Part shown: one piece after another, positions 1 through 49,223 of the stretch | Position numbering within the stretch: position 1 is the stretch's first letter | How the letters are laid out: each line of letters opens with the position of its first letter | NCBI GenBank assembly: GCA_002724675.1 | Contig: PBPL01000075.1 | Location: 1-49,223 of the forward strand | DNA length: 49,223 nucleotides | Direction: 5' to 3' | DNA from: Deltaproteobacteria bacterium | Lineage (GTDB): Bacteria; Myxococcota_A; UBA796; UBA9615 | The notes under the pieces: model-generated | What the model saw: only the letters and a program-made list of their open reading frames with translations | Databases searched by the model: none | What the model was told of the DNA's origin: nothing | Translations under genes and position numbers: made by a program

Positions 1-1
1 C

Positions 2-430
2 GGAGACGATGACGACGACGACACCGGAGACGATGACGACACCGGAGACGATGACGACACCGGAGACGATGACGACGACGACACCGGAGACGATGACGAC
101 GACGACACCGGAGACGATGACGACGACTCCACGGACGATGACGACGACACCGGGGACGACGATGACGACGACACCGGGGACGACGACTCCGGGGACGACG
201 ACGACTCCGGGGACGACGATGACGACGACACGGGGGACGACGACGACTCCGGGGACGACGATGACGACGACACCGGGGACGATGACTCCGGGGACGACGA
301 CGATGACTCCGGGGACGACGACGATGACTCCGGCGACGACGACGATGACTCCGGCGACGACGACGATGACGACGACACCGCAGACGACGACACCGCAGAC
401 GACGATGACTCCGGGGACGACGACGATGAC
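2..430 (+). repeat. Imperfect GAC/GAT-rich tandem repeat encoding GD(4-6)T/S units
   Basis: Direct reading: gga gac gat gac gac (gac gac) acc / ggg gac gac gac gac tcc units, in frame throughout. Confidence 0.9.
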
Positions 431-586
431 AGCAGCGATGAAGGCGTTGAGCTACCGGCCGGCTGCGGATGTACAGCATCACTGCAAGGCAAGCGCGTTA
501 CACAGGGTGTATTGGAGCTAGCACTAGGAGTGCTCATCATGCTGGCCATCCGACGACGACAGCGTCACCCGATGACGGCGGCTTGA
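2..586 (+). CDS. 3' part of an Asp-rich surface protein with a MYXO-CTERM-like C-terminal sorting signal (5' truncated by window edge)
   Basis: Frame 2 is open from base 2 to TGA 584-586: (G-D4-6-T/S)n ... DDDDDSSDEGVELPAGCGCTASLQGKRVTQGVLELALGVLIMLAIRRRQRHPMTAA*. Cys motif + hydrophobic helix + Arg cluster. The ORF-track entry 9..521 is a different frame. Confidence 0.8.
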   Translation, partial: GDDDDDDTGDDDDTGDDDDTGDDDDDDTGDDDDDDTGDDDDDSTDDDDDTGDDDDDDTGDDDSGDDDDSGDDDDDDTGDDDDSGDDDDDDTGDDDSGDDDDDSGDDDDDSGDDDDDSGDDDDDDDTADDDTADDDDSGDDDDDSSDEGVELPAGCGCTASLQGKRVTQGVLELALGVLIMLAIRRRQRHPMTAA

Positions 587-654
587 GACCACTGGATTGG
601 TTCGTCAAGCCGTTCGGGTTGTCGCCCTAGAACTTCAGAAGAAAATCAAACGCA

Positions 655-689
655 GCGGTCGCCCTGCCCAAATCGGACAGGGCGACCGC
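655..689. terminator. Strong hairpin between convergent genes; probable terminator
   Basis: 12-bp perfect inverted repeat GCGGTCGCCCTG...CAGGGCGACCGC (655-666/678-689). On the minus strand it is followed by T-rich TGCGTTTGATTTTCTTC. Confidence 0.6.
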
Positions 690-717
690 AACTACATGAG
701 CATCGCTTCGGTTCGAG

Positions 718-2343
718 CTACCGGGTAAACCAGAAGAACTCCGCAGAGTTGTCGCCGTTTGGCGCGACTGATGTGAAGTCAATCTTGTATCCGCTGACTG
801 GCAGCCCACCCCAGGTGGACGGGAACCAGGTTGCTGTGTCCAACACCAGCGGAAGGTCGAACCCCGGAAGACATGGACTGCTATCGGAGACACGGGGGCT
901 GATGTCGGCGACCGTGTTCATCTGCTGCCCAAGCGAATCCAGATAGAAGACATGGGCCTGGAAGTCCATGCCACAGACCTCCACACCACCTGCCTGCACT
1001 AGAGGACGATCGGCATAGAGGGTCACTGCCGTAGCCGAAGGATCAATCGTGATCGGATTGGACGACGTACCCGGATCACCCGATGTCATCGGATACGTAG
1101 GTGCAGTCGCCGTCACTCCGTCGGTGATGGTGTGAACCTTTGGTGCCGTGTTGAACACGTATGCGAGCCGCGTCGTGAAGGTAGCAATGGTTCCGGTCAC
1201 CAGCTCGACCTCGAACTGGAACAGCGCGGGGGCGGGATCGGTGGTCGTGTCTACCCACACGGTGAACACATTGTCACCGTCCGGGTCGATGGCGTGATGT
1301 AGGCGATGCGCATCACCAGACCAGGCTGAGCCCGCAGGCGGTGTCGGGGCGGTGAAGGAGAAGCCTCCGGCATAAGGTGCAATGCGCCCGTCGGCAAAGA
1401 GAGGATGCATCGGCACCCGGACATCGACGATGTTGGGAACCAGCGTCCCAGGCACGGTCAGTTCATAGGTAATGATGTGACTGTCCGTATGGGGCAAGAG
1501 GTCGCCGTCACCATCCAACAACTGAGTGCTATTCAGCTTCAGGTTGTCAAAGACGACACAGTCCGATTCCTGAAGGTCACCGATCCCCGTGTTGCTCGTC
1601 CCAAGCTCATACGTCAGAAGGCACGGGGCAAAGCCCTCAATGGCATCGTAAATGCCATTGGCGTTGGAGTCGTTGTCCAGGAAATTGGGGACACCGTCCC
1701 CATCCGAGTCGCCCCGGGCGGGCAGACCGGCCAGATCGACACCGTTATCGCCGTCCTCGGACTCTTCCATCACGATGCTGACGAGATCGATCAGGTCCGG
1801 CAACTTGGCGCTGGAGGCTCCCTGGAGCGCATTCTCCGCGGTAGCTAGCTGGGTCGAGCGGTCCAACTCCAGTCGGCCGAGGTCCAGCACCTCATCCAGA
1901 TCTGAGTGGAGGGGCAGCGACGTTCCACCGCTCACAACGAGCCCCATGGGGGTGTTGTTGGCATCGAGAATAGCGAGCGCATAGTCGCCAGCCTCGAGCT
2001 CGAGATCCACCTGACCCAACGGAGCTTCAGCAAGAAGCGCCGAGTTATCAGCCAGATTGAGCGCGAGGACTCGGATGCCAAGGGCGGGATCCCCAGGCAA
2101 GTCAGAGATCGCCTTTGCCAACGACTCTGGCGTGACATCGACCACCGAACCCGTGACTCGGACAGACATCTGAGACTGACCCGTGACCTCGGCGTCCTCG
2201 CCAAGCTCTGTAGGCGGCAGTGGAGAACAACCAGCGAACAACATAAAGGTGCTAAGCCCAGCAATGGAGCCAGCAGTCACAACCTTGCGGTGCAGCCTTC
2301 GTGGAAGAGGGATGAGTTGAGGTAGGAAGTGCTTGACGGACAT
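718..2343 (-). CDS. Lipoprotein with a calcium-binding (thrombospondin type 3-like) segment
   Basis: From ATG 2343: MSVKHFLPQLIPLPRRLHRKVVTAGSIAGLSTFMLFAGCSPLPPTE (lipobox FAGC); contains DSDGDGVPNFLDNDSNANGIYD. SD GGAG at 2350-2353. The longer ORF start at 2652 runs through the riboswitch. Confidence 0.8.
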   Translation of the reverse strand: MSVKHFLPQLIPLPRRLHRKVVTAGSIAGLSTFMLFAGCSPLPPTELGEDAEVTGQSQMSVRVTGSVVDVTPESLAKAISDLPGDPALGIRVLALNLADNSALLAEAPLGQVDLELEAGDYALAILDANNTPMGLVVSGGTSLPLHSDLDEVLDLGRLELDRSTQLATAENALQGASSAKLPDLIDLVSIVMEESEDGDNGVDLAGLPARGDSDGDGVPNFLDNDSNANGIYDAIEGFAPCLLTYELGTSNTGIGDLQESDCVVFDNLKLNSTQLLDGDGDLLPHTDSHIITYELTVPGTLVPNIVDVRVPMHPLFADGRIAPYAGGFSFTAPTPPAGSAWSGDAHRLHHAIDPDGDNVFTVWVDTTTDPAPALFQFEVELVTGTIATFTTRLAYVFNTAPKVHTITDGVTATAPTYPMTSGDPGTSSNPITIDPSATAVTLYADRPLVQAGGVEVCGMDFQAHVFYLDSLGQQMNTVADISPRVSDSSPCLPGFDLPLVLDTATWFPSTWGGLPVSGYKIDFTSVAPNGDNSAEFFWFTR

Positions 2344-2345
2344 GG

Positions 2346-2435
2346 CTCTCTCCTTCGGTAGCCCGGCTACCTGCATCAGCAGGCCCGTGGCTTTGCGTCC
2401 CGACGTCGCCGCCGGTTTGCCGTTTCGGGAGGAAA
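2346..2435 (-). promoter_or_regulatory. c-di-GMP-I (GEMM-I class) riboswitch aptamer
   Basis: Reverse complement: TTTCCTCCCGAAACGGCAAACCGGCGGCGACGTCGGGACGCAAAGCCACGGGCCTGCTGATGCAGGTAGCCGGGCTACCGAAGGAGAGAG. It has the conserved GGCAAACC, a helix capped by a GCGA (GNRA) tetraloop, GGACGCAAAGCCACGGGCC, a CCTGC-TGAT-GCAGG hairpin and AGCCGGGCTACCG. Confidence 0.92.
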
Positions 2436-2641
2436 CTACTTCCGCCCTTGCACTCAACGTGGGTCGCCCGTTCCATTTGTCAAGAAATTGCGCGTGTAAG
2501 CCTTGAACCTGGTGCGGCCCAGCCAGCGCAAGACTGCCCACTGGCATCTCCCAAGATTGCCTCTCGCACATCGAGACAACATCAAGTAGGGTCCGAGCCG
2601 CACGAAGGAAGAGCGCGCCTTCGATGCCGCATGAGGAGGCC

Positions 2642-4390
2642 ATGGCGCCCAACGAACCTCACGACCTCGTCATCCTCGGAGGCGGACTGGCCGGGCTGTG
2701 CCTTGCGCGACAGTTGAGCCTTGCGCGGCCAGAGACCAAGATCCTTGTCGCTGAGGGAGGAAAGCGACCTGCCCCGCAAGCAGCCTTCAAGATCGGGGAG
2801 TCCAGCGTAGAGGTCGCGGGTCACTACCTGCACAACGTGTTGGGGCTAGCCGACTATCTGAACGAGCACCAGCTTCCAAAGCTGGGCCTGCGCTACTTCA
2901 TGAGCCAGGGCGACAACTCGGACATCACGCGGCGTCTGGAGATGGGCCCCATCCGCAACAAGGTTCAGGTGCCATTCAACGGACTGCTGCTTCCCAGCTA
3001 TCAATTGGACCGCGGAACACTCGAGAATCACCTCATCGAACTGCTCGAGACCGACCACCCCAATGTGACCTTCCAACAACAGTGCCGAGTTGCGGACATC
3101 GCCTTCGGCCCAGGGGAAGCCACTCATCAAGTCACACTCCGAACCAAAGAAGAGAACGGCGAGAGAGTTGAAGAGACGCTGCAGACACGTTGGGTGATCG
3201 ACGCTGCTGGCAGAGGCTCGTTCCTCAAGAAGAAGCTGGGCAATGAGATCCCCAACGACCACCACTGCAATGGGGTGTGGTTCCGTCTGAGAACCCGCAT
3301 CCAGGTCGACAACTGGAGCGAGGACCAGAGCTTCCAAGACCGCGTCAATGAACGAGCCCGCTGGCGCAGCACCGTGCACCTCATGGGGCACGGCTACTGG
3401 CTCTGGATCATCCCGCTCAGCGGTGGGGAGACGAGCATCGGAGTGGTCGCTGATGAGCGCGTTCACCCCTACCGAAGCCTCGCCAGTTGGACGAAGATTC
3501 GGGCCTGGCTCAAGGCACACGAGCCTCAACTGTCCGAGAAGGTAGAGGCCGCGGCCGATCAAAAGCTGGACTTCGCGGCAACGGCCGACTTCACCTTGAA
3601 TTGCACCTCGGTAACCGGTGGCGACGACCGGTGGGGAATGACCGGCGATGCCGGGCTCTTCACAGACCCGCTCTATTCCCCCGGTACCGACTTCATCTGC
3701 ATTGTGAACACGATGCAGACAGACCTCATCACCCGCGAGCTGGACGGAGAGTCCATCGGCACCCGCGCCGAGCGGTCCAATTACTACCTGAAGCTGCTGT
3801 ACGACCAGTTCATGCAGGTCTACCGCGACGGCTATCTCGTCATGGGCAACCCGCGTGTGAACACGGTCAAGGTGGTCTTCGACAATGGCTTCTACTGGGG
3901 CTGGGTCGCCCTGATGGGCATGAACGGGCGCGCCACAGATCCAGACGTCCTCGACCCTTTCCACGAGGTCTACATGCGCTCCATTCGAGTCATGGTGGGA
4001 TTCCAGCGCTTCATTCGAGAATGGAACGAAGCAGAGCCTCGCCAGGAGCTTCCCTTCGACCACATCGACCAGTTCGACATCCGTATGCTCTGGAATATCT
4101 ACACAGTCCTCATCCGACCGGTCGACGGCGAGTCGCTTCGGAAGCGCCTCACCAAGAACCTCGAGCGTCTAGAGGCTTACTGTGAGCACGTCTTCCGGCA
4201 GTTGTTTCAGGGAGACCCAGAGGTTGAGGCCGCCGTGGGTCTTGATGTCACGAAGCTGACCTTGGACCGAACCAAGTGGGCCGAGTGGGGCACGCTGGAA
4301 GGCCCCGACCGCCATCAACTGGTCGGGCAGATCGCCGCGGGGATGGCACCGCTGTGGAGTGGCTCCAGCCGAGAGGCTTCTGCGGCCTGA
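2642..4390 (+). CDS. FAD-dependent oxidoreductase, flavin-dependent halogenase (Trp_halogenase) family
   Basis: N-terminal LVILGGGLAGLCLARQ dinucleotide fold, FKIGESSVE, WLWIIPL (WxWxIP signature). Start MAPNEPH preceded by GAGGAGG. Confidence 0.8.
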   Translation: MAPNEPHDLVILGGGLAGLCLARQLSLARPETKILVAEGGKRPAPQAAFKIGESSVEVAGHYLHNVLGLADYLNEHQLPKLGLRYFMSQGDNSDITRRLEMGPIRNKVQVPFNGLLLPSYQLDRGTLENHLIELLETDHPNVTFQQQCRVADIAFGPGEATHQVTLRTKEENGERVEETLQTRWVIDAAGRGSFLKKKLGNEIPNDHHCNGVWFRLRTRIQVDNWSEDQSFQDRVNERARWRSTVHLMGHGYWLWIIPLSGGETSIGVVADERVHPYRSLASWTKIRAWLKAHEPQLSEKVEAAADQKLDFAATADFTLNCTSVTGGDDRWGMTGDAGLFTDPLYSPGTDFICIVNTMQTDLITRELDGESIGTRAERSNYYLKLLYDQFMQVYRDGYLVMGNPRVNTVKVVFDNGFYWGWVALMGMNGRATDPDVLDPFHEVYMRSIRVMVGFQRFIREWNEAEPRQELPFDHIDQFDIRMLWNIYTVLIRPVDGESLRKRLTKNLERLEAYCEHVFRQLFQGDPEVEAAVGLDVTKLTLDRTKWAEWGTLEGPDRHQLVGQIAAGMAPLWSGSSREASAA

Positions 4391-4575
4391 GCGGCTTCCG
4401 GCCTGACCATCTCCAAATCAGAACTCCAGAGTGGTGCCCCGTAGCTCCACCGGTCAGCTTGCAGACCTATTAGTAGAGCCTATCGTTTTGAGATTGACCC
4501 GCTCCAGCACCGCCTGTAGCGTCCCCCAACTTCGCGCCAGACGCACACAATGTTTCAGCGCTCGGGAGGTATTTC

Positions 4576-6003
4576 ATGGCCCACTATCGGCTCACAGTCA
4601 TCGCTCTACTCGCCCTCACCCTGCTCGCCACCGCATGCTCTCAGGACGAAGAGCTTCCTGCTGACGACTACCCGAGTGTCCGTGGACCAGACGCAGCCGA
4701 GGACCTCGATCCGACTCTTGCCGTAGCGGAGTACGAGTTGGTCGTGGATGAGGCTGAGGTAGCGTTGTTCGAGGACACGGCTCCGGTTGCCATGTATGCC
4801 TACAACGGCCAGGTACCAGGGCCAGTGCTCCACGCCCGCGTGGGAGAGACCGTCCGAGTCCACGTCACCAACAACCTCAGCATGCCCACATCGGTGCACT
4901 GGTATGGAATGCGTGTGCCCTTTGAGATGGACGGAGTCAACATCAACGGTGTCTACGCCATTGGCCCAGGGCAGACCTTCACATACGAGTTTGTCGCCCG
5001 GGACGCCGGAACCTTCTGGTATCGCCCCCACGTACAGGCCAACGTTCAGGTCGAGGCCGGCCTCTATGGTGGGTTCATCGTCCACGAAGCAGACGAGATC
5101 CGACCCGACGTCGACGCGGACCGGCTTGTCATTCTCGACGACCTCCTGCTGGACTCGGACGAGAGCCTCGCGGCCCACGACATGGAACATCACACCCGGA
5201 TGCATGGGCGCACCGGCAATGCCCTCATCGCCAACGGCGCCGAACGAGCGCCGCGAGTCCACATGGCACCCGGAGAGGTGCAGCGCTGGCGACTCGTCAA
5301 CGCGGCCAATGCTCGTCCCTTTGATCTCGTATTTCCCGGCCTCGAAGTCCGCCAGATCGGCCGGGATGGTTGCCTCTGGAAGCAGGACTGGACCCGAGAC
5401 ATCGAGACTCTCTTCTTGCCCATGGGGGCCCGAGCTGATCTCGAGGTCCGGCTGGCGGAAGACACGACTGATGGTGAATTGGCAGCCATCGTCCTGACGC
5501 AAGGTTCCTTCGGGCCCGTCGAGACTGAGATTGAGTTGGTGCCCGTCCGATTGGATGAGGATGCCGAACCCAGCAGTGCCGCTGGTCACACCTCAGATCC
5601 CACCTATGAGCTTCCCAGCGCGGACGCCACCAGTGACATCGATCACACGGCTCACTTCGGGGTCGGGTTTAACGACGCAGACCAGGCGCAGTGGATGATC
5701 GATCAAAAGACCTGGCCCGAGTACACAGAGTGGGAAGTGGCTGTTGGGGACGAACAGGTCATCGAGCTGGTCAACGACGTTGGCTTCGAATACCCGCTCC
5801 ACTTCCATGGCACGCGCTTCAAGGTGTTGTCACGGAACAACCAAGCCGTCGACGAGCCTGGCCTGAGAGACACGGTGTGGCTGGAGGGCGACAGCTCTGT
5901 AGTCATCGCCGCGACCTACGACGCACCAGGCTCATGGGTGTACCAGAGCTCCCTGCTCGAGTACTCCATCCTCGGAATGATGGGCGTCGTCGAAGTCCGC
6001 TGA
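4576..6003 (+). CDS. Multicopper oxidase-fold lipoprotein with degenerate copper sites
   Basis: Lipobox LLATACS; cupredoxin blocks YNGQVPGPVLHARVGETVRVHVTNNL, VHWYGM, FWYRPH, YPLHFHG, GSWVYQSSLLEYSILGMMG. SD GGGAGG. Confidence 0.85.
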   Translation: MAHYRLTVIALLALTLLATACSQDEELPADDYPSVRGPDAAEDLDPTLAVAEYELVVDEAEVALFEDTAPVAMYAYNGQVPGPVLHARVGETVRVHVTNNLSMPTSVHWYGMRVPFEMDGVNINGVYAIGPGQTFTYEFVARDAGTFWYRPHVQANVQVEAGLYGGFIVHEADEIRPDVDADRLVILDDLLLDSDESLAAHDMEHHTRMHGRTGNALIANGAERAPRVHMAPGEVQRWRLVNAANARPFDLVFPGLEVRQIGRDGCLWKQDWTRDIETLFLPMGARADLEVRLAEDTTDGELAAIVLTQGSFGPVETEIELVPVRLDEDAEPSSAAGHTSDPTYELPSADATSDIDHTAHFGVGFNDADQAQWMIDQKTWPEYTEWEVAVGDEQVIELVNDVGFEYPLHFHGTRFKVLSRNNQAVDEPGLRDTVWLEGDSSVVIAATYDAPGSWVYQSSLLEYSILGMMGVVEVR

Positions 6004-6050
6004 TTCCAGCCGTCGCCTCGACGCGAGCAAGACCATCCAATTGGTGGCAC

Positions 6051-7175
6051 CTACAGGTTCGGTGTCGGGTCCCACTTGGCCGGGGGATCGTGCGGGAGGA
6101 TCTCCTGCCACGTCTGACCGCCCTCCCGATCGCGCACGACCAGAAACAGGCGAGCCTCTCGGTCTACAGCCCCCCGAAATGGCGTCCAGCCAAACTCACG
6201 GGGGGTGAGCTCATCGTCTAAGACGGGAGTGTCCCCGCTCCCGAAGTTTTCGGCGTTGTCTCGATCTTCTTCCCCCTCCTCCTCCTCGGGATCGGGGAGA
6301 CCTGGGCGGCCGGTGGTGCGGTAGAACTCGAGCGTCAGGAGTGTTGTCGGCTGGTCATCTTCCACTTCGATGCGTAGGTGCAGCCCTGTGTCGGCAGAGA
6401 CATCACCCACATAGATTGGCCGAAGGGGCCCTGTCAGGGTCCCTTCGGCCACCGACCACCGATCGCCTCCAACTCGTTCCACGAGCGTGAGTCTCGGGTT
6501 CGCGTTCCAGTCCTCTGGGAGTTCGACCGAACCCAACGGATCGTCGCTAGCACCCGGCGGGCCTCCTCCGCCAGGGGGGGATGAGCCGCCGTCGCCACCA
6601 GCAGCACCACCGGCTCCCTCAGGAGGTCCTCCCCCAGGAGCGCCTGAGGCTGAGTCGTCATCATCACCGAAGGACTCGCCTGCCGAGTCATCGTCGCCAA
6701 GGACATCGTCCGCAGAGTCATCATCGTCGCCCAGCCCGTCGAAGTCTGGCGTGAGAAAGTCTACGATCTTGATGGTCTCCCGGCGGAGAGTCTCGTTACT
6801 GGCGACATAGCTCAGCGGAAGGCTGCCCAAAAGCCACTGGACTTCATCGCGTGCTGCTACAGCCCCGAAGTCCACCTCAAGAGTCGGCCCCACTGCGTCA
6901 TCGGGAACCAGGGCCTCGAGCTGCTCTCGCCCCTCAAAGTCCTCATCACCCAGCTCCAACGCCCAGCTGTGTTCGATGCCTTCCCCCTGGGGGTCGTCGG
7001 GGTCCACAGTCAAGGCTCGCACCGTGACCGTGGGCAGAGGAGATGTGGCGAGCAAGGCCGTCGCCGGATCGACCTGAACTGCCAACACCCGCAGATCATC
7101 CACCACCAGAGGATCGGGGAGCTGCGGGAAGCAACTGGTAAGCGCCAGAGCGCATGCGACGAGCACTACACGCAT
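6051..7175 (-). CDS. Lipoprotein with acidic (DDDDSA) and Gly/Pro-rich linker
   Basis: MRVVLVACALALTSCFPQLPDP signal/lipobox; LGDDDDSADDVLGDDDSAGESFGDDDDSASGAPGGGPPEG linker. Confidence 0.75.
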   Translation of the reverse strand: MRVVLVACALALTSCFPQLPDPLVVDDLRVLAVQVDPATALLATSPLPTVTVRALTVDPDDPQGEGIEHSWALELGDEDFEGREQLEALVPDDAVGPTLEVDFGAVAARDEVQWLLGSLPLSYVASNETLRRETIKIVDFLTPDFDGLGDDDDSADDVLGDDDSAGESFGDDDDSASGAPGGGPPEGAGGAAGGDGGSSPPGGGGPPGASDDPLGSVELPEDWNANPRLTLVERVGGDRWSVAEGTLTGPLRPIYVGDVSADTGLHLRIEVEDDQPTTLLTLEFYRTTGRPGLPDPEEEEGEEDRDNAENFGSGDTPVLDDELTPREFGWTPFRGAVDREARLFLVVRDREGGQTWQEILPHDPPAKWDPTPNL

Positions 7176-7176
7176 C

Positions 7177-9978
7177 TCAGAACTCCAACCGAAAACCGAA
7201 GTCGACCTGAGGGATCAGGGCAAAGCCGGCGGACTCCCGATAGTCATAGCTCGGGACGTTCAGATCATTGGTCTTGGCGTAGTAGACGTTCGTCGCCTCG
7301 ATGAAGAAGTCCATGGTGTAGGTCTTCTTGCGCACCCGCTTGTCGAGGCGAAGGTCGAGTTGGTGGTAGGGCAGCGTGCGCTCAGAGTAGAGATCGCCAT
7401 AGATGGGTAGATAGCTTCCGGTGTCAGCAAAGAAGATCGACTTGTCCACCGGTGTGCTGGGCCGCCCTGTCTGAAGCTGCCACCGACCTCCCAGGCTGAC
7501 CTCGCCGGGGAAGCTCAGCTGTAAGAGGACCGTCAACTGGTGGCGCCGGTCACTGGCAAACCAACGCCAATCCTCGTCCTCGAAATCCCTGCGCTCGGAC
7601 CAAGACAGCGAATAGCCCAGCCAACCCTTGAAGCCGATGCCGGCAAAGAAGCCATAGCGCAGCAAGACCTCGGCTCCATAGATGCGACCCAGCCCGGAGT
7701 TGCTGAGCCCATTGGTTTCGTCATCCTCCGCGTCGTCGAGACCCACCCCACTCACCAAATCGGAAAACGCCACATCGGGGAGATCCTGCACCACGAGATT
7801 GTCCAGGAACTTGGCGTAGCCCTGCACATTCACATCGAGCCACGGACCAGGTCGCAGATCGACCCCCACGTTCACGTGCCAGGCTCGCTCGGTCTCCAGA
7901 TCGGGATTCCCCGAGATCGCATTGAGTTCCTGTAGGGATGGCAGCTGATGGTAGCGACCTCCCGACGCGCTGAGGGTCAGCCACGGGGCGAGGTCTCCAG
8001 CCAGACGCAGACGCGGCTGGACGACAAACTCATTGACTGCCGCAAAGCCATCGAGACGAACTGCAGGGGTGAGACGCACCGACTTGTGGGGCCGGAGCTC
8101 AGCGCTGAGCCAACCGCTATGCCAGACGCGGATGATCTTCTCCTGACCCTGGTTGAACTGTTCCTCTTCGATCTGAGTGCTCGGCCCGGTGTCTTCGCGG
8201 CCAAACTGCGGGATACGGGCCACGCGATTGGAGTAGTCCACTTCGAGCATCGCCCCGCCCTGGAGTGTCAGCCACTTCAGTACAGGGAGCTCGTACAACT
8301 CAAGGAGATGGAACGTTGTGTGCCTGTCCCGCTCGTCAATATTGTCGCCAATCTCAAAGCGAGTGTTCCAGAACGTCACCGCCGGCTTGATGAGGTTCAT
8401 GGCCCCGTTGGGCCCACGAGCCTCCAGCTCCAGCTGGAAGCGATTGAGCACCGTGTTGCGAGAGAACACCTGGTCCTGCCGACCGTCCTCATCCTCACGG
8501 CTCAGGATGTTGATGCCATCGATGGTGCCAATGTAGGAAAACCGGAACTGGAGCCAGTCCCGCAGGTCCGTCTCGAGAACTACCTGCTGGTCCTGCAGAA
8601 AGGGAACCGTGGCAAAGTCGACGACCGCGTCCCGGGGAAAGAACAGCGCGAAGATCGCCTCGTAGTAGCTCCGTCGAAAGCCAATATAGAAGCGGCTCTT
8701 TTTCGTGATGGGCCCTTCGATGGCGCCCGCTGCCATCGAGAAGCCAGGCTGAACGAAGCCACCAATGCGGTCCTTGCGGGGCGAGCGGAGCCCCAGACCA
8801 ATCACGGCTCCAATGAGGTCACCGTACCGAGCAGAGGCTGCGGCCGGTGCCAAGAGCGCCTCGTCCACGGCATAGTCGGGAAGCACCGCCTCAGTGCCCA
8901 CCGAGTGGATCAGAATTGGACTCGGCAGGCCATCGAGATAGCCCACGGAGTCTTCGGAAGCGGCTCCTCGAACCACCGGCACCTGATCTACCCCGCCCAC
9001 CTCGGCGCTAGAGTCCTGACGAGGGGCGTAGCTGACCCCGGGCAGCGACTTCACCGCCGCGATGGGATCGTTGGCTGCTCCGGGAAGCTTGAACACCTCA
9101 TCTCGAGTCAGGACACGTTCGGGCACACCGGGATTGCGACGAGCGATCACAACGGTCTCGGCGCCGAGAGCCGGGACAAGTCGATACACAACGTCCCGCT
9201 TCTGCCCGGCATCCAACACCTCGAGCCAACTCACCTTGCGGTAGCCCCCCGAGCCCACAATCACTACATACGTTCCCAACGGCAGATCTGCGAAGAGGAA
9301 CTGCCCTTCAGCATCCGTCTCCACACTCATCAGGGGCTCGTCAGAGAGCACGTAGTTCACCGAGACGTCTCGCTGGCCCTCACCGCCTCTGAGCTTGACC
9401 CGGTCAGCCTCCGGCTTCTCCTCAGCCGTGAACGCAGCAACCGTCACCAGACCCAGGGGTTCCTTGCTTCCGAGCGCCTCCACTCGTCCACGCAGCTCGG
9501 CTGGGGGGACCTCGGGTTCTGCGGGCCTTTCCGGCAGAAACCGGAAAGGAAAATCGAGCGTCACCAGCACCGGCTCCCCATCCAGGGAGGCCGGCACAAA
9601 GCTGAGATACGGCGCCGTGGCAAGGGCCAGGTCATCGATCTCGGGGATGCCGCTGGACACAGAGACTTGCTGGTCAATGACCTGACCTTCTTCGTCGATC
9701 ACCAGACTGAGGATCGTCTCCACGGCGGGCTCCCCCGGAGCCAGGAGCCCGGGAGGGATCGGAGCAGTTACCGAGCCCCTGAGCAGCGGAGGGCTGATGC
9801 GGGCGGTAGCGGGCTGTGATGACTCGGTAGTGTCACCGGCCCGTGCCTCTGATTCAGCGGCCACCAAAGGCGCCGCCAGAGTAGTCACCAACAGCAGGGC
9901 CGCAACACACAGACACCGAGGCGCGGCTCGAGAGAGGAGTAGCGGGACCAACAAGCGCGGTTTCAGCATCAATTCCAA
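7177..9978 (-). CDS. TonB-dependent receptor with N-terminal TonB C-terminal-like domain and carboxypeptidase-regulatory-like domain
   Basis: N-term ...ETILSLVIDEEGQVIDQQVSVSSGIPEIDDLALATAPYLSFVPASLDGEPVLVTLDFPFRF (TonB_C-like), then ELRGRVEALGSKEPL..., plug VFKLPGAANDPIAAVKSLPGV, barrel to terminal ...FGFRLEF. Confidence 0.88.
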   Translation of the reverse strand: MELMLKPRLLVPLLLSRAAPRCLCVAALLLVTTLAAPLVAAESEARAGDTTESSQPATARISPPLLRGSVTAPIPPGLLAPGEPAVETILSLVIDEEGQVIDQQVSVSSGIPEIDDLALATAPYLSFVPASLDGEPVLVTLDFPFRFLPERPAEPEVPPAELRGRVEALGSKEPLGLVTVAAFTAEEKPEADRVKLRGGEGQRDVSVNYVLSDEPLMSVETDAEGQFLFADLPLGTYVVIVGSGGYRKVSWLEVLDAGQKRDVVYRLVPALGAETVVIARRNPGVPERVLTRDEVFKLPGAANDPIAAVKSLPGVSYAPRQDSSAEVGGVDQVPVVRGAASEDSVGYLDGLPSPILIHSVGTEAVLPDYAVDEALLAPAAASARYGDLIGAVIGLGLRSPRKDRIGGFVQPGFSMAAGAIEGPITKKSRFYIGFRRSYYEAIFALFFPRDAVVDFATVPFLQDQQVVLETDLRDWLQFRFSYIGTIDGINILSREDEDGRQDQVFSRNTVLNRFQLELEARGPNGAMNLIKPAVTFWNTRFEIGDNIDERDRHTTFHLLELYELPVLKWLTLQGGAMLEVDYSNRVARIPQFGREDTGPSTQIEEEQFNQGQEKIIRVWHSGWLSAELRPHKSVRLTPAVRLDGFAAVNEFVVQPRLRLAGDLAPWLTLSASGGRYHQLPSLQELNAISGNPDLETERAWHVNVGVDLRPGPWLDVNVQGYAKFLDNLVVQDLPDVAFSDLVSGVGLDDAEDDETNGLSNSGLGRIYGAEVLLRYGFFAGIGFKGWLGYSLSWSERRDFEDEDWRWFASDRRHQLTVLLQLSFPGEVSLGGRWQLQTGRPSTPVDKSIFFADTGSYLPIYGDLYSERTLPYHQLDLRLDKRVRKKTYTMDFFIEATNVYYAKTNDLNVPSYDYRESAGFALIPQVDFGFRLEF

Positions 9979-10134
9979 GAGCAGATGGATGTCGACATAG
10001 ACACCTTACCTATCCCTCAGTTGAACCTGTAGGCTGAAGTGAATCCTCCCCATGAGCGAGTGCTCAGCGTCAACGATGGGCAGCATGGAAAACGGGAGGT
10101 CTTCACTGAAACGGATTTCGTCACGCAGGCACCC

Positions 10135-10734
10135 ATGAAGAGTTCGGAAACAGCCCTCCTTCTCATTGGGTTTCAGCACGACTATTTCGCGACCAACGGG
10201 ATTCTGCGCTCGGTAATCGAGGACTCGGCCAAGACGGCTGACGTCATCGAAAACACCGTCCGTGTACTCAAACAACTCGAGCCCAGCGACGTGCTCATGC
10301 TGCAGACGCCGATCCTGTTCTCGGACGACTACGCAGAGATCAACAACCCCATTGGGCTCCTCAAGGCAATTGCAGAGTTCCGTGCGTTCCGACCGGGCCA
10401 GCCAGGCTCCCAGGTCATCCCGCAGGTCGAAGCATTCGGCAGCCGTATTGATGTCGTACAGGGAAAGGACGGCTTCAACGCCTTCTCCATCGAAGGCCTC
10501 GGTGCGGTGTTGAAGGACAACGGCATCAAGAACCTGGTGCTGGCGGGCGCGATCACGTCGATCAACATCGACTCCACCGGGCGCTCAGCCCACGAGAATG
10601 GCTACGACGTCACCGTGCTCTCCGACTGCACCTGCGGGCGCACGGACTTCGAACAGGAATTCTATTGCCAGCAAATCCTGCCGCTGTATGCGCACGTCTT
10701 GACTGGAGACCAGCTACTCGCTCGGCTTAAGTGA
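10135..10734 (+). CDS. Isochorismatase/cysteine hydrolase-fold protein lacking the usual catalytic Cys
   Basis: METALLLIGFQHDYF-type N-terminus (MKSSETALLLIGFQHDYF), VVQGKDGFNAFS, LVLAGAITSINIDSTGRSAHENGYDVTVLSDC. Confidence 0.75.
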   Translation: MKSSETALLLIGFQHDYFATNGILRSVIEDSAKTADVIENTVRVLKQLEPSDVLMLQTPILFSDDYAEINNPIGLLKAIAEFRAFRPGQPGSQVIPQVEAFGSRIDVVQGKDGFNAFSIEGLGAVLKDNGIKNLVLAGAITSINIDSTGRSAHENGYDVTVLSDCTCGRTDFEQEFYCQQILPLYAHVLTGDQLLARLK

Positions 10735-12597
10735 TCCGCCAGCTATGTCGTGGCCGGTCAGCGCCCAGACCTGCTGTTCGCCCTTTCCCTTTAGGGGTAC
10801 GAAGCCACAATCCACGAACGTCCAACCAGCCCCTAGTGCCTCCCGAATGTCGCCCGAGCAACGGATCTCACCCGGTGCCGCAGAGCTCTCCAGCCGACTG
10901 GCTACATTCACCGTGTCTCCCCAGATATCGAAGAACAGCCGGTCCGAACCGATGACACCAGCCAGGACCGGTCCTGCGTGGAGGCCGATGCGAAATCCCA
11001 ACCCAACGTCGTTCTCGGTGAGGTGTTGGCGGAGCAGCGTCGCTGCATCCAAAGCAAACTCGGCAATCACCTCGACGGGCTGGTCCACATGAAGGGACAC
11101 TCCCGTGACGGCCATGAAGGCATCCCCTATCGTCTTGATCTTCTCGACTCCATGTCGCGCACAGGCCTCTTCCAAGAGGCCGAAGGTCGACTGAAGCATG
11201 GCGACCACCTCCTCCGGGTCCGCCTCAGAGGCGTAGGCCGTAAAGCCGGCAAGGTCGCAGAAGAACACCCCCGCCAGAGGAATGCGATCGGCAATCTGAG
11301 ACTCGCCGCGCTTGAGGCGACTCGTGACGGCGTCTGGAAGCACGCTGGTCAACACCGAATCTGCTTGGTCCAGATTCGTCTCCAACGCCCGCATCGCCCG
11401 CATCAACCCAAGGTTCGAGCCTATCGTGCTGGCGAACTCCCCGACGATGTTCTGTGCGGGTGAGTCGAAGTGGTCTTCGAACCGGGCTCCGATCGTGAGT
11501 ACGCCTAGGGTGGCTTGTCCCGCGACGACCGGCATGACCATGCCCGAGCCGAAGCCATTCATCCTCAGAGACTCCGCCCAAGGGCCGTTCTCTGACTTCG
11601 ACTTGTTGACCACCAGGCGACCATCTCGGAGTAAGGTCTGCAGCCACGGCAGTGCCTCCGCAGGCCCCCGCCGCCACCGACTCCCCGAGTCTGCGGGCCC
11701 GTGTAAGGAGTACTCCTCTTCCGAACCATGGAGCACCAGGAGCTGCAAGCCGGGGTTCGTGGCATCCACGAGCAAGAGCTCGACCTGCTCCGCTCCCGTG
11801 ATCCGGCCAGCGACCAAGCTGCAGTTGCGGAGCAACGCCTCTTCTGAGGACTGTTTCGCGGACAACTCGGACAAACGACTCAAGCCTGCGATTCGAGCCA
11901 GGTGCTCCAGGAAGTACTGCTGAGACTCGATCCTGCCTCGAGCCTCGCGAGACAGGAGCCCCGCAGTGCGCCGCTCCTGCTCCACATTGTCCGAGAGCTG
12001 AGCGTTCGCTGTCTTGAGAGACGAGCGCGCGTCACGAACGTCTTGCTGCACTAACGAGAGGACCACCAGACACAAGGCAGTGGCAATGACCATGCTCGCC
12101 GAGCCCAGAGCCGCCAAGACCGTCTCATCCGTGGTCGTGGGCCACGGAGCCACCCAGTCCGCACGCTGTAGCTCAATGAAGCCCATAGACACGGCAGACA
12201 GAGCGGTCAGCACAAACGTCCACCGGACCTGTCTGATATGCACGGTCACGAAGCTGAACACAGGGATCACGAGCAAGAAGAACTGAATGCCCCCTGCTGG
12301 ACCCACAAAGCCAAGGGGGATGACCGTCAATTGCACGAGGCCGCCGAACAACATCAGGATCGGAGCCAACCGGGTGTGCCCTCGACGGTTCCAAAGAAGG
12401 ATGGAGCCGTACCAGAGGATGAAGAACGAATCGAAGAGGGCTAGCAGCTGCCAATCAAGCACCAGAAAGGTCAGCGTGTAGAACACCGAGATGAAGCTGG
12501 CCACCAACGCAATCAAGTTGGTCGTGCGGATGCGCTGGGTCTCGGACCCGGCCACGTCGGGCGTCCCGAGGTTCAACAACTCTCTGAAGGGCAGCAT
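10714..12597 (-). CDS. Class III adenylate cyclase with N-terminal membrane region and GAF-like domain
   Basis: CDLAGFTAYASEADPEEVVAMLQ, EKIKTIGDAFMAVTG, FRIGLHAGPVLAGVIG, FDIWGDTVNVASRLES; several N-terminal hydrophobic helices. Confidence 0.9.
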   Translation of the reverse strand: MLPFRELLNLGTPDVAGSETQRIRTTNLIALVASFISVFYTLTFLVLDWQLLALFDSFFILWYGSILLWNRRGHTRLAPILMLFGGLVQLTVIPLGFVGPAGGIQFFLLVIPVFSFVTVHIRQVRWTFVLTALSAVSMGFIELQRADWVAPWPTTTDETVLAALGSASMVIATALCLVVLSLVQQDVRDARSSLKTANAQLSDNVEQERRTAGLLSREARGRIESQQYFLEHLARIAGLSRLSELSAKQSSEEALLRNCSLVAGRITGAEQVELLLVDATNPGLQLLVLHGSEEEYSLHGPADSGSRWRRGPAEALPWLQTLLRDGRLVVNKSKSENGPWAESLRMNGFGSGMVMPVVAGQATLGVLTIGARFEDHFDSPAQNIVGEFASTIGSNLGLMRAMRALETNLDQADSVLTSVLPDAVTSRLKRGESQIADRIPLAGVFFCDLAGFTAYASEADPEEVVAMLQSTFGLLEEACARHGVEKIKTIGDAFMAVTGVSLHVDQPVEVIAEFALDAATLLRQHLTENDVGLGFRIGLHAGPVLAGVIGSDRLFFDIWGDTVNVASRLESSAAPGEIRCSGDIREALGAGWTFVDCGFVPLKGKGEQQVWALTGHDIAGGSLKPSE

Positions 12598-12787
12598 TTA
12601 GTTCAAAGTGTCCAGTGTCAGTCCCGTCTGAGGCGCACCACTCGAATCCAATCATAGTGGCATCCGAACCATCTCGATAACCAGAGGAGAGCGCCAGTGG
12701 CTGCGGGGTTACACACTTGGCCCAGAGCCGATGTCACGGCGGCGAACGCCTTCTCCATCAGCCGTCCCTGCCGCCCGCCTTGCAACC

Positions 12788-13720
12788 CTACTCGGACCGC
12801 AACAACCACGGCACAGCCTCTCTCAGCCCCGGATGAGTGAAGCGAAAGCCGGTCGCCAGCAGAGCCTCCGCCCGAGCCCGGCAGCTGGGCAACACCAACT
12901 CGTCAGCTGCCCCACCGGCCACGACACGCAAAGCAAAGCCAGGAGCCGGGATCCAGGAGGGCCTCCGAAGAGCCCGAGCGACCGCTCTCGTGAACTCGAT
13001 CTGAGTCACGGCATCAGGAGCCACCAGATTGATGGGTCCAGCGTGCGCCACACCGGAAAGGTGATGAATGGCTCCCGCCACGTCTGGGGCTGTAATCCAC
13101 GGCCAATACTGATCACCACGGCCCAATCGCCCTCCTACCCCCATGCGAATGGGACGAAGCATCCGCTGGATCGCCGGGGCATCCGGAGCCAGGACCAAGC
13201 CAAGGCGCATCAAGGAGGCGATGCAGCCCGCCTCGACCACCGGCCCAATGCACTGCTCCCATTGCACACACACCTCGCTGAGGAAGAGCGCGCCGGGCGG
13301 GCTGTCCTCAGTCACCCAGTGGTGCCCCGCATCACCGTAGTAGCCCACTGCCGAAGCCTGCAGCCACCGACGAGGGGCAGACTCTGCCCGCTCCCAAGCC
13401 GCAACGAGGGCGCTCGTGGCTTGCAGCCGGCTCTCGAGCACCTGTCGCCGGTGGTCAGCGCCTAGACGCCCACTGCCCAAGCTGTGTCCGGCCAGATTGA
13501 GGACGACATCGGCACCATCAAGCGCATCAATGACCGAGGCGAGGGCATCGCCAGATGCACTCTGTGGCCCTGCCGGATCCCACGGGAGCACCTTGACGCG
13601 CTCCTGGGCTTTGACCCGGCCGCTGTGGGACAGAATGCGCAGCTGAGCTCCTTCAGCGAGGAGGCGGCGCATGACATAGCGCCCCACGGGCCCCGAAGCC
13701 CCGGCAATTACCCAGGTCAT
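12788..13720 (-). CDS. TIGR01777-type NAD-dependent epimerase/dehydratase family protein (YfcH-like)
   Basis: MTWVIAGASGPVGRYVMRRLLAEG; VLNLAGHSLGSGR; SAVGYYGDAG; C-terminal DUF1731-like VLPSCRARAEALLATGFRFTHPGLREAV. Confidence 0.85.
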   Translation of the reverse strand: MTWVIAGASGPVGRYVMRRLLAEGAQLRILSHSGRVKAQERVKVLPWDPAGPQSASGDALASVIDALDGADVVLNLAGHSLGSGRLGADHRRQVLESRLQATSALVAAWERAESAPRRWLQASAVGYYGDAGHHWVTEDSPPGALFLSEVCVQWEQCIGPVVEAGCIASLMRLGLVLAPDAPAIQRMLRPIRMGVGGRLGRGDQYWPWITAPDVAGAIHHLSGVAHAGPINLVAPDAVTQIEFTRAVARALRRPSWIPAPGFALRVVAGGAADELVLPSCRARAEALLATGFRFTHPGLREAVPWLLRSE

Positions 13721-13775
13721 CGTCGACTCTCGCGTCTCCGATTCCGTGGGTTCGACCACCACCATCACGCTCCTC

Positions 13776-15106
13776 TCAGAAATACAGCTTCAGCTGCGCA
13801 TAAGCCTGGTGGCCCGCCAGTCCGAACTCGCTTCCGGGCTCAATGACCGCCGTGGCCTCCTCGGCGCTCAAGGGTGTGCCATCTGGATTCAGTAGATCCG
13901 TGAGGGTCAATGCTTCGGGGCGCTTGCCCACAGAAACAAAGCCACCCACGACAAAGTCGGCATTCTGCGCGACCGACCAACTCAGGCTCGGGCCCAGGAG
14001 GACTGAGGGGTCCAAGACATTCAGGACACCGAACATGGACACCGACAAGATGGGGAGGATCTCCTGAGACAGTGTCAGCGCGAGATAGAGGTGACCCATC
14101 GTCCAAAGATCGCCGCGGGTAAATCGATCACTGAGCGCAACCGTCAGATAGTCCTCCGGATCCCGGGTGCCCAGAGTCTGGCCGTACAGCTCGGCCATGG
14201 CCGTCAGCCCGAAGTCGGTGCGCACATCCGCGCCCACCACGATCCGGGCGAAGGGCTCCTCTCGAGACTCTTCTTCCTCCTCGCCAGGCAGAGGTGCTGT
14301 GACAGCGAGATCAGCATGAACACCCACCGGCCCCACGCTCCCCTGCGTGCTGATCCCTACCACCAGATCCGACTGCTGATACGCAACCAGAAGTCCTAGA
14401 TCGAACAGACCCAAGGTGAACCCACCGTTGCCGACGGCAAACAAGCCCTCCCGGTCAAAGGTGTCCACGACACCAACGACCGCCGAGATGTGTCCGCTCA
14501 TGCCGATAAATCCATCGAAGCGAAGCGCATCCACCCCGGGCTTGTATTCCCGATCGACCACCTGCGGCTGATACGGCGAGATCAGGTCGAGCGGCGTGAA
14601 GAAGTAGCCCGTTCCAAAGGACAAGGGCTGGCGGCCCAGCCAGAGGTCTAGGTGGGGCACGTGGAAACCCAACATCATTCGATCAATGCGACCGCCGAGT
14701 CGGAATGCCCCCTCTTGCTCCAGGGCCCATGAGAGGTTGATGGCCTCACGCGCCTGGGCCCCTCGAGTCGAGGCCATCAAGCCCGACGACAGTGCATCCT
14801 GGGCATTGATCGAGGCGGTCGCGCTGTGGTGAAACTGCCAACTGAAGGCCCGCTTGTAGGACCCCTCGAACTTGAAGCGAAAGTCGAGCGCCGCTGACGG
14901 AACGGGATCCTCGGGCATGAGCAGGTGCTCGTAGGGGAAGAAGACGTCGAAGAAACCCTTGATGTCACCGCCCAGGTTGAGCCTCAGGCCATCCGAGTTG
15001 ACCACCTGACCCGCCTGCGCGGTACAGGGCAAGGCAATGGCGAGTGCTGCGAACAGGGCGAGTCCCCTGCCCGTTCGACTCAAGAGAGGGGCTGAGCGCC
15101 GCCGCA
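13776..15106 (-). CDS. Putative outer-membrane beta-barrel protein
   Basis: GTG start near 15106, VRRRSAPLLSRTGRGLALFAALAIALPCTAQA signal; alternating beta-strand pattern, C-terminal ...YAQLKLYF. Confidence 0.7.
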
Positions 15107-15111
15107 CAGCC

Positions 15112-15855
15112 CTACTTCTTGAGGGCCTGCAGGGTAAAGGTCGAGGCGGGAACCTCCACATTGAAGCGAAGCCCCTCGTACGACATCTCAGTGACCTCGT
15201 CCGGCTTGTCCGCGGGCACCATCCGGATGCGCATGGGCACCTTCTGGCCGTCCACATCGCGCACATCATGGAACGTCATCGTGCGCACAAGTCCGCCGTC
15301 TTCGTCCCAGTAGGACACCTCCATGGGAACCTTGTCGGCCGTCACCTTGACCAGCACCTTGCCCCAGACCACCGGCGCATCCTCTTTGGGCACACAGGCG
15401 ATACCCCAGTGACCCTTACCGTCTTCCGTGGGGCGATCGGTCAACTCGAACGTGAAGTCGTCGGCCAGGCGCGAGCCGCGCACCAGGTCATTGTTGGTGA
15501 AGTGGGAGCCCATCCAGTTCCCCGACATCATGGCGGCGGGCACCTTCATGGTGCGGTCTACCTTGGGCAGGTAGTTCCAGATGTTGTCGCCCACTCGCAG
15601 CGTGGCCGTGCCCGCCTCCTTAGCTGGCGCAACGATGCGCACCAGGGAGTTGTCTTCCCCCTTGGACCACATCTCCATCGTCATCGTCCGCTCCCAGCGC
15701 CGCGTCTTGACGTGCATGCTCATGCGCCCTTCGCTCGTTTCCCCACGATTGGCGTCGTCGACCGCATCGAGCAACTCTTCGATCGTGGGGTCCGCCGCCT
15801 GGCTCAGGCCAGGAAAGGCGAAGCATGCTGCCAACAGCAGGATCAACCACCTCAT
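15112..15855 (-). CDS. Outer membrane lipoprotein-sorting protein (LolA/LolB-like fold)
   Basis: Signal MRWLILLLAACFAFPGLSQA; ...MWSKGEDNSLVRIVAPAKEAGTATLRVGDNIWNYLPKVDRTMKVPAAMMSGNWMGSHFTNNDLV. Confidence 0.85.
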   Translation of the reverse strand: MRWLILLLAACFAFPGLSQAADPTIEELLDAVDDANRGETSEGRMSMHVKTRRWERTMTMEMWSKGEDNSLVRIVAPAKEAGTATLRVGDNIWNYLPKVDRTMKVPAAMMSGNWMGSHFTNNDLVRGSRLADDFTFELTDRPTEDGKGHWGIACVPKEDAPVVWGKVLVKVTADKVPMEVSYWDEDGGLVRTMTFHDVRDVDGQKVPMRIRMVPADKPDEVTEMSYEGLRFNVEVPASTFTLQALKK

Positions 15856-16535
15856 CGTCGCTCGTCCTCCACAATCTTCCCATCCACCAGGCGCACAATG
15901 CGCTTCGCATGCTCCATGACCTTGGGGTCGTGAGTGGCGAAGACAAAGGTCACTCCCTGCGTCTCGTTGAGGGTCTTCATGGTCTCGATCAGTTCGTAGC
16001 CTGTCTTGCTGTCCAGGTTCGCCGTGGGCTCGTCGGCCAACACTAGAGCCGGCTTGCCAGCAATGGCCCGGGCAACGGCAACACGCTGCTGCTGGCCCCC
16101 GGACAGCTCGTTGGGGCGGCGACCCTCCATGCCTTCGAGCCCCACGGACGCCAGGGTCTGCATGACACGCTGCTTCCGCTCATCGGCTCCGACACCCTGC
16201 ATCAAGAGAACAAACTCGGCGTTCTCGTACGCACTGAGCACGGGAATAAGATTGAAGGCCTGGAAGACAAAGCCGAGGCGCTCCAGCCGCAGGCGGGCAA
16301 GCTCCGCTGCCGACATGCCACCGAGCTCGCGCCCCTCGACCTTCACCGAGCCCGAGTCGGGAACGTCCAAGGCACCAATCTGGTTGAGCAGAGTGGTCTT
16401 GCCCGAGCCCGACGGCCCCATGAGAACCGTAAATTCGCCCGGCTCGATGCTGAGATCGACCCCCCGAAGCGCGTGGACTTCCAGGCTGCCCTGCTTGTAG
16501 GTGCGGGTCAGCCCGGTGACCTGGACGATGCTCAT
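15852..16535 (-). CDS. ABC transporter ATP-binding protein (LolD/MacB type)
   Basis: Walker A GPSGSGKTTL, signature LSGGQQQRVAVARA, Walker B LVLADEPT. Confidence 0.95.
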   Translation of the reverse strand: MSIVQVTGLTRTYKQGSLEVHALRGVDLSIEPGEFTVLMGPSGSGKTTLLNQIGALDVPDSGSVKVEGRELGGMSAAELARLRLERLGFVFQAFNLIPVLSAYENAEFVLLMQGVGADERKQRVMQTLASVGLEGMEGRRPNELSGGQQQRVAVARAIAGKPALVLADEPTANLDSKTGYELIETMKTLNETQGVTFVFATHDPKVMEHAKRIVRLVDGKIVEDERR

Positions 16536-16545
16536 GGCCTTCTCC

Positions 16546-17775
16546 TCATTGGTGTCGCATGGCCTCTACCGGCGCAATCCGGCCGGCTTTCCAGGCGGGG
16601 TATGCCGTGGCGAGGACCGACAAGAACACCGCAACTACGGTGTAGATACTCATACTGAACCAGTCCCAGGAAGCGTAGATGACCGTACTGATGGCGACGC
16701 CCTCGACCTCCATGGTCTCGCCCATCATCTCGGTGTAGTCCACTCCGTGCTCCACGAGATAGCTCGTCACTCCCGCGCCCAGGGCAAGCCCGACACTCGC
16801 CGCGAACAGCCCGAGCAGCAACCCCTCGCTGAGGATCATGCGCCGCAGCCGGCCAGGAGGTGTGCCCAGCGCCAACAAGACACCGAACTCCCGCATGCGC
16901 TCCATGACGCTCATCAAGATGGTGTTGAGGATGCCCAGAGCAACCATCAGACCGAGGATGGCCATGAACGAGTTGTTCATGCGCCGGTCTATCTTCGTGA
17001 AGTCGTAGATGGGCTTCACGGCATCTTTCCAGCCCAACACTTCCAGGCCCTGCTCGGAGGACAGGGCCCCCTGAACCGACGTCAGCGCCGCATCCGTGCG
17101 ACCGGGGTCGGTCAGGTGCAGGGACACCTGACTGGCAGTGCCTGGCTGCTCCAGGAAGGCCTGGGCGCTCTCCAGACTGACCAGGGCAAAGAAACCATCG
17201 ACCTGCGCTGCACCGGTGCGGATCAAGCCCTTCACACGGAACAGGCGAGAGGCAACGTCGTCCTTGCCTTGTCCCATCAGCACGACCTTCTTGCCGAGGC
17301 CCACCTCGAGGGTCCGGGCCAGGTCGACGCCCAGGATGATGCCCCGCTTGTCACCGGGCTCGAGCCACTCTCCCTCGACCAGCTTGGTGTGCCACTCGGA
17401 CACCTTCGCCTCGGCCTCGGGCTGAATTGCGGTGGTCATGATGCCCACCGAGTTCGTCGCCGAGTTCAACAGACCGCCCAGGAACGTTCGCTGTACGACG
17501 GTGCCCTCGGGAACAGCCGCCTGAACCGTGGACGCAACCGAGGCAGCATCCGGGACCTGGAACTTGAGCGGGTCGGGGTCTGCCTGCCACCCCTCGCCCT
17601 GAACCACGACGTGGCCTGCGGTTGTACTGACCCCAACCCGGATGAACTCGAGGTAGGTGCCGTGGTTGAGGTTGTTGCCCATGATGATGAGCACCAGACC
17701 ACCCACGATAGAACTCGCCGTGATGAGCGTCCTTCGCTTGTTTCGCCACAGGTTTCGGAGAGCCAGTCGGAGCAT
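16546..17775 (-). CDS. ABC transporter permease, FtsX/LolC/MacB type
   Basis: LALRNLWRNKRRTLITASSIVGG N-terminus; C-terminal ERMREFGVLLALGTPPGRLRRMILSEGLLLG. Confidence 0.92.
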   Translation of the reverse strand: MLRLALRNLWRNKRRTLITASSIVGGLVLIIMGNNLNHGTYLEFIRVGVSTTAGHVVVQGEGWQADPDPLKFQVPDAASVASTVQAAVPEGTVVQRTFLGGLLNSATNSVGIMTTAIQPEAEAKVSEWHTKLVEGEWLEPGDKRGIILGVDLARTLEVGLGKKVVLMGQGKDDVASRLFRVKGLIRTGAAQVDGFFALVSLESAQAFLEQPGTASQVSLHLTDPGRTDAALTSVQGALSSEQGLEVLGWKDAVKPIYDFTKIDRRMNNSFMAILGLMVALGILNTILMSVMERMREFGVLLALGTPPGRLRRMILSEGLLLGLFAASVGLALGAGVTSYLVEHGVDYTEMMGETMEVEGVAISTVIYASWDWFSMSIYTVVAVFLSVLATAYPAWKAGRIAPVEAMRHQ

Positions 17776-19004
17776 CAGTGATGCCTCATGGCGTCAACAG
17801 GTCGCAGCAGCGCGGCACGCAGCGCCGGCCAGATGGCAGCGAGCACGGCCACCACGAAGACAAAGCCCACCGTAATGAGGATCGGCTCCGCCCGCACCGT
17901 GCCCTTCAGCACGGGGGGAAACGTGACGCCCTGCCAGCTCAAGCCGCTTCCATCTTCCATGGCGTACGGCAGTCCCCAGACAATCAGCGCTCCGTCCAGA
18001 ACAGCACCCAGGAGCAGACCGAAGAAGGTGGCAACGGCAGTCAGCAGGACGCTCTCCAGCACAACGAGGAGCATCATGCGCAGCCGAGTCATGCCGATGG
18101 CACGAAGAACTCCCAGCTCGCTCGTCCGCTCGAAGACCGTCATCAACATGGTGTTCAGCACAGCGAGGCCGGCGACGCTGAAGGTGATGACGAGCATGAT
18201 GTACAGCCCCACATTGCGCAGCGACATCATCTTGGCGGCCTGAGGATCGGCCTCTTCCCAGGACCGGGCCAGGACTTGAGACTGGCCGGCAACTGCGGAC
18301 TTGACCGCATTGGAGAGCAGCTGACTGGCCTCCAGGCTGGACGCAACCAGCATGACCTGGTGTACCTGGGCGTCCAAGGCAAGCAGGCGCTGCAGGTCGG
18401 CCAGGTGGACGTAGGCCCCGGCTCGGTCCATCTGGTCCACCCCAGTGCTGTAGGTGCCCACCACCTGGAGGAGCTCGTTGGCCATGGAGCCATCGGCCGC
18501 CTGGCCCAGGAACACGAACTCGTCGCCCGGCGCCAGCTCCAGCTCGCGCGCCATCACGTCGCCGATGACGATCTCGCCCGCCGCCACATCACCGATGAAG
18601 CGGCCCCGAACGAGGCTCTCGGAGTAATCCGTGACCGCCCGGTCACGCACGGGGTCGAGCCCCACATAGCGTGCGCCCACGGACGCCACCGAGGACGCCG
18701 CGAGCCCGTAGCTGAACAAGCGGCCGGACGCCCCCACCGCCTCCGGCAGTTCTGCCAGGTCTCCCACGAGGGCCTCGGGCACCGTGTCGTAGAGCAGCTG
18801 CTTCGTAGGCCAATCACTGTGCGTTACCTGGGCATGCCCAAGGGTCTGACGCACCATGACATCGGCCATGAGGTCGAACATCCCATCCTGCATGCAGGCC
18901 ATGGACAGGACGAGCCCCATGGCGATCGCCATACCGCTGGCGGTAATCAGCGTACGGCGACGATGACGCCACAGGTTCCGCCATGCGATACGAACGAGAG
19001 TCAT
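17775..19004 (-). CDS. ABC transporter permease, FtsX/LolC/MacB type
   Basis: MTLVRIAWRNLWRHRRRTLITASGMAIAMG; VFERTSELGVLRAIGMTRLRMMLLVVLESVLL; TGATG overlap with the downstream permease start. Confidence 0.92.
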   Translation of the reverse strand: MTLVRIAWRNLWRHRRRTLITASGMAIAMGLVLSMACMQDGMFDLMADVMVRQTLGHAQVTHSDWPTKQLLYDTVPEALVGDLAELPEAVGASGRLFSYGLAASSVASVGARYVGLDPVRDRAVTDYSESLVRGRFIGDVAAGEIVIGDVMARELELAPGDEFVFLGQAADGSMANELLQVVGTYSTGVDQMDRAGAYVHLADLQRLLALDAQVHQVMLVASSLEASQLLSNAVKSAVAGQSQVLARSWEEADPQAAKMMSLRNVGLYIMLVITFSVAGLAVLNTMLMTVFERTSELGVLRAIGMTRLRMMLLVVLESVLLTAVATFFGLLLGAVLDGALIVWGLPYAMEDGSGLSWQGVTFPPVLKGTVRAEPILITVGFVFVVAVLAAIWPALRAALLRPVDAMRHH

Positions 19005-19128
19005 GAGGCTCTCTTTTACGTCCGACGTAGGACAGGGGTCAATCGGGCCCAGTCAATCCAGTCTTTCCAGCACTCCACCAAAGGCAGACCCTTTGAACCG
19101 GCGGACCAATCGGGTATATCCCCGAGCC

Positions 19129-21651
19129 ATGACTGCACTCAGTGAGCTGGAACTTCCGAAGGACTTCGACGCCGAGAGCATCGAAGAGCACTGCAAGACC
19201 CTCTGGGAGGAGTCGGGCATCCACCGCTACGACCCCGATGCTGAGGGTGAGATCTTCTCAGTGGATACGCCACCGCCCTACGTCTCGTCGTCGCACCTGC
19301 ACGTCGGGCACGCGATGTCCTACACCCAGGCAGAGATCATCATCCGCTATCACCGCATGAACGGTCGGAAGATCTACTACCCCATGGGCTTCGACGACAA
19401 CGGCCTGCCCACCGAGCGCTTCGTCGAGAACACCTACAAGATCAACAAGCGCAAGACGACCCGAGCCGACTTCCGGGCCCTCTGCCTGGAAGAAACCCAC
19501 AAAGGCGCCGCGATTTACGAGAGCCTCTGGCGAGCCCTCGGTCTGTCGGTGGACTGGAACCAGCGCTACTCGACCATTGACGACCACTGCCGCACGACCG
19601 CCCAGAAGTCGTTTCTCGACCTCTACAACAAAGACCGCATCTACCGGTCCGACGAGCCCGTGCTCTGGGACACCCACTTCGAGACCGCGCTGGCCCAGGC
19701 AGATCTCGACACGCTCAGCAGGCGAGGGCAGATGCACGACGTGGCGTTCAAGGATGTGGAAGGCAACGAGCTGGTCATCTCGACGACCCGGCCCGAGCTC
19801 ATCCCCGCTTGTGTTGCTCTGTACTGCCACCCCGAAGACAGTCGCTATACGCACCTGGTCGGTCAGCGTGCCGTAGTGCCGCTCTCGGACCGAGACGTGC
19901 CGATCCTGACCGACGAAGAGGTCAAGATGGACTTTGGAACAGGCCTGATGATGGTCTGTACCTTCGGTGACGGCGAAGACGTCAAGAAGTGGAAGCGGGA
20001 CGGACTCGACACCCGCCTGTGTATCGGCAAGGACGGCATGATGACCGAGCTTGCTGCGCCCTACGATGGCCTCCCCGCCACCGCCGCCCGCAAGCGAATC
20101 GTCGCCGACATCAAAGAAGCCGAGCTCTACCGAGGCGCTCAGCAGGTCGAGCAGAACGTGTCCATTTCGGATCGGTCCGAGGTGCCCGTCGAGTTCAACA
20201 TGGCTCCCCAGTGGTTCATCCGGGTGCTCGACATGAAAGAAGAGCTCCTGGAACGCAGCGCACAGCTCAACTGGCACCCCGCGCACATGAAGATCCGCCT
20301 CGACCACTGGATCGAGGGGCTCAAGTACGACTGGAACATCAGCCGCCAGCGCTTCTACGGGGTCCCCTTCCCGCTCTGGTTCTGCGCTGGTTGTGGCGAG
20401 GTCATCCTGGCTGACGAGACCTCGCTGCCGGTGGACCCTCTGGAAGACCCCTGTCCTGCCGACAGCTGCCCGAAGTGTGGCGGCACCGAGTTCAACGGCG
20501 AGCCCGATGTCATGGACACCTGGATGACCTCCTCCCTGACGCCCCTGATCAACGCCAACTGGGCAGACAGTGAGGGGCGCGACGGGGCCATGGACCTGCA
20601 CCCCATGACCGTCCGAGTGCAGGCGTTCGAGATCATCCGCACCTGGCTGTTCTACACAGTCGTAAAGTCCCACATTCATCACGACGACATCCCATGGCGC
20701 GACGTCATGATCTCGGGCTGGGGTCTAAACGAGCAGGGCAAGAAGATCAGCAAGCGCGACCTCGAGAAGCACACCGACGCCAGCGGCTACAACCGCTACG
20801 AGCCCTACGGCGTCGTTCGGAAGTACGGCGCTGATGCGCTCCGCTACTGGGCGGCAGGCAGTCACCTGGGCCATGACACCCGCTACAACGAGAAAGACGT
20901 TCGAGCGGGCCGCAAGCTCGTGGTCAAGCTGTGGAATGCAGCGCGCTTCGCTCTCATGCAACTGGACGGCTTCGATCCCGAAGCGCCCCGCATGCCCTTT
21001 GACGAACGTACCCCCGAAGACCGCTGGCTGCTGACCGAGCTCAATCGGATCCTGCCCACGGTCGAAGAGGGCATGCAGACCTACAACTACGCGGTCGCCC
21101 GCGAGGCCGTGGACCGCTTCTTCTGGGCCGTCTTCTGTGACGACTACCTGGAGATGGTCAAAGACCGCTTCTGGAACCCCGAGCGCTACGACGAGGCAGC
21201 GCGCGACTCCGCACGGGCAAGCCTGTGGGAAGCCCTGCGAACCGTACTCAGTCTCTACGCTCCTATCCTGCCCTTCGTGACCGAAGAGCTGTACCAGCGC
21301 ATCTACCAGCCCTACGAAGACTCTGTGTCGCTGCACGTGACGGCCTGGCCATCCTTTGACGACAGCCGGACCCAGGACGTGCCCGAGATGGCCGTCGTCG
21401 GTGGCATCCTGCGCGCGGTTCGCAGCCTGCGCACCGAACATCGGATCTCCCAGACGAAGCAGCTCCAAGCGGTAGTGCTGGACCTCACCGGCGCGGCAGA
21501 GGACACCGCCGAGATGGTGCGAGGACTGGAACGTACGCTACAAGCCGTCGGGCGAGCCGGCGAGATCCGCTACGGTGCGGGAGCGGCGGACTCTGAGTTG
21601 AGTGGCGTCCGCGTCGACATCGTTCCGGCTGAGGTCGCTGCTCCGGCGTAA
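19129..21651 (+). CDS. valS: Valine--tRNA ligase
   Basis: PYVSSSHLHVGHAMSYTQAEIIIRYHRMNGRKIYYPMGFDDNGLPTER; KKISKRD in the KMSKS position; Zn-ribbon CAGC...CPKC; C-terminal anticodon-binding region. Confidence 0.9.
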   Translation: MTALSELELPKDFDAESIEEHCKTLWEESGIHRYDPDAEGEIFSVDTPPPYVSSSHLHVGHAMSYTQAEIIIRYHRMNGRKIYYPMGFDDNGLPTERFVENTYKINKRKTTRADFRALCLEETHKGAAIYESLWRALGLSVDWNQRYSTIDDHCRTTAQKSFLDLYNKDRIYRSDEPVLWDTHFETALAQADLDTLSRRGQMHDVAFKDVEGNELVISTTRPELIPACVALYCHPEDSRYTHLVGQRAVVPLSDRDVPILTDEEVKMDFGTGLMMVCTFGDGEDVKKWKRDGLDTRLCIGKDGMMTELAAPYDGLPATAARKRIVADIKEAELYRGAQQVEQNVSISDRSEVPVEFNMAPQWFIRVLDMKEELLERSAQLNWHPAHMKIRLDHWIEGLKYDWNISRQRFYGVPFPLWFCAGCGEVILADETSLPVDPLEDPCPADSCPKCGGTEFNGEPDVMDTWMTSSLTPLINANWADSEGRDGAMDLHPMTVRVQAFEIIRTWLFYTVVKSHIHHDDIPWRDVMISGWGLNEQGKKISKRDLEKHTDASGYNRYEPYGVVRKYGADALRYWAAGSHLGHDTRYNEKDVRAGRKLVVKLWNAARFALMQLDGFDPEAPRMPFDERTPEDRWLLTELNRILPTVEEGMQTYNYAVAREAVDRFFWAVFCDDYLEMVKDRFWNPERYDEAARDSARASLWEALRTVLSLYAPILPFVTEELYQRIYQPYEDSVSLHVTAWPSFDDSRTQDVPEMAVVGGILRAVRSLRTEHRISQTKQLQAVVLDLTGAAEDTAEMVRGLERTLQAVGRAGEIRYGAGAADSELSGVRVDIVPAEVAAPA

Positions 21652-21692
21652 TGGCCACCGCCGGGCAGGAATGGCCCCTCCCGAAGGTCCTG

Positions 21693-22931
21693 CTACCAGA
21701 ACGGGTCGGGTTCATCGTCCGAGGCCGCCATCTTCCTCAGGACGGGCAGCTTACCGAGGCCATGAAAGACCCGCTTGGCCGCATTCACGCCAGCCCTTCG
21801 CTTCTTTCCGAAGCCCAATCGCTGAGCCTGAAAGTCCAGGCCATGTCGCTCGAAAATATGCGTGAGGGAATCTGACTCACGGAGCAGCCGCTCGGCGGTC
21901 ATGTCATAAGCATGCTGGGCTAGCTGCTGGCGCACGCTGTAGCGCATGGGGTGGTAGCTGAACATGCGCCAGTCGTGCGCCTCGGGCTCGAGCAAGACAA
22001 TGTCTACCTCAGGGAACTGGTCCCTCATCGCACGCAGTCCATAGACCACCTGACTGCGCACTAACATCCGCAGCACCTGATCCAAGACAGCAGGGAGCCC
22101 GCGGTCGCTGAGGTAGCGATGACCAGACATCATCGAGTCTCCCCCCCGAGGGTCATTGACCACCGGAACCATCGGGTTGACCGCAATAATCAGACTCGCC
22201 CCGTTTTGCACCGCTACATCCACCGGCAGGTTGCGCTCGATGCCGCCATCCACAAAGTCCTGGCCCGCGAGACGAACAGGCTTGAACAAGAGCGGGAGCG
22301 CCGCCGATGCCTGAATGGCACGAGAGATGGGGATCTCGCGTAGCCCCTGCTGACCAAAGACAACCCGATGGCCCGTGTCCACATTTACAGCCGTGATCAA
22401 TAGCTCACGAGGAAAGTTCTCGAAGTCTTGACCCAGGCCGAGCTTCTCGAGGATCTCGGAGACGTACTTGGCCAGAGGCTCGTTGGTGAACAGACCCGAT
22501 GGCATGCCACCTAACGCCTCGAACAACGCATCTGTTGGGCGACTGGAGTCCCCGGGAAGAAGACTCAAGGCGAAGCCCTTGCCCATACGCCAGGGCAGCT
22601 TCCCCGCAGAGGCTGCCCACATACCCAAGTCGAGTCCATAGATGGACGTTCTCTTTAAGGGCGGCAGACGCTTCCGATTTCGAGCGCCACGCACGAGGAC
22701 ATCATCCATGTCTTCTGGCGTCAGGCCCGAGGCCAACAAGGTCGCCACCAGGGAACCAGCAGAGGCGCCGGCGTAACAGTCCAGTGAGTTGACCACACCC
22801 CCACCCAGACAGCGGTCAAGAGCTCTCAGCGCGCCCACCTCGAAGACGCCACCCGTGATGCCGCCACCACCACACACCAGGGCTGTCTTGCCTACCGGGT
22901 TTCCTGTGCTGGTGGAGTTCTTCATGGTCAC
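21693..22931 (-). CDS. Patatin-like phospholipase
   Basis: CGGGGITGGVFEVGAL, GASAGS (GxSxG), FVDGGIERNLPV (DGG dyad). Confidence 0.92.
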   Translation of the reverse strand: MTMKNSTSTGNPVGKTALVCGGGGITGGVFEVGALRALDRCLGGGVVNSLDCYAGASAGSLVATLLASGLTPEDMDDVLVRGARNRKRLPPLKRTSIYGLDLGMWAASAGKLPWRMGKGFALSLLPGDSSRPTDALFEALGGMPSGLFTNEPLAKYVSEILEKLGLGQDFENFPRELLITAVNVDTGHRVVFGQQGLREIPISRAIQASAALPLLFKPVRLAGQDFVDGGIERNLPVDVAVQNGASLIIAVNPMVPVVNDPRGGDSMMSGHRYLSDRGLPAVLDQVLRMLVRSQVVYGLRAMRDQFPEVDIVLLEPEAHDWRMFSYHPMRYSVRQQLAQHAYDMTAERLLRESDSLTHIFERHGLDFQAQRLGFGKKRRAGVNAAKRVFHGLGKLPVLRKMAASDDEPDPFW

Positions 22932-25684
22932 TCCGCCTCCACAGACTGGAGACGATCAGCCCGGAACAGCTTGCTGATGGGCGCCATGTAGCGCTGGCGG
23001 ACGTCCTCATCCAGAGCCAGGCGGGTGTCCCGTCCACCGCCGCTATCCAGCGCGACCAGGACGCCTTTGGCGCGGAAGTGCCGGACAGCGTTAGTCAATG
23101 GCACCTTGCTCGCGGCCTCGGGTCGGGTCACGTCCTCACAGAGGTACATGCGCTGACCCACCAGGAGCGTCTCGCCGACGAGTTCCGACTCGGTCATGGG
23201 GCCCCCCCGCAACACGACACAGCCCTTGAGCACCACGTAATAGGACTCCAGAAGACTGCGGATCATGGCGAGCAGCAGGTCCGCTCGGTCCAGGTCAACC
23301 AGCTTCACCAACCGCACGGTTCCGGTAGCAGACACGCCCTGGTCCACCCAAGCATCGGGGAGCCCTGCCTCCCCCGGGCTCTCCACGTCCCGCACATCAA
23401 CCACCCCATGCTCGGCGAGCTGGGCGACGGCTCGATCGACCAGGTGGTCAGCGGGGACGTCGGGGTGGAACACAAACTCCTGCTGAAACAGGTCCAACAA
23501 GAAGTCGAACCGCCGCTGCAGCAGGGGCAAGGGCTCTTCATCGCGCGTACCCAATTGAAGTGCCGTGCAAAAGAATGCCGCCGGTACGAAGTGGAACAAG
23601 ACCGTGTTCTTGTAGTAATCGAGGTTGAGGCGTGAGCCCACCTCGGAGTCAATCGCCAGGATGTCCTGCCCCCGGGCAGCAGTCGCCCCGCTGCTGGGCA
23701 CGACCTGCACCACGCCCGAGGACACAAACAACTCTAAGGCCTCGTCCAAGGCGTCTTCGGGGAAGTGCCACGAGTCGGAGAAGTGCGCTCCCCTCGCCTC
23801 GAGCCAGCGAGTCAAGAAACGGGCACGCTGATGAAACAGGTCTCGGGTCATCCCGCGCCGCTCGTGAGTCATCAGAGCCGTGGCACAGACCGACGACGGG
23901 GTCACGACGGTGACATCCTGGATCTCCGCAGCCAAGTGCTGACCGACGCGCTTCAAGAAGGTCTTGCGCTCCTCCGCGCTGAGCTCCCGGTAGGGCCGGT
24001 CCAACAGCTCCAACGCCTCTTTCAGGGAGATGGGCTCGTTGGTCTTGGCATAGACTCGTCCAAACCGGCGGCGCAACGCGGACGCCCCCCGAACCAGCCC
24101 CCGCGCCGACTCCTTCTTCTTGGCACCGCCGGTGAGCTCGGTCGCGTAGTCCTCGACGACGCGCTCATAGGCGATGTAGACGGGAACGACCAGAATGTCT
24201 GGAACAATCCGATCCGCCATCGCCTCCATGTAGGTGGCGAGGAGCCCGATCTTCCCAGGAAGCATCTTGCCGGTACGACTCCGGGTGCCCTCAATGAAGA
24301 ACTCCTGAGTGTAGCCCTCTGAGATCAGCGACCGGATGTAGTGGGACACCAGCGCCGAATACAGTGGATCTCCCGAGAAAGAGCGACGAATAAAGTACGC
24401 ACCGGCGCGACGGAACAAGTTGGAGACAGGCCAGAAGGCCATGTTTTGACCGGCCGCGATGTGCGGCGGCATCATGCCCTGGTAGTACAGCAGCCAGGAC
24501 AACAACAGGTAGTCCAGGTGGCTCCGGTGAGAAGGAACCAGCAGGACCGTGCCGCGCCGAGCCGCGCTTCGAATTCGCTCCGCATCAGCGGGCGAGAACT
24601 CCACCCCGCTGTAGAGCCGAGAAGTGATGAAGTCGATCACCACCCGCAGCACAAGAATCGCTCCCCATCGATAGTCGGCCCCCATCTTGTCGAGGATCCG
24701 CGCCGCTCTCTGTTCAATGGCGTCTACTGAACGCCCCTCACTGCGAGCCGTCGTCTCAATCGCTGTGCGTACGTCCGGCTCTGCCAAGATCCGCTCGAAG
24801 ATCCAACGACGGGGGCGAACATCAGGCCCCTTCACCACTTTTCGCTCTCGGTACAGATAGCCAAGAAGCAACCACCGCAGCTTCTTCGCCACTCGCTCGC
24901 GGCTAGCGCCCTCCTGTTCCAACAAGAAGTCCTGAACGCTGACAGGCTCTCCGACTCGGACTACAGCGTGGCGGAAGTTCAGGACGAAGTGTGTAGCCTT
25001 TCGTAGACGTCCTGGATCGTCTCGCCCACCCAGCAAGAGGTCCAGAAGGCCGCGCGTACTTCGGTCTGGTCCCCGGGACCAGACGAGCACCTGAGGCACC
25101 AAGAAGACAGGTCTGTCCCGATCTCCCTGAGCCTCCAGAAGCTCTTCCACCAGGTCCTTGGTGGGCGTCACCGTCCGGAGTGGCCACCGCCGACCACCCC
25201 GCAAGAACACGAGCGCGGTGTGGCCTCTCGCTACCACCCGCCTCAAGTACCCTGAATCCACCGGGTCCGGCAGCGGCCCCCCCGTGTCCTGTCGATAGCG
25301 CCGTCGAGCCCAGGCCGCTCGCACTTGAGTCGTCAGCGGGCCTAAGGACTCCGTGCGGACATCGTTGGCAAAGCGAGCCAGTGGAAGGCCGTGCTTGAGC
25401 GCGAAGTAATTGAAGAACAGATAGTCCAGCCGCGAGCGGGTCCGCATCACGTAGACAACCGTGCCCTTTCGGGCCGCTTCGCGAATCGGCCCCAGATCCG
25501 TGTCATCACGAATATGCCGAAAGAAGAAGTGGCTAAAGAAGCGAAGAACGATCCCCAAGCCAGGCAGCATCCGCGAACCATAGGGGTCGACCCCTGGAGC
25601 CCCAGTCCACGAGGGCAGCGGGGCTGCGAGGTCCTCAACAGACTCCAGGTCGCTCTCTCGTGTACGTGAATTCGTCGACGTCAT
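22928..25684 (-). CDS. plsB: Glycerol-3-phosphate 1-O-acyltransferase (PlsB-like)
   Basis: VPSHRSHLDYLLLSWLLYYQGMMPPHIAAGQNMAFWPVSNLFRRAGAYFIRRSF; FFIEGTRSRTGKMLPGKIG. Confidence 0.9.
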   Translation of the reverse strand: MTSTNSRTRESDLESVEDLAAPLPSWTGAPGVDPYGSRMLPGLGIVLRFFSHFFFRHIRDDTDLGPIREAARKGTVVYVMRTRSRLDYLFFNYFALKHGLPLARFANDVRTESLGPLTTQVRAAWARRRYRQDTGGPLPDPVDSGYLRRVVARGHTALVFLRGGRRWPLRTVTPTKDLVEELLEAQGDRDRPVFLVPQVLVWSRGPDRSTRGLLDLLLGGRDDPGRLRKATHFVLNFRHAVVRVGEPVSVQDFLLEQEGASRERVAKKLRWLLLGYLYRERKVVKGPDVRPRRWIFERILAEPDVRTAIETTARSEGRSVDAIEQRAARILDKMGADYRWGAILVLRVVIDFITSRLYSGVEFSPADAERIRSAARRGTVLLVPSHRSHLDYLLLSWLLYYQGMMPPHIAAGQNMAFWPVSNLFRRAGAYFIRRSFSGDPLYSALVSHYIRSLISEGYTQEFFIEGTRSRTGKMLPGKIGLLATYMEAMADRIVPDILVVPVYIAYERVVEDYATELTGGAKKKESARGLVRGASALRRRFGRVYAKTNEPISLKEALELLDRPYRELSAEERKTFLKRVGQHLAAEIQDVTVVTPSSVCATALMTHERRGMTRDLFHQRARFLTRWLEARGAHFSDSWHFPEDALDEALELFVSSGVVQVVPSSGATAARGQDILAIDSEVGSRLNLDYYKNTVLFHFVPAAFFCTALQLGTRDEEPLPLLQRRFDFLLDLFQQEFVFHPDVPADHLVDRAVAQLAEHGVVDVRDVESPGEAGLPDAWVDQGVSATGTVRLVKLVDLDRADLLLAMIRSLLESYYVVLKGCVVLRGGPMTESELVGETLLVGQRMYLCEDVTRPEAASKVPLTNAVRHFRAKGVLVALDSGGGRDTRLALDEDVRQRYMAPISKLFRADRLQSVEAE

Positions 25685-25710
25685 GGGGACACTACTGGCA
25701 GACCGTCCAT

Positions 25711-26886
25711 TTATAGAGGCCGGTGCGATTCGCTAACCGAAGCGTTTGCTCCCGTCCAGGGAAGGTCTCCATTGTCACACGAAGCATCCGAAGAGGTGAA
25801 GCCGAGGCCCACCAACACCACACCTGCGACCTCGTGCCATGTCCTGGGGCGCAACACGTGAGACTCGGACTCCAGCCAGTCTGTGCCACACCACAGGGGG
25901 AGCCCAGCCGCACGAGCCTCCACCTCCTTGAGCGGACAAAACCACCGCTCAGGGACCCTCTCTCCAAACGCGCGTTCCAGGACACGAAGTGGCCGCAGTC
26001 TGCTCACCCCAGCCGCATGGGTAGGGGGCCATGCTGCCAGTGGAATCCAAGCAGCATCCCAGGACCCACGAGCCAGAGCCACCTCCGACTCCGTCCCCCA
26101 ACCCCGCCAGCAGACATCCAGCGGCAGCGCCGCAGAGGCCACCCGAGAGACAAATTCCTCACGGTCTGGGCCGTCTCCCCAGAGCTCAAGCTGAAGCCGC
26201 CGAGGCAAGACTCTGCCCGCCAACTGGAGGAGACCTTCGATCGACTCCATCATTCCTTGCCAGGGCTTGAAGGTGCCTGCGTAGCCCAGGACGTACGGCC
26301 GTGAGGAATCACCTTCAGGACCAGAAGCCACGATCTGATCTGGCCGTCCAGGCTGCGCCGTGTAGCCATTGGGGACACACAAAACCCGTCCTGAGTCGAC
26401 CCCCCGGCCGATCAGATACTCAGCGAGGCTGGCCGAGACGACAATCACCTTGTCCGCAGCGGACAAGGCTCGGCCCTCGGCTACCAGGGACCGGCGGCGA
26501 GCGCGCCGGCCTCGAAACAAAGCCTCCTCCCAGGCAAGGGGTGCGTTGACCTCCAGGGCCCAGGCGGCCCCCACCGCGCGGGCGGCACGCTCTCCCACGG
26601 GACCACCAGGTCCGAGACGCTCATAGACGAGTTGCGGCCTGAACGCCTTCAAGTACGGGGCCAGTTCCTTCTGGGAGAACCGGAGTGGCTGCAACGGCAC
26701 CGAATGCCTCGCTGTTCCTGATACAGGCGGCAGGGAAGACGTCCACAGCGCGACCTCCGAACCCTGGGTCTGAAATCCAGACACCATGCCGCGAAGGTGG
26801 ACTGCGGCGCCTCCGATCGCCTCGGGGCAGATGCCCCGGTCTCCACACAACACGGCGACTCGCAGTGGCAATGTGGCAGGCATCAC
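25711..26886 (-). CDS. Glycosyltransferase family 4-like protein
   Basis: GGAAVHLRGMVSGFQTQGSEV; ADKVIVVSASLAEYLIGRGVDSGRVLCVPNGY; YAGTFKPWQGM; LELWGDGPDREEF. Confidence 0.85.
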   Translation of the reverse strand: MMPATLPLRVAVLCGDRGICPEAIGGAAVHLRGMVSGFQTQGSEVALWTSSLPPVSGTARHSVPLQPLRFSQKELAPYLKAFRPQLVYERLGPGGPVGERAARAVGAAWALEVNAPLAWEEALFRGRRARRRSLVAEGRALSAADKVIVVSASLAEYLIGRGVDSGRVLCVPNGYTAQPGRPDQIVASGPEGDSSRPYVLGYAGTFKPWQGMMESIEGLLQLAGRVLPRRLQLELWGDGPDREEFVSRVASAALPLDVCWRGWGTESEVALARGSWDAAWIPLAAWPPTHAAGVSRLRPLRVLERAFGERVPERWFCPLKEVEARAAGLPLWCGTDWLESESHVLRPRTWHEVAGVVLVGLGFTSSDASCDNGDLPWTGANASVSESHRPL

Positions 26887-28037
26887 GGCCCAACCCGCAG
26901 CTCGAAGGGGCCAGCTCCCTGGTTGCCCTCCGACGAACCCGCTGTGTACACACCAGCGTCGTCATCGATCTGGAGCATGCCCACTCGGGCCTCGAAGTCC
27001 ACCTGAAGATCTCCCTCTTCAATCAGTGACGAGTGGGAGCAATACGCATCCAGCACCACCTCAGCGGAGCCGCGTTCAGCGCTGTATTCGAAGGACTCGA
27101 GCGCCAGCGCCAGAGCGCGCAAGTAGCGGCCCTCTCCACCGAGTTCGCGGTTCAATCGCACACGAAACCCGTGCAACAGAGGGGCCGCGAGCTGGAGGCC
27201 GGGTACGCCCTCGAGAGTCACTGTCCTCTGGTCTACGGGGAGCGGAGGAATCTCGCTGTAGGGCGAGCCCGAGATTGGGTAGTAAGCCTCAGCTTCGAAC
27301 TGTGATGTCGTGAGGACTCCGCTGTCGATCGCCAAGACCACATAGTGAAGCTGGCCCCCGATGGTCGCCACCTGGAGGGCCTCGTTCATGTCCGGCCGGT
27401 CGAGCGGCCCTGCCTTGAATTCCAGCCAACCCCGCACGCTGAGTTGACCGGCGTCGTCTTGATAGACCGCCTGTTCTCCATCCCCGGCCACAGCAGAAGC
27501 ATCACCATCAACCAATTGCACCCCTGCGCCCAGCACCTCAGGAGTCCAACCATCAATTGGGTCGTAGTCGACGGGAAACTTATCCACCTGAGCGACATCC
27601 GTGTCGAACTCCAGCCCCTGGAGGGCAACGACGTAGTAGTCGGCAGGTGGCAGAACTGAGTCGTCCAGTTGAACCAGTGCCTCCGCATGTCCCGTGGAGT
27701 CGATGCTCAGCTCCATGGAGCCATAGTGAGCAACCAGTTGCGACGATGTGATCTGGGCCCAACCGATTCCGTAGCGCACCCCCTCCGGCGCTGCTGGGTT
27801 CAGCGAGAACGGTCCCCCGACAATGCCTGCACGTACTTCCATCGAACCGTCGCCATCCGGCGCCGAGACCCCTGCACGCAGGTAACTGATTCGGTGGGAC
27901 AAGAACTCCCACTCGTAGTCGAACCCACCAAACAGCGAGACCGGAGCGGCCGACTGAGAACAGCCAGAAAATGCCCACACGGCTACGAGCAACAACAAGG
28001 ACTTGGTGGGGCACCTGGGAGAGGACGACAGCATCAC
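26883..28037 (-). CDS. Hypothetical lipoprotein
   Basis: Signal/lipobox LLLLVAVWAFSGCSQS; 4-nt overlap with the GT4 gene. Confidence 0.7.
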   Translation of the reverse strand: MMLSSSPRCPTKSLLLLVAVWAFSGCSQSAAPVSLFGGFDYEWEFLSHRISYLRAGVSAPDGDGSMEVRAGIVGGPFSLNPAAPEGVRYGIGWAQITSSQLVAHYGSMELSIDSTGHAEALVQLDDSVLPPADYYVVALQGLEFDTDVAQVDKFPVDYDPIDGWTPEVLGAGVQLVDGDASAVAGDGEQAVYQDDAGQLSVRGWLEFKAGPLDRPDMNEALQVATIGGQLHYVVLAIDSGVLTTSQFEAEAYYPISGSPYSEIPPLPVDQRTVTLEGVPGLQLAAPLLHGFRVRLNRELGGEGRYLRALALALESFEYSAERGSAEVVLDAYCSHSSLIEEGDLQVDFEARVGMLQIDDDAGVYTAGSSEGNQGAGPFELRVGP

Positions 28038-28206
28038 CGGCGGCAGGATAGCGCCTCGTCCACATCCTGCATCTCATAGTCACAACCGCCCCCACCCTTG
28101 CCACCGTCCAATGCCGCGTGCTAGTTGCGGTGCGGTTCGACCACAGCCCTCCACGCAGGCCATCCGGCACGGTGCATGAGTGGGGTCTCGTGGGCATGGG
28201 GTGAGG

Positions 28207-29799
28207 ATGGAATCGACGCTGATAACCCGTCACCGGGGGGACTACCTCTGGGGCTCGTTCTACCTAGAAGGGGCGGACGGCTACATCGACACGCGGGATC
28301 CGGCGACAGGAGTGGTCCTGGACACGGTGCCGTGGCGACTTGGCGCACTCAATGCGGCCGTGCGTGATGCAAGAGAAGCAGGCCCATCCTGGGATCGCAC
28401 CCACCTCCAGGACCGCCTGAGGATCGTGCACAATCTGCGCGAAGTACTGCACTCTCGGCGCAATGAACTGGCGGCGATGGTCTCACGAGAGATGGGCAAG
28501 CCGCTGTGGGAAGCGCGCCTCGAGTGCATCGCAGCGGTCAAAGCCATCGATGCTCTGCTGGAACAGTGCGGCCGGGTCTTAGCCCCCATCCCCCATCCAT
28601 CTGCTCAAGGCACGCTCCGCCGTCGTCCCATGGGCACGATCGCTGTCGTCACACCGTTCCCCTATCCGATCTTCATACCGCTGCAGTTGTTGCTCCCCTG
28701 CCTCATCGGCGGCAACGCCGTTGTCTGGAAGCCATCCAGTCTGGTCCCCCTCTGCTCCCAAAAGGTGGCAGAGACCTTTGATGCCGCCGGCATCCCTCGG
28801 GGCGTCTTCTCCATGGTCACGGGCCCCCGCGATCCGGTTGGAGAGGCCCTCGTTCACCACAAGAACGTAGACATGATCGTCGGAGCCGGGAGCACGGCTC
28901 TGGGAGATGCAGTTCGGGTAGATACCGAGAAGCCCGTCTGGGCACAGACGGGGGGGAAGGGCTGGGCCATCGTTTGCGAGGATGCGGATCTGGATCGGGC
29001 AGCCTACGAGGTCATCACCAGCGCGTTTCTCACCGCCGGCCAGCGATGCAATGCCACCTCTCGTGTCTTGGTTGAGGATGCGGTCTCCGAGACCTTTCTG
29101 AAGCGACTTCTAGCCCTGTGCCGAGAGCTCAAGATCATGGCCCCCACGGACCCAGAGTGCTTCTCCGGGCCCCTCGTCAGCCAAGATGCTCGTACGCGGT
29201 TTCAGGAACACCTCAGAGCCTATGCTGAGGCCGATGTGGAGTGCCTGGCCGGAAGCCTGACTGGGTCAGCTGAGCTACCCGAGTCGATGCGCCGATTCGG
29301 ACAGGGCTATGTACAACCTGTCGTGGTCCGGTTGGACGATGGGCTGCCGCCGGACCTCACCCTCCCCGAAGAGATCGAGGGTCCTCTGCTGGTCACAACT
29401 GTGGTGGAGCGTGCAGAAGAGGCTGTCGCGGCCTACAACGCTCACCCCTTTGGTCTCGCGGCCTCGGTGTTCAGCCAGTCATCGAGCCGGGCGGACGACC
29501 TCACTCGGAACCTCCGCGCCGGCTGCGTCAACTGGAATCGAGGGACCATCGTTGCCTCTGCGCGCTACCCAAACGCCGGGCTGGGTCGATCTGGCCAGGG
29601 CGCCGAGGGCAACGCAGCCCTCCTTCTGGCCTGCACCTGGCCACAGGCAAAGCTCTCCGCTTCTGGCCCGTTTGACCCCTCACACCGGGTTCCCGGCATC
29701 AACTGGCCGGCAGAGATGGAGCTGGCCGATCCCACGGAGGCAGTCACGCCACCGTTTCGACCGGGCGACGACACTCGCATCTTTCCTGTGGACGACTGA
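28207..29799 (+). CDS. Aldehyde dehydrogenase family protein (AstD-like)
   Basis: AGQRCNATSRVLVE (catalytic Cys), VWKPSSLVPLCSQ, PEEIEGPLLVTTVVERAEEAVAAYNAHPFGLAASVFS. Confidence 0.85.
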   Translation: MESTLITRHRGDYLWGSFYLEGADGYIDTRDPATGVVLDTVPWRLGALNAAVRDAREAGPSWDRTHLQDRLRIVHNLREVLHSRRNELAAMVSREMGKPLWEARLECIAAVKAIDALLEQCGRVLAPIPHPSAQGTLRRRPMGTIAVVTPFPYPIFIPLQLLLPCLIGGNAVVWKPSSLVPLCSQKVAETFDAAGIPRGVFSMVTGPRDPVGEALVHHKNVDMIVGAGSTALGDAVRVDTEKPVWAQTGGKGWAIVCEDADLDRAAYEVITSAFLTAGQRCNATSRVLVEDAVSETFLKRLLALCRELKIMAPTDPECFSGPLVSQDARTRFQEHLRAYAEADVECLAGSLTGSAELPESMRRFGQGYVQPVVVRLDDGLPPDLTLPEEIEGPLLVTTVVERAEEAVAAYNAHPFGLAASVFSQSSSRADDLTRNLRAGCVNWNRGTIVASARYPNAGLGRSGQGAEGNAALLLACTWPQAKLSASGPFDPSHRVPGINWPAEMELADPTEAVTPPFRPGDDTRIFPVDD

Positions 29800-29818
29800 G
29801 TCAGAAGGACACGACGGC

Positions 29819-31123
29819 TCAGCGTCGCTTGCGGAAGCAGACCTGCGCTCCCTCTCCCCCCGAAGCCAGGTCCGGGCGGACCGCGGACTGCCAGTGAGCC
29901 ACATCGCCACGGAGCGACACCTCCGAGCGCACGGGCCGCTCACAGGCCCAAAACGGCCGATCGGGAAGGAAGTCCACGACGGCCACACCGTCGGCCCAGC
30001 GAGCCCGTACCCGACCGGTCATGTAGCCCTCCTGGCCGTTTGCGCCAGCGACCATTCGCCCCTCGAACGTCGACGAGAACGGGTAGCGCAGGTCTGGCAG
30101 GCTCGGATTGAACTGGACTCGAAAGGCAGAGCGATCGCCATGGATCACCTCGGCCTCGCGAAGCTCGAGCGGCCCCGCCAGCCCATCCTCGGTACCCCCT
30201 TGAAAGCGGTAGTTGAGATCCACCACCGCCTCTCGCGCGGACAGGAGCACTTCATCGCCCACAAGCCTCTTCTCAAACATGAGCCCCTGCGAGTCATCCT
30301 GCCCCTCGTCGACCAGCACGAAGGCGGGCCTGGCCGTGGCCTCGGGGGCGAGGCTAGCCGTTGCAACCAAAGGAGCCTGGTGGAAGCTTCCTGCGGCCAT
30401 CCCCCCCACCGACTGACGAAGGCGAAACGAGTACAGCAAGCCCGGCGCCAGCGAACGGACGCGCGCTTCAACTCCGTCAATACGCACCGTCGGCTCCGCC
30501 CAGTTGAATTGTTCGAGGTCCAGCACCGCGAGCACGCGGCTCTTGCTGTGGTTCATGGCGTTGCCGTTTCGAGCGGGGGGTACGACACCGGCTCCCCTCG
30601 ACCGCACCGTACCCTCGAGCTGTTCGCCACCGGGAAGCGTCAACGAGAAGACATAGGTGAGGTGCTTCTCGGTATGGGTGCGCTCTACGACCAAGGCTCC
30701 GTCGTATACGGGCGCCGGAAAGCCCTGACCCAATCGCACGTGTTCCGGTGCACCCACGGCCACATGTTGAGTTCCGTCCACCTCTGCGATCAGCGCGAAC
30801 CAGACCCAGCCGGCATCCAGCGTCTGGACGCGCGCGATCTCGACCATGGCGAACCGGTGATGGTCGGCGAGCTCAAAGAGCATCTCTTCGTCGAAATGGA
30901 GCCCCCACAAGCGAAACGGGAGAACAGGCAAGAGGGGCCGCTTGGCCGCTGTGTCATAGCGAACCCCGGAGCCCAAAGGAGCGCCTAGAAATCCATCGGG
31001 ATCCCGTTCTACGGCAGAGGTAGGAGCAATGCGTGGATAGCAACCAGCCAGGGCCAATCCGACAGTCCAGAGGACCACCCATAGAACCACCGACCCGCCG
31101 CGCCATGTGGGGTGCTGACACAT
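29819..31123 (-). CDS. Hypothetical lipoprotein
   Basis: Signal/lipobox WTVGLALAGCYPRIAPT; long intact ORF. Confidence 0.65.
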   Translation of the reverse strand: MCQHPTWRGGSVVLWVVLWTVGLALAGCYPRIAPTSAVERDPDGFLGAPLGSGVRYDTAAKRPLLPVLPFRLWGLHFDEEMLFELADHHRFAMVEIARVQTLDAGWVWFALIAEVDGTQHVAVGAPEHVRLGQGFPAPVYDGALVVERTHTEKHLTYVFSLTLPGGEQLEGTVRSRGAGVVPPARNGNAMNHSKSRVLAVLDLEQFNWAEPTVRIDGVEARVRSLAPGLLYSFRLRQSVGGMAAGSFHQAPLVATASLAPEATARPAFVLVDEGQDDSQGLMFEKRLVGDEVLLSAREAVVDLNYRFQGGTEDGLAGPLELREAEVIHGDRSAFRVQFNPSLPDLRYPFSSTFEGRMVAGANGQEGYMTGRVRARWADGVAVVDFLPDRPFWACERPVRSEVSLRGDVAHWQSAVRPDLASGGEGAQVCFRKRR

Positions 31124-31188
31124 CTCCGAGCCAGTTTAGCGCTCATCAGGCACAATCCAGGCTCGAGGGGGCCTGGGAGGGTGCGTAG

Positions 31189-32586
31189 ATGAGATGGATC
31201 CAACGTCTAGTCCCCTGCATGGTCCTCGCCTGCGGCTGTGCGCTGGGCGACGGAGACGCTCTCCCCACTCAAGACGAAGTGCTCGAGCCCATCGCGTGGA
31301 CCCAGGGGCCACCACCGCTGCCCGACGCAACCATCCGCGGATTCCGAGATTATCGTGGCATTGTCCACCTCCACTCACACCACTCGCATGATGCCTGCGA
31401 CGGCAATCCACAGCCGGGCGGGGTTCCCGACGAGGACTGCTTGCAGGACCTACGCGACGGTCTCTGCAGCAGCCGTATCGACGTGGCGTTCCTAAGTGAC
31501 CACCCCGCACACAGTCAGGAGGCTTCCTTCGAGGACCTCCTGCTGCTGCGCGGCGAGGACGACCCCATCCTCGGCTCATCGGGCACAGCGGTCGCCAACA
31601 GAATGCAGTGCGCCGACGGCCACAGTGTTCTAGTCCTCCCCGGAGTGGAGTCAGACTCCATGATGGTTCTCGGGCTCCAGGACCACCTGAGCACCGGCTA
31701 TGGTGGGGACAAGGCCGCCTACCAAGCCGCACGGGACGAGGGCGCCGTCGCCTGGATTGCCCATACTGAAGAACGCAATGTCGACCACTTGAAGACGCTC
31801 GGTCTCCATGGTGTGGAGCTGTACCAGCTCCACGCCAACCTGGACCCGGGGATCCGTGAGGAATTCCTGGGCCTCGGTGGTCTGGACTACCTGGGTGAAT
31901 TAACTCCGTTTTTCTTTCCAGATGAAGATGTCATCCCCCCCCATGGTGATCTCGCGCCACTGGGCTTTATCGTCCCCAACGAACCCTCCATCCGAGCCGT
32001 CGAGGAGCTGGGACAGGTTCAACGCATCGGCATCTCAGGTGGAACGGACGCCCACCAGAACGTCTTCAATGTGGAAGCGCCCGATGGCGAGCGGGTGGAC
32101 TCGTACCGCCGCATGATGCGTTGGTTCACCACCCGATTCCGCATGCAGGGGCCCCTGACCCCCGAGACAACTCGAGCTGCGCTCCGAGAGGGCAGCACCT
32201 GGATCGCCTTCGACGGCTTCGGCTCCCCCTTGGGCTTCGACTTCCTGGCGAGGTCTGGTGACAGCACCGTCGAAATGGGCGAAGAGGTCCGCTGGTCCGA
32301 GGACCTGGGCCTGGAGGTGACCTTGCCCACACTGGATCCGCGCAGCCCACGGGCCGCCACGACACCCACCATCACCGGGCGACTCTACCGAGCAGTCAAG
32401 AACCGGACCCTACTGCACGAGTGGACTGGTGAAGCCCTCCAGTGGTCCGTGCCGGGGCCGGGTGTCTACCGGGTGGAGGTCTGGATCACACCCAGGCACC
32501 TCTCTCCTTACCTAGGGGACTTCGTCGACGACTACATCGACCGTCAAGTCCCCTGGGTCTACAGCGGCGCAATCTTCGTACGCTAG
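31189..32586 (+). CDS. Exported PHP-domain (metal-dependent phosphoesterase-like) lipoprotein
   Basis: MRWIQRLVPCMVLACGCALG; GIVHLHSHHSHDAC; VAFLSDHPAHS; AWIAHTEE; GGTDAHQN. Confidence 0.75.
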   Translation: MRWIQRLVPCMVLACGCALGDGDALPTQDEVLEPIAWTQGPPPLPDATIRGFRDYRGIVHLHSHHSHDACDGNPQPGGVPDEDCLQDLRDGLCSSRIDVAFLSDHPAHSQEASFEDLLLLRGEDDPILGSSGTAVANRMQCADGHSVLVLPGVESDSMMVLGLQDHLSTGYGGDKAAYQAARDEGAVAWIAHTEERNVDHLKTLGLHGVELYQLHANLDPGIREEFLGLGGLDYLGELTPFFFPDEDVIPPHGDLAPLGFIVPNEPSIRAVEELGQVQRIGISGGTDAHQNVFNVEAPDGERVDSYRRMMRWFTTRFRMQGPLTPETTRAALREGSTWIAFDGFGSPLGFDFLARSGDSTVEMGEEVRWSEDLGLEVTLPTLDPRSPRAATTPTITGRLYRAVKNRTLLHEWTGEALQWSVPGPGVYRVEVWITPRHLSPYLGDFVDDYIDRQVPWVYSGAIFVR

Positions 32587-32613
32587 TGGGCTGCGCCCGC
32601 CACGCGGTCCGAC

Positions 32614-34110
32614 TCAGCCCCGCTCTTGCAAGATCCCTCGCCCTATGAGGGTCGCCAACGCCATGGTCGTGAGCTGGGGGTTCACGCCCAAGGACGATGG
32701 AAACACACCAGCGTCGGCAATGTACAGACCATCCATCCGGTGTGCACGGCCGGCGGGATTCAAGACAGAGGTCTCTGGGTCGAGGCCCATAGGGCAGGTG
32801 CTCATGGGGTGTGCAGAGTAGAGTTGAAAGGCATGCAGGGGGAGGTCGTCGAGCTCCGCAGCCACTCCTTCTGCGCTGCGGTGACGACCTGCGCCAAAGG
32901 CCGTCACAAAAACCTCACGCGCTCCGCCAGCGAGCAAGACACGAGCAGAGAGAACCAGGCCCTGCTTGAGGACATCGACATCCTCCGGCACCCACTCGTA
33001 CCGGAGCTTTGCCCGTCCCGACCGGCTAGCCCGCACCGAACCCACACCTCGATCCGAGACCATCATCCCGAGGCCGCAGAGGTGATTTACCTCACGCATT
33101 ACCTGCTTGGCCTCGAGCCCCACCCTTCCAGACTGAATGACGAGGGCCTCGGGCGGCGCTGTGATGGTGTGGGGTAGTGCCTCTGGCAACTGGGGATCCC
33201 ACACGTAGGCGCCCTGAGTGACCCCCTTCCACATGTGGACCTCATGGTCACAAACGCCCAGAATTCCCGAGCCAGGATGGAGCAATAGTTGCTCCCCGAC
33301 GGGCCCAAGATCGCGTGCGATGCCGTCCTGCCACAGCAGACGAGGGGTCCCAATGGCACCGGCAGCAAGCACCACCAGCTTGGCTCGCACACGCACCACA
33401 GCCCCCGGCGCCTTCGTGTCGGGGTGGTGCAAGCGGCCGACCACGCCCACAGCACGCCGCCCATCGACCAAGAGCGCCTCTGCGCGGCAGTCGGCCTGGA
33501 GCCGCAAGCCTGCGTCCTCGGCATCCAGGATCAGGTTCTGATCCACGCTGCCTTTGCCGCCAACCGGACAGCCGTAGTTGCAGATTCCACAGCCAATACA
33601 ACCCGGAGCGTTGCGGCGCACAAGGCCGCCCTCGAGCCCGAGCTTTTGGGCACCGCGGGCGATGACCATATTGTTCTCACCAGCGGTTGCTTCGCTGACC
33701 GGTGCGACACCGATACGGGCCTCGATCTCGTCGTAGATGGGGGCGAGGTTTTGTGCCAGGTACCGGTCATCGTCCAAGGACTCAGCCCAAGATTCCAGCA
33801 CGTTCTCGGGCGTTCGGAAGCAAATGGCCGAGTTGACCAGAGAGCCTCCGCCCACACCTCTGCCCGCCATCACTGGAAAGGGTACCGAGCCCTGCACCAA
33901 CATGGAGGCCCCTTCCTGCATGTGATACTTCGCCGTGTGGGCAAACGAGGGGCGAAAGCGACTGCGGGGCGGCCCTTCCTCCAACATCACGACGCGGAGC
34001 CCACCACCCGTGAGGATTCGACTCACGGCCGCGCCACCAGGCCCGGCGCCCACAACGACAGCGTCAGCGTCGACAGAGTCGGGCAGCGGATTGTCGAAGC
34101 CGAAGCGCAT
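32614..34110 (-). CDS. GMC family oxidoreductase with Cys-rich (CxxCxxCxxxC) motif
   Basis: AVVVGAGPGGAAVSRIL; GRGVGGGSLVNSAICFRTP; APGCIGCGICNYGCPVGGKGS; C-terminal HPMSTCPMGLD...DGLYIADAGVFPSSLGVNPQLTTMALA. Confidence 0.92.
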   Translation of the reverse strand: MRFGFDNPLPDSVDADAVVVGAGPGGAAVSRILTGGGLRVVMLEEGPPRSRFRPSFAHTAKYHMQEGASMLVQGSVPFPVMAGRGVGGGSLVNSAICFRTPENVLESWAESLDDDRYLAQNLAPIYDEIEARIGVAPVSEATAGENNMVIARGAQKLGLEGGLVRRNAPGCIGCGICNYGCPVGGKGSVDQNLILDAEDAGLRLQADCRAEALLVDGRRAVGVVGRLHHPDTKAPGAVVRVRAKLVVLAAGAIGTPRLLWQDGIARDLGPVGEQLLLHPGSGILGVCDHEVHMWKGVTQGAYVWDPQLPEALPHTITAPPEALVIQSGRVGLEAKQVMREVNHLCGLGMMVSDRGVGSVRASRSGRAKLRYEWVPEDVDVLKQGLVLSARVLLAGGAREVFVTAFGAGRHRSAEGVAAELDDLPLHAFQLYSAHPMSTCPMGLDPETSVLNPAGRAHRMDGLYIADAGVFPSSLGVNPQLTTMALATLIGRGILQERG

Positions 34111-34119
34111 ACCAGGCCC

Positions 34120-34725
34120 TCAGAGCTCGTAGCCGCACGGGAAGACCCACCCGCACGCATCCTTGACAGCCGGGTGACCGCAGTAGCCCATGGACACGAA
34201 CAGCATCAGACTTCGAATCGCTCCCCGCACCTCATGCCGGGGATGGGCTAGCCACGATTCGAGGCGCTCGCTGCGTGTCTCCAGAGACAGCGCACAGTAG
34301 CCGCGCCCACGCGACAGACGGGCCCAGTCATCAAGTCCATGCAGCAGAGCTCGCAGCAGGTCATCGGTGGGCTCGGGCATGTCGGTCAGGACCTGGTCCA
34401 GGAAGGCCGCTATGCCCGCCTCCCGACCGGAGAGCGCTGGCGTTCCACCCGGGGGGAACATGGCCTCAGCCAGCGCGTCGATGATCTCGCCCTCATGATC
34501 GGCCAGCGTTTGAAATGCGGCGCCCGACGCCCGGTCCCAATAGCTGATCACGCGGCCTGCCGCACCGAGAGAACCAGCGATAGCCACCGCCGATGAGGCC
34601 GCGAGGACATGGCGACGAGTCCAGCGGGGCCCGGAGTCATCGTCATTCGTGTCCGAAAAAAGGGCTCGTGCTCGTTCTGGGGGCCGCCGGTCAGTAGCAT
34701 CGGGGTTGTCGGGCATCACGGGCAA
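34120..34725 (-). CDS. Gluconate 2-dehydrogenase subunit 3-like protein with Tat-type signal
   Basis: TRRHVLAASSAVAIAGSLGAAG; FQTLADHEGEIIDALAEAMFPPGGTPALSG; 9-nt gap to the GMC gene. Confidence 0.75.
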   Translation of the reverse strand: MPVMPDNPDATDRRPPERARALFSDTNDDDSGPRWTRRHVLAASSAVAIAGSLGAAGRVISYWDRASGAAFQTLADHEGEIIDALAEAMFPPGGTPALSGREAGIAAFLDQVLTDMPEPTDDLLRALLHGLDDWARLSRGRGYCALSLETRSERLESWLAHPRHEVRGAIRSLMLFVSMGYCGHPAVKDACGWVFPCGYEL

Positions 34726-34889
34726 CCTAGACCTCAGTCAGCAAGCCGGTCAACCACCGGAGACGGCGGGGGGGCCCTAGGCTAAAGCCACGCCTAGCAA
34801 GCTGGAGCCTGGACAGCTACTCTCAGTAGAGAGATCGCTCTATGACAAGTAGGTCGGGCCGAGCACCAACACCTGGCAACTGGTGATTT

Positions 34890-35274
34890 GGGGGCGACAT
34901 GGTTTCGACGGGGTTGTAGTAGGTCTTTGCCGCGTGCCGAGCACTTCAGTTAACTCGTTAAACTTCCTGGAATTCAATTTAATTGCCAACGATAGCAATT
35001 ACGCGCTCGCCGCTTAGTCGGTGAGGGCACTCGCCTCATAGAAAGGCGAGTCGTCCGCCCCTCCTTGTTCGTGAGAGGGAATCGGGCGTCTTGAAGCGAA
35101 CTGGCCAACTCCCAGAGCACATCCGGGGAGAAGGTGAGATACAGGGATGAGCTGGTCGATTGGGATCCTGCCCCTGGGAGCCCGTGAGACGAGACTTAAA
35201 CCAGCGGGCTACGCGCGTAGAAGGTAGAGGGTGAGCAGCTTCGGACGCGGGTTCGATTCCCGCCGCCTCCACCA
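34890..35274 (+). ncRNA. ssrA: Transfer-messenger RNA (tmRNA)
   Basis: 5' GGGGGCGACATGGTTTCGACGGGG pairs with 3' CGCCTCC-ACCA; T-arm GGACGCGGGTTCGATTCCCG; tag ORF GCC AAC GAT AGC AAT TAC GCG CTC GCC GCT TAG (34985-35017) = ANDSNYALAA*. Confidence 0.97.
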
Positions 35275-35285
35275 TTGCTTGGCTA

Positions 35286-35315
35286 GAAAAACCAGCCACT
35301 TACGGCTGGTTTTTC
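35286..35315 (+). terminator. Rho-independent terminator of ssrA
   Basis: GAAAAACCAGCC-ACTTAC-GGCTGGTTTTTC, 11 nt after the CCA end. Confidence 0.88.
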
Positions 35316-35557
35316 TGGTTCTGGGGGCGTTTTCCGCCGCACGTCGGGGTGAGGGAGACGATTGAAGCCCAGGACGTCTCCAGCATGTCTGTGTGGCACA
35401 CCGACCTGGGCCTCAGGTGAAGTCGTTTGGCGGAATGGACCTCTCCTCGGCGCCCGGACGGCGCCCCCACGTTGAGCCTCTCCTCGATGCACCAGGGCCA
35501 GGCAACGGGTCGGCAAGATCGTTGACACAAAATACACCTGTCGGTAGATACCTGACC

Positions 35558-36484
35558 ATGAATACACGTCGTCCTATATCGCTGAGTTCTGCCTTCTTGC
35601 TCCTCGTGGCCCTCCTTTTGTTTGAGCCTGGTTGCCACGCCTATGCTCCCGGGAGCCACAGCCTTCCCGACAGCCTTCCAGTCTCCGAACCAACAGAAAC
35701 GGATGACGACACCAGCGCTCCTGCGGACGAGGAGGAGAGCCAGGAAAACGACTCGGAAGAGGAGTCACCGGACGACGGGATCAGTGAAGACGACAGCGAC
35801 GACACCGAGGACACCGCTCCTCCGTTGCAGGACACCGACGAGGATGGTGTTCCCGACGCTGACGACTGCGAACCCAACAGCCCTTCCATTCACCCAGGAG
35901 CCCCAGAACTCTGCGATGGACTAGACAACAACTGCGACGGCGCACTGGGTGATGGAGAAGACGGCAGTCCCGATGAGCGGGATCAGGATGGTGACCTCAT
36001 CGTCGCCTGCGCGGGCGACTGCGACGACCTGGAAGCCACCACCTATCCAGGAGCGCCGGAGACTTGCGACGGTATCGACTCCAACTGTGATGGCGTAGCG
36101 GAACAAGTGCCCACTGGCTCTGCACAGGAGATGTTCATCACGAGCCCCGGCCGACTCTACGTCACGGTCCTCTCCGTCGAGGCTGGCTGCGACATCTACC
36201 TGACGATGGACGCGCCGGTAGTCATTGCCGATATGGTCGGTGAGGTTCACCCACAAGTGGGCACCGAAGTGGACGTGGGGGCGGTCACGAGCTGCTCGGA
36301 GATGCGGTTCACGTCCACGTCTTGCGCGAATACATTCTCAACACTCGACGCCTCGGCATTCCAGGTCATCCCTCTGGCTCCCAACCACTGGCGTCTGGAG
36401 CACGAGGACGGGTTCGACAACGACTACAACGACGTCGTATTCGAGGCCTTGGTCGAAGAACGAGGTAGCACACCATCCCAATGA
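35558..36484 (+). CDS. MopE-like metal-binding-motif lipoprotein with acidic linker
   Basis: LLLFEPGCHAYAPG lipobox; CDGLDNNCDG and CDGIDSNCDG repeats; C-terminal EDGFDNDYNDVVFEALV (DUF4114-like). Confidence 0.78.
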   Translation: MNTRRPISLSSAFLLLVALLLFEPGCHAYAPGSHSLPDSLPVSEPTETDDDTSAPADEEESQENDSEEESPDDGISEDDSDDTEDTAPPLQDTDEDGVPDADDCEPNSPSIHPGAPELCDGLDNNCDGALGDGEDGSPDERDQDGDLIVACAGDCDDLEATTYPGAPETCDGIDSNCDGVAEQVPTGSAQEMFITSPGRLYVTVLSVEAGCDIYLTMDAPVVIADMVGEVHPQVGTEVDVGAVTSCSEMRFTSTSCANTFSTLDASAFQVIPLAPNHWRLEHEDGFDNDYNDVVFEALVEERGSTPSQ

Positions 36485-36555
36485 ATGCGGCTCCTGGGGC
36501 GTCAACGGGCCCCTTGTGCTGACCGGCCGCCCGACGGCCTCTCAAACCCACTTAC

Positions 36556-37245
36556 TTGCTCAACGGACCTCCGGTGCACTACCCACTCGCTCTCGCCATC
36601 GAGGACTTTGTGCCAGTAGTGCTTGGCGGATGGGGTTTCTACCTCGTCGCCCAGCTGTGGACCTCTCGTAGGGAGCAGACCCGGCGACTGGGTGTGGTGG
36701 GTGCGGCCTTGATCTTTCTAGGCGGCCTGTCGAAAGCTACTTGGAAGCTCCTGTATTCCGTCAGCGAGGGAGCCATTGATCTGGAGTTCCTCAGCCGAGC
36801 CCTGTTTTTTTGTCTCGGCCCCGGGTTCGTCTTTCTCGCCTTTGCGGTGGTTGGCAACGACCTGAGCAAGGCTGAGATTCATCCGTCATCCAAGCGCTGG
36901 GCTGGGGCCCTAGCCACGGTGTTCGTCACACTCACCCTGTCCGCCATACTTCGGTTCACAGCGCCCGGGCGTGGCTACGAGTTCGTCATGCTGGGCACAA
37001 CCGTGATCGCCAGCAATGTCGTCCTGGTGGTCTCCATCCGGCGCGCATGGCGAGCGGGCCTGGCCCTGTCGGCCTCTCTCTACGGTCTCTACCTGGCCAC
37101 CACCTACATCCTCCCTGTCATGATGGCGAGCGAGCAGTCTGTAGCCATGCAGTGGTGGGAACAAGGCCTGAATACGGTCGCGACCTTCGGTCTGTGCGTC
37201 GCGAGCCTGTTGTTGCTCCGTCGGCGAGAAGTCCTAACTGCCTGA
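36556..37245 (+). CDS. Hypothetical multi-pass membrane protein
   Basis: 229 aa with ~7 hydrophobic segments; TTG start at 36556 or in-frame GTG at 36574. Confidence 0.7.
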   Translation: MLNGPPVHYPLALAIEDFVPVVLGGWGFYLVAQLWTSRREQTRRLGVVGAALIFLGGLSKATWKLLYSVSEGAIDLEFLSRALFFCLGPGFVFLAFAVVGNDLSKAEIHPSSKRWAGALATVFVTLTLSAILRFTAPGRGYEFVMLGTTVIASNVVLVVSIRRAWRAGLALSASLYGLYLATTYILPVMMASEQSVAMQWWEQGLNTVATFGLCVASLLLLRRREVLTA

Positions 37246-37339
37246 CGGACTGGGCCCATTCCTCTCACTCGTCCGATCAGCCGCCCTGCCCTTCGGCATC
37301 ACTCCGACTCGCGCCTTGAGACCACCCCGCGGGTCCCCC

Positions 37340-39304
37340 TCAGTCGAGCGGCTCCGAGAGTCTCTGGGCTCGTAGTCTGTGGGCGCCCGTCCATTGCCCG
37401 CACAGTGTTGAGCCAATAGGAGCCCAGAGCGACAGGTGGGAAGGCCCTTCCCTCTCGTCTCGATCCAACACGGCTCGCACCTCCCAACCCATGAAAAGAG
37501 GTCCGCTGGCAGGTGTAGAGCCATCTCCCCGGCTCATGGCGACCACCCGATCTTCGGCGACGGCCTGGTCAAGGTCGACGCTCTCGCCGGCGAGGCCGTG
37601 AACGTCGTCGCCCTCGAAGCCGAGAATGCTCTTGAAGCCGGAGGAAGACTGCACTCGAGCGAGCCCCATCCGATAGCGCCACCACATCACGTCACCGTAA
37701 CCATCGTCCATCAGATCTTCCTGCGCGAGGACGACCGTCGCCCCACAGGCAAGCCCACTGCGCCACAGAAGCTCGCGGTTGGGGAAATAGATCCGGTTCT
37801 CCTGGTCGGCCCGGGTCCAGCCCCACTGAGAGTCCACCGCCGACTGAAGGCCCCAGCCACGGCGCTCGTGGTCGATCTCTGCCCAGATGCGGCCAGCAGC
37901 ACTGGTGGGTTCCTCTGAGGTGGCATGGCCCGGGCCCGGGTTCTGGTCACGTGGTGTGTGATGGAAGTCCCAGGCCACCCCCAGACCCAGAGCAACGAGC
38001 GCCAAGGCCAGACCCTGTCGGAGCCCACCCGGCAGGCCAGCCCAGCCCATGGCTGCAACCAGCGCAGCCAGCGGCCCCACGGTCAACAAGAAACGCTCAT
38101 CGTGACTGGTAAACACAACAAACAGCAAGAGCCCGTGGGCCGCAGCCGTCACGCTCACGAGGACCCCTCCCCGGGCCCCTCTCAAGAGCCACACCAGGAA
38201 CAGACACGCCAGCGCGATGGACAGCAAGGGAGAGGCGTAGGAGAAGATGAACCGGAGCGGGTACCAGATAAGTGTCTCAGCGCTGACGTTGTTGCCGATG
38301 CTGACCGACGACAGCCCACGACCGACCGTGGTCGAAAGCGTCGATAGCCACGAAACTGCCGGAAAGTCGGAGGCAGGATCCAGAGGGGTACCGTAGGTCA
38401 TGGACAGCATACGATTCCAAGACCGGGGGCTCTGGCGGCAGTAGAGCAGTAAGAGTGCGAGGATCGTGGTGGCTCCGAGGACAGCAGTCAGAATGCGCCT
38501 ACGCAGGGGGAACCTCAGCCACCGGCCCTTACTCTCGTGCTGCCCCGGAGCTCCCGTGGCCAACACGCCCAGCATCAAGGGAACGGAGGCAGGCAGCGCC
38601 GTCCACTTCATGAGCCCGGCGACAAAGACACCCAGCCCCCCAACCAGACCGGGAAGCACCGGACTGCGGGCCGAAAGCGCCAAGACTGCAGCAGCGGTGA
38701 ACCAGAGCAGCGCTGTCATGGGCAGGTCGTAGTAGTAGTTGAGCGCTGCCGCATGGTGAGCGGGGATCAGCGCGGTCGCCGCCGCAGCTGCGCAGGCCAC
38801 AGTCATCCGTGAAGGGCGCGAGCCTGGGTTCTCAACATCCGCCGCTCTTCCAGCGATGTTCCACGCCGTCCATCCCACACCGAAGCAGAGCAGAACCAAC
38901 CACCAGAGCCCAATGCGCTGCACCGACACCGAGTCATGGCCAAACGACGAGCCGAGCACGCTTGCCACAACGTGCAGCAGAGGCGGGAAGTCCTGATCCC
39001 CTTGCAGAATCCACTCCCAGAGTTTCCGTGGGTCGGAGAGCAGCGCAGGCAGTCCCGCGTCCTCGAGGGCTCCCGCCATCTCGACCCGCACGACGTGATG
39101 GCCCCAGTCCGAGGCATTGCGGGCCGAGTGCAAGAGCGCCGTGTCGTCTGCTCGAAGGACGGTGATCGCTACAACACCGGCAATGACGCCAATGGCAACC
39201 ACCAGGGCGACGGCCGAGGCCAACCAATGACCTCGTACTGCAGGCGGGCCGACACTAGGATCTGAGAGCGAAGTGTCTCCTCCGCGACCGGTCGCCAACC
39301 ACAT
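37340..39304 (-). CDS. Polytopic membrane protein, probable GT-C/ArnT-PMT-like glycosyltransferase
   Basis: Many hydrophobic helices; N-terminal loop after TM1 RADDTALLHSARNASDWGHHVVR and later LRFIFSYASPLLSIALACLFLVWLL. Confidence 0.55.
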   Translation of the reverse strand: MWLATGRGGDTSLSDPSVGPPAVRGHWLASAVALVVAIGVIAGVVAITVLRADDTALLHSARNASDWGHHVVRVEMAGALEDAGLPALLSDPRKLWEWILQGDQDFPPLLHVVASVLGSSFGHDSVSVQRIGLWWLVLLCFGVGWTAWNIAGRAADVENPGSRPSRMTVACAAAAATALIPAHHAAALNYYYDLPMTALLWFTAAAVLALSARSPVLPGLVGGLGVFVAGLMKWTALPASVPLMLGVLATGAPGQHESKGRWLRFPLRRRILTAVLGATTILALLLLYCRQSPRSWNRMLSMTYGTPLDPASDFPAVSWLSTLSTTVGRGLSSVSIGNNVSAETLIWYPLRFIFSYASPLLSIALACLFLVWLLRGARGGVLVSVTAAAHGLLLFVVFTSHDERFLLTVGPLAALVAAMGWAGLPGGLRQGLALALVALGLGVAWDFHHTPRDQNPGPGHATSEEPTSAAGRIWAEIDHERRGWGLQSAVDSQWGWTRADQENRIYFPNRELLWRSGLACGATVVLAQEDLMDDGYGDVMWWRYRMGLARVQSSSGFKSILGFEGDDVHGLAGESVDLDQAVAEDRVVAMSRGDGSTPASGPLFMGWEVRAVLDRDEREGPSHLSLWAPIGSTLCGQWTGAHRLRAQRLSEPLD

Positions 39305-39634
39305 GGGGCAAGCCTACCGCGCCCCTCCCATCGACGCAGGCATCGAGCCCAGCAGAGCCAACGCCAGGGCCCTCAGCCAACCTGGTCGCCGCCGAGCAGT
39401 CTATTGGTCCGCTTCCAACCACACACAGAAGTGGTCAAACCAAACACCACCGTCATTGTCGTTGCTGTAGAGGTCGACGAACCCTGTTCAAGGCACAAGC
39501 CCCACAGTTTCGGAGAACTGGACAATACCGATCTGAGGAAAAGGGCTACTACAACAGCCATTTCGAGAGCCGTGGTCTATAAAAGGCCGCCGGTGGACAC
39601 AATTGCCGGTGTCCAGCCGATGGGAGAGACTCCT

Positions 39635-40345
39635 GTGCTAACCGCTGAGAAGCCGCTCTTGGGCTCCAAGCTCGCGAAGGTGCTGGCAGAGTTTATCGGC
39701 ACCTTTGCGCTCGTCTTTGCAGGCTGTGGTGCCGTGGTCGCTGATCACCTGACCGGTGGGGGTGTATCGCACGTGGGCATCTCGCTGACGTTTGGTCTGG
39801 TGGTCTGCGTCATGATCTATGCCACAGGCCACATCTCGGGAGCCCACTTCAATCCAGCCGTTACCGTGGCCTTTGCTAGCGCCGGCCGCTTCCCATGGAG
39901 AGAGGTGCCAGCCTACGCACTAGGACAGGTCGCTGCGGCGATTGCAGCCATCGGGTTGCTGTCGACGTTCACCGGGTCCACGGTCCTCGGCGAGACCGTT
40001 CCCAGACTCGGCACCCTGCCCTCGCTCGGCGTCGAAGCCATCCTCACGTTCTTCTTGATGTTCGTCATCAGCGCGGTCGCAACCGATCATCGGGCAGAGG
40101 GCCAGATGGCCGGACTCGCCATTGGTGGCACTGTTGCCATGTGCGCCCTCTTCGGCGGCCCACTGACGGGAGCGTCCATGAACCCGGCGCGGAGCCTTGG
40201 TCCGGCGCTCTTCGGCCAAGGACTCCAGTGGATGTGGCTGTACACCATCGGCCCCATGATCGGCGCAGTCCTAGCCGCGCTCACCTATCGCTGGCTTCGC
40301 TGCGATGACGAAGTGACTACATCCGATGCAGCGGGGTGCTGCTAA
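39635..40345 (+). CDS. Aquaporin/MIP family channel
   Basis: Two NPA boxes HFNPAVT and SMNPARS; GGAGAG upstream of GTG 39635 (alternative ATG 39620). Confidence 0.93.
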   Translation: MLTAEKPLLGSKLAKVLAEFIGTFALVFAGCGAVVADHLTGGGVSHVGISLTFGLVVCVMIYATGHISGAHFNPAVTVAFASAGRFPWREVPAYALGQVAAAIAAIGLLSTFTGSTVLGETVPRLGTLPSLGVEAILTFFLMFVISAVATDHRAEGQMAGLAIGGTVAMCALFGGPLTGASMNPARSLGPALFGQGLQWMWLYTIGPMIGAVLAALTYRWLRCDDEVTTSDAAGCC

Positions 40346-40770
40346 TGACCGACAATGCAAGCCTAGAGGGCGTCCGAGGAGTGCTTTTCTTGTGCGTCGC
40401 CAACTCGGCTCGATCCCAGATGGCCGAAGGGCTGGCCCGACAGATCTTGGGGCCTGGCTACCAGATCCTATCTGCTGGCTCGTCACCCACTCGGGTAAAT
40501 CCTTGGGCCATTCAGGCCATGGCCGAGATCGACATCGACATCACCGGTCAGGCATCAAGTCATGTCGAGGATGTGATCGCCGACGAAGTGGACCTTGTAA
40601 TCACCCTGTGCGCCGAAGAGGTATGTCCGGTATTTCTGGACAAGACCACGAGGCTCCACTGGCCCCTTCAGGACCCGGACCGAAAGAACGAGACCCTGAC
40701 GGACGCACAGCGCCTCGAGCACTTCCGCACCGCTCGCGACGAGATCGCGCGGAGAATCCGAGCACTCTGA
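40345..40770 (+). CDS. arsC: Arsenate reductase ArsC (low-molecular-weight phosphatase/thioredoxin-coupled type)
   Basis: VLFLCVANSARSQMAEGLAR (CX5R), ITLCAEEVCPVFLDKTTRLHWPLQDP; TAATG overlap with aquaporin stop. Confidence 0.9.
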   Translation: MTDNASLEGVRGVLFLCVANSARSQMAEGLARQILGPGYQILSAGSSPTRVNPWAIQAMAEIDIDITGQASSHVEDVIADEVDLVITLCAEEVCPVFLDKTTRLHWPLQDPDRKNETLTDAQRLEHFRTARDEIARRIRAL

Positions 40771-40919
40771 ACACCCCAGAGGGTGAGCCTCATCGGCCAG
40801 CGAGCATCGCGTCAAGCAGGCGCCGAGTCTGGCCCCAGGTCGACCCTTCTGTCGGACTGAACTCGCTCCGGTGGGCTTAGCCCCCATCGCCTCTACACAT
40901 CGGGCTCGGAGGCGGTCGG

Positions 40920-42236
40920 TCACCCGGGCCCGTTGTCCTCGATGATGGCTTCGTTTCCGATGTCCTCAGGCCCCACTGAGTCCCGCAGTGCCTCGGCAGC
41001 GCTCGTAGGAAGCGACGGATTTCTGATGACATAGAAGGTCCCCCCCACGATATCGAGTTGCGACAATTGGAAGGACTCCAGCAGGTCATTGCCCGCGACG
41101 AAGAAGTGGTCCGCGATGATTTGCAGGCCCGGGAGAGAAAGCGTGAGCAAAACTGAATTCGAGCTCACACGGACATCTCCCACCTCTCCCCAGACCTCGA
41201 AGAGACTCGGCAATTCCAGAGTATCCAGCCGAGCATTGGAGCTAATGCGGAGCCCGCCCGTGCTCTGGACCAGAGGCAAGACAATCGACTCCAGTTCGGG
41301 ATCTCGACCGAAGTACAGCTCCCCCCCTGTGGTAGTCAGAGACGCAAGGTTCACGGAGCTCAGGCTGGCATTCGAGGACACCCAAGCCATGCCCCCCACA
41401 GTCTCCAACAGTTCGGCCGTGAAGCTCGTCAGCAGGTCGTTATGTCGGACCCAGAGATCCCCACCCACTGCCCGCAACCAGGGCAGGCCCAGCTCGGAGA
41501 GAGCGGTCACATAAGCCACAGTGAGATCCTCGCCCACTTCCACCAGCCTTTGCAGGTCATAGCTCGTAAGCAGTGGCTGCCCGGTGATCGCCAGGTCACC
41601 TCCGACGACCACCAACTCAGGGAGGTCAACCACTTGCAGTTGCTCGTTGTCCTCCACTAGGAGGCCGCCCGAGACAGTCGCCAGCTCGGGGAGGGACAGC
41701 GCGACAAGAGCCGTGGCAGAGACTCTCACATCGCCCTCGACCCACCGGAGACAGGCCAGAGGTTCCAACTGGGAGAGGCTGGCCCCCAACACATGGAGAG
41801 ATCCCACGACCGTGTCGTAGTGGCTACAGAACGCCTCCGCTTCCGCTTCGCTCGCGATGGTCACATCACCGAAATGAATGGAGGCGTCCGCGGGCAGGTC
41901 AGGCAAGGGGGGCGGTCCAGCTGAGTCGTCGTCGTCGCCCGTTGTGTCGTCGTCGTCGCCTGTTGTGTCGTCGTCGTCGGCTGCTGTCGTGTCGTCATCA
42001 TCGGAGCCGCTGTCGTCGTCGTCGGTGCCCACGCCATCGCCACCCTCAGCGTCTTCGTCATTACAGACTGGCGCCCCGACGCAGCCCGAGTCGAGGCAGT
42101 CTTCTTGCCCGTCGCCATCGTTGTCGATTCCGTCCTCACACTCGCCAGGCTCATTGCCCTCGAATAACGGGCGATCGCAGCCGACAAGCCCACCCGCTAG
42201 CAAGACGACCAAGCCCCTGAGCAGCGTTTTCCTCAC
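40920..42236 (-). CDS. Lipoprotein with Asp-rich linker and receptor-L-domain/leucine-rich beta-helix repeats
   Basis: LLAGGLVGCDRP lipobox; CEDGIDNDGDGQEDCLDSGC; DDDDTTGDDDDTTGDDDDSAG; repeated GG-L-V--N-L---LP--V-V units. Confidence 0.8.
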   Translation of the reverse strand: MRKTLLRGLVVLLAGGLVGCDRPLFEGNEPGECEDGIDNDGDGQEDCLDSGCVGAPVCNDEDAEGGDGVGTDDDDSGSDDDDTTAADDDDTTGDDDDTTGDDDDSAGPPPLPDLPADASIHFGDVTIASEAEAEAFCSHYDTVVGSLHVLGASLSQLEPLACLRWVEGDVRVSATALVALSLPELATVSGGLLVEDNEQLQVVDLPELVVVGGDLAITGQPLLTSYDLQRLVEVGEDLTVAYVTALSELGLPWLRAVGGDLWVRHNDLLTSFTAELLETVGGMAWVSSNASLSSVNLASLTTTGGELYFGRDPELESIVLPLVQSTGGLRISSNARLDTLELPSLFEVWGEVGDVRVSSNSVLLTLSLPGLQIIADHFFVAGNDLLESFQLSQLDIVGGTFYVIRNPSLPTSAAEALRDSVGPEDIGNEAIIEDNGPG

Positions 42237-42240
42237 GGCA

Positions 42241-43221
42241 CTACTCCAGCCCCAGCCACGACTGATAGGTGCCTACAGCAAAGAAGTCCGACAGCCGTTG
42301 CTGCCAGGCCAGCTCATCGTCATCTGTGGGGAGGCCAGGATCCGCGCACAAGCGGAAGCCATCATCCAGATACAGTTCAATGCTCCTTGGGTGGCTGTGG
42401 ATTCCAAAGTTGGTGGAGTTGTAGAACGAGCCCGATCGTGTCGTTCCTCCGTAGACGGCAAAGGGCTCTTCATCCGCTTGGCCCGCTCCATCCCAGGGCG
42501 GATGAATCGGTCCGCCATAGTCAGCGAGGACATCCACCACCTGCGGGTCCAGCGCACCCCATGTGCTGCGCACCGCGAAGTCCCGAAATCCCAGTGGACT
42601 CTCACAGCCCTCCATGCGACCAATCGGGCCGGGGTGATCATCGTTGGGCTCGCAGACACCGGCGAGGCGCTCGTCCTCGTCGTAGGGGAATCGCCAGTTG
42701 TCGGGCCCCGCAGCGGCCAGAAGAAGCTCGGTAATCCCACAGGGCCGACGGCCATGGTCCTCGAGCTGAAGGGCGAGCTCGTCCATGGTGTCGAGATTCA
42801 GGCCGTCGGCTGGCCAGGCCGCTCCTTCCACTCCAGGGAACGGGAACCGATCCATGCAAAAGTCCTCGATGACGAAGGACGAGAGATAGAGGGTTGTCAT
42901 GCCCAGCAGATCTAAGCCCGGGTAGAGATCTTCCCACGAGTCGTCAGGGCTAGGGATCAGCCAGTCCGAGTCGGTCTCGCCCAGCTGGAACGTCCCCCCC
43001 GACACGGCCAGCATTCCCTCCGGGCATGCGAACGAGCCTGTCGAGGCGCTCTGACCCTCGGCGGAGGACGGAGGGAGAGCCGCAGGAGAGCCCAGGTCCC
43101 GCCCAGAGTCCTGCTCAAGAGGCAGCAAGGCCGGCGTAGCAATGCACCCTGTGCTCACAAACAGGGCCACGCTGAATACAGCCATGGAGAGGCACACAGC
43201 CGGGGAGAGCGTCCACACCAT
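42241..43221 (-). CDS. Lipoprotein related to formylglycine-generating enzyme (FGE/SUMF1)-like domain
   Basis: MLAVSGGTFQLGETDSDW..., SSFVIEDFCMDRFPFPG, GTTRSGSFYNSTNFGIHSHPRSIELYLDDGFRLCAD. Confidence 0.65.
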   Translation of the reverse strand: MVWTLSPAVCLSMAVFSVALFVSTGCIATPALLPLEQDSGRDLGSPAALPPSSAEGQSASTGSFACPEGMLAVSGGTFQLGETDSDWLIPSPDDSWEDLYPGLDLLGMTTLYLSSFVIEDFCMDRFPFPGVEGAAWPADGLNLDTMDELALQLEDHGRRPCGITELLLAAAGPDNWRFPYDEDERLAGVCEPNDDHPGPIGRMEGCESPLGFRDFAVRSTWGALDPQVVDVLADYGGPIHPPWDGAGQADEEPFAVYGGTTRSGSFYNSTNFGIHSHPRSIELYLDDGFRLCADPGLPTDDDELAWQQRLSDFFAVGTYQSWLGLE

Positions 43222-43449
43222 CAGTGCTCAGCGTAGCAGCCTAGCTCTCTCCTGCCCGGGCACAGAGGCGCCAGTCCGTGCTAAGCAATGTCCATGACGA
43301 CACGCCGAACAACGAGATCCCTCTTCGGCCTGGTGCGTCGCCTAGCCGTTGTCGCGGCAGACCTTGTCGCCCGTGCTGTCACTGCGATGGTGTTGACCAT
43401 CTTGGGCGGCACGGGCGTCTGAAACCGCACTGAGCGGCGCGGCCAGCGA

Positions 43450-44367
43450 TCAGTAGCGCGGCACGCTACCGTCCACCTGGGTGGACCAGGCATCAATGCC
43501 ACCCTGCAAGTTCATCACATCGGTGAAGCCCTGGGCGAGTGCCTGCTCGGCCGCTTGCTGACTTCGAGCGCCATGATGGCAGTGGAAGACAATGGGTGAG
43601 CTCTTGTCCAGGCTCGCCAAGTGCGCCTTACCGGCCTCATCCAACCAGAGGGCCGACTCAATGACCGCCGTCTCCCGCTCCTGTTGAGTGCGAACGTCAA
43701 ACAACGTCACTTCGCCACCGTCCAGGCGTTCTCGCAGCTGCTGAGCCGAGATCTGCTTCACCTTGGGCGGCTCATTGGGATTCTCAATACGGAAGCCCTC
43801 GCCCATCGTGTTCTTTTCGTAGTCGATGACGGTGCCTTCAGCTCGCTGGGCAGAGGCTCGGTCCAACAAGATCGTGATGCCGTTGGCCACCACCTCCACG
43901 TCGCCGAACATACGCGGACCCAATGTGAGCTCGTAGCGATAGTTGCCTGGAACCTTGAAGCGCAACCACTCGCCGTCCAAGTCTGCCGTAGCCTGGGCCA
44001 AGGCCGCCCGGGCTGGCTCTGTGACTTCCATGTTGGGAGGCTCCACATCCTCCAACTGGATCCCCAAGGCCTTGTGTAGGTCACCGCTGCCCGCCATCTC
44101 GCGGACAATGTCGCAACCTCCCAGAAACTCTCCATCCACATACAACTGTGGAAGAGTCGGCCACTCGGAGAATTCCTTGATCCCCTGGCGAATGTCCGGA
44201 GATTTGAGGACATCCACCGTCTCGTATTCATCAATCAGGCCATCCAAGATCCCCACCACCGTCGCGGAAAATCCACACTGGGGCATGCGGCGGTTGCCCT
44301 TCATGAAGAGAACCACACGGTTCTCCGAGACCAGAGTCTTCAGGTGCTGTTCGAGGGCAGGTTCCAT
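43450..44367 (-). CDS. Monothiol glutaredoxin (CGFS) - A-type Fe-S scaffold-like (Cys-less) - rhodanese fusion
   Basis: MPQCGFSATVVGIL; WPTLPQLYVDGEFLGGCDIV; middle domain VTEPARAALAQ...GEGFRIENPNEPPKV; rhodanese VTLFDVRTQQERE / FHCHHGARSQQAA. Confidence 0.9.
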   Translation of the reverse strand: MEPALEQHLKTLVSENRVVLFMKGNRRMPQCGFSATVVGILDGLIDEYETVDVLKSPDIRQGIKEFSEWPTLPQLYVDGEFLGGCDIVREMAGSGDLHKALGIQLEDVEPPNMEVTEPARAALAQATADLDGEWLRFKVPGNYRYELTLGPRMFGDVEVVANGITILLDRASAQRAEGTVIDYEKNTMGEGFRIENPNEPPKVKQISAQQLRERLDGGEVTLFDVRTQQERETAVIESALWLDEAGKAHLASLDKSSPIVFHCHHGARSQQAAEQALAQGFTDVMNLQGGIDAWSTQVDGSVPRY

Positions 44368-44484
44368 GACGTTCCTCTCGGGAGGCTGATAAGCCAAAGG
44401 GAGTCTCTGAGGGACAGCGGGCAGGTCAAGCGAGCAGCCCCACTGAAATTGAGGGAGAGTTCTTGACCATTTGGGTCCAGATTG

Positions 44485-45396
44485 TCAATGCCGGTCGTCA
44501 GGAATGCCCACTGGACCGGTCGCCTCGACCCAGACGTCCCGCGCCTCACAGCCGTGCCCCAAGACTCGAAGCTCCACATGGTGGCGACGCTCGGAGCCTT
44601 CCTTCCGGTTTCGCAAGATGCGCGGCACCTCAGCAGCGTTCACGTACACGATGTCGTCCTGTTCCAAAAAGCTCGTCCGGATCCCCCCGCCCTTGAGGCG
44701 TCTGTGCATGTGACCAGCAACGACCGCCAAGACCGTCTTACCAAGCGCACGAGCGTGGGCAATGGCCTGGGCCAGATCAGGGTCTCCGAAGTCCCCTTGG
44801 GATGGACGGAAGTCGCAACCCCAGGGGTCCATCCGACTTCCCCCGAGGCCCGTTGGACCGTTGTGCGCGAGGAAGATCAATCGAGTCGCTTGGCTGCCTG
44901 CCACGAGCGCCTTCAAGCGCTGAGTCGACGCCTCGATACTCGCGACGCCGTGAGCTCGCTCGAGGTACGGCCGGAAGCCGAGGCGCGGCCCGCCCATAGA
45001 GTGCGGTCGTGCTGCTACAACGGCGAGGTCCGCTTCAGGAATCGTGTGGATGCTGTAGCCTCCGGTCTCCACCCCTCCCGCTGCCCGACGGATATCAGCC
45101 ATGCGCTGGTCTTGACCCCGAGCGAAGCTACGAATGAGGCTCTCATTCTTGAGCATCTCACCGAGCAACTGCAGTGGATGTGCGCTGTCGTGATTCCCGG
45201 GCACCCAGACAGTCCGCAAACGCAATTGGGCCAGGCTCCGCGCAACCTTGATACTGCCTGCATGGCGATAGCCCGCCAGATCCCCCACCAACAAGAGCAG
45301 ATCTAGAGCCGAGTTGTTGAACCACTGCACATCGGCCTCGTTCCAGTGCCCGTGGACGTCTCCGACGACGGCGATTCGTAGCAGTGTCTCCGACAT
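44485..45396 (-). CDS. Metallophosphoesterase
   Basis: AVVGDVHGHW, LLVGDLAGY, VPGNHDS, IFLAHNGP, VVAGHMHRR. Confidence 0.9.
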   Translation of the reverse strand: MSETLLRIAVVGDVHGHWNEADVQWFNNSALDLLLLVGDLAGYRHAGSIKVARSLAQLRLRTVWVPGNHDSAHPLQLLGEMLKNESLIRSFARGQDQRMADIRRAAGGVETGGYSIHTIPEADLAVVAARPHSMGGPRLGFRPYLERAHGVASIEASTQRLKALVAGSQATRLIFLAHNGPTGLGGSRMDPWGCDFRPSQGDFGDPDLAQAIAHARALGKTVLAVVAGHMHRRLKGGGIRTSFLEQDDIVYVNAAEVPRILRNRKEGSERRHHVELRVLGHGCEARDVWVEATGPVGIPDDRH

Positions 45397-45500
45397 TGCA
45401 CCAGGCTAGCAAGGACCAGAGGACGCCCAGAGAATGCCGAATACGCAGGGAAGCCAATAGTGCACTGGACGTTCGTGTACTGGACTGTATATTTCCGCCC

Positions 45501-45752
45501 ATGCAGACCCTCTCTCACTATGACCTGACCGAGTTGAAGCTGATCTATCGAGTCCTCCATAGCCAGTTGATGGACCATCTGGACCTCATGGATGCTCAGC
45601 TATTCGAGGACATGCAGACCTGGCTTCAGACCGTCGCCCGCAAAGAAGGCGTCGACGTGTCCGACCACAAACAATGGGATGCCTGGCTTGGAGACGAGCA
45701 GACGAAAGAGGACCACATTGGTCGACATCGAACGCTAACTCTGGTGGGTTGA
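45501..45752 (+). CDS. Small hypothetical protein (83 aa)
   Basis: ATG 45501: MQTLSHYDLTELKLIYRVLHSQLMDHLDLMDAQLFEDMQTWLQTVARKEGVDVSDHKQWDAWLG...; short, amphipathic helical. Confidence 0.55.
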   Translation: MQTLSHYDLTELKLIYRVLHSQLMDHLDLMDAQLFEDMQTWLQTVARKEGVDVSDHKQWDAWLGDEQTKEDHIGRHRTLTLVG

Positions 45753-45795
45753 GTTCGCCGTCCTTGTAGCTTCAGGGCTTCCCCTGAGCAGCCCG

Positions 45796-47718
45796 TCAGT
45801 CTGTAGCGACCTCGAAAACATCGGTCTCCACGACCTGTTCCCCAGCGAGACCTCCGGGCACATCCACGCGAAAGCGGTAGCGCCCGATCAGAGGCGACGA
45901 TAGCCCAGCGCCCCGACGAGTAAGAGGAAACGAAAAGGCCCACCGAAAGACACGTGGGGTGCCCTCTGCCGCGTCACCGTAGGCCGGCTCCGGGACCAGG
46001 TCGACCCAGTATCCATGACCATCTGAGTCCAGAGGCTGACCATGAACCCCAAGCACATCTTCAAAGCCCTCCCCCGTGTCTCGCTGAAGGGTCGCTCTCG
46101 GAGCGCCTAGCCACGGGTCCCCACCGTGGACCGAAAACGACACCACTCCCGAGCGGACATAGCTGCTCGCTGGTTGCTCGGCGACCACACCCATGTCGAG
46201 CGCGTCCTCCACTGCATAGGCCGAGAAACCCGCGACCGAGAAGGGCGGGACCGGGGCTGGGGGACTGAACGACAGCTCGGCTCCCTCGACAAACAGATCG
46301 AAGACCTGCGCCTGAATTGACTTCATATACTCGCCCTGACGCGGCCCCCACATGGAACCAGAGGCCTCGTAGCCTCCATGCCACCAGTCGTCCTCCTGGA
46401 GTTGGTAGCCCAGATAGTCATTGGAGTAGCCGATGAACAGAAGGTCCTGCACTCCCTCTTTGGCCTGCATGGCCGCCATCACCTCACCGGCGAGCCCCGT
46501 CGAGCACTCTCCCGACCAGGTGGTGAAGTGCAGATCTCCCAGGCGACCCACGGTGAACAGGGACTGGGTAGGCGCGGGAGAGTCTTCCGGAAACGGGATG
46601 CAGGCGCGAGCCAGGTTGTCGTGATGGAGCACCTCGTCGCAGGTCTCATCCGAGACACTGCAGTACACACCGCCATAGGGATAGTCGAACTCTGAGGCGG
46701 TGTAGCCGATAGACCAGGTGTCGATGGGATAACGAACTGTCAGCGTCTCGATGGAGGGGGCGTCCGTCGTCTGAATCTCGGGGATCGCCTCGTGTACCAA
46801 CGCCGCCAGGTAGTAACCGATGTCCTCCATCGATGCGTAGCCACCTGGGCGATCCGAGGCCTCCTCCACTGGAGGCAGGGTAGGCGTCTCCGGCGCCATG
46901 TCCGCCGCCCAAGAGTTGAACACCTGCACGTGCACATCCTGGTCAAAACCCTGAGTGATCTGCTCCTCGATGGCTCCGAAGACATCGCGGCTCAAGGTCA
47001 GATCCCCAATGCCGAGCACCGTGCCGTGAATGGCATAGGCCGCGACCAGCCCCCGAATGGTCCCGTCTCGAGTCAGCACCACGACGGGCATTCTGTCGTC
47101 TTGATACGCCACTCCGTCTTCACATCTTCGATCACTGTGGGCATCTGGTGCCTCCAGGACGGTGTGACCCAACTCCGCTGGTGCGAGATCATCCAAGGCT
47201 TGCTCCACGGCGTCGGCAATGGACGAGACCAGGCGGTCATAGAACTCGGGAAAGAACTGGTCTGCGATCAAACGGAACAGACCGCCTTCGATAAATCGCC
47301 CAGGCCCCGAGTGGGTGTGTGTCGCCCCCATGACGAGCGCATGATCAAAAGAGCGCCCCGTCCGCTGCTCGAGCTCATCGAGGACAGCATCACGCAACTG
47401 TTGGATCACGGCGATCATGTCGGTGCGCACCAGGACGAGCTCGAATCCTGGGCCACGACTGAGAGCGGTAACCTTGATGTCTGGGTGCCCGTGGATCCGG
47501 GTCGTGCCGGGATACAGGTCAGAAAATGGAGTCGGACTGCTCGCCGCACCGATGCCATTGAATCCGGCGGTACCAATGCCCAAGGGAACAGGCATTCTCA
47601 CCGTAGAGAAGCCAGCCTGGAACGTCCCAGGCTGAGGAGTTGCAGGTTCTTGGTCCTCACAGCCCGCAACAAGACCAAGCAGCAAGACCAACACCAGCGC
47701 TAGGCGTGGACTCTTCAC
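45796..47718 (-). CDS. Neutral/alkaline non-lysosomal ceramidase-like lipoprotein
   Basis: LGLVAGCEDQE lipobox; FQAGFSTVRMPVPLGIGTAGFNG; DHALVMGATHTHSGPGRF; NSWAADMAPETP. Confidence 0.88.
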   Translation of the reverse strand: MKSPRLALVLVLLLGLVAGCEDQEPATPQPGTFQAGFSTVRMPVPLGIGTAGFNGIGAASSPTPFSDLYPGTTRIHGHPDIKVTALSRGPGFELVLVRTDMIAVIQQLRDAVLDELEQRTGRSFDHALVMGATHTHSGPGRFIEGGLFRLIADQFFPEFYDRLVSSIADAVEQALDDLAPAELGHTVLEAPDAHSDRRCEDGVAYQDDRMPVVVLTRDGTIRGLVAAYAIHGTVLGIGDLTLSRDVFGAIEEQITQGFDQDVHVQVFNSWAADMAPETPTLPPVEEASDRPGGYASMEDIGYYLAALVHEAIPEIQTTDAPSIETLTVRYPIDTWSIGYTASEFDYPYGGVYCSVSDETCDEVLHHDNLARACIPFPEDSPAPTQSLFTVGRLGDLHFTTWSGECSTGLAGEVMAAMQAKEGVQDLLFIGYSNDYLGYQLQEDDWWHGGYEASGSMWGPRQGEYMKSIQAQVFDLFVEGAELSFSPPAPVPPFSVAGFSAYAVEDALDMGVVAEQPASSYVRSGVVSFSVHGGDPWLGAPRATLQRDTGEGFEDVLGVHGQPLDSDGHGYWVDLVPEPAYGDAAEGTPRVFRWAFSFPLTRRGAGLSSPLIGRYRFRVDVPGGLAGEQVVETDVFEVATD

Positions 47719-48365
47719 GGCGCCGAGGCTCCTTGAGCAGAGTCATCCTCACTCAGACTGGTCTTCAACACATCCACGTCACTCTCGCCCGGCGACGCCA
47801 TGGCGCCCTGTTGCGCAGATGGGGCGCGTTCCTGAGCATGGTCCGCCTCAGCCTTGACTCGAAGTGCTGCAAGGCCTTGCTCGAGCTCAGGTCCAATCAT
47901 CCCGTCCATCATCAAGCCAAGCCAGTGATAGGCCGGATTCCAGCCCAGGTCGCCCTCGTCGGACCACGTGACCTGCGTCCCCTGTTCCTCGGCCCCATAG
48001 CGGATCTGACCGCGAGCGGCGAATGCCCCGTCTTGGAGCTCCAGGTCGTAGCGTATGCCCGACTCCGGATCGGACTCGGTGATCTTGAGGACACCGTTTC
48101 CAACGCCCTCCCCAGTCCAACGCATCACAGCGCCCACTCCTCGAGCGCCGCCTTCATACTCGTAGACCAGCGTCGGATCGTTCTCCGTGTTCCACGCGGA
48201 CCAGTCGGCCCAAGTGGGGAGGTCTTCCACGTACCGATGGATGACCTCGGACGGAGCGGCGATGCTCACCACTCGCTCCACCCGGAAGTCCGATGGCAGA
48301 ACGAAGCCGACGAGCAGCACGGACAGGAGGAAGGCAGCCAGTCCGATAACGATCTTCTTGAACAA
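47715..48365 (-). CDS. SRPBCC-family (polyketide cyclase/START-like) protein with N-terminal membrane anchor
   Basis: FKKIVIGLAAFLLSVLLVGFVLPSDFRVERVVSIAAPSEVIHRYVEDLPTWADWSAW; TTG start preceded by GGAGG, 6-nt spacing. Confidence 0.82.
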   Translation of the reverse strand: MFKKIVIGLAAFLLSVLLVGFVLPSDFRVERVVSIAAPSEVIHRYVEDLPTWADWSAWNTENDPTLVYEYEGGARGVGAVMRWTGEGVGNGVLKITESDPESGIRYDLELQDGAFAARGQIRYGAEEQGTQVTWSDEGDLGWNPAYHWLGLMMDGMIGPELEQGLAALRVKAEADHAQERAPSAQQGAMASPGESDVDVLKTSLSEDDSAQGASAP

Positions 48366-48472
48366 GACAACCCTCCAGCACCCCATCTAGCTACATATGG
48401 GGACCCACAAGGCCGCATAGTCCCACTTCAGTGGCGAGCTTTCAAACCGCGAGCGGTGCTCGCCAGGGCGCA

Positions 48473-49223
48473 CTAGCTCGGTGGCGACCAAGTAAACAGG
48501 AGCGACCAACTCTCCAGGGTTCCAGCAGACGAGCCGCTGTTGAAGATCTGCAGGGTCCAGTTGTCAATCGCCGCGTAGTCGTTGAAGCCACCCAAGCTCT
48601 CCTGAGGACTGAAGCTGCCCGTGTAGGGCGAAGACCCGCCGCCTAGGCTGTTGCCCCCAGACTCAAAGGTCGTGTCCGTGAAGGCGGAGCCAGACACTAA
48701 CGATCCATCGCTGAGCACAACAAATGCGCCACACCCCGGGCTGCAGAGCCGAATCTCCAGCTCGGAGATATCCGGATGTGCGATGGAGAGAGTCATCTCC
48801 AGGCCTGTAATCAGATTGCCCGCAGGAGCCCCAACCACCTCGAGGGACGCCTCAAGGACCGGCGTATCTACAGCCCCAGGGCCCGCCGGAATAGCCTCGG
48901 CTTCGCTCGACTCCACGAGGAGGTCCCCACCCGAGCTCGTGTCGTCGTCGCCCGTGTCGTCGTCACCGGTATCGTCATCGCCGGTGTCGTCGTCGCCTGC
49001 GTCATCGTCGCCTGCGTCGTCGTCGCCTGCGTCGTCGCCGCCCGTGTCGTCGTCGCCCGTGTCGTCGTCACCGGTATCGTCATCGCCGGTGTCGTCATCG
49101 CCGGTGTCGTCGTCGCCTGCGTCGTCGTCGCCTGCGTCATCGTCGCCTGCGTCGTCGTCGCCTGCGTCATCGTCGCCCGTGTCGTCATCGCCCGTGTCGT
49201 CATCGCCCGTGTCGTCATCGCCC
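48473..49223 (-). CDS. P-domain (proprotein convertase P/homoB-like) protein with long GDDD[T/A] repeat linker; 5' truncated by window edge
   Basis: Frame stays open from 49223 into the listed ORF: ...GDDDTGDDDTSSGGDLLVESSEAEAIPAGPGAVDTPVLEASLEVVGAPAGNLITGLEMTLSIAHPDISELEIRLCSPGCGAFVVLSDG...GFNDYAAIDNWTLQIFNSGSSAGTLESWSLLFTW*. Confidence 0.85.
   Translation of the reverse strand, partial: GDDDTGDDDTGDDDTGDDDAGDDDAGDDDAGDDDAGDDDTGDDDTGDDDTGDDDTGDDDTGGDDAGDDDAGDDDAGDDDTGDDDTGDDDTGDDDTSSGGDLLVESSEAEAIPAGPGAVDTPVLEASLEVVGAPAGNLITGLEMTLSIAHPDISELEIRLCSPGCGAFVVLSDGSLVSGSAFTDTTFESGGNSLGGGSSPYTGSFSPQESLGGFNDYAAIDNWTLQIFNSGSSAGTLESWSLLFTWSPPS
48938..49223 (-). repeat. 15-bp minisatellite encoding ~19 GDDD[T/A] pentapeptides
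   Basis: Direct reading of units such as ggc gat gac gac acg / ggc gac gac gac gca; one GGDD variant. Confidence 0.92.

Follow-up and report, generated by a model that had tools for sequence, protein, structure and literature searches.

A c-di-GMP class I riboswitch with the Shine-Dalgarno sequence in its P1 helix and a predicted translational OFF switch with a proposed competing 5' hairpin

The leader of a lipoprotein gene in a Deltaproteobacteria bacterium (GTDB phylum Myxococcota_A) contains a c-di-GMP class I (c-di-GMP-I) aptamer whose P1 helix includes the Shine-Dalgarno (SD) sequence of the gene. Because the SD lies within P1, we predict that the leader acts as a translational OFF switch through exchange of the anti-SD strand between a 5' hairpin and P1. 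We give this reading a probability of about 0.6; ligand binding, the direction of control and the exchange in the cell are predicted parts of it. Table 1 lists the features concerned, where the window is the whole stretch of DNA that was analysed (contig PBPL01000075.1, 49,223 nucleotides).

Table 1. Features of the riboswitch leader and its gene, in window coordinates
Feature	Position	Strand	Basis
Promoter-like -35 TTGACA (2483-2478), 17-nt spacer, -10-like ACGTTG (2460-2455)	2455..2483	-	arrangement repeated in relatives
Proposed competitor hairpin GGGCGGAA-guagu-UUCCUCCC	2427..2447	-	MFE -9.4 kcal/mol, z -2.1; arm covariation; same hairpin in relatives
P1 5' strand CUCCCG, contains anti-SD	2426..2431	-	sequence; complementarity to SD strands over 55 loci above controls
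c-di-GMP-I aptamer (P1 core, P2 capped by a GCGA tetraloop, P3)	2353..2430	-	RF03167 66.8 bits, RF01051 69.0 bits
Ligand-contact residues	G20=2421, A47=2394, C92=2358	-	placed by 27-nt spacing, position 20 to 47
P1 3' strand CGAAGGAG, in which the aptamer end merges with SD GGAG (2350-2353)	2350..2357	-	sequence; layout identical in 7/7 genome copies
Start codon (ATG) of the lipoprotein gene; GGAG lies 6 nt before it	2341..2343	-	sequence; ortholog L019
Lipoprotein, 541 aa, lipobox LFAGC, one TSP3-like Asp-rich motif	718..2343	-	ORF list

Relatives of the leader were recruited with the RF03167 model, which matches in 69 of the 379 phylum genomes sampled, and more came from a class-level search; this sample leaves out some weaker matches. 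The resulting 103 phylum loci were read base by base. A locus is called SD-coupled on the basis of an automatic SD-plus-start rule combined with inspection: the rule selects 52/103 loci, and after inspection the number is 55/103.

Aptamer family and ligand pocket

The Rfam scan of the whole window (cmscan) contains a single riboswitch, a match to RF03167 (c-di-GMP-I-GGC) at 2353-2430 on the minus strand; its score of 66.8 bits exceeds the gathering score of 59, and its E-value is 1e-13. A genome-wide search with RF01051, the check named by the original prediction, hits this position too, scoring 69.0 bits where the cut-off is 35 (E=3.6e-13); the alignment spans the full length of the model (1-87) and lies 34 bits over the cut-off. 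The sequence blocks quoted in that prediction are all present on the minus strand of the leader, and the alignment to the Rfam model contains the P1-P2-P3 junction with a GNRA-capped P2 (GCGA loop).

The ligand pocket can be located from published contacts, which are positions 20 and 47 in Vc2 (G20, A47, C92), 12 and 39 in Vc1, and 11 and 38 in Bc1, always with 27 nt between the first two; this spacing holds in 96 of the 103 loci. Since the window has G20, A47 and C92, its pocket is the ordinary c-di-GMP one. Thus, the two covariance model scores and the three contacts bear out the proposal of a c-di-GMP-I aptamer. The GEMM-Ib class, which senses cGAMP, has A20 instead of G20. This A20 is absent from the window, where position 20 is a G (2421), as the original prediction had stated in preferring c-di-GMP to cGAMP.

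By E-value, the best Rfam family is RF03167, and the window passes its gathering score; moreover, the 3' consensus of this family (...CcgaaG) runs into the SD here. We nevertheless set the GGC label aside because the window lacks G47. We take 'GGC' in the family name to stand for G20/G47/C92, and the consensus has a G at position 47 (GCGAAgCc), whereas the window has A47. Indeed, the window and the six other strong copies in the genome read CGCAAA or CGCAAT, not CGCGAA, at the position-47 core.

The rank of RF03167 is one of two points in favour of a leader that does not switch, its P1/SD helix being stable with and without ligand, or that responds to a ligand other than c-di-GMP, such as that of the GGC variant family. 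The other point is that in one folding window the SD is 99% paired without ligand. We consider such a leader improbable, since position 47 is A rather than the G of the RF03167 consensus, G20 and C92 are present, the RF01051 score is 34 bits above its cut-off, and the full aptamer core is kept in orthologs and paralogs. We conclude that the leader is a c-di-GMP-I riboswitch by family membership, every defining feature that can be tested being present, and as such it would be predicted to bind c-di-GMP.

The Shine-Dalgarno helix and the upstream hairpin

In P1, the strand C2431 U2430 C2429 C2428 C2427 G2426 pairs with C2357 G2356 and G2353 G2352 A2351 G2350, where G2353-G2350 is the SD, and A2355 and A2354 are bulged. 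GGAG (2353-2350) therefore lies inside P1, 6 nt ahead of the ATG (2343-2341), as had been claimed from the sequence. The longer pairing of TTTCCTCC with GGAGAGAG that had been proposed (2428-2435 with 2346-2353) also exists, with one C.A mismatch (C2432.A2349), beyond which outer pairs between 2433-2435 and 2346-2348 are possible. The ortholog L019 in G006, a genome of another genus (72% identity over 483 aa), supports the start codon of the window: this locus shares the riboswitch and the spacing, and a TAA in frame precedes its own ATG by two codons.

Among the SD-coupled relatives, the complementarity between the P1 5' strand and the SD strand averages -6.84 kcal/mol, compared with -2.8 to -3.7 kcal/mol for other upstream segments and -5.48 +/- 0.25 kcal/mol for composition-matched shuffles. 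This excess over the controls and the location of the SD inside P1 sustain, as a prediction, the translational OFF switch that had been proposed. Covariation within P1 was dropped as a proof of this helix: a permutation test on the SD-coupled set gives none (z=-0.7), since there is almost no variation in the SD strand. In the loci without SD coupling, P1 covariation is strong (z=-7.0), and the sequence of P1 is therefore otherwise free.

The original prediction saw almost no separate expression platform in this leader. This part does not hold: a conserved upstream hairpin (2427-2447), whose arms covary across loci, is predicted to compete for the anti-SD strand. The 3' arm of this hairpin (2427-2434) shares sequence with the 5' strand of P1, and most SD-coupled members have such a hairpin directly 5' of the aptamer, with the anti-SD strand contained in its 3' arm. 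Pair counting on a MAFFT alignment, which is unaware of structure, was discarded because the registers of the hairpin differ by one base between loci; for the same reason we used a permutation test, in which hairpin arms are swapped between loci and the pairing energies of own and swapped arms are compared over 5000 permutations. Own arms pair with -8.72 kcal/mol and swapped arms with -7.07 kcal/mol (z=-5.2, 0/5000 permutations as good), and the result for a non-redundant set is similar (z=-4.4, 0/5000). A control segment 22 nt further upstream has no arm covariation (z=-0.3), and the hairpin covariation is weaker in loci without SD coupling (z=-2.3).

When the test is confined to the shared anti-SD nucleotides, the signal drops to z=-1.8 (184/5000), which is weak, and in the close relatives alone it is not significant (z=-0.5). 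Since the signal on the shared strand is weak, competition between the hairpin and P1 is supported mainly by their overlap and the predicted pairing. Another possibility is that P1 alone toggles through stabilisation by the ligand, while the hairpin is a mere 5' stabiliser or insulator stacking on P1. This is consistent with several observations: the loop-proximal part of the hairpin shares just 1-2 nt with P1, the covariation is clearest in the part that is not shared (z=-3.4), and some SD-coupled loci (L017, L041, L090, L097 and L112) have no good upstream hairpin. However, the predicted hairpin reaches into the anti-SD strand in 20 of the 23 close relatives, where two or all three of its nucleotides C1-C3 are paired; furthermore, where this strand has changed from C to U (L002, L003, L021, L050 and L052), the upstream partner is an A and the SD G is unchanged. 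We therefore regard a P1 that acts alone as unlikely, though it is the strongest of the alternatives, and prefer the exchange between hairpin and P1.

Two further features of the hairpin region were noted. The hairpin loop is repeatedly UGG closed by an A-U pair in different genomes (L001, L026, L051, L053, L093 and L096). A short ORF in the loop of L001 (AUG GUU CCC UCC CGA UAA) was rejected as a candidate element, its frame and stop being inconsistent in other loci.

A sigma-70 consensus scan of the window leader returned no site. By reading, a promoter-like TTGACA with a 17-nt spacer occurs upstream of the hairpin, and the same arrangement at the same distance is found in L004, L005, L006, L016 and L019, with one-mismatch versions in L001 and L002; in the copies of G000 and G006, the TTGACA, the spacer and the -10-like hexamer keep a constant distance. 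Judged from this sequence pattern, transcription from the predicted promoter would begin at about 2448, next to the hairpin.

The proposed switch would then operate as follows. The mRNA would begin with the hairpin, whose 3' arm holds the anti-SD strand. Without c-di-GMP, the hairpin would occupy this strand, the SD would be free and the lipoprotein would be made. Binding of c-di-GMP to the P2/P3 core would stabilise P1; CUCCCG would leave the hairpin and pair with the P1 3' strand, the SD would be buried, and translation would be turned off. At least in their shared part, the hairpin and P1 are mutually exclusive, since both use the same strand. The genome encodes 15 GGDEF domains.

The energies of the folding calculations leave out the tertiary contact and the ligand. 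When the window leader is folded from near its predicted 5' end, the probability that the SD is open without ligand is 0.54, and P1 lies 3.3 kcal/mol above the SD-open ensemble, a gap that ligand binding could pay for. With a longer leader, ViennaRNA predicts the SD to be 99% paired without ligand; the prediction for the ligand-free state is therefore not robust and varies with the assumed transcript ends. For roughly one SD-coupled locus in three, the calculation favours P1 even when ligand is absent.

The direction or level of control might also differ from the proposed translational OFF switch, in that c-di-GMP exposes the SD, or that control acts on transcription or RNA stability. Other c-di-GMP-I members of the phylum look terminator-coupled (e.g., L037, L039 and L045), and Bc1 is a known case of dual control (PMC11218506). 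On the other hand, no terminator-like site was found when one was looked for around the window leader, and the SD lies within P1, a helix that is stabilised by ligand in relatives (PMC9262584). We thus hold an ON switch, or control other than translational, to be very improbable, the least probable of the readings considered.

Lipoprotein genes and variation across the phylum

The genome contains seven strong c-di-GMP-I aptamers. Each has an aptamer end, ACCGAAG or GCCGAAG, that leads straight into GGAG, with the start codon exactly 9 nt past the end of the aptamer model; because all seven share it, this arrangement of SD and start is not due to chance. The products of the genes behind the seven copies are lipoprotein-like precursors, and Asp-rich tracts are present in most of them. 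An eighth, degenerate copy (L008:201-274 (-), on G000:C202) scores 30 bits and has the core GGGACACGGUCAACGG instead of GGGACGCAAAGCCACGG. It keeps the SD/start layout, and its changed P1 can still pair (C3-G77, U4-A76); this copy has either decayed or changed its ligand. Its gene, which runs off the contig, encodes a secreted FDDEDES-repeat protein. The riboswitch of the window is thus not a single one: it is part of a lipoprotein regulon of seven or eight members.

The original prediction had taken the product of the window gene for a surface lipoprotein with a Ca-binding motif and had suggested a link between c-di-GMP and surface adhesion. The Ca-binding and adhesion parts of this proposal are not supported: a search of the 541-aa lipoprotein against Pfam (E <= 0.01) gave no match, and just a TSP3-like stretch, DSDGDGVPNFLDND, is visible. 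The divergent neighbours encode an FAD-dependent oxidoreductase with a weak tryptophan-halogenase-like match (2624-4390 (+)) and a multicopper oxidase lipoprotein (4576-6003 (+)). Elsewhere in the window, an ORF of Asp-rich repeats of the GDDDD type (1-586 (+)) ends in a tail with Cys-Gly-Cys, hydrophobic and Arg-rich parts, which resembles a MYXO-CTERM sorting tag; MYXO-CTERM has 11 matches elsewhere in the genome, which suggests Myxococcota. A tmRNA gene is located at 34890-35274 (+) (RF00023, 178.6 bits).

Across the phylum, the start codon is 7-13 nt past the aptamer in 51 of 54 SD-coupled loci, and by pattern a lipobox-like motif occurs in 31 of 54 SD-coupled products. A more general proposal is that the phylum has a common design, in which the whole platform is wrapped round the aptamer, a 5'-terminal hairpin, often with an SD-like GGAG/GGG arm of its own, competes for the anti-SD strand with the P1 that is also the SD helix, and one genome has placed this single module on a regulon of seven or eight lipoprotein genes; we would give even odds on this wider proposal.

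Several SD-coupled aptamers differ at the contact positions. A20 is found, within GAGCAAACC or AAGCAAACC, in other genomes of the phylum (L067, L069, L079, L084, L090, L096 and L099), and at these loci cGAMP may use the same SD-coupled platform. U92 replaces C in L072, L076, L082, L086, L088 and L106 (G20/A47/U92), and the ligand specificity of these aptamers may likewise differ. Three of the U92 loci precede proteins that start with ...CFVGRQP(I/L)(L/V)DR..., which resemble EAL/HDOD (YuxH-like) proteins.

The remaining loci, which are not SD-coupled, include terminator-like platforms. In one subgroup (L037, L039, L042, L044, L045, L056 and L057), characterised by gatTCAGACAAAGGCAAAG...GGACCGCCGGAA..., the aptamer is followed by a hairpin that is able to pair with the aptamer GGACCG, and some of these loci have a T run, i.e., a terminator-type platform. 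Tandem c-di-GMP-I copies about 150-270 bp apart, with no obvious start codon after them, occur in G369:C986, G451:C1001 and G475:C360.

Relation to known riboswitches and significance

Vc2 of Vibrio cholerae (RF01051, GEMM-I) is an OFF switch at the level of translation and relies on P1 as its switching element (PMC9262584), and the window resembles it in aptamer architecture, in the G20/A47/C92 contacts and in the proposed P1-based mode of control. In Vc2, however, the aptamer and the ribosome site that is masked lie far apart, according to the title of Inuzuka 2018 (cited in PMC9262584), whereas here the SD is a P1 strand and the proposed competitor is a hairpin on the 5' side of the aptamer. 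The cGAMP-sensing GEMM-Ib riboswitch of Geobacter pilM shares the aptamer scaffold, and by NMR its P1 forms only with ligand (PMC9262584); it was studied as a transcriptional switch, and the window differs from it in having G20. A mechanistic parallel, with another ligand, fold and family, is the SMK box (SAM-III), where the SD is paired in a ligand-stabilised aptamer helix and an ON-state helix, P0, must break first (PMC6152003); the 5' hairpin would take the place of P0 here.

How translational c-di-GMP-I riboswitches mask the ribosome binding site has so far been unclear, since this site is distant in Vc2 and published work on Vc1 describes no visible anti-SD. Here, the masking can be read from the sequence and is repeated at dozens of loci, although the original GEMM papers may mention an SD in P1 in passing; therefore, the exchange of P1/SD against a 5' competitor is directly testable on a leader of about 110 nt. 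The analysis also defines a c-di-GMP lipoprotein regulon in a poorly known group of bacteria, and the variants with A20 or U92 that occur naturally on this platform offer material for tests of ligand specificity.
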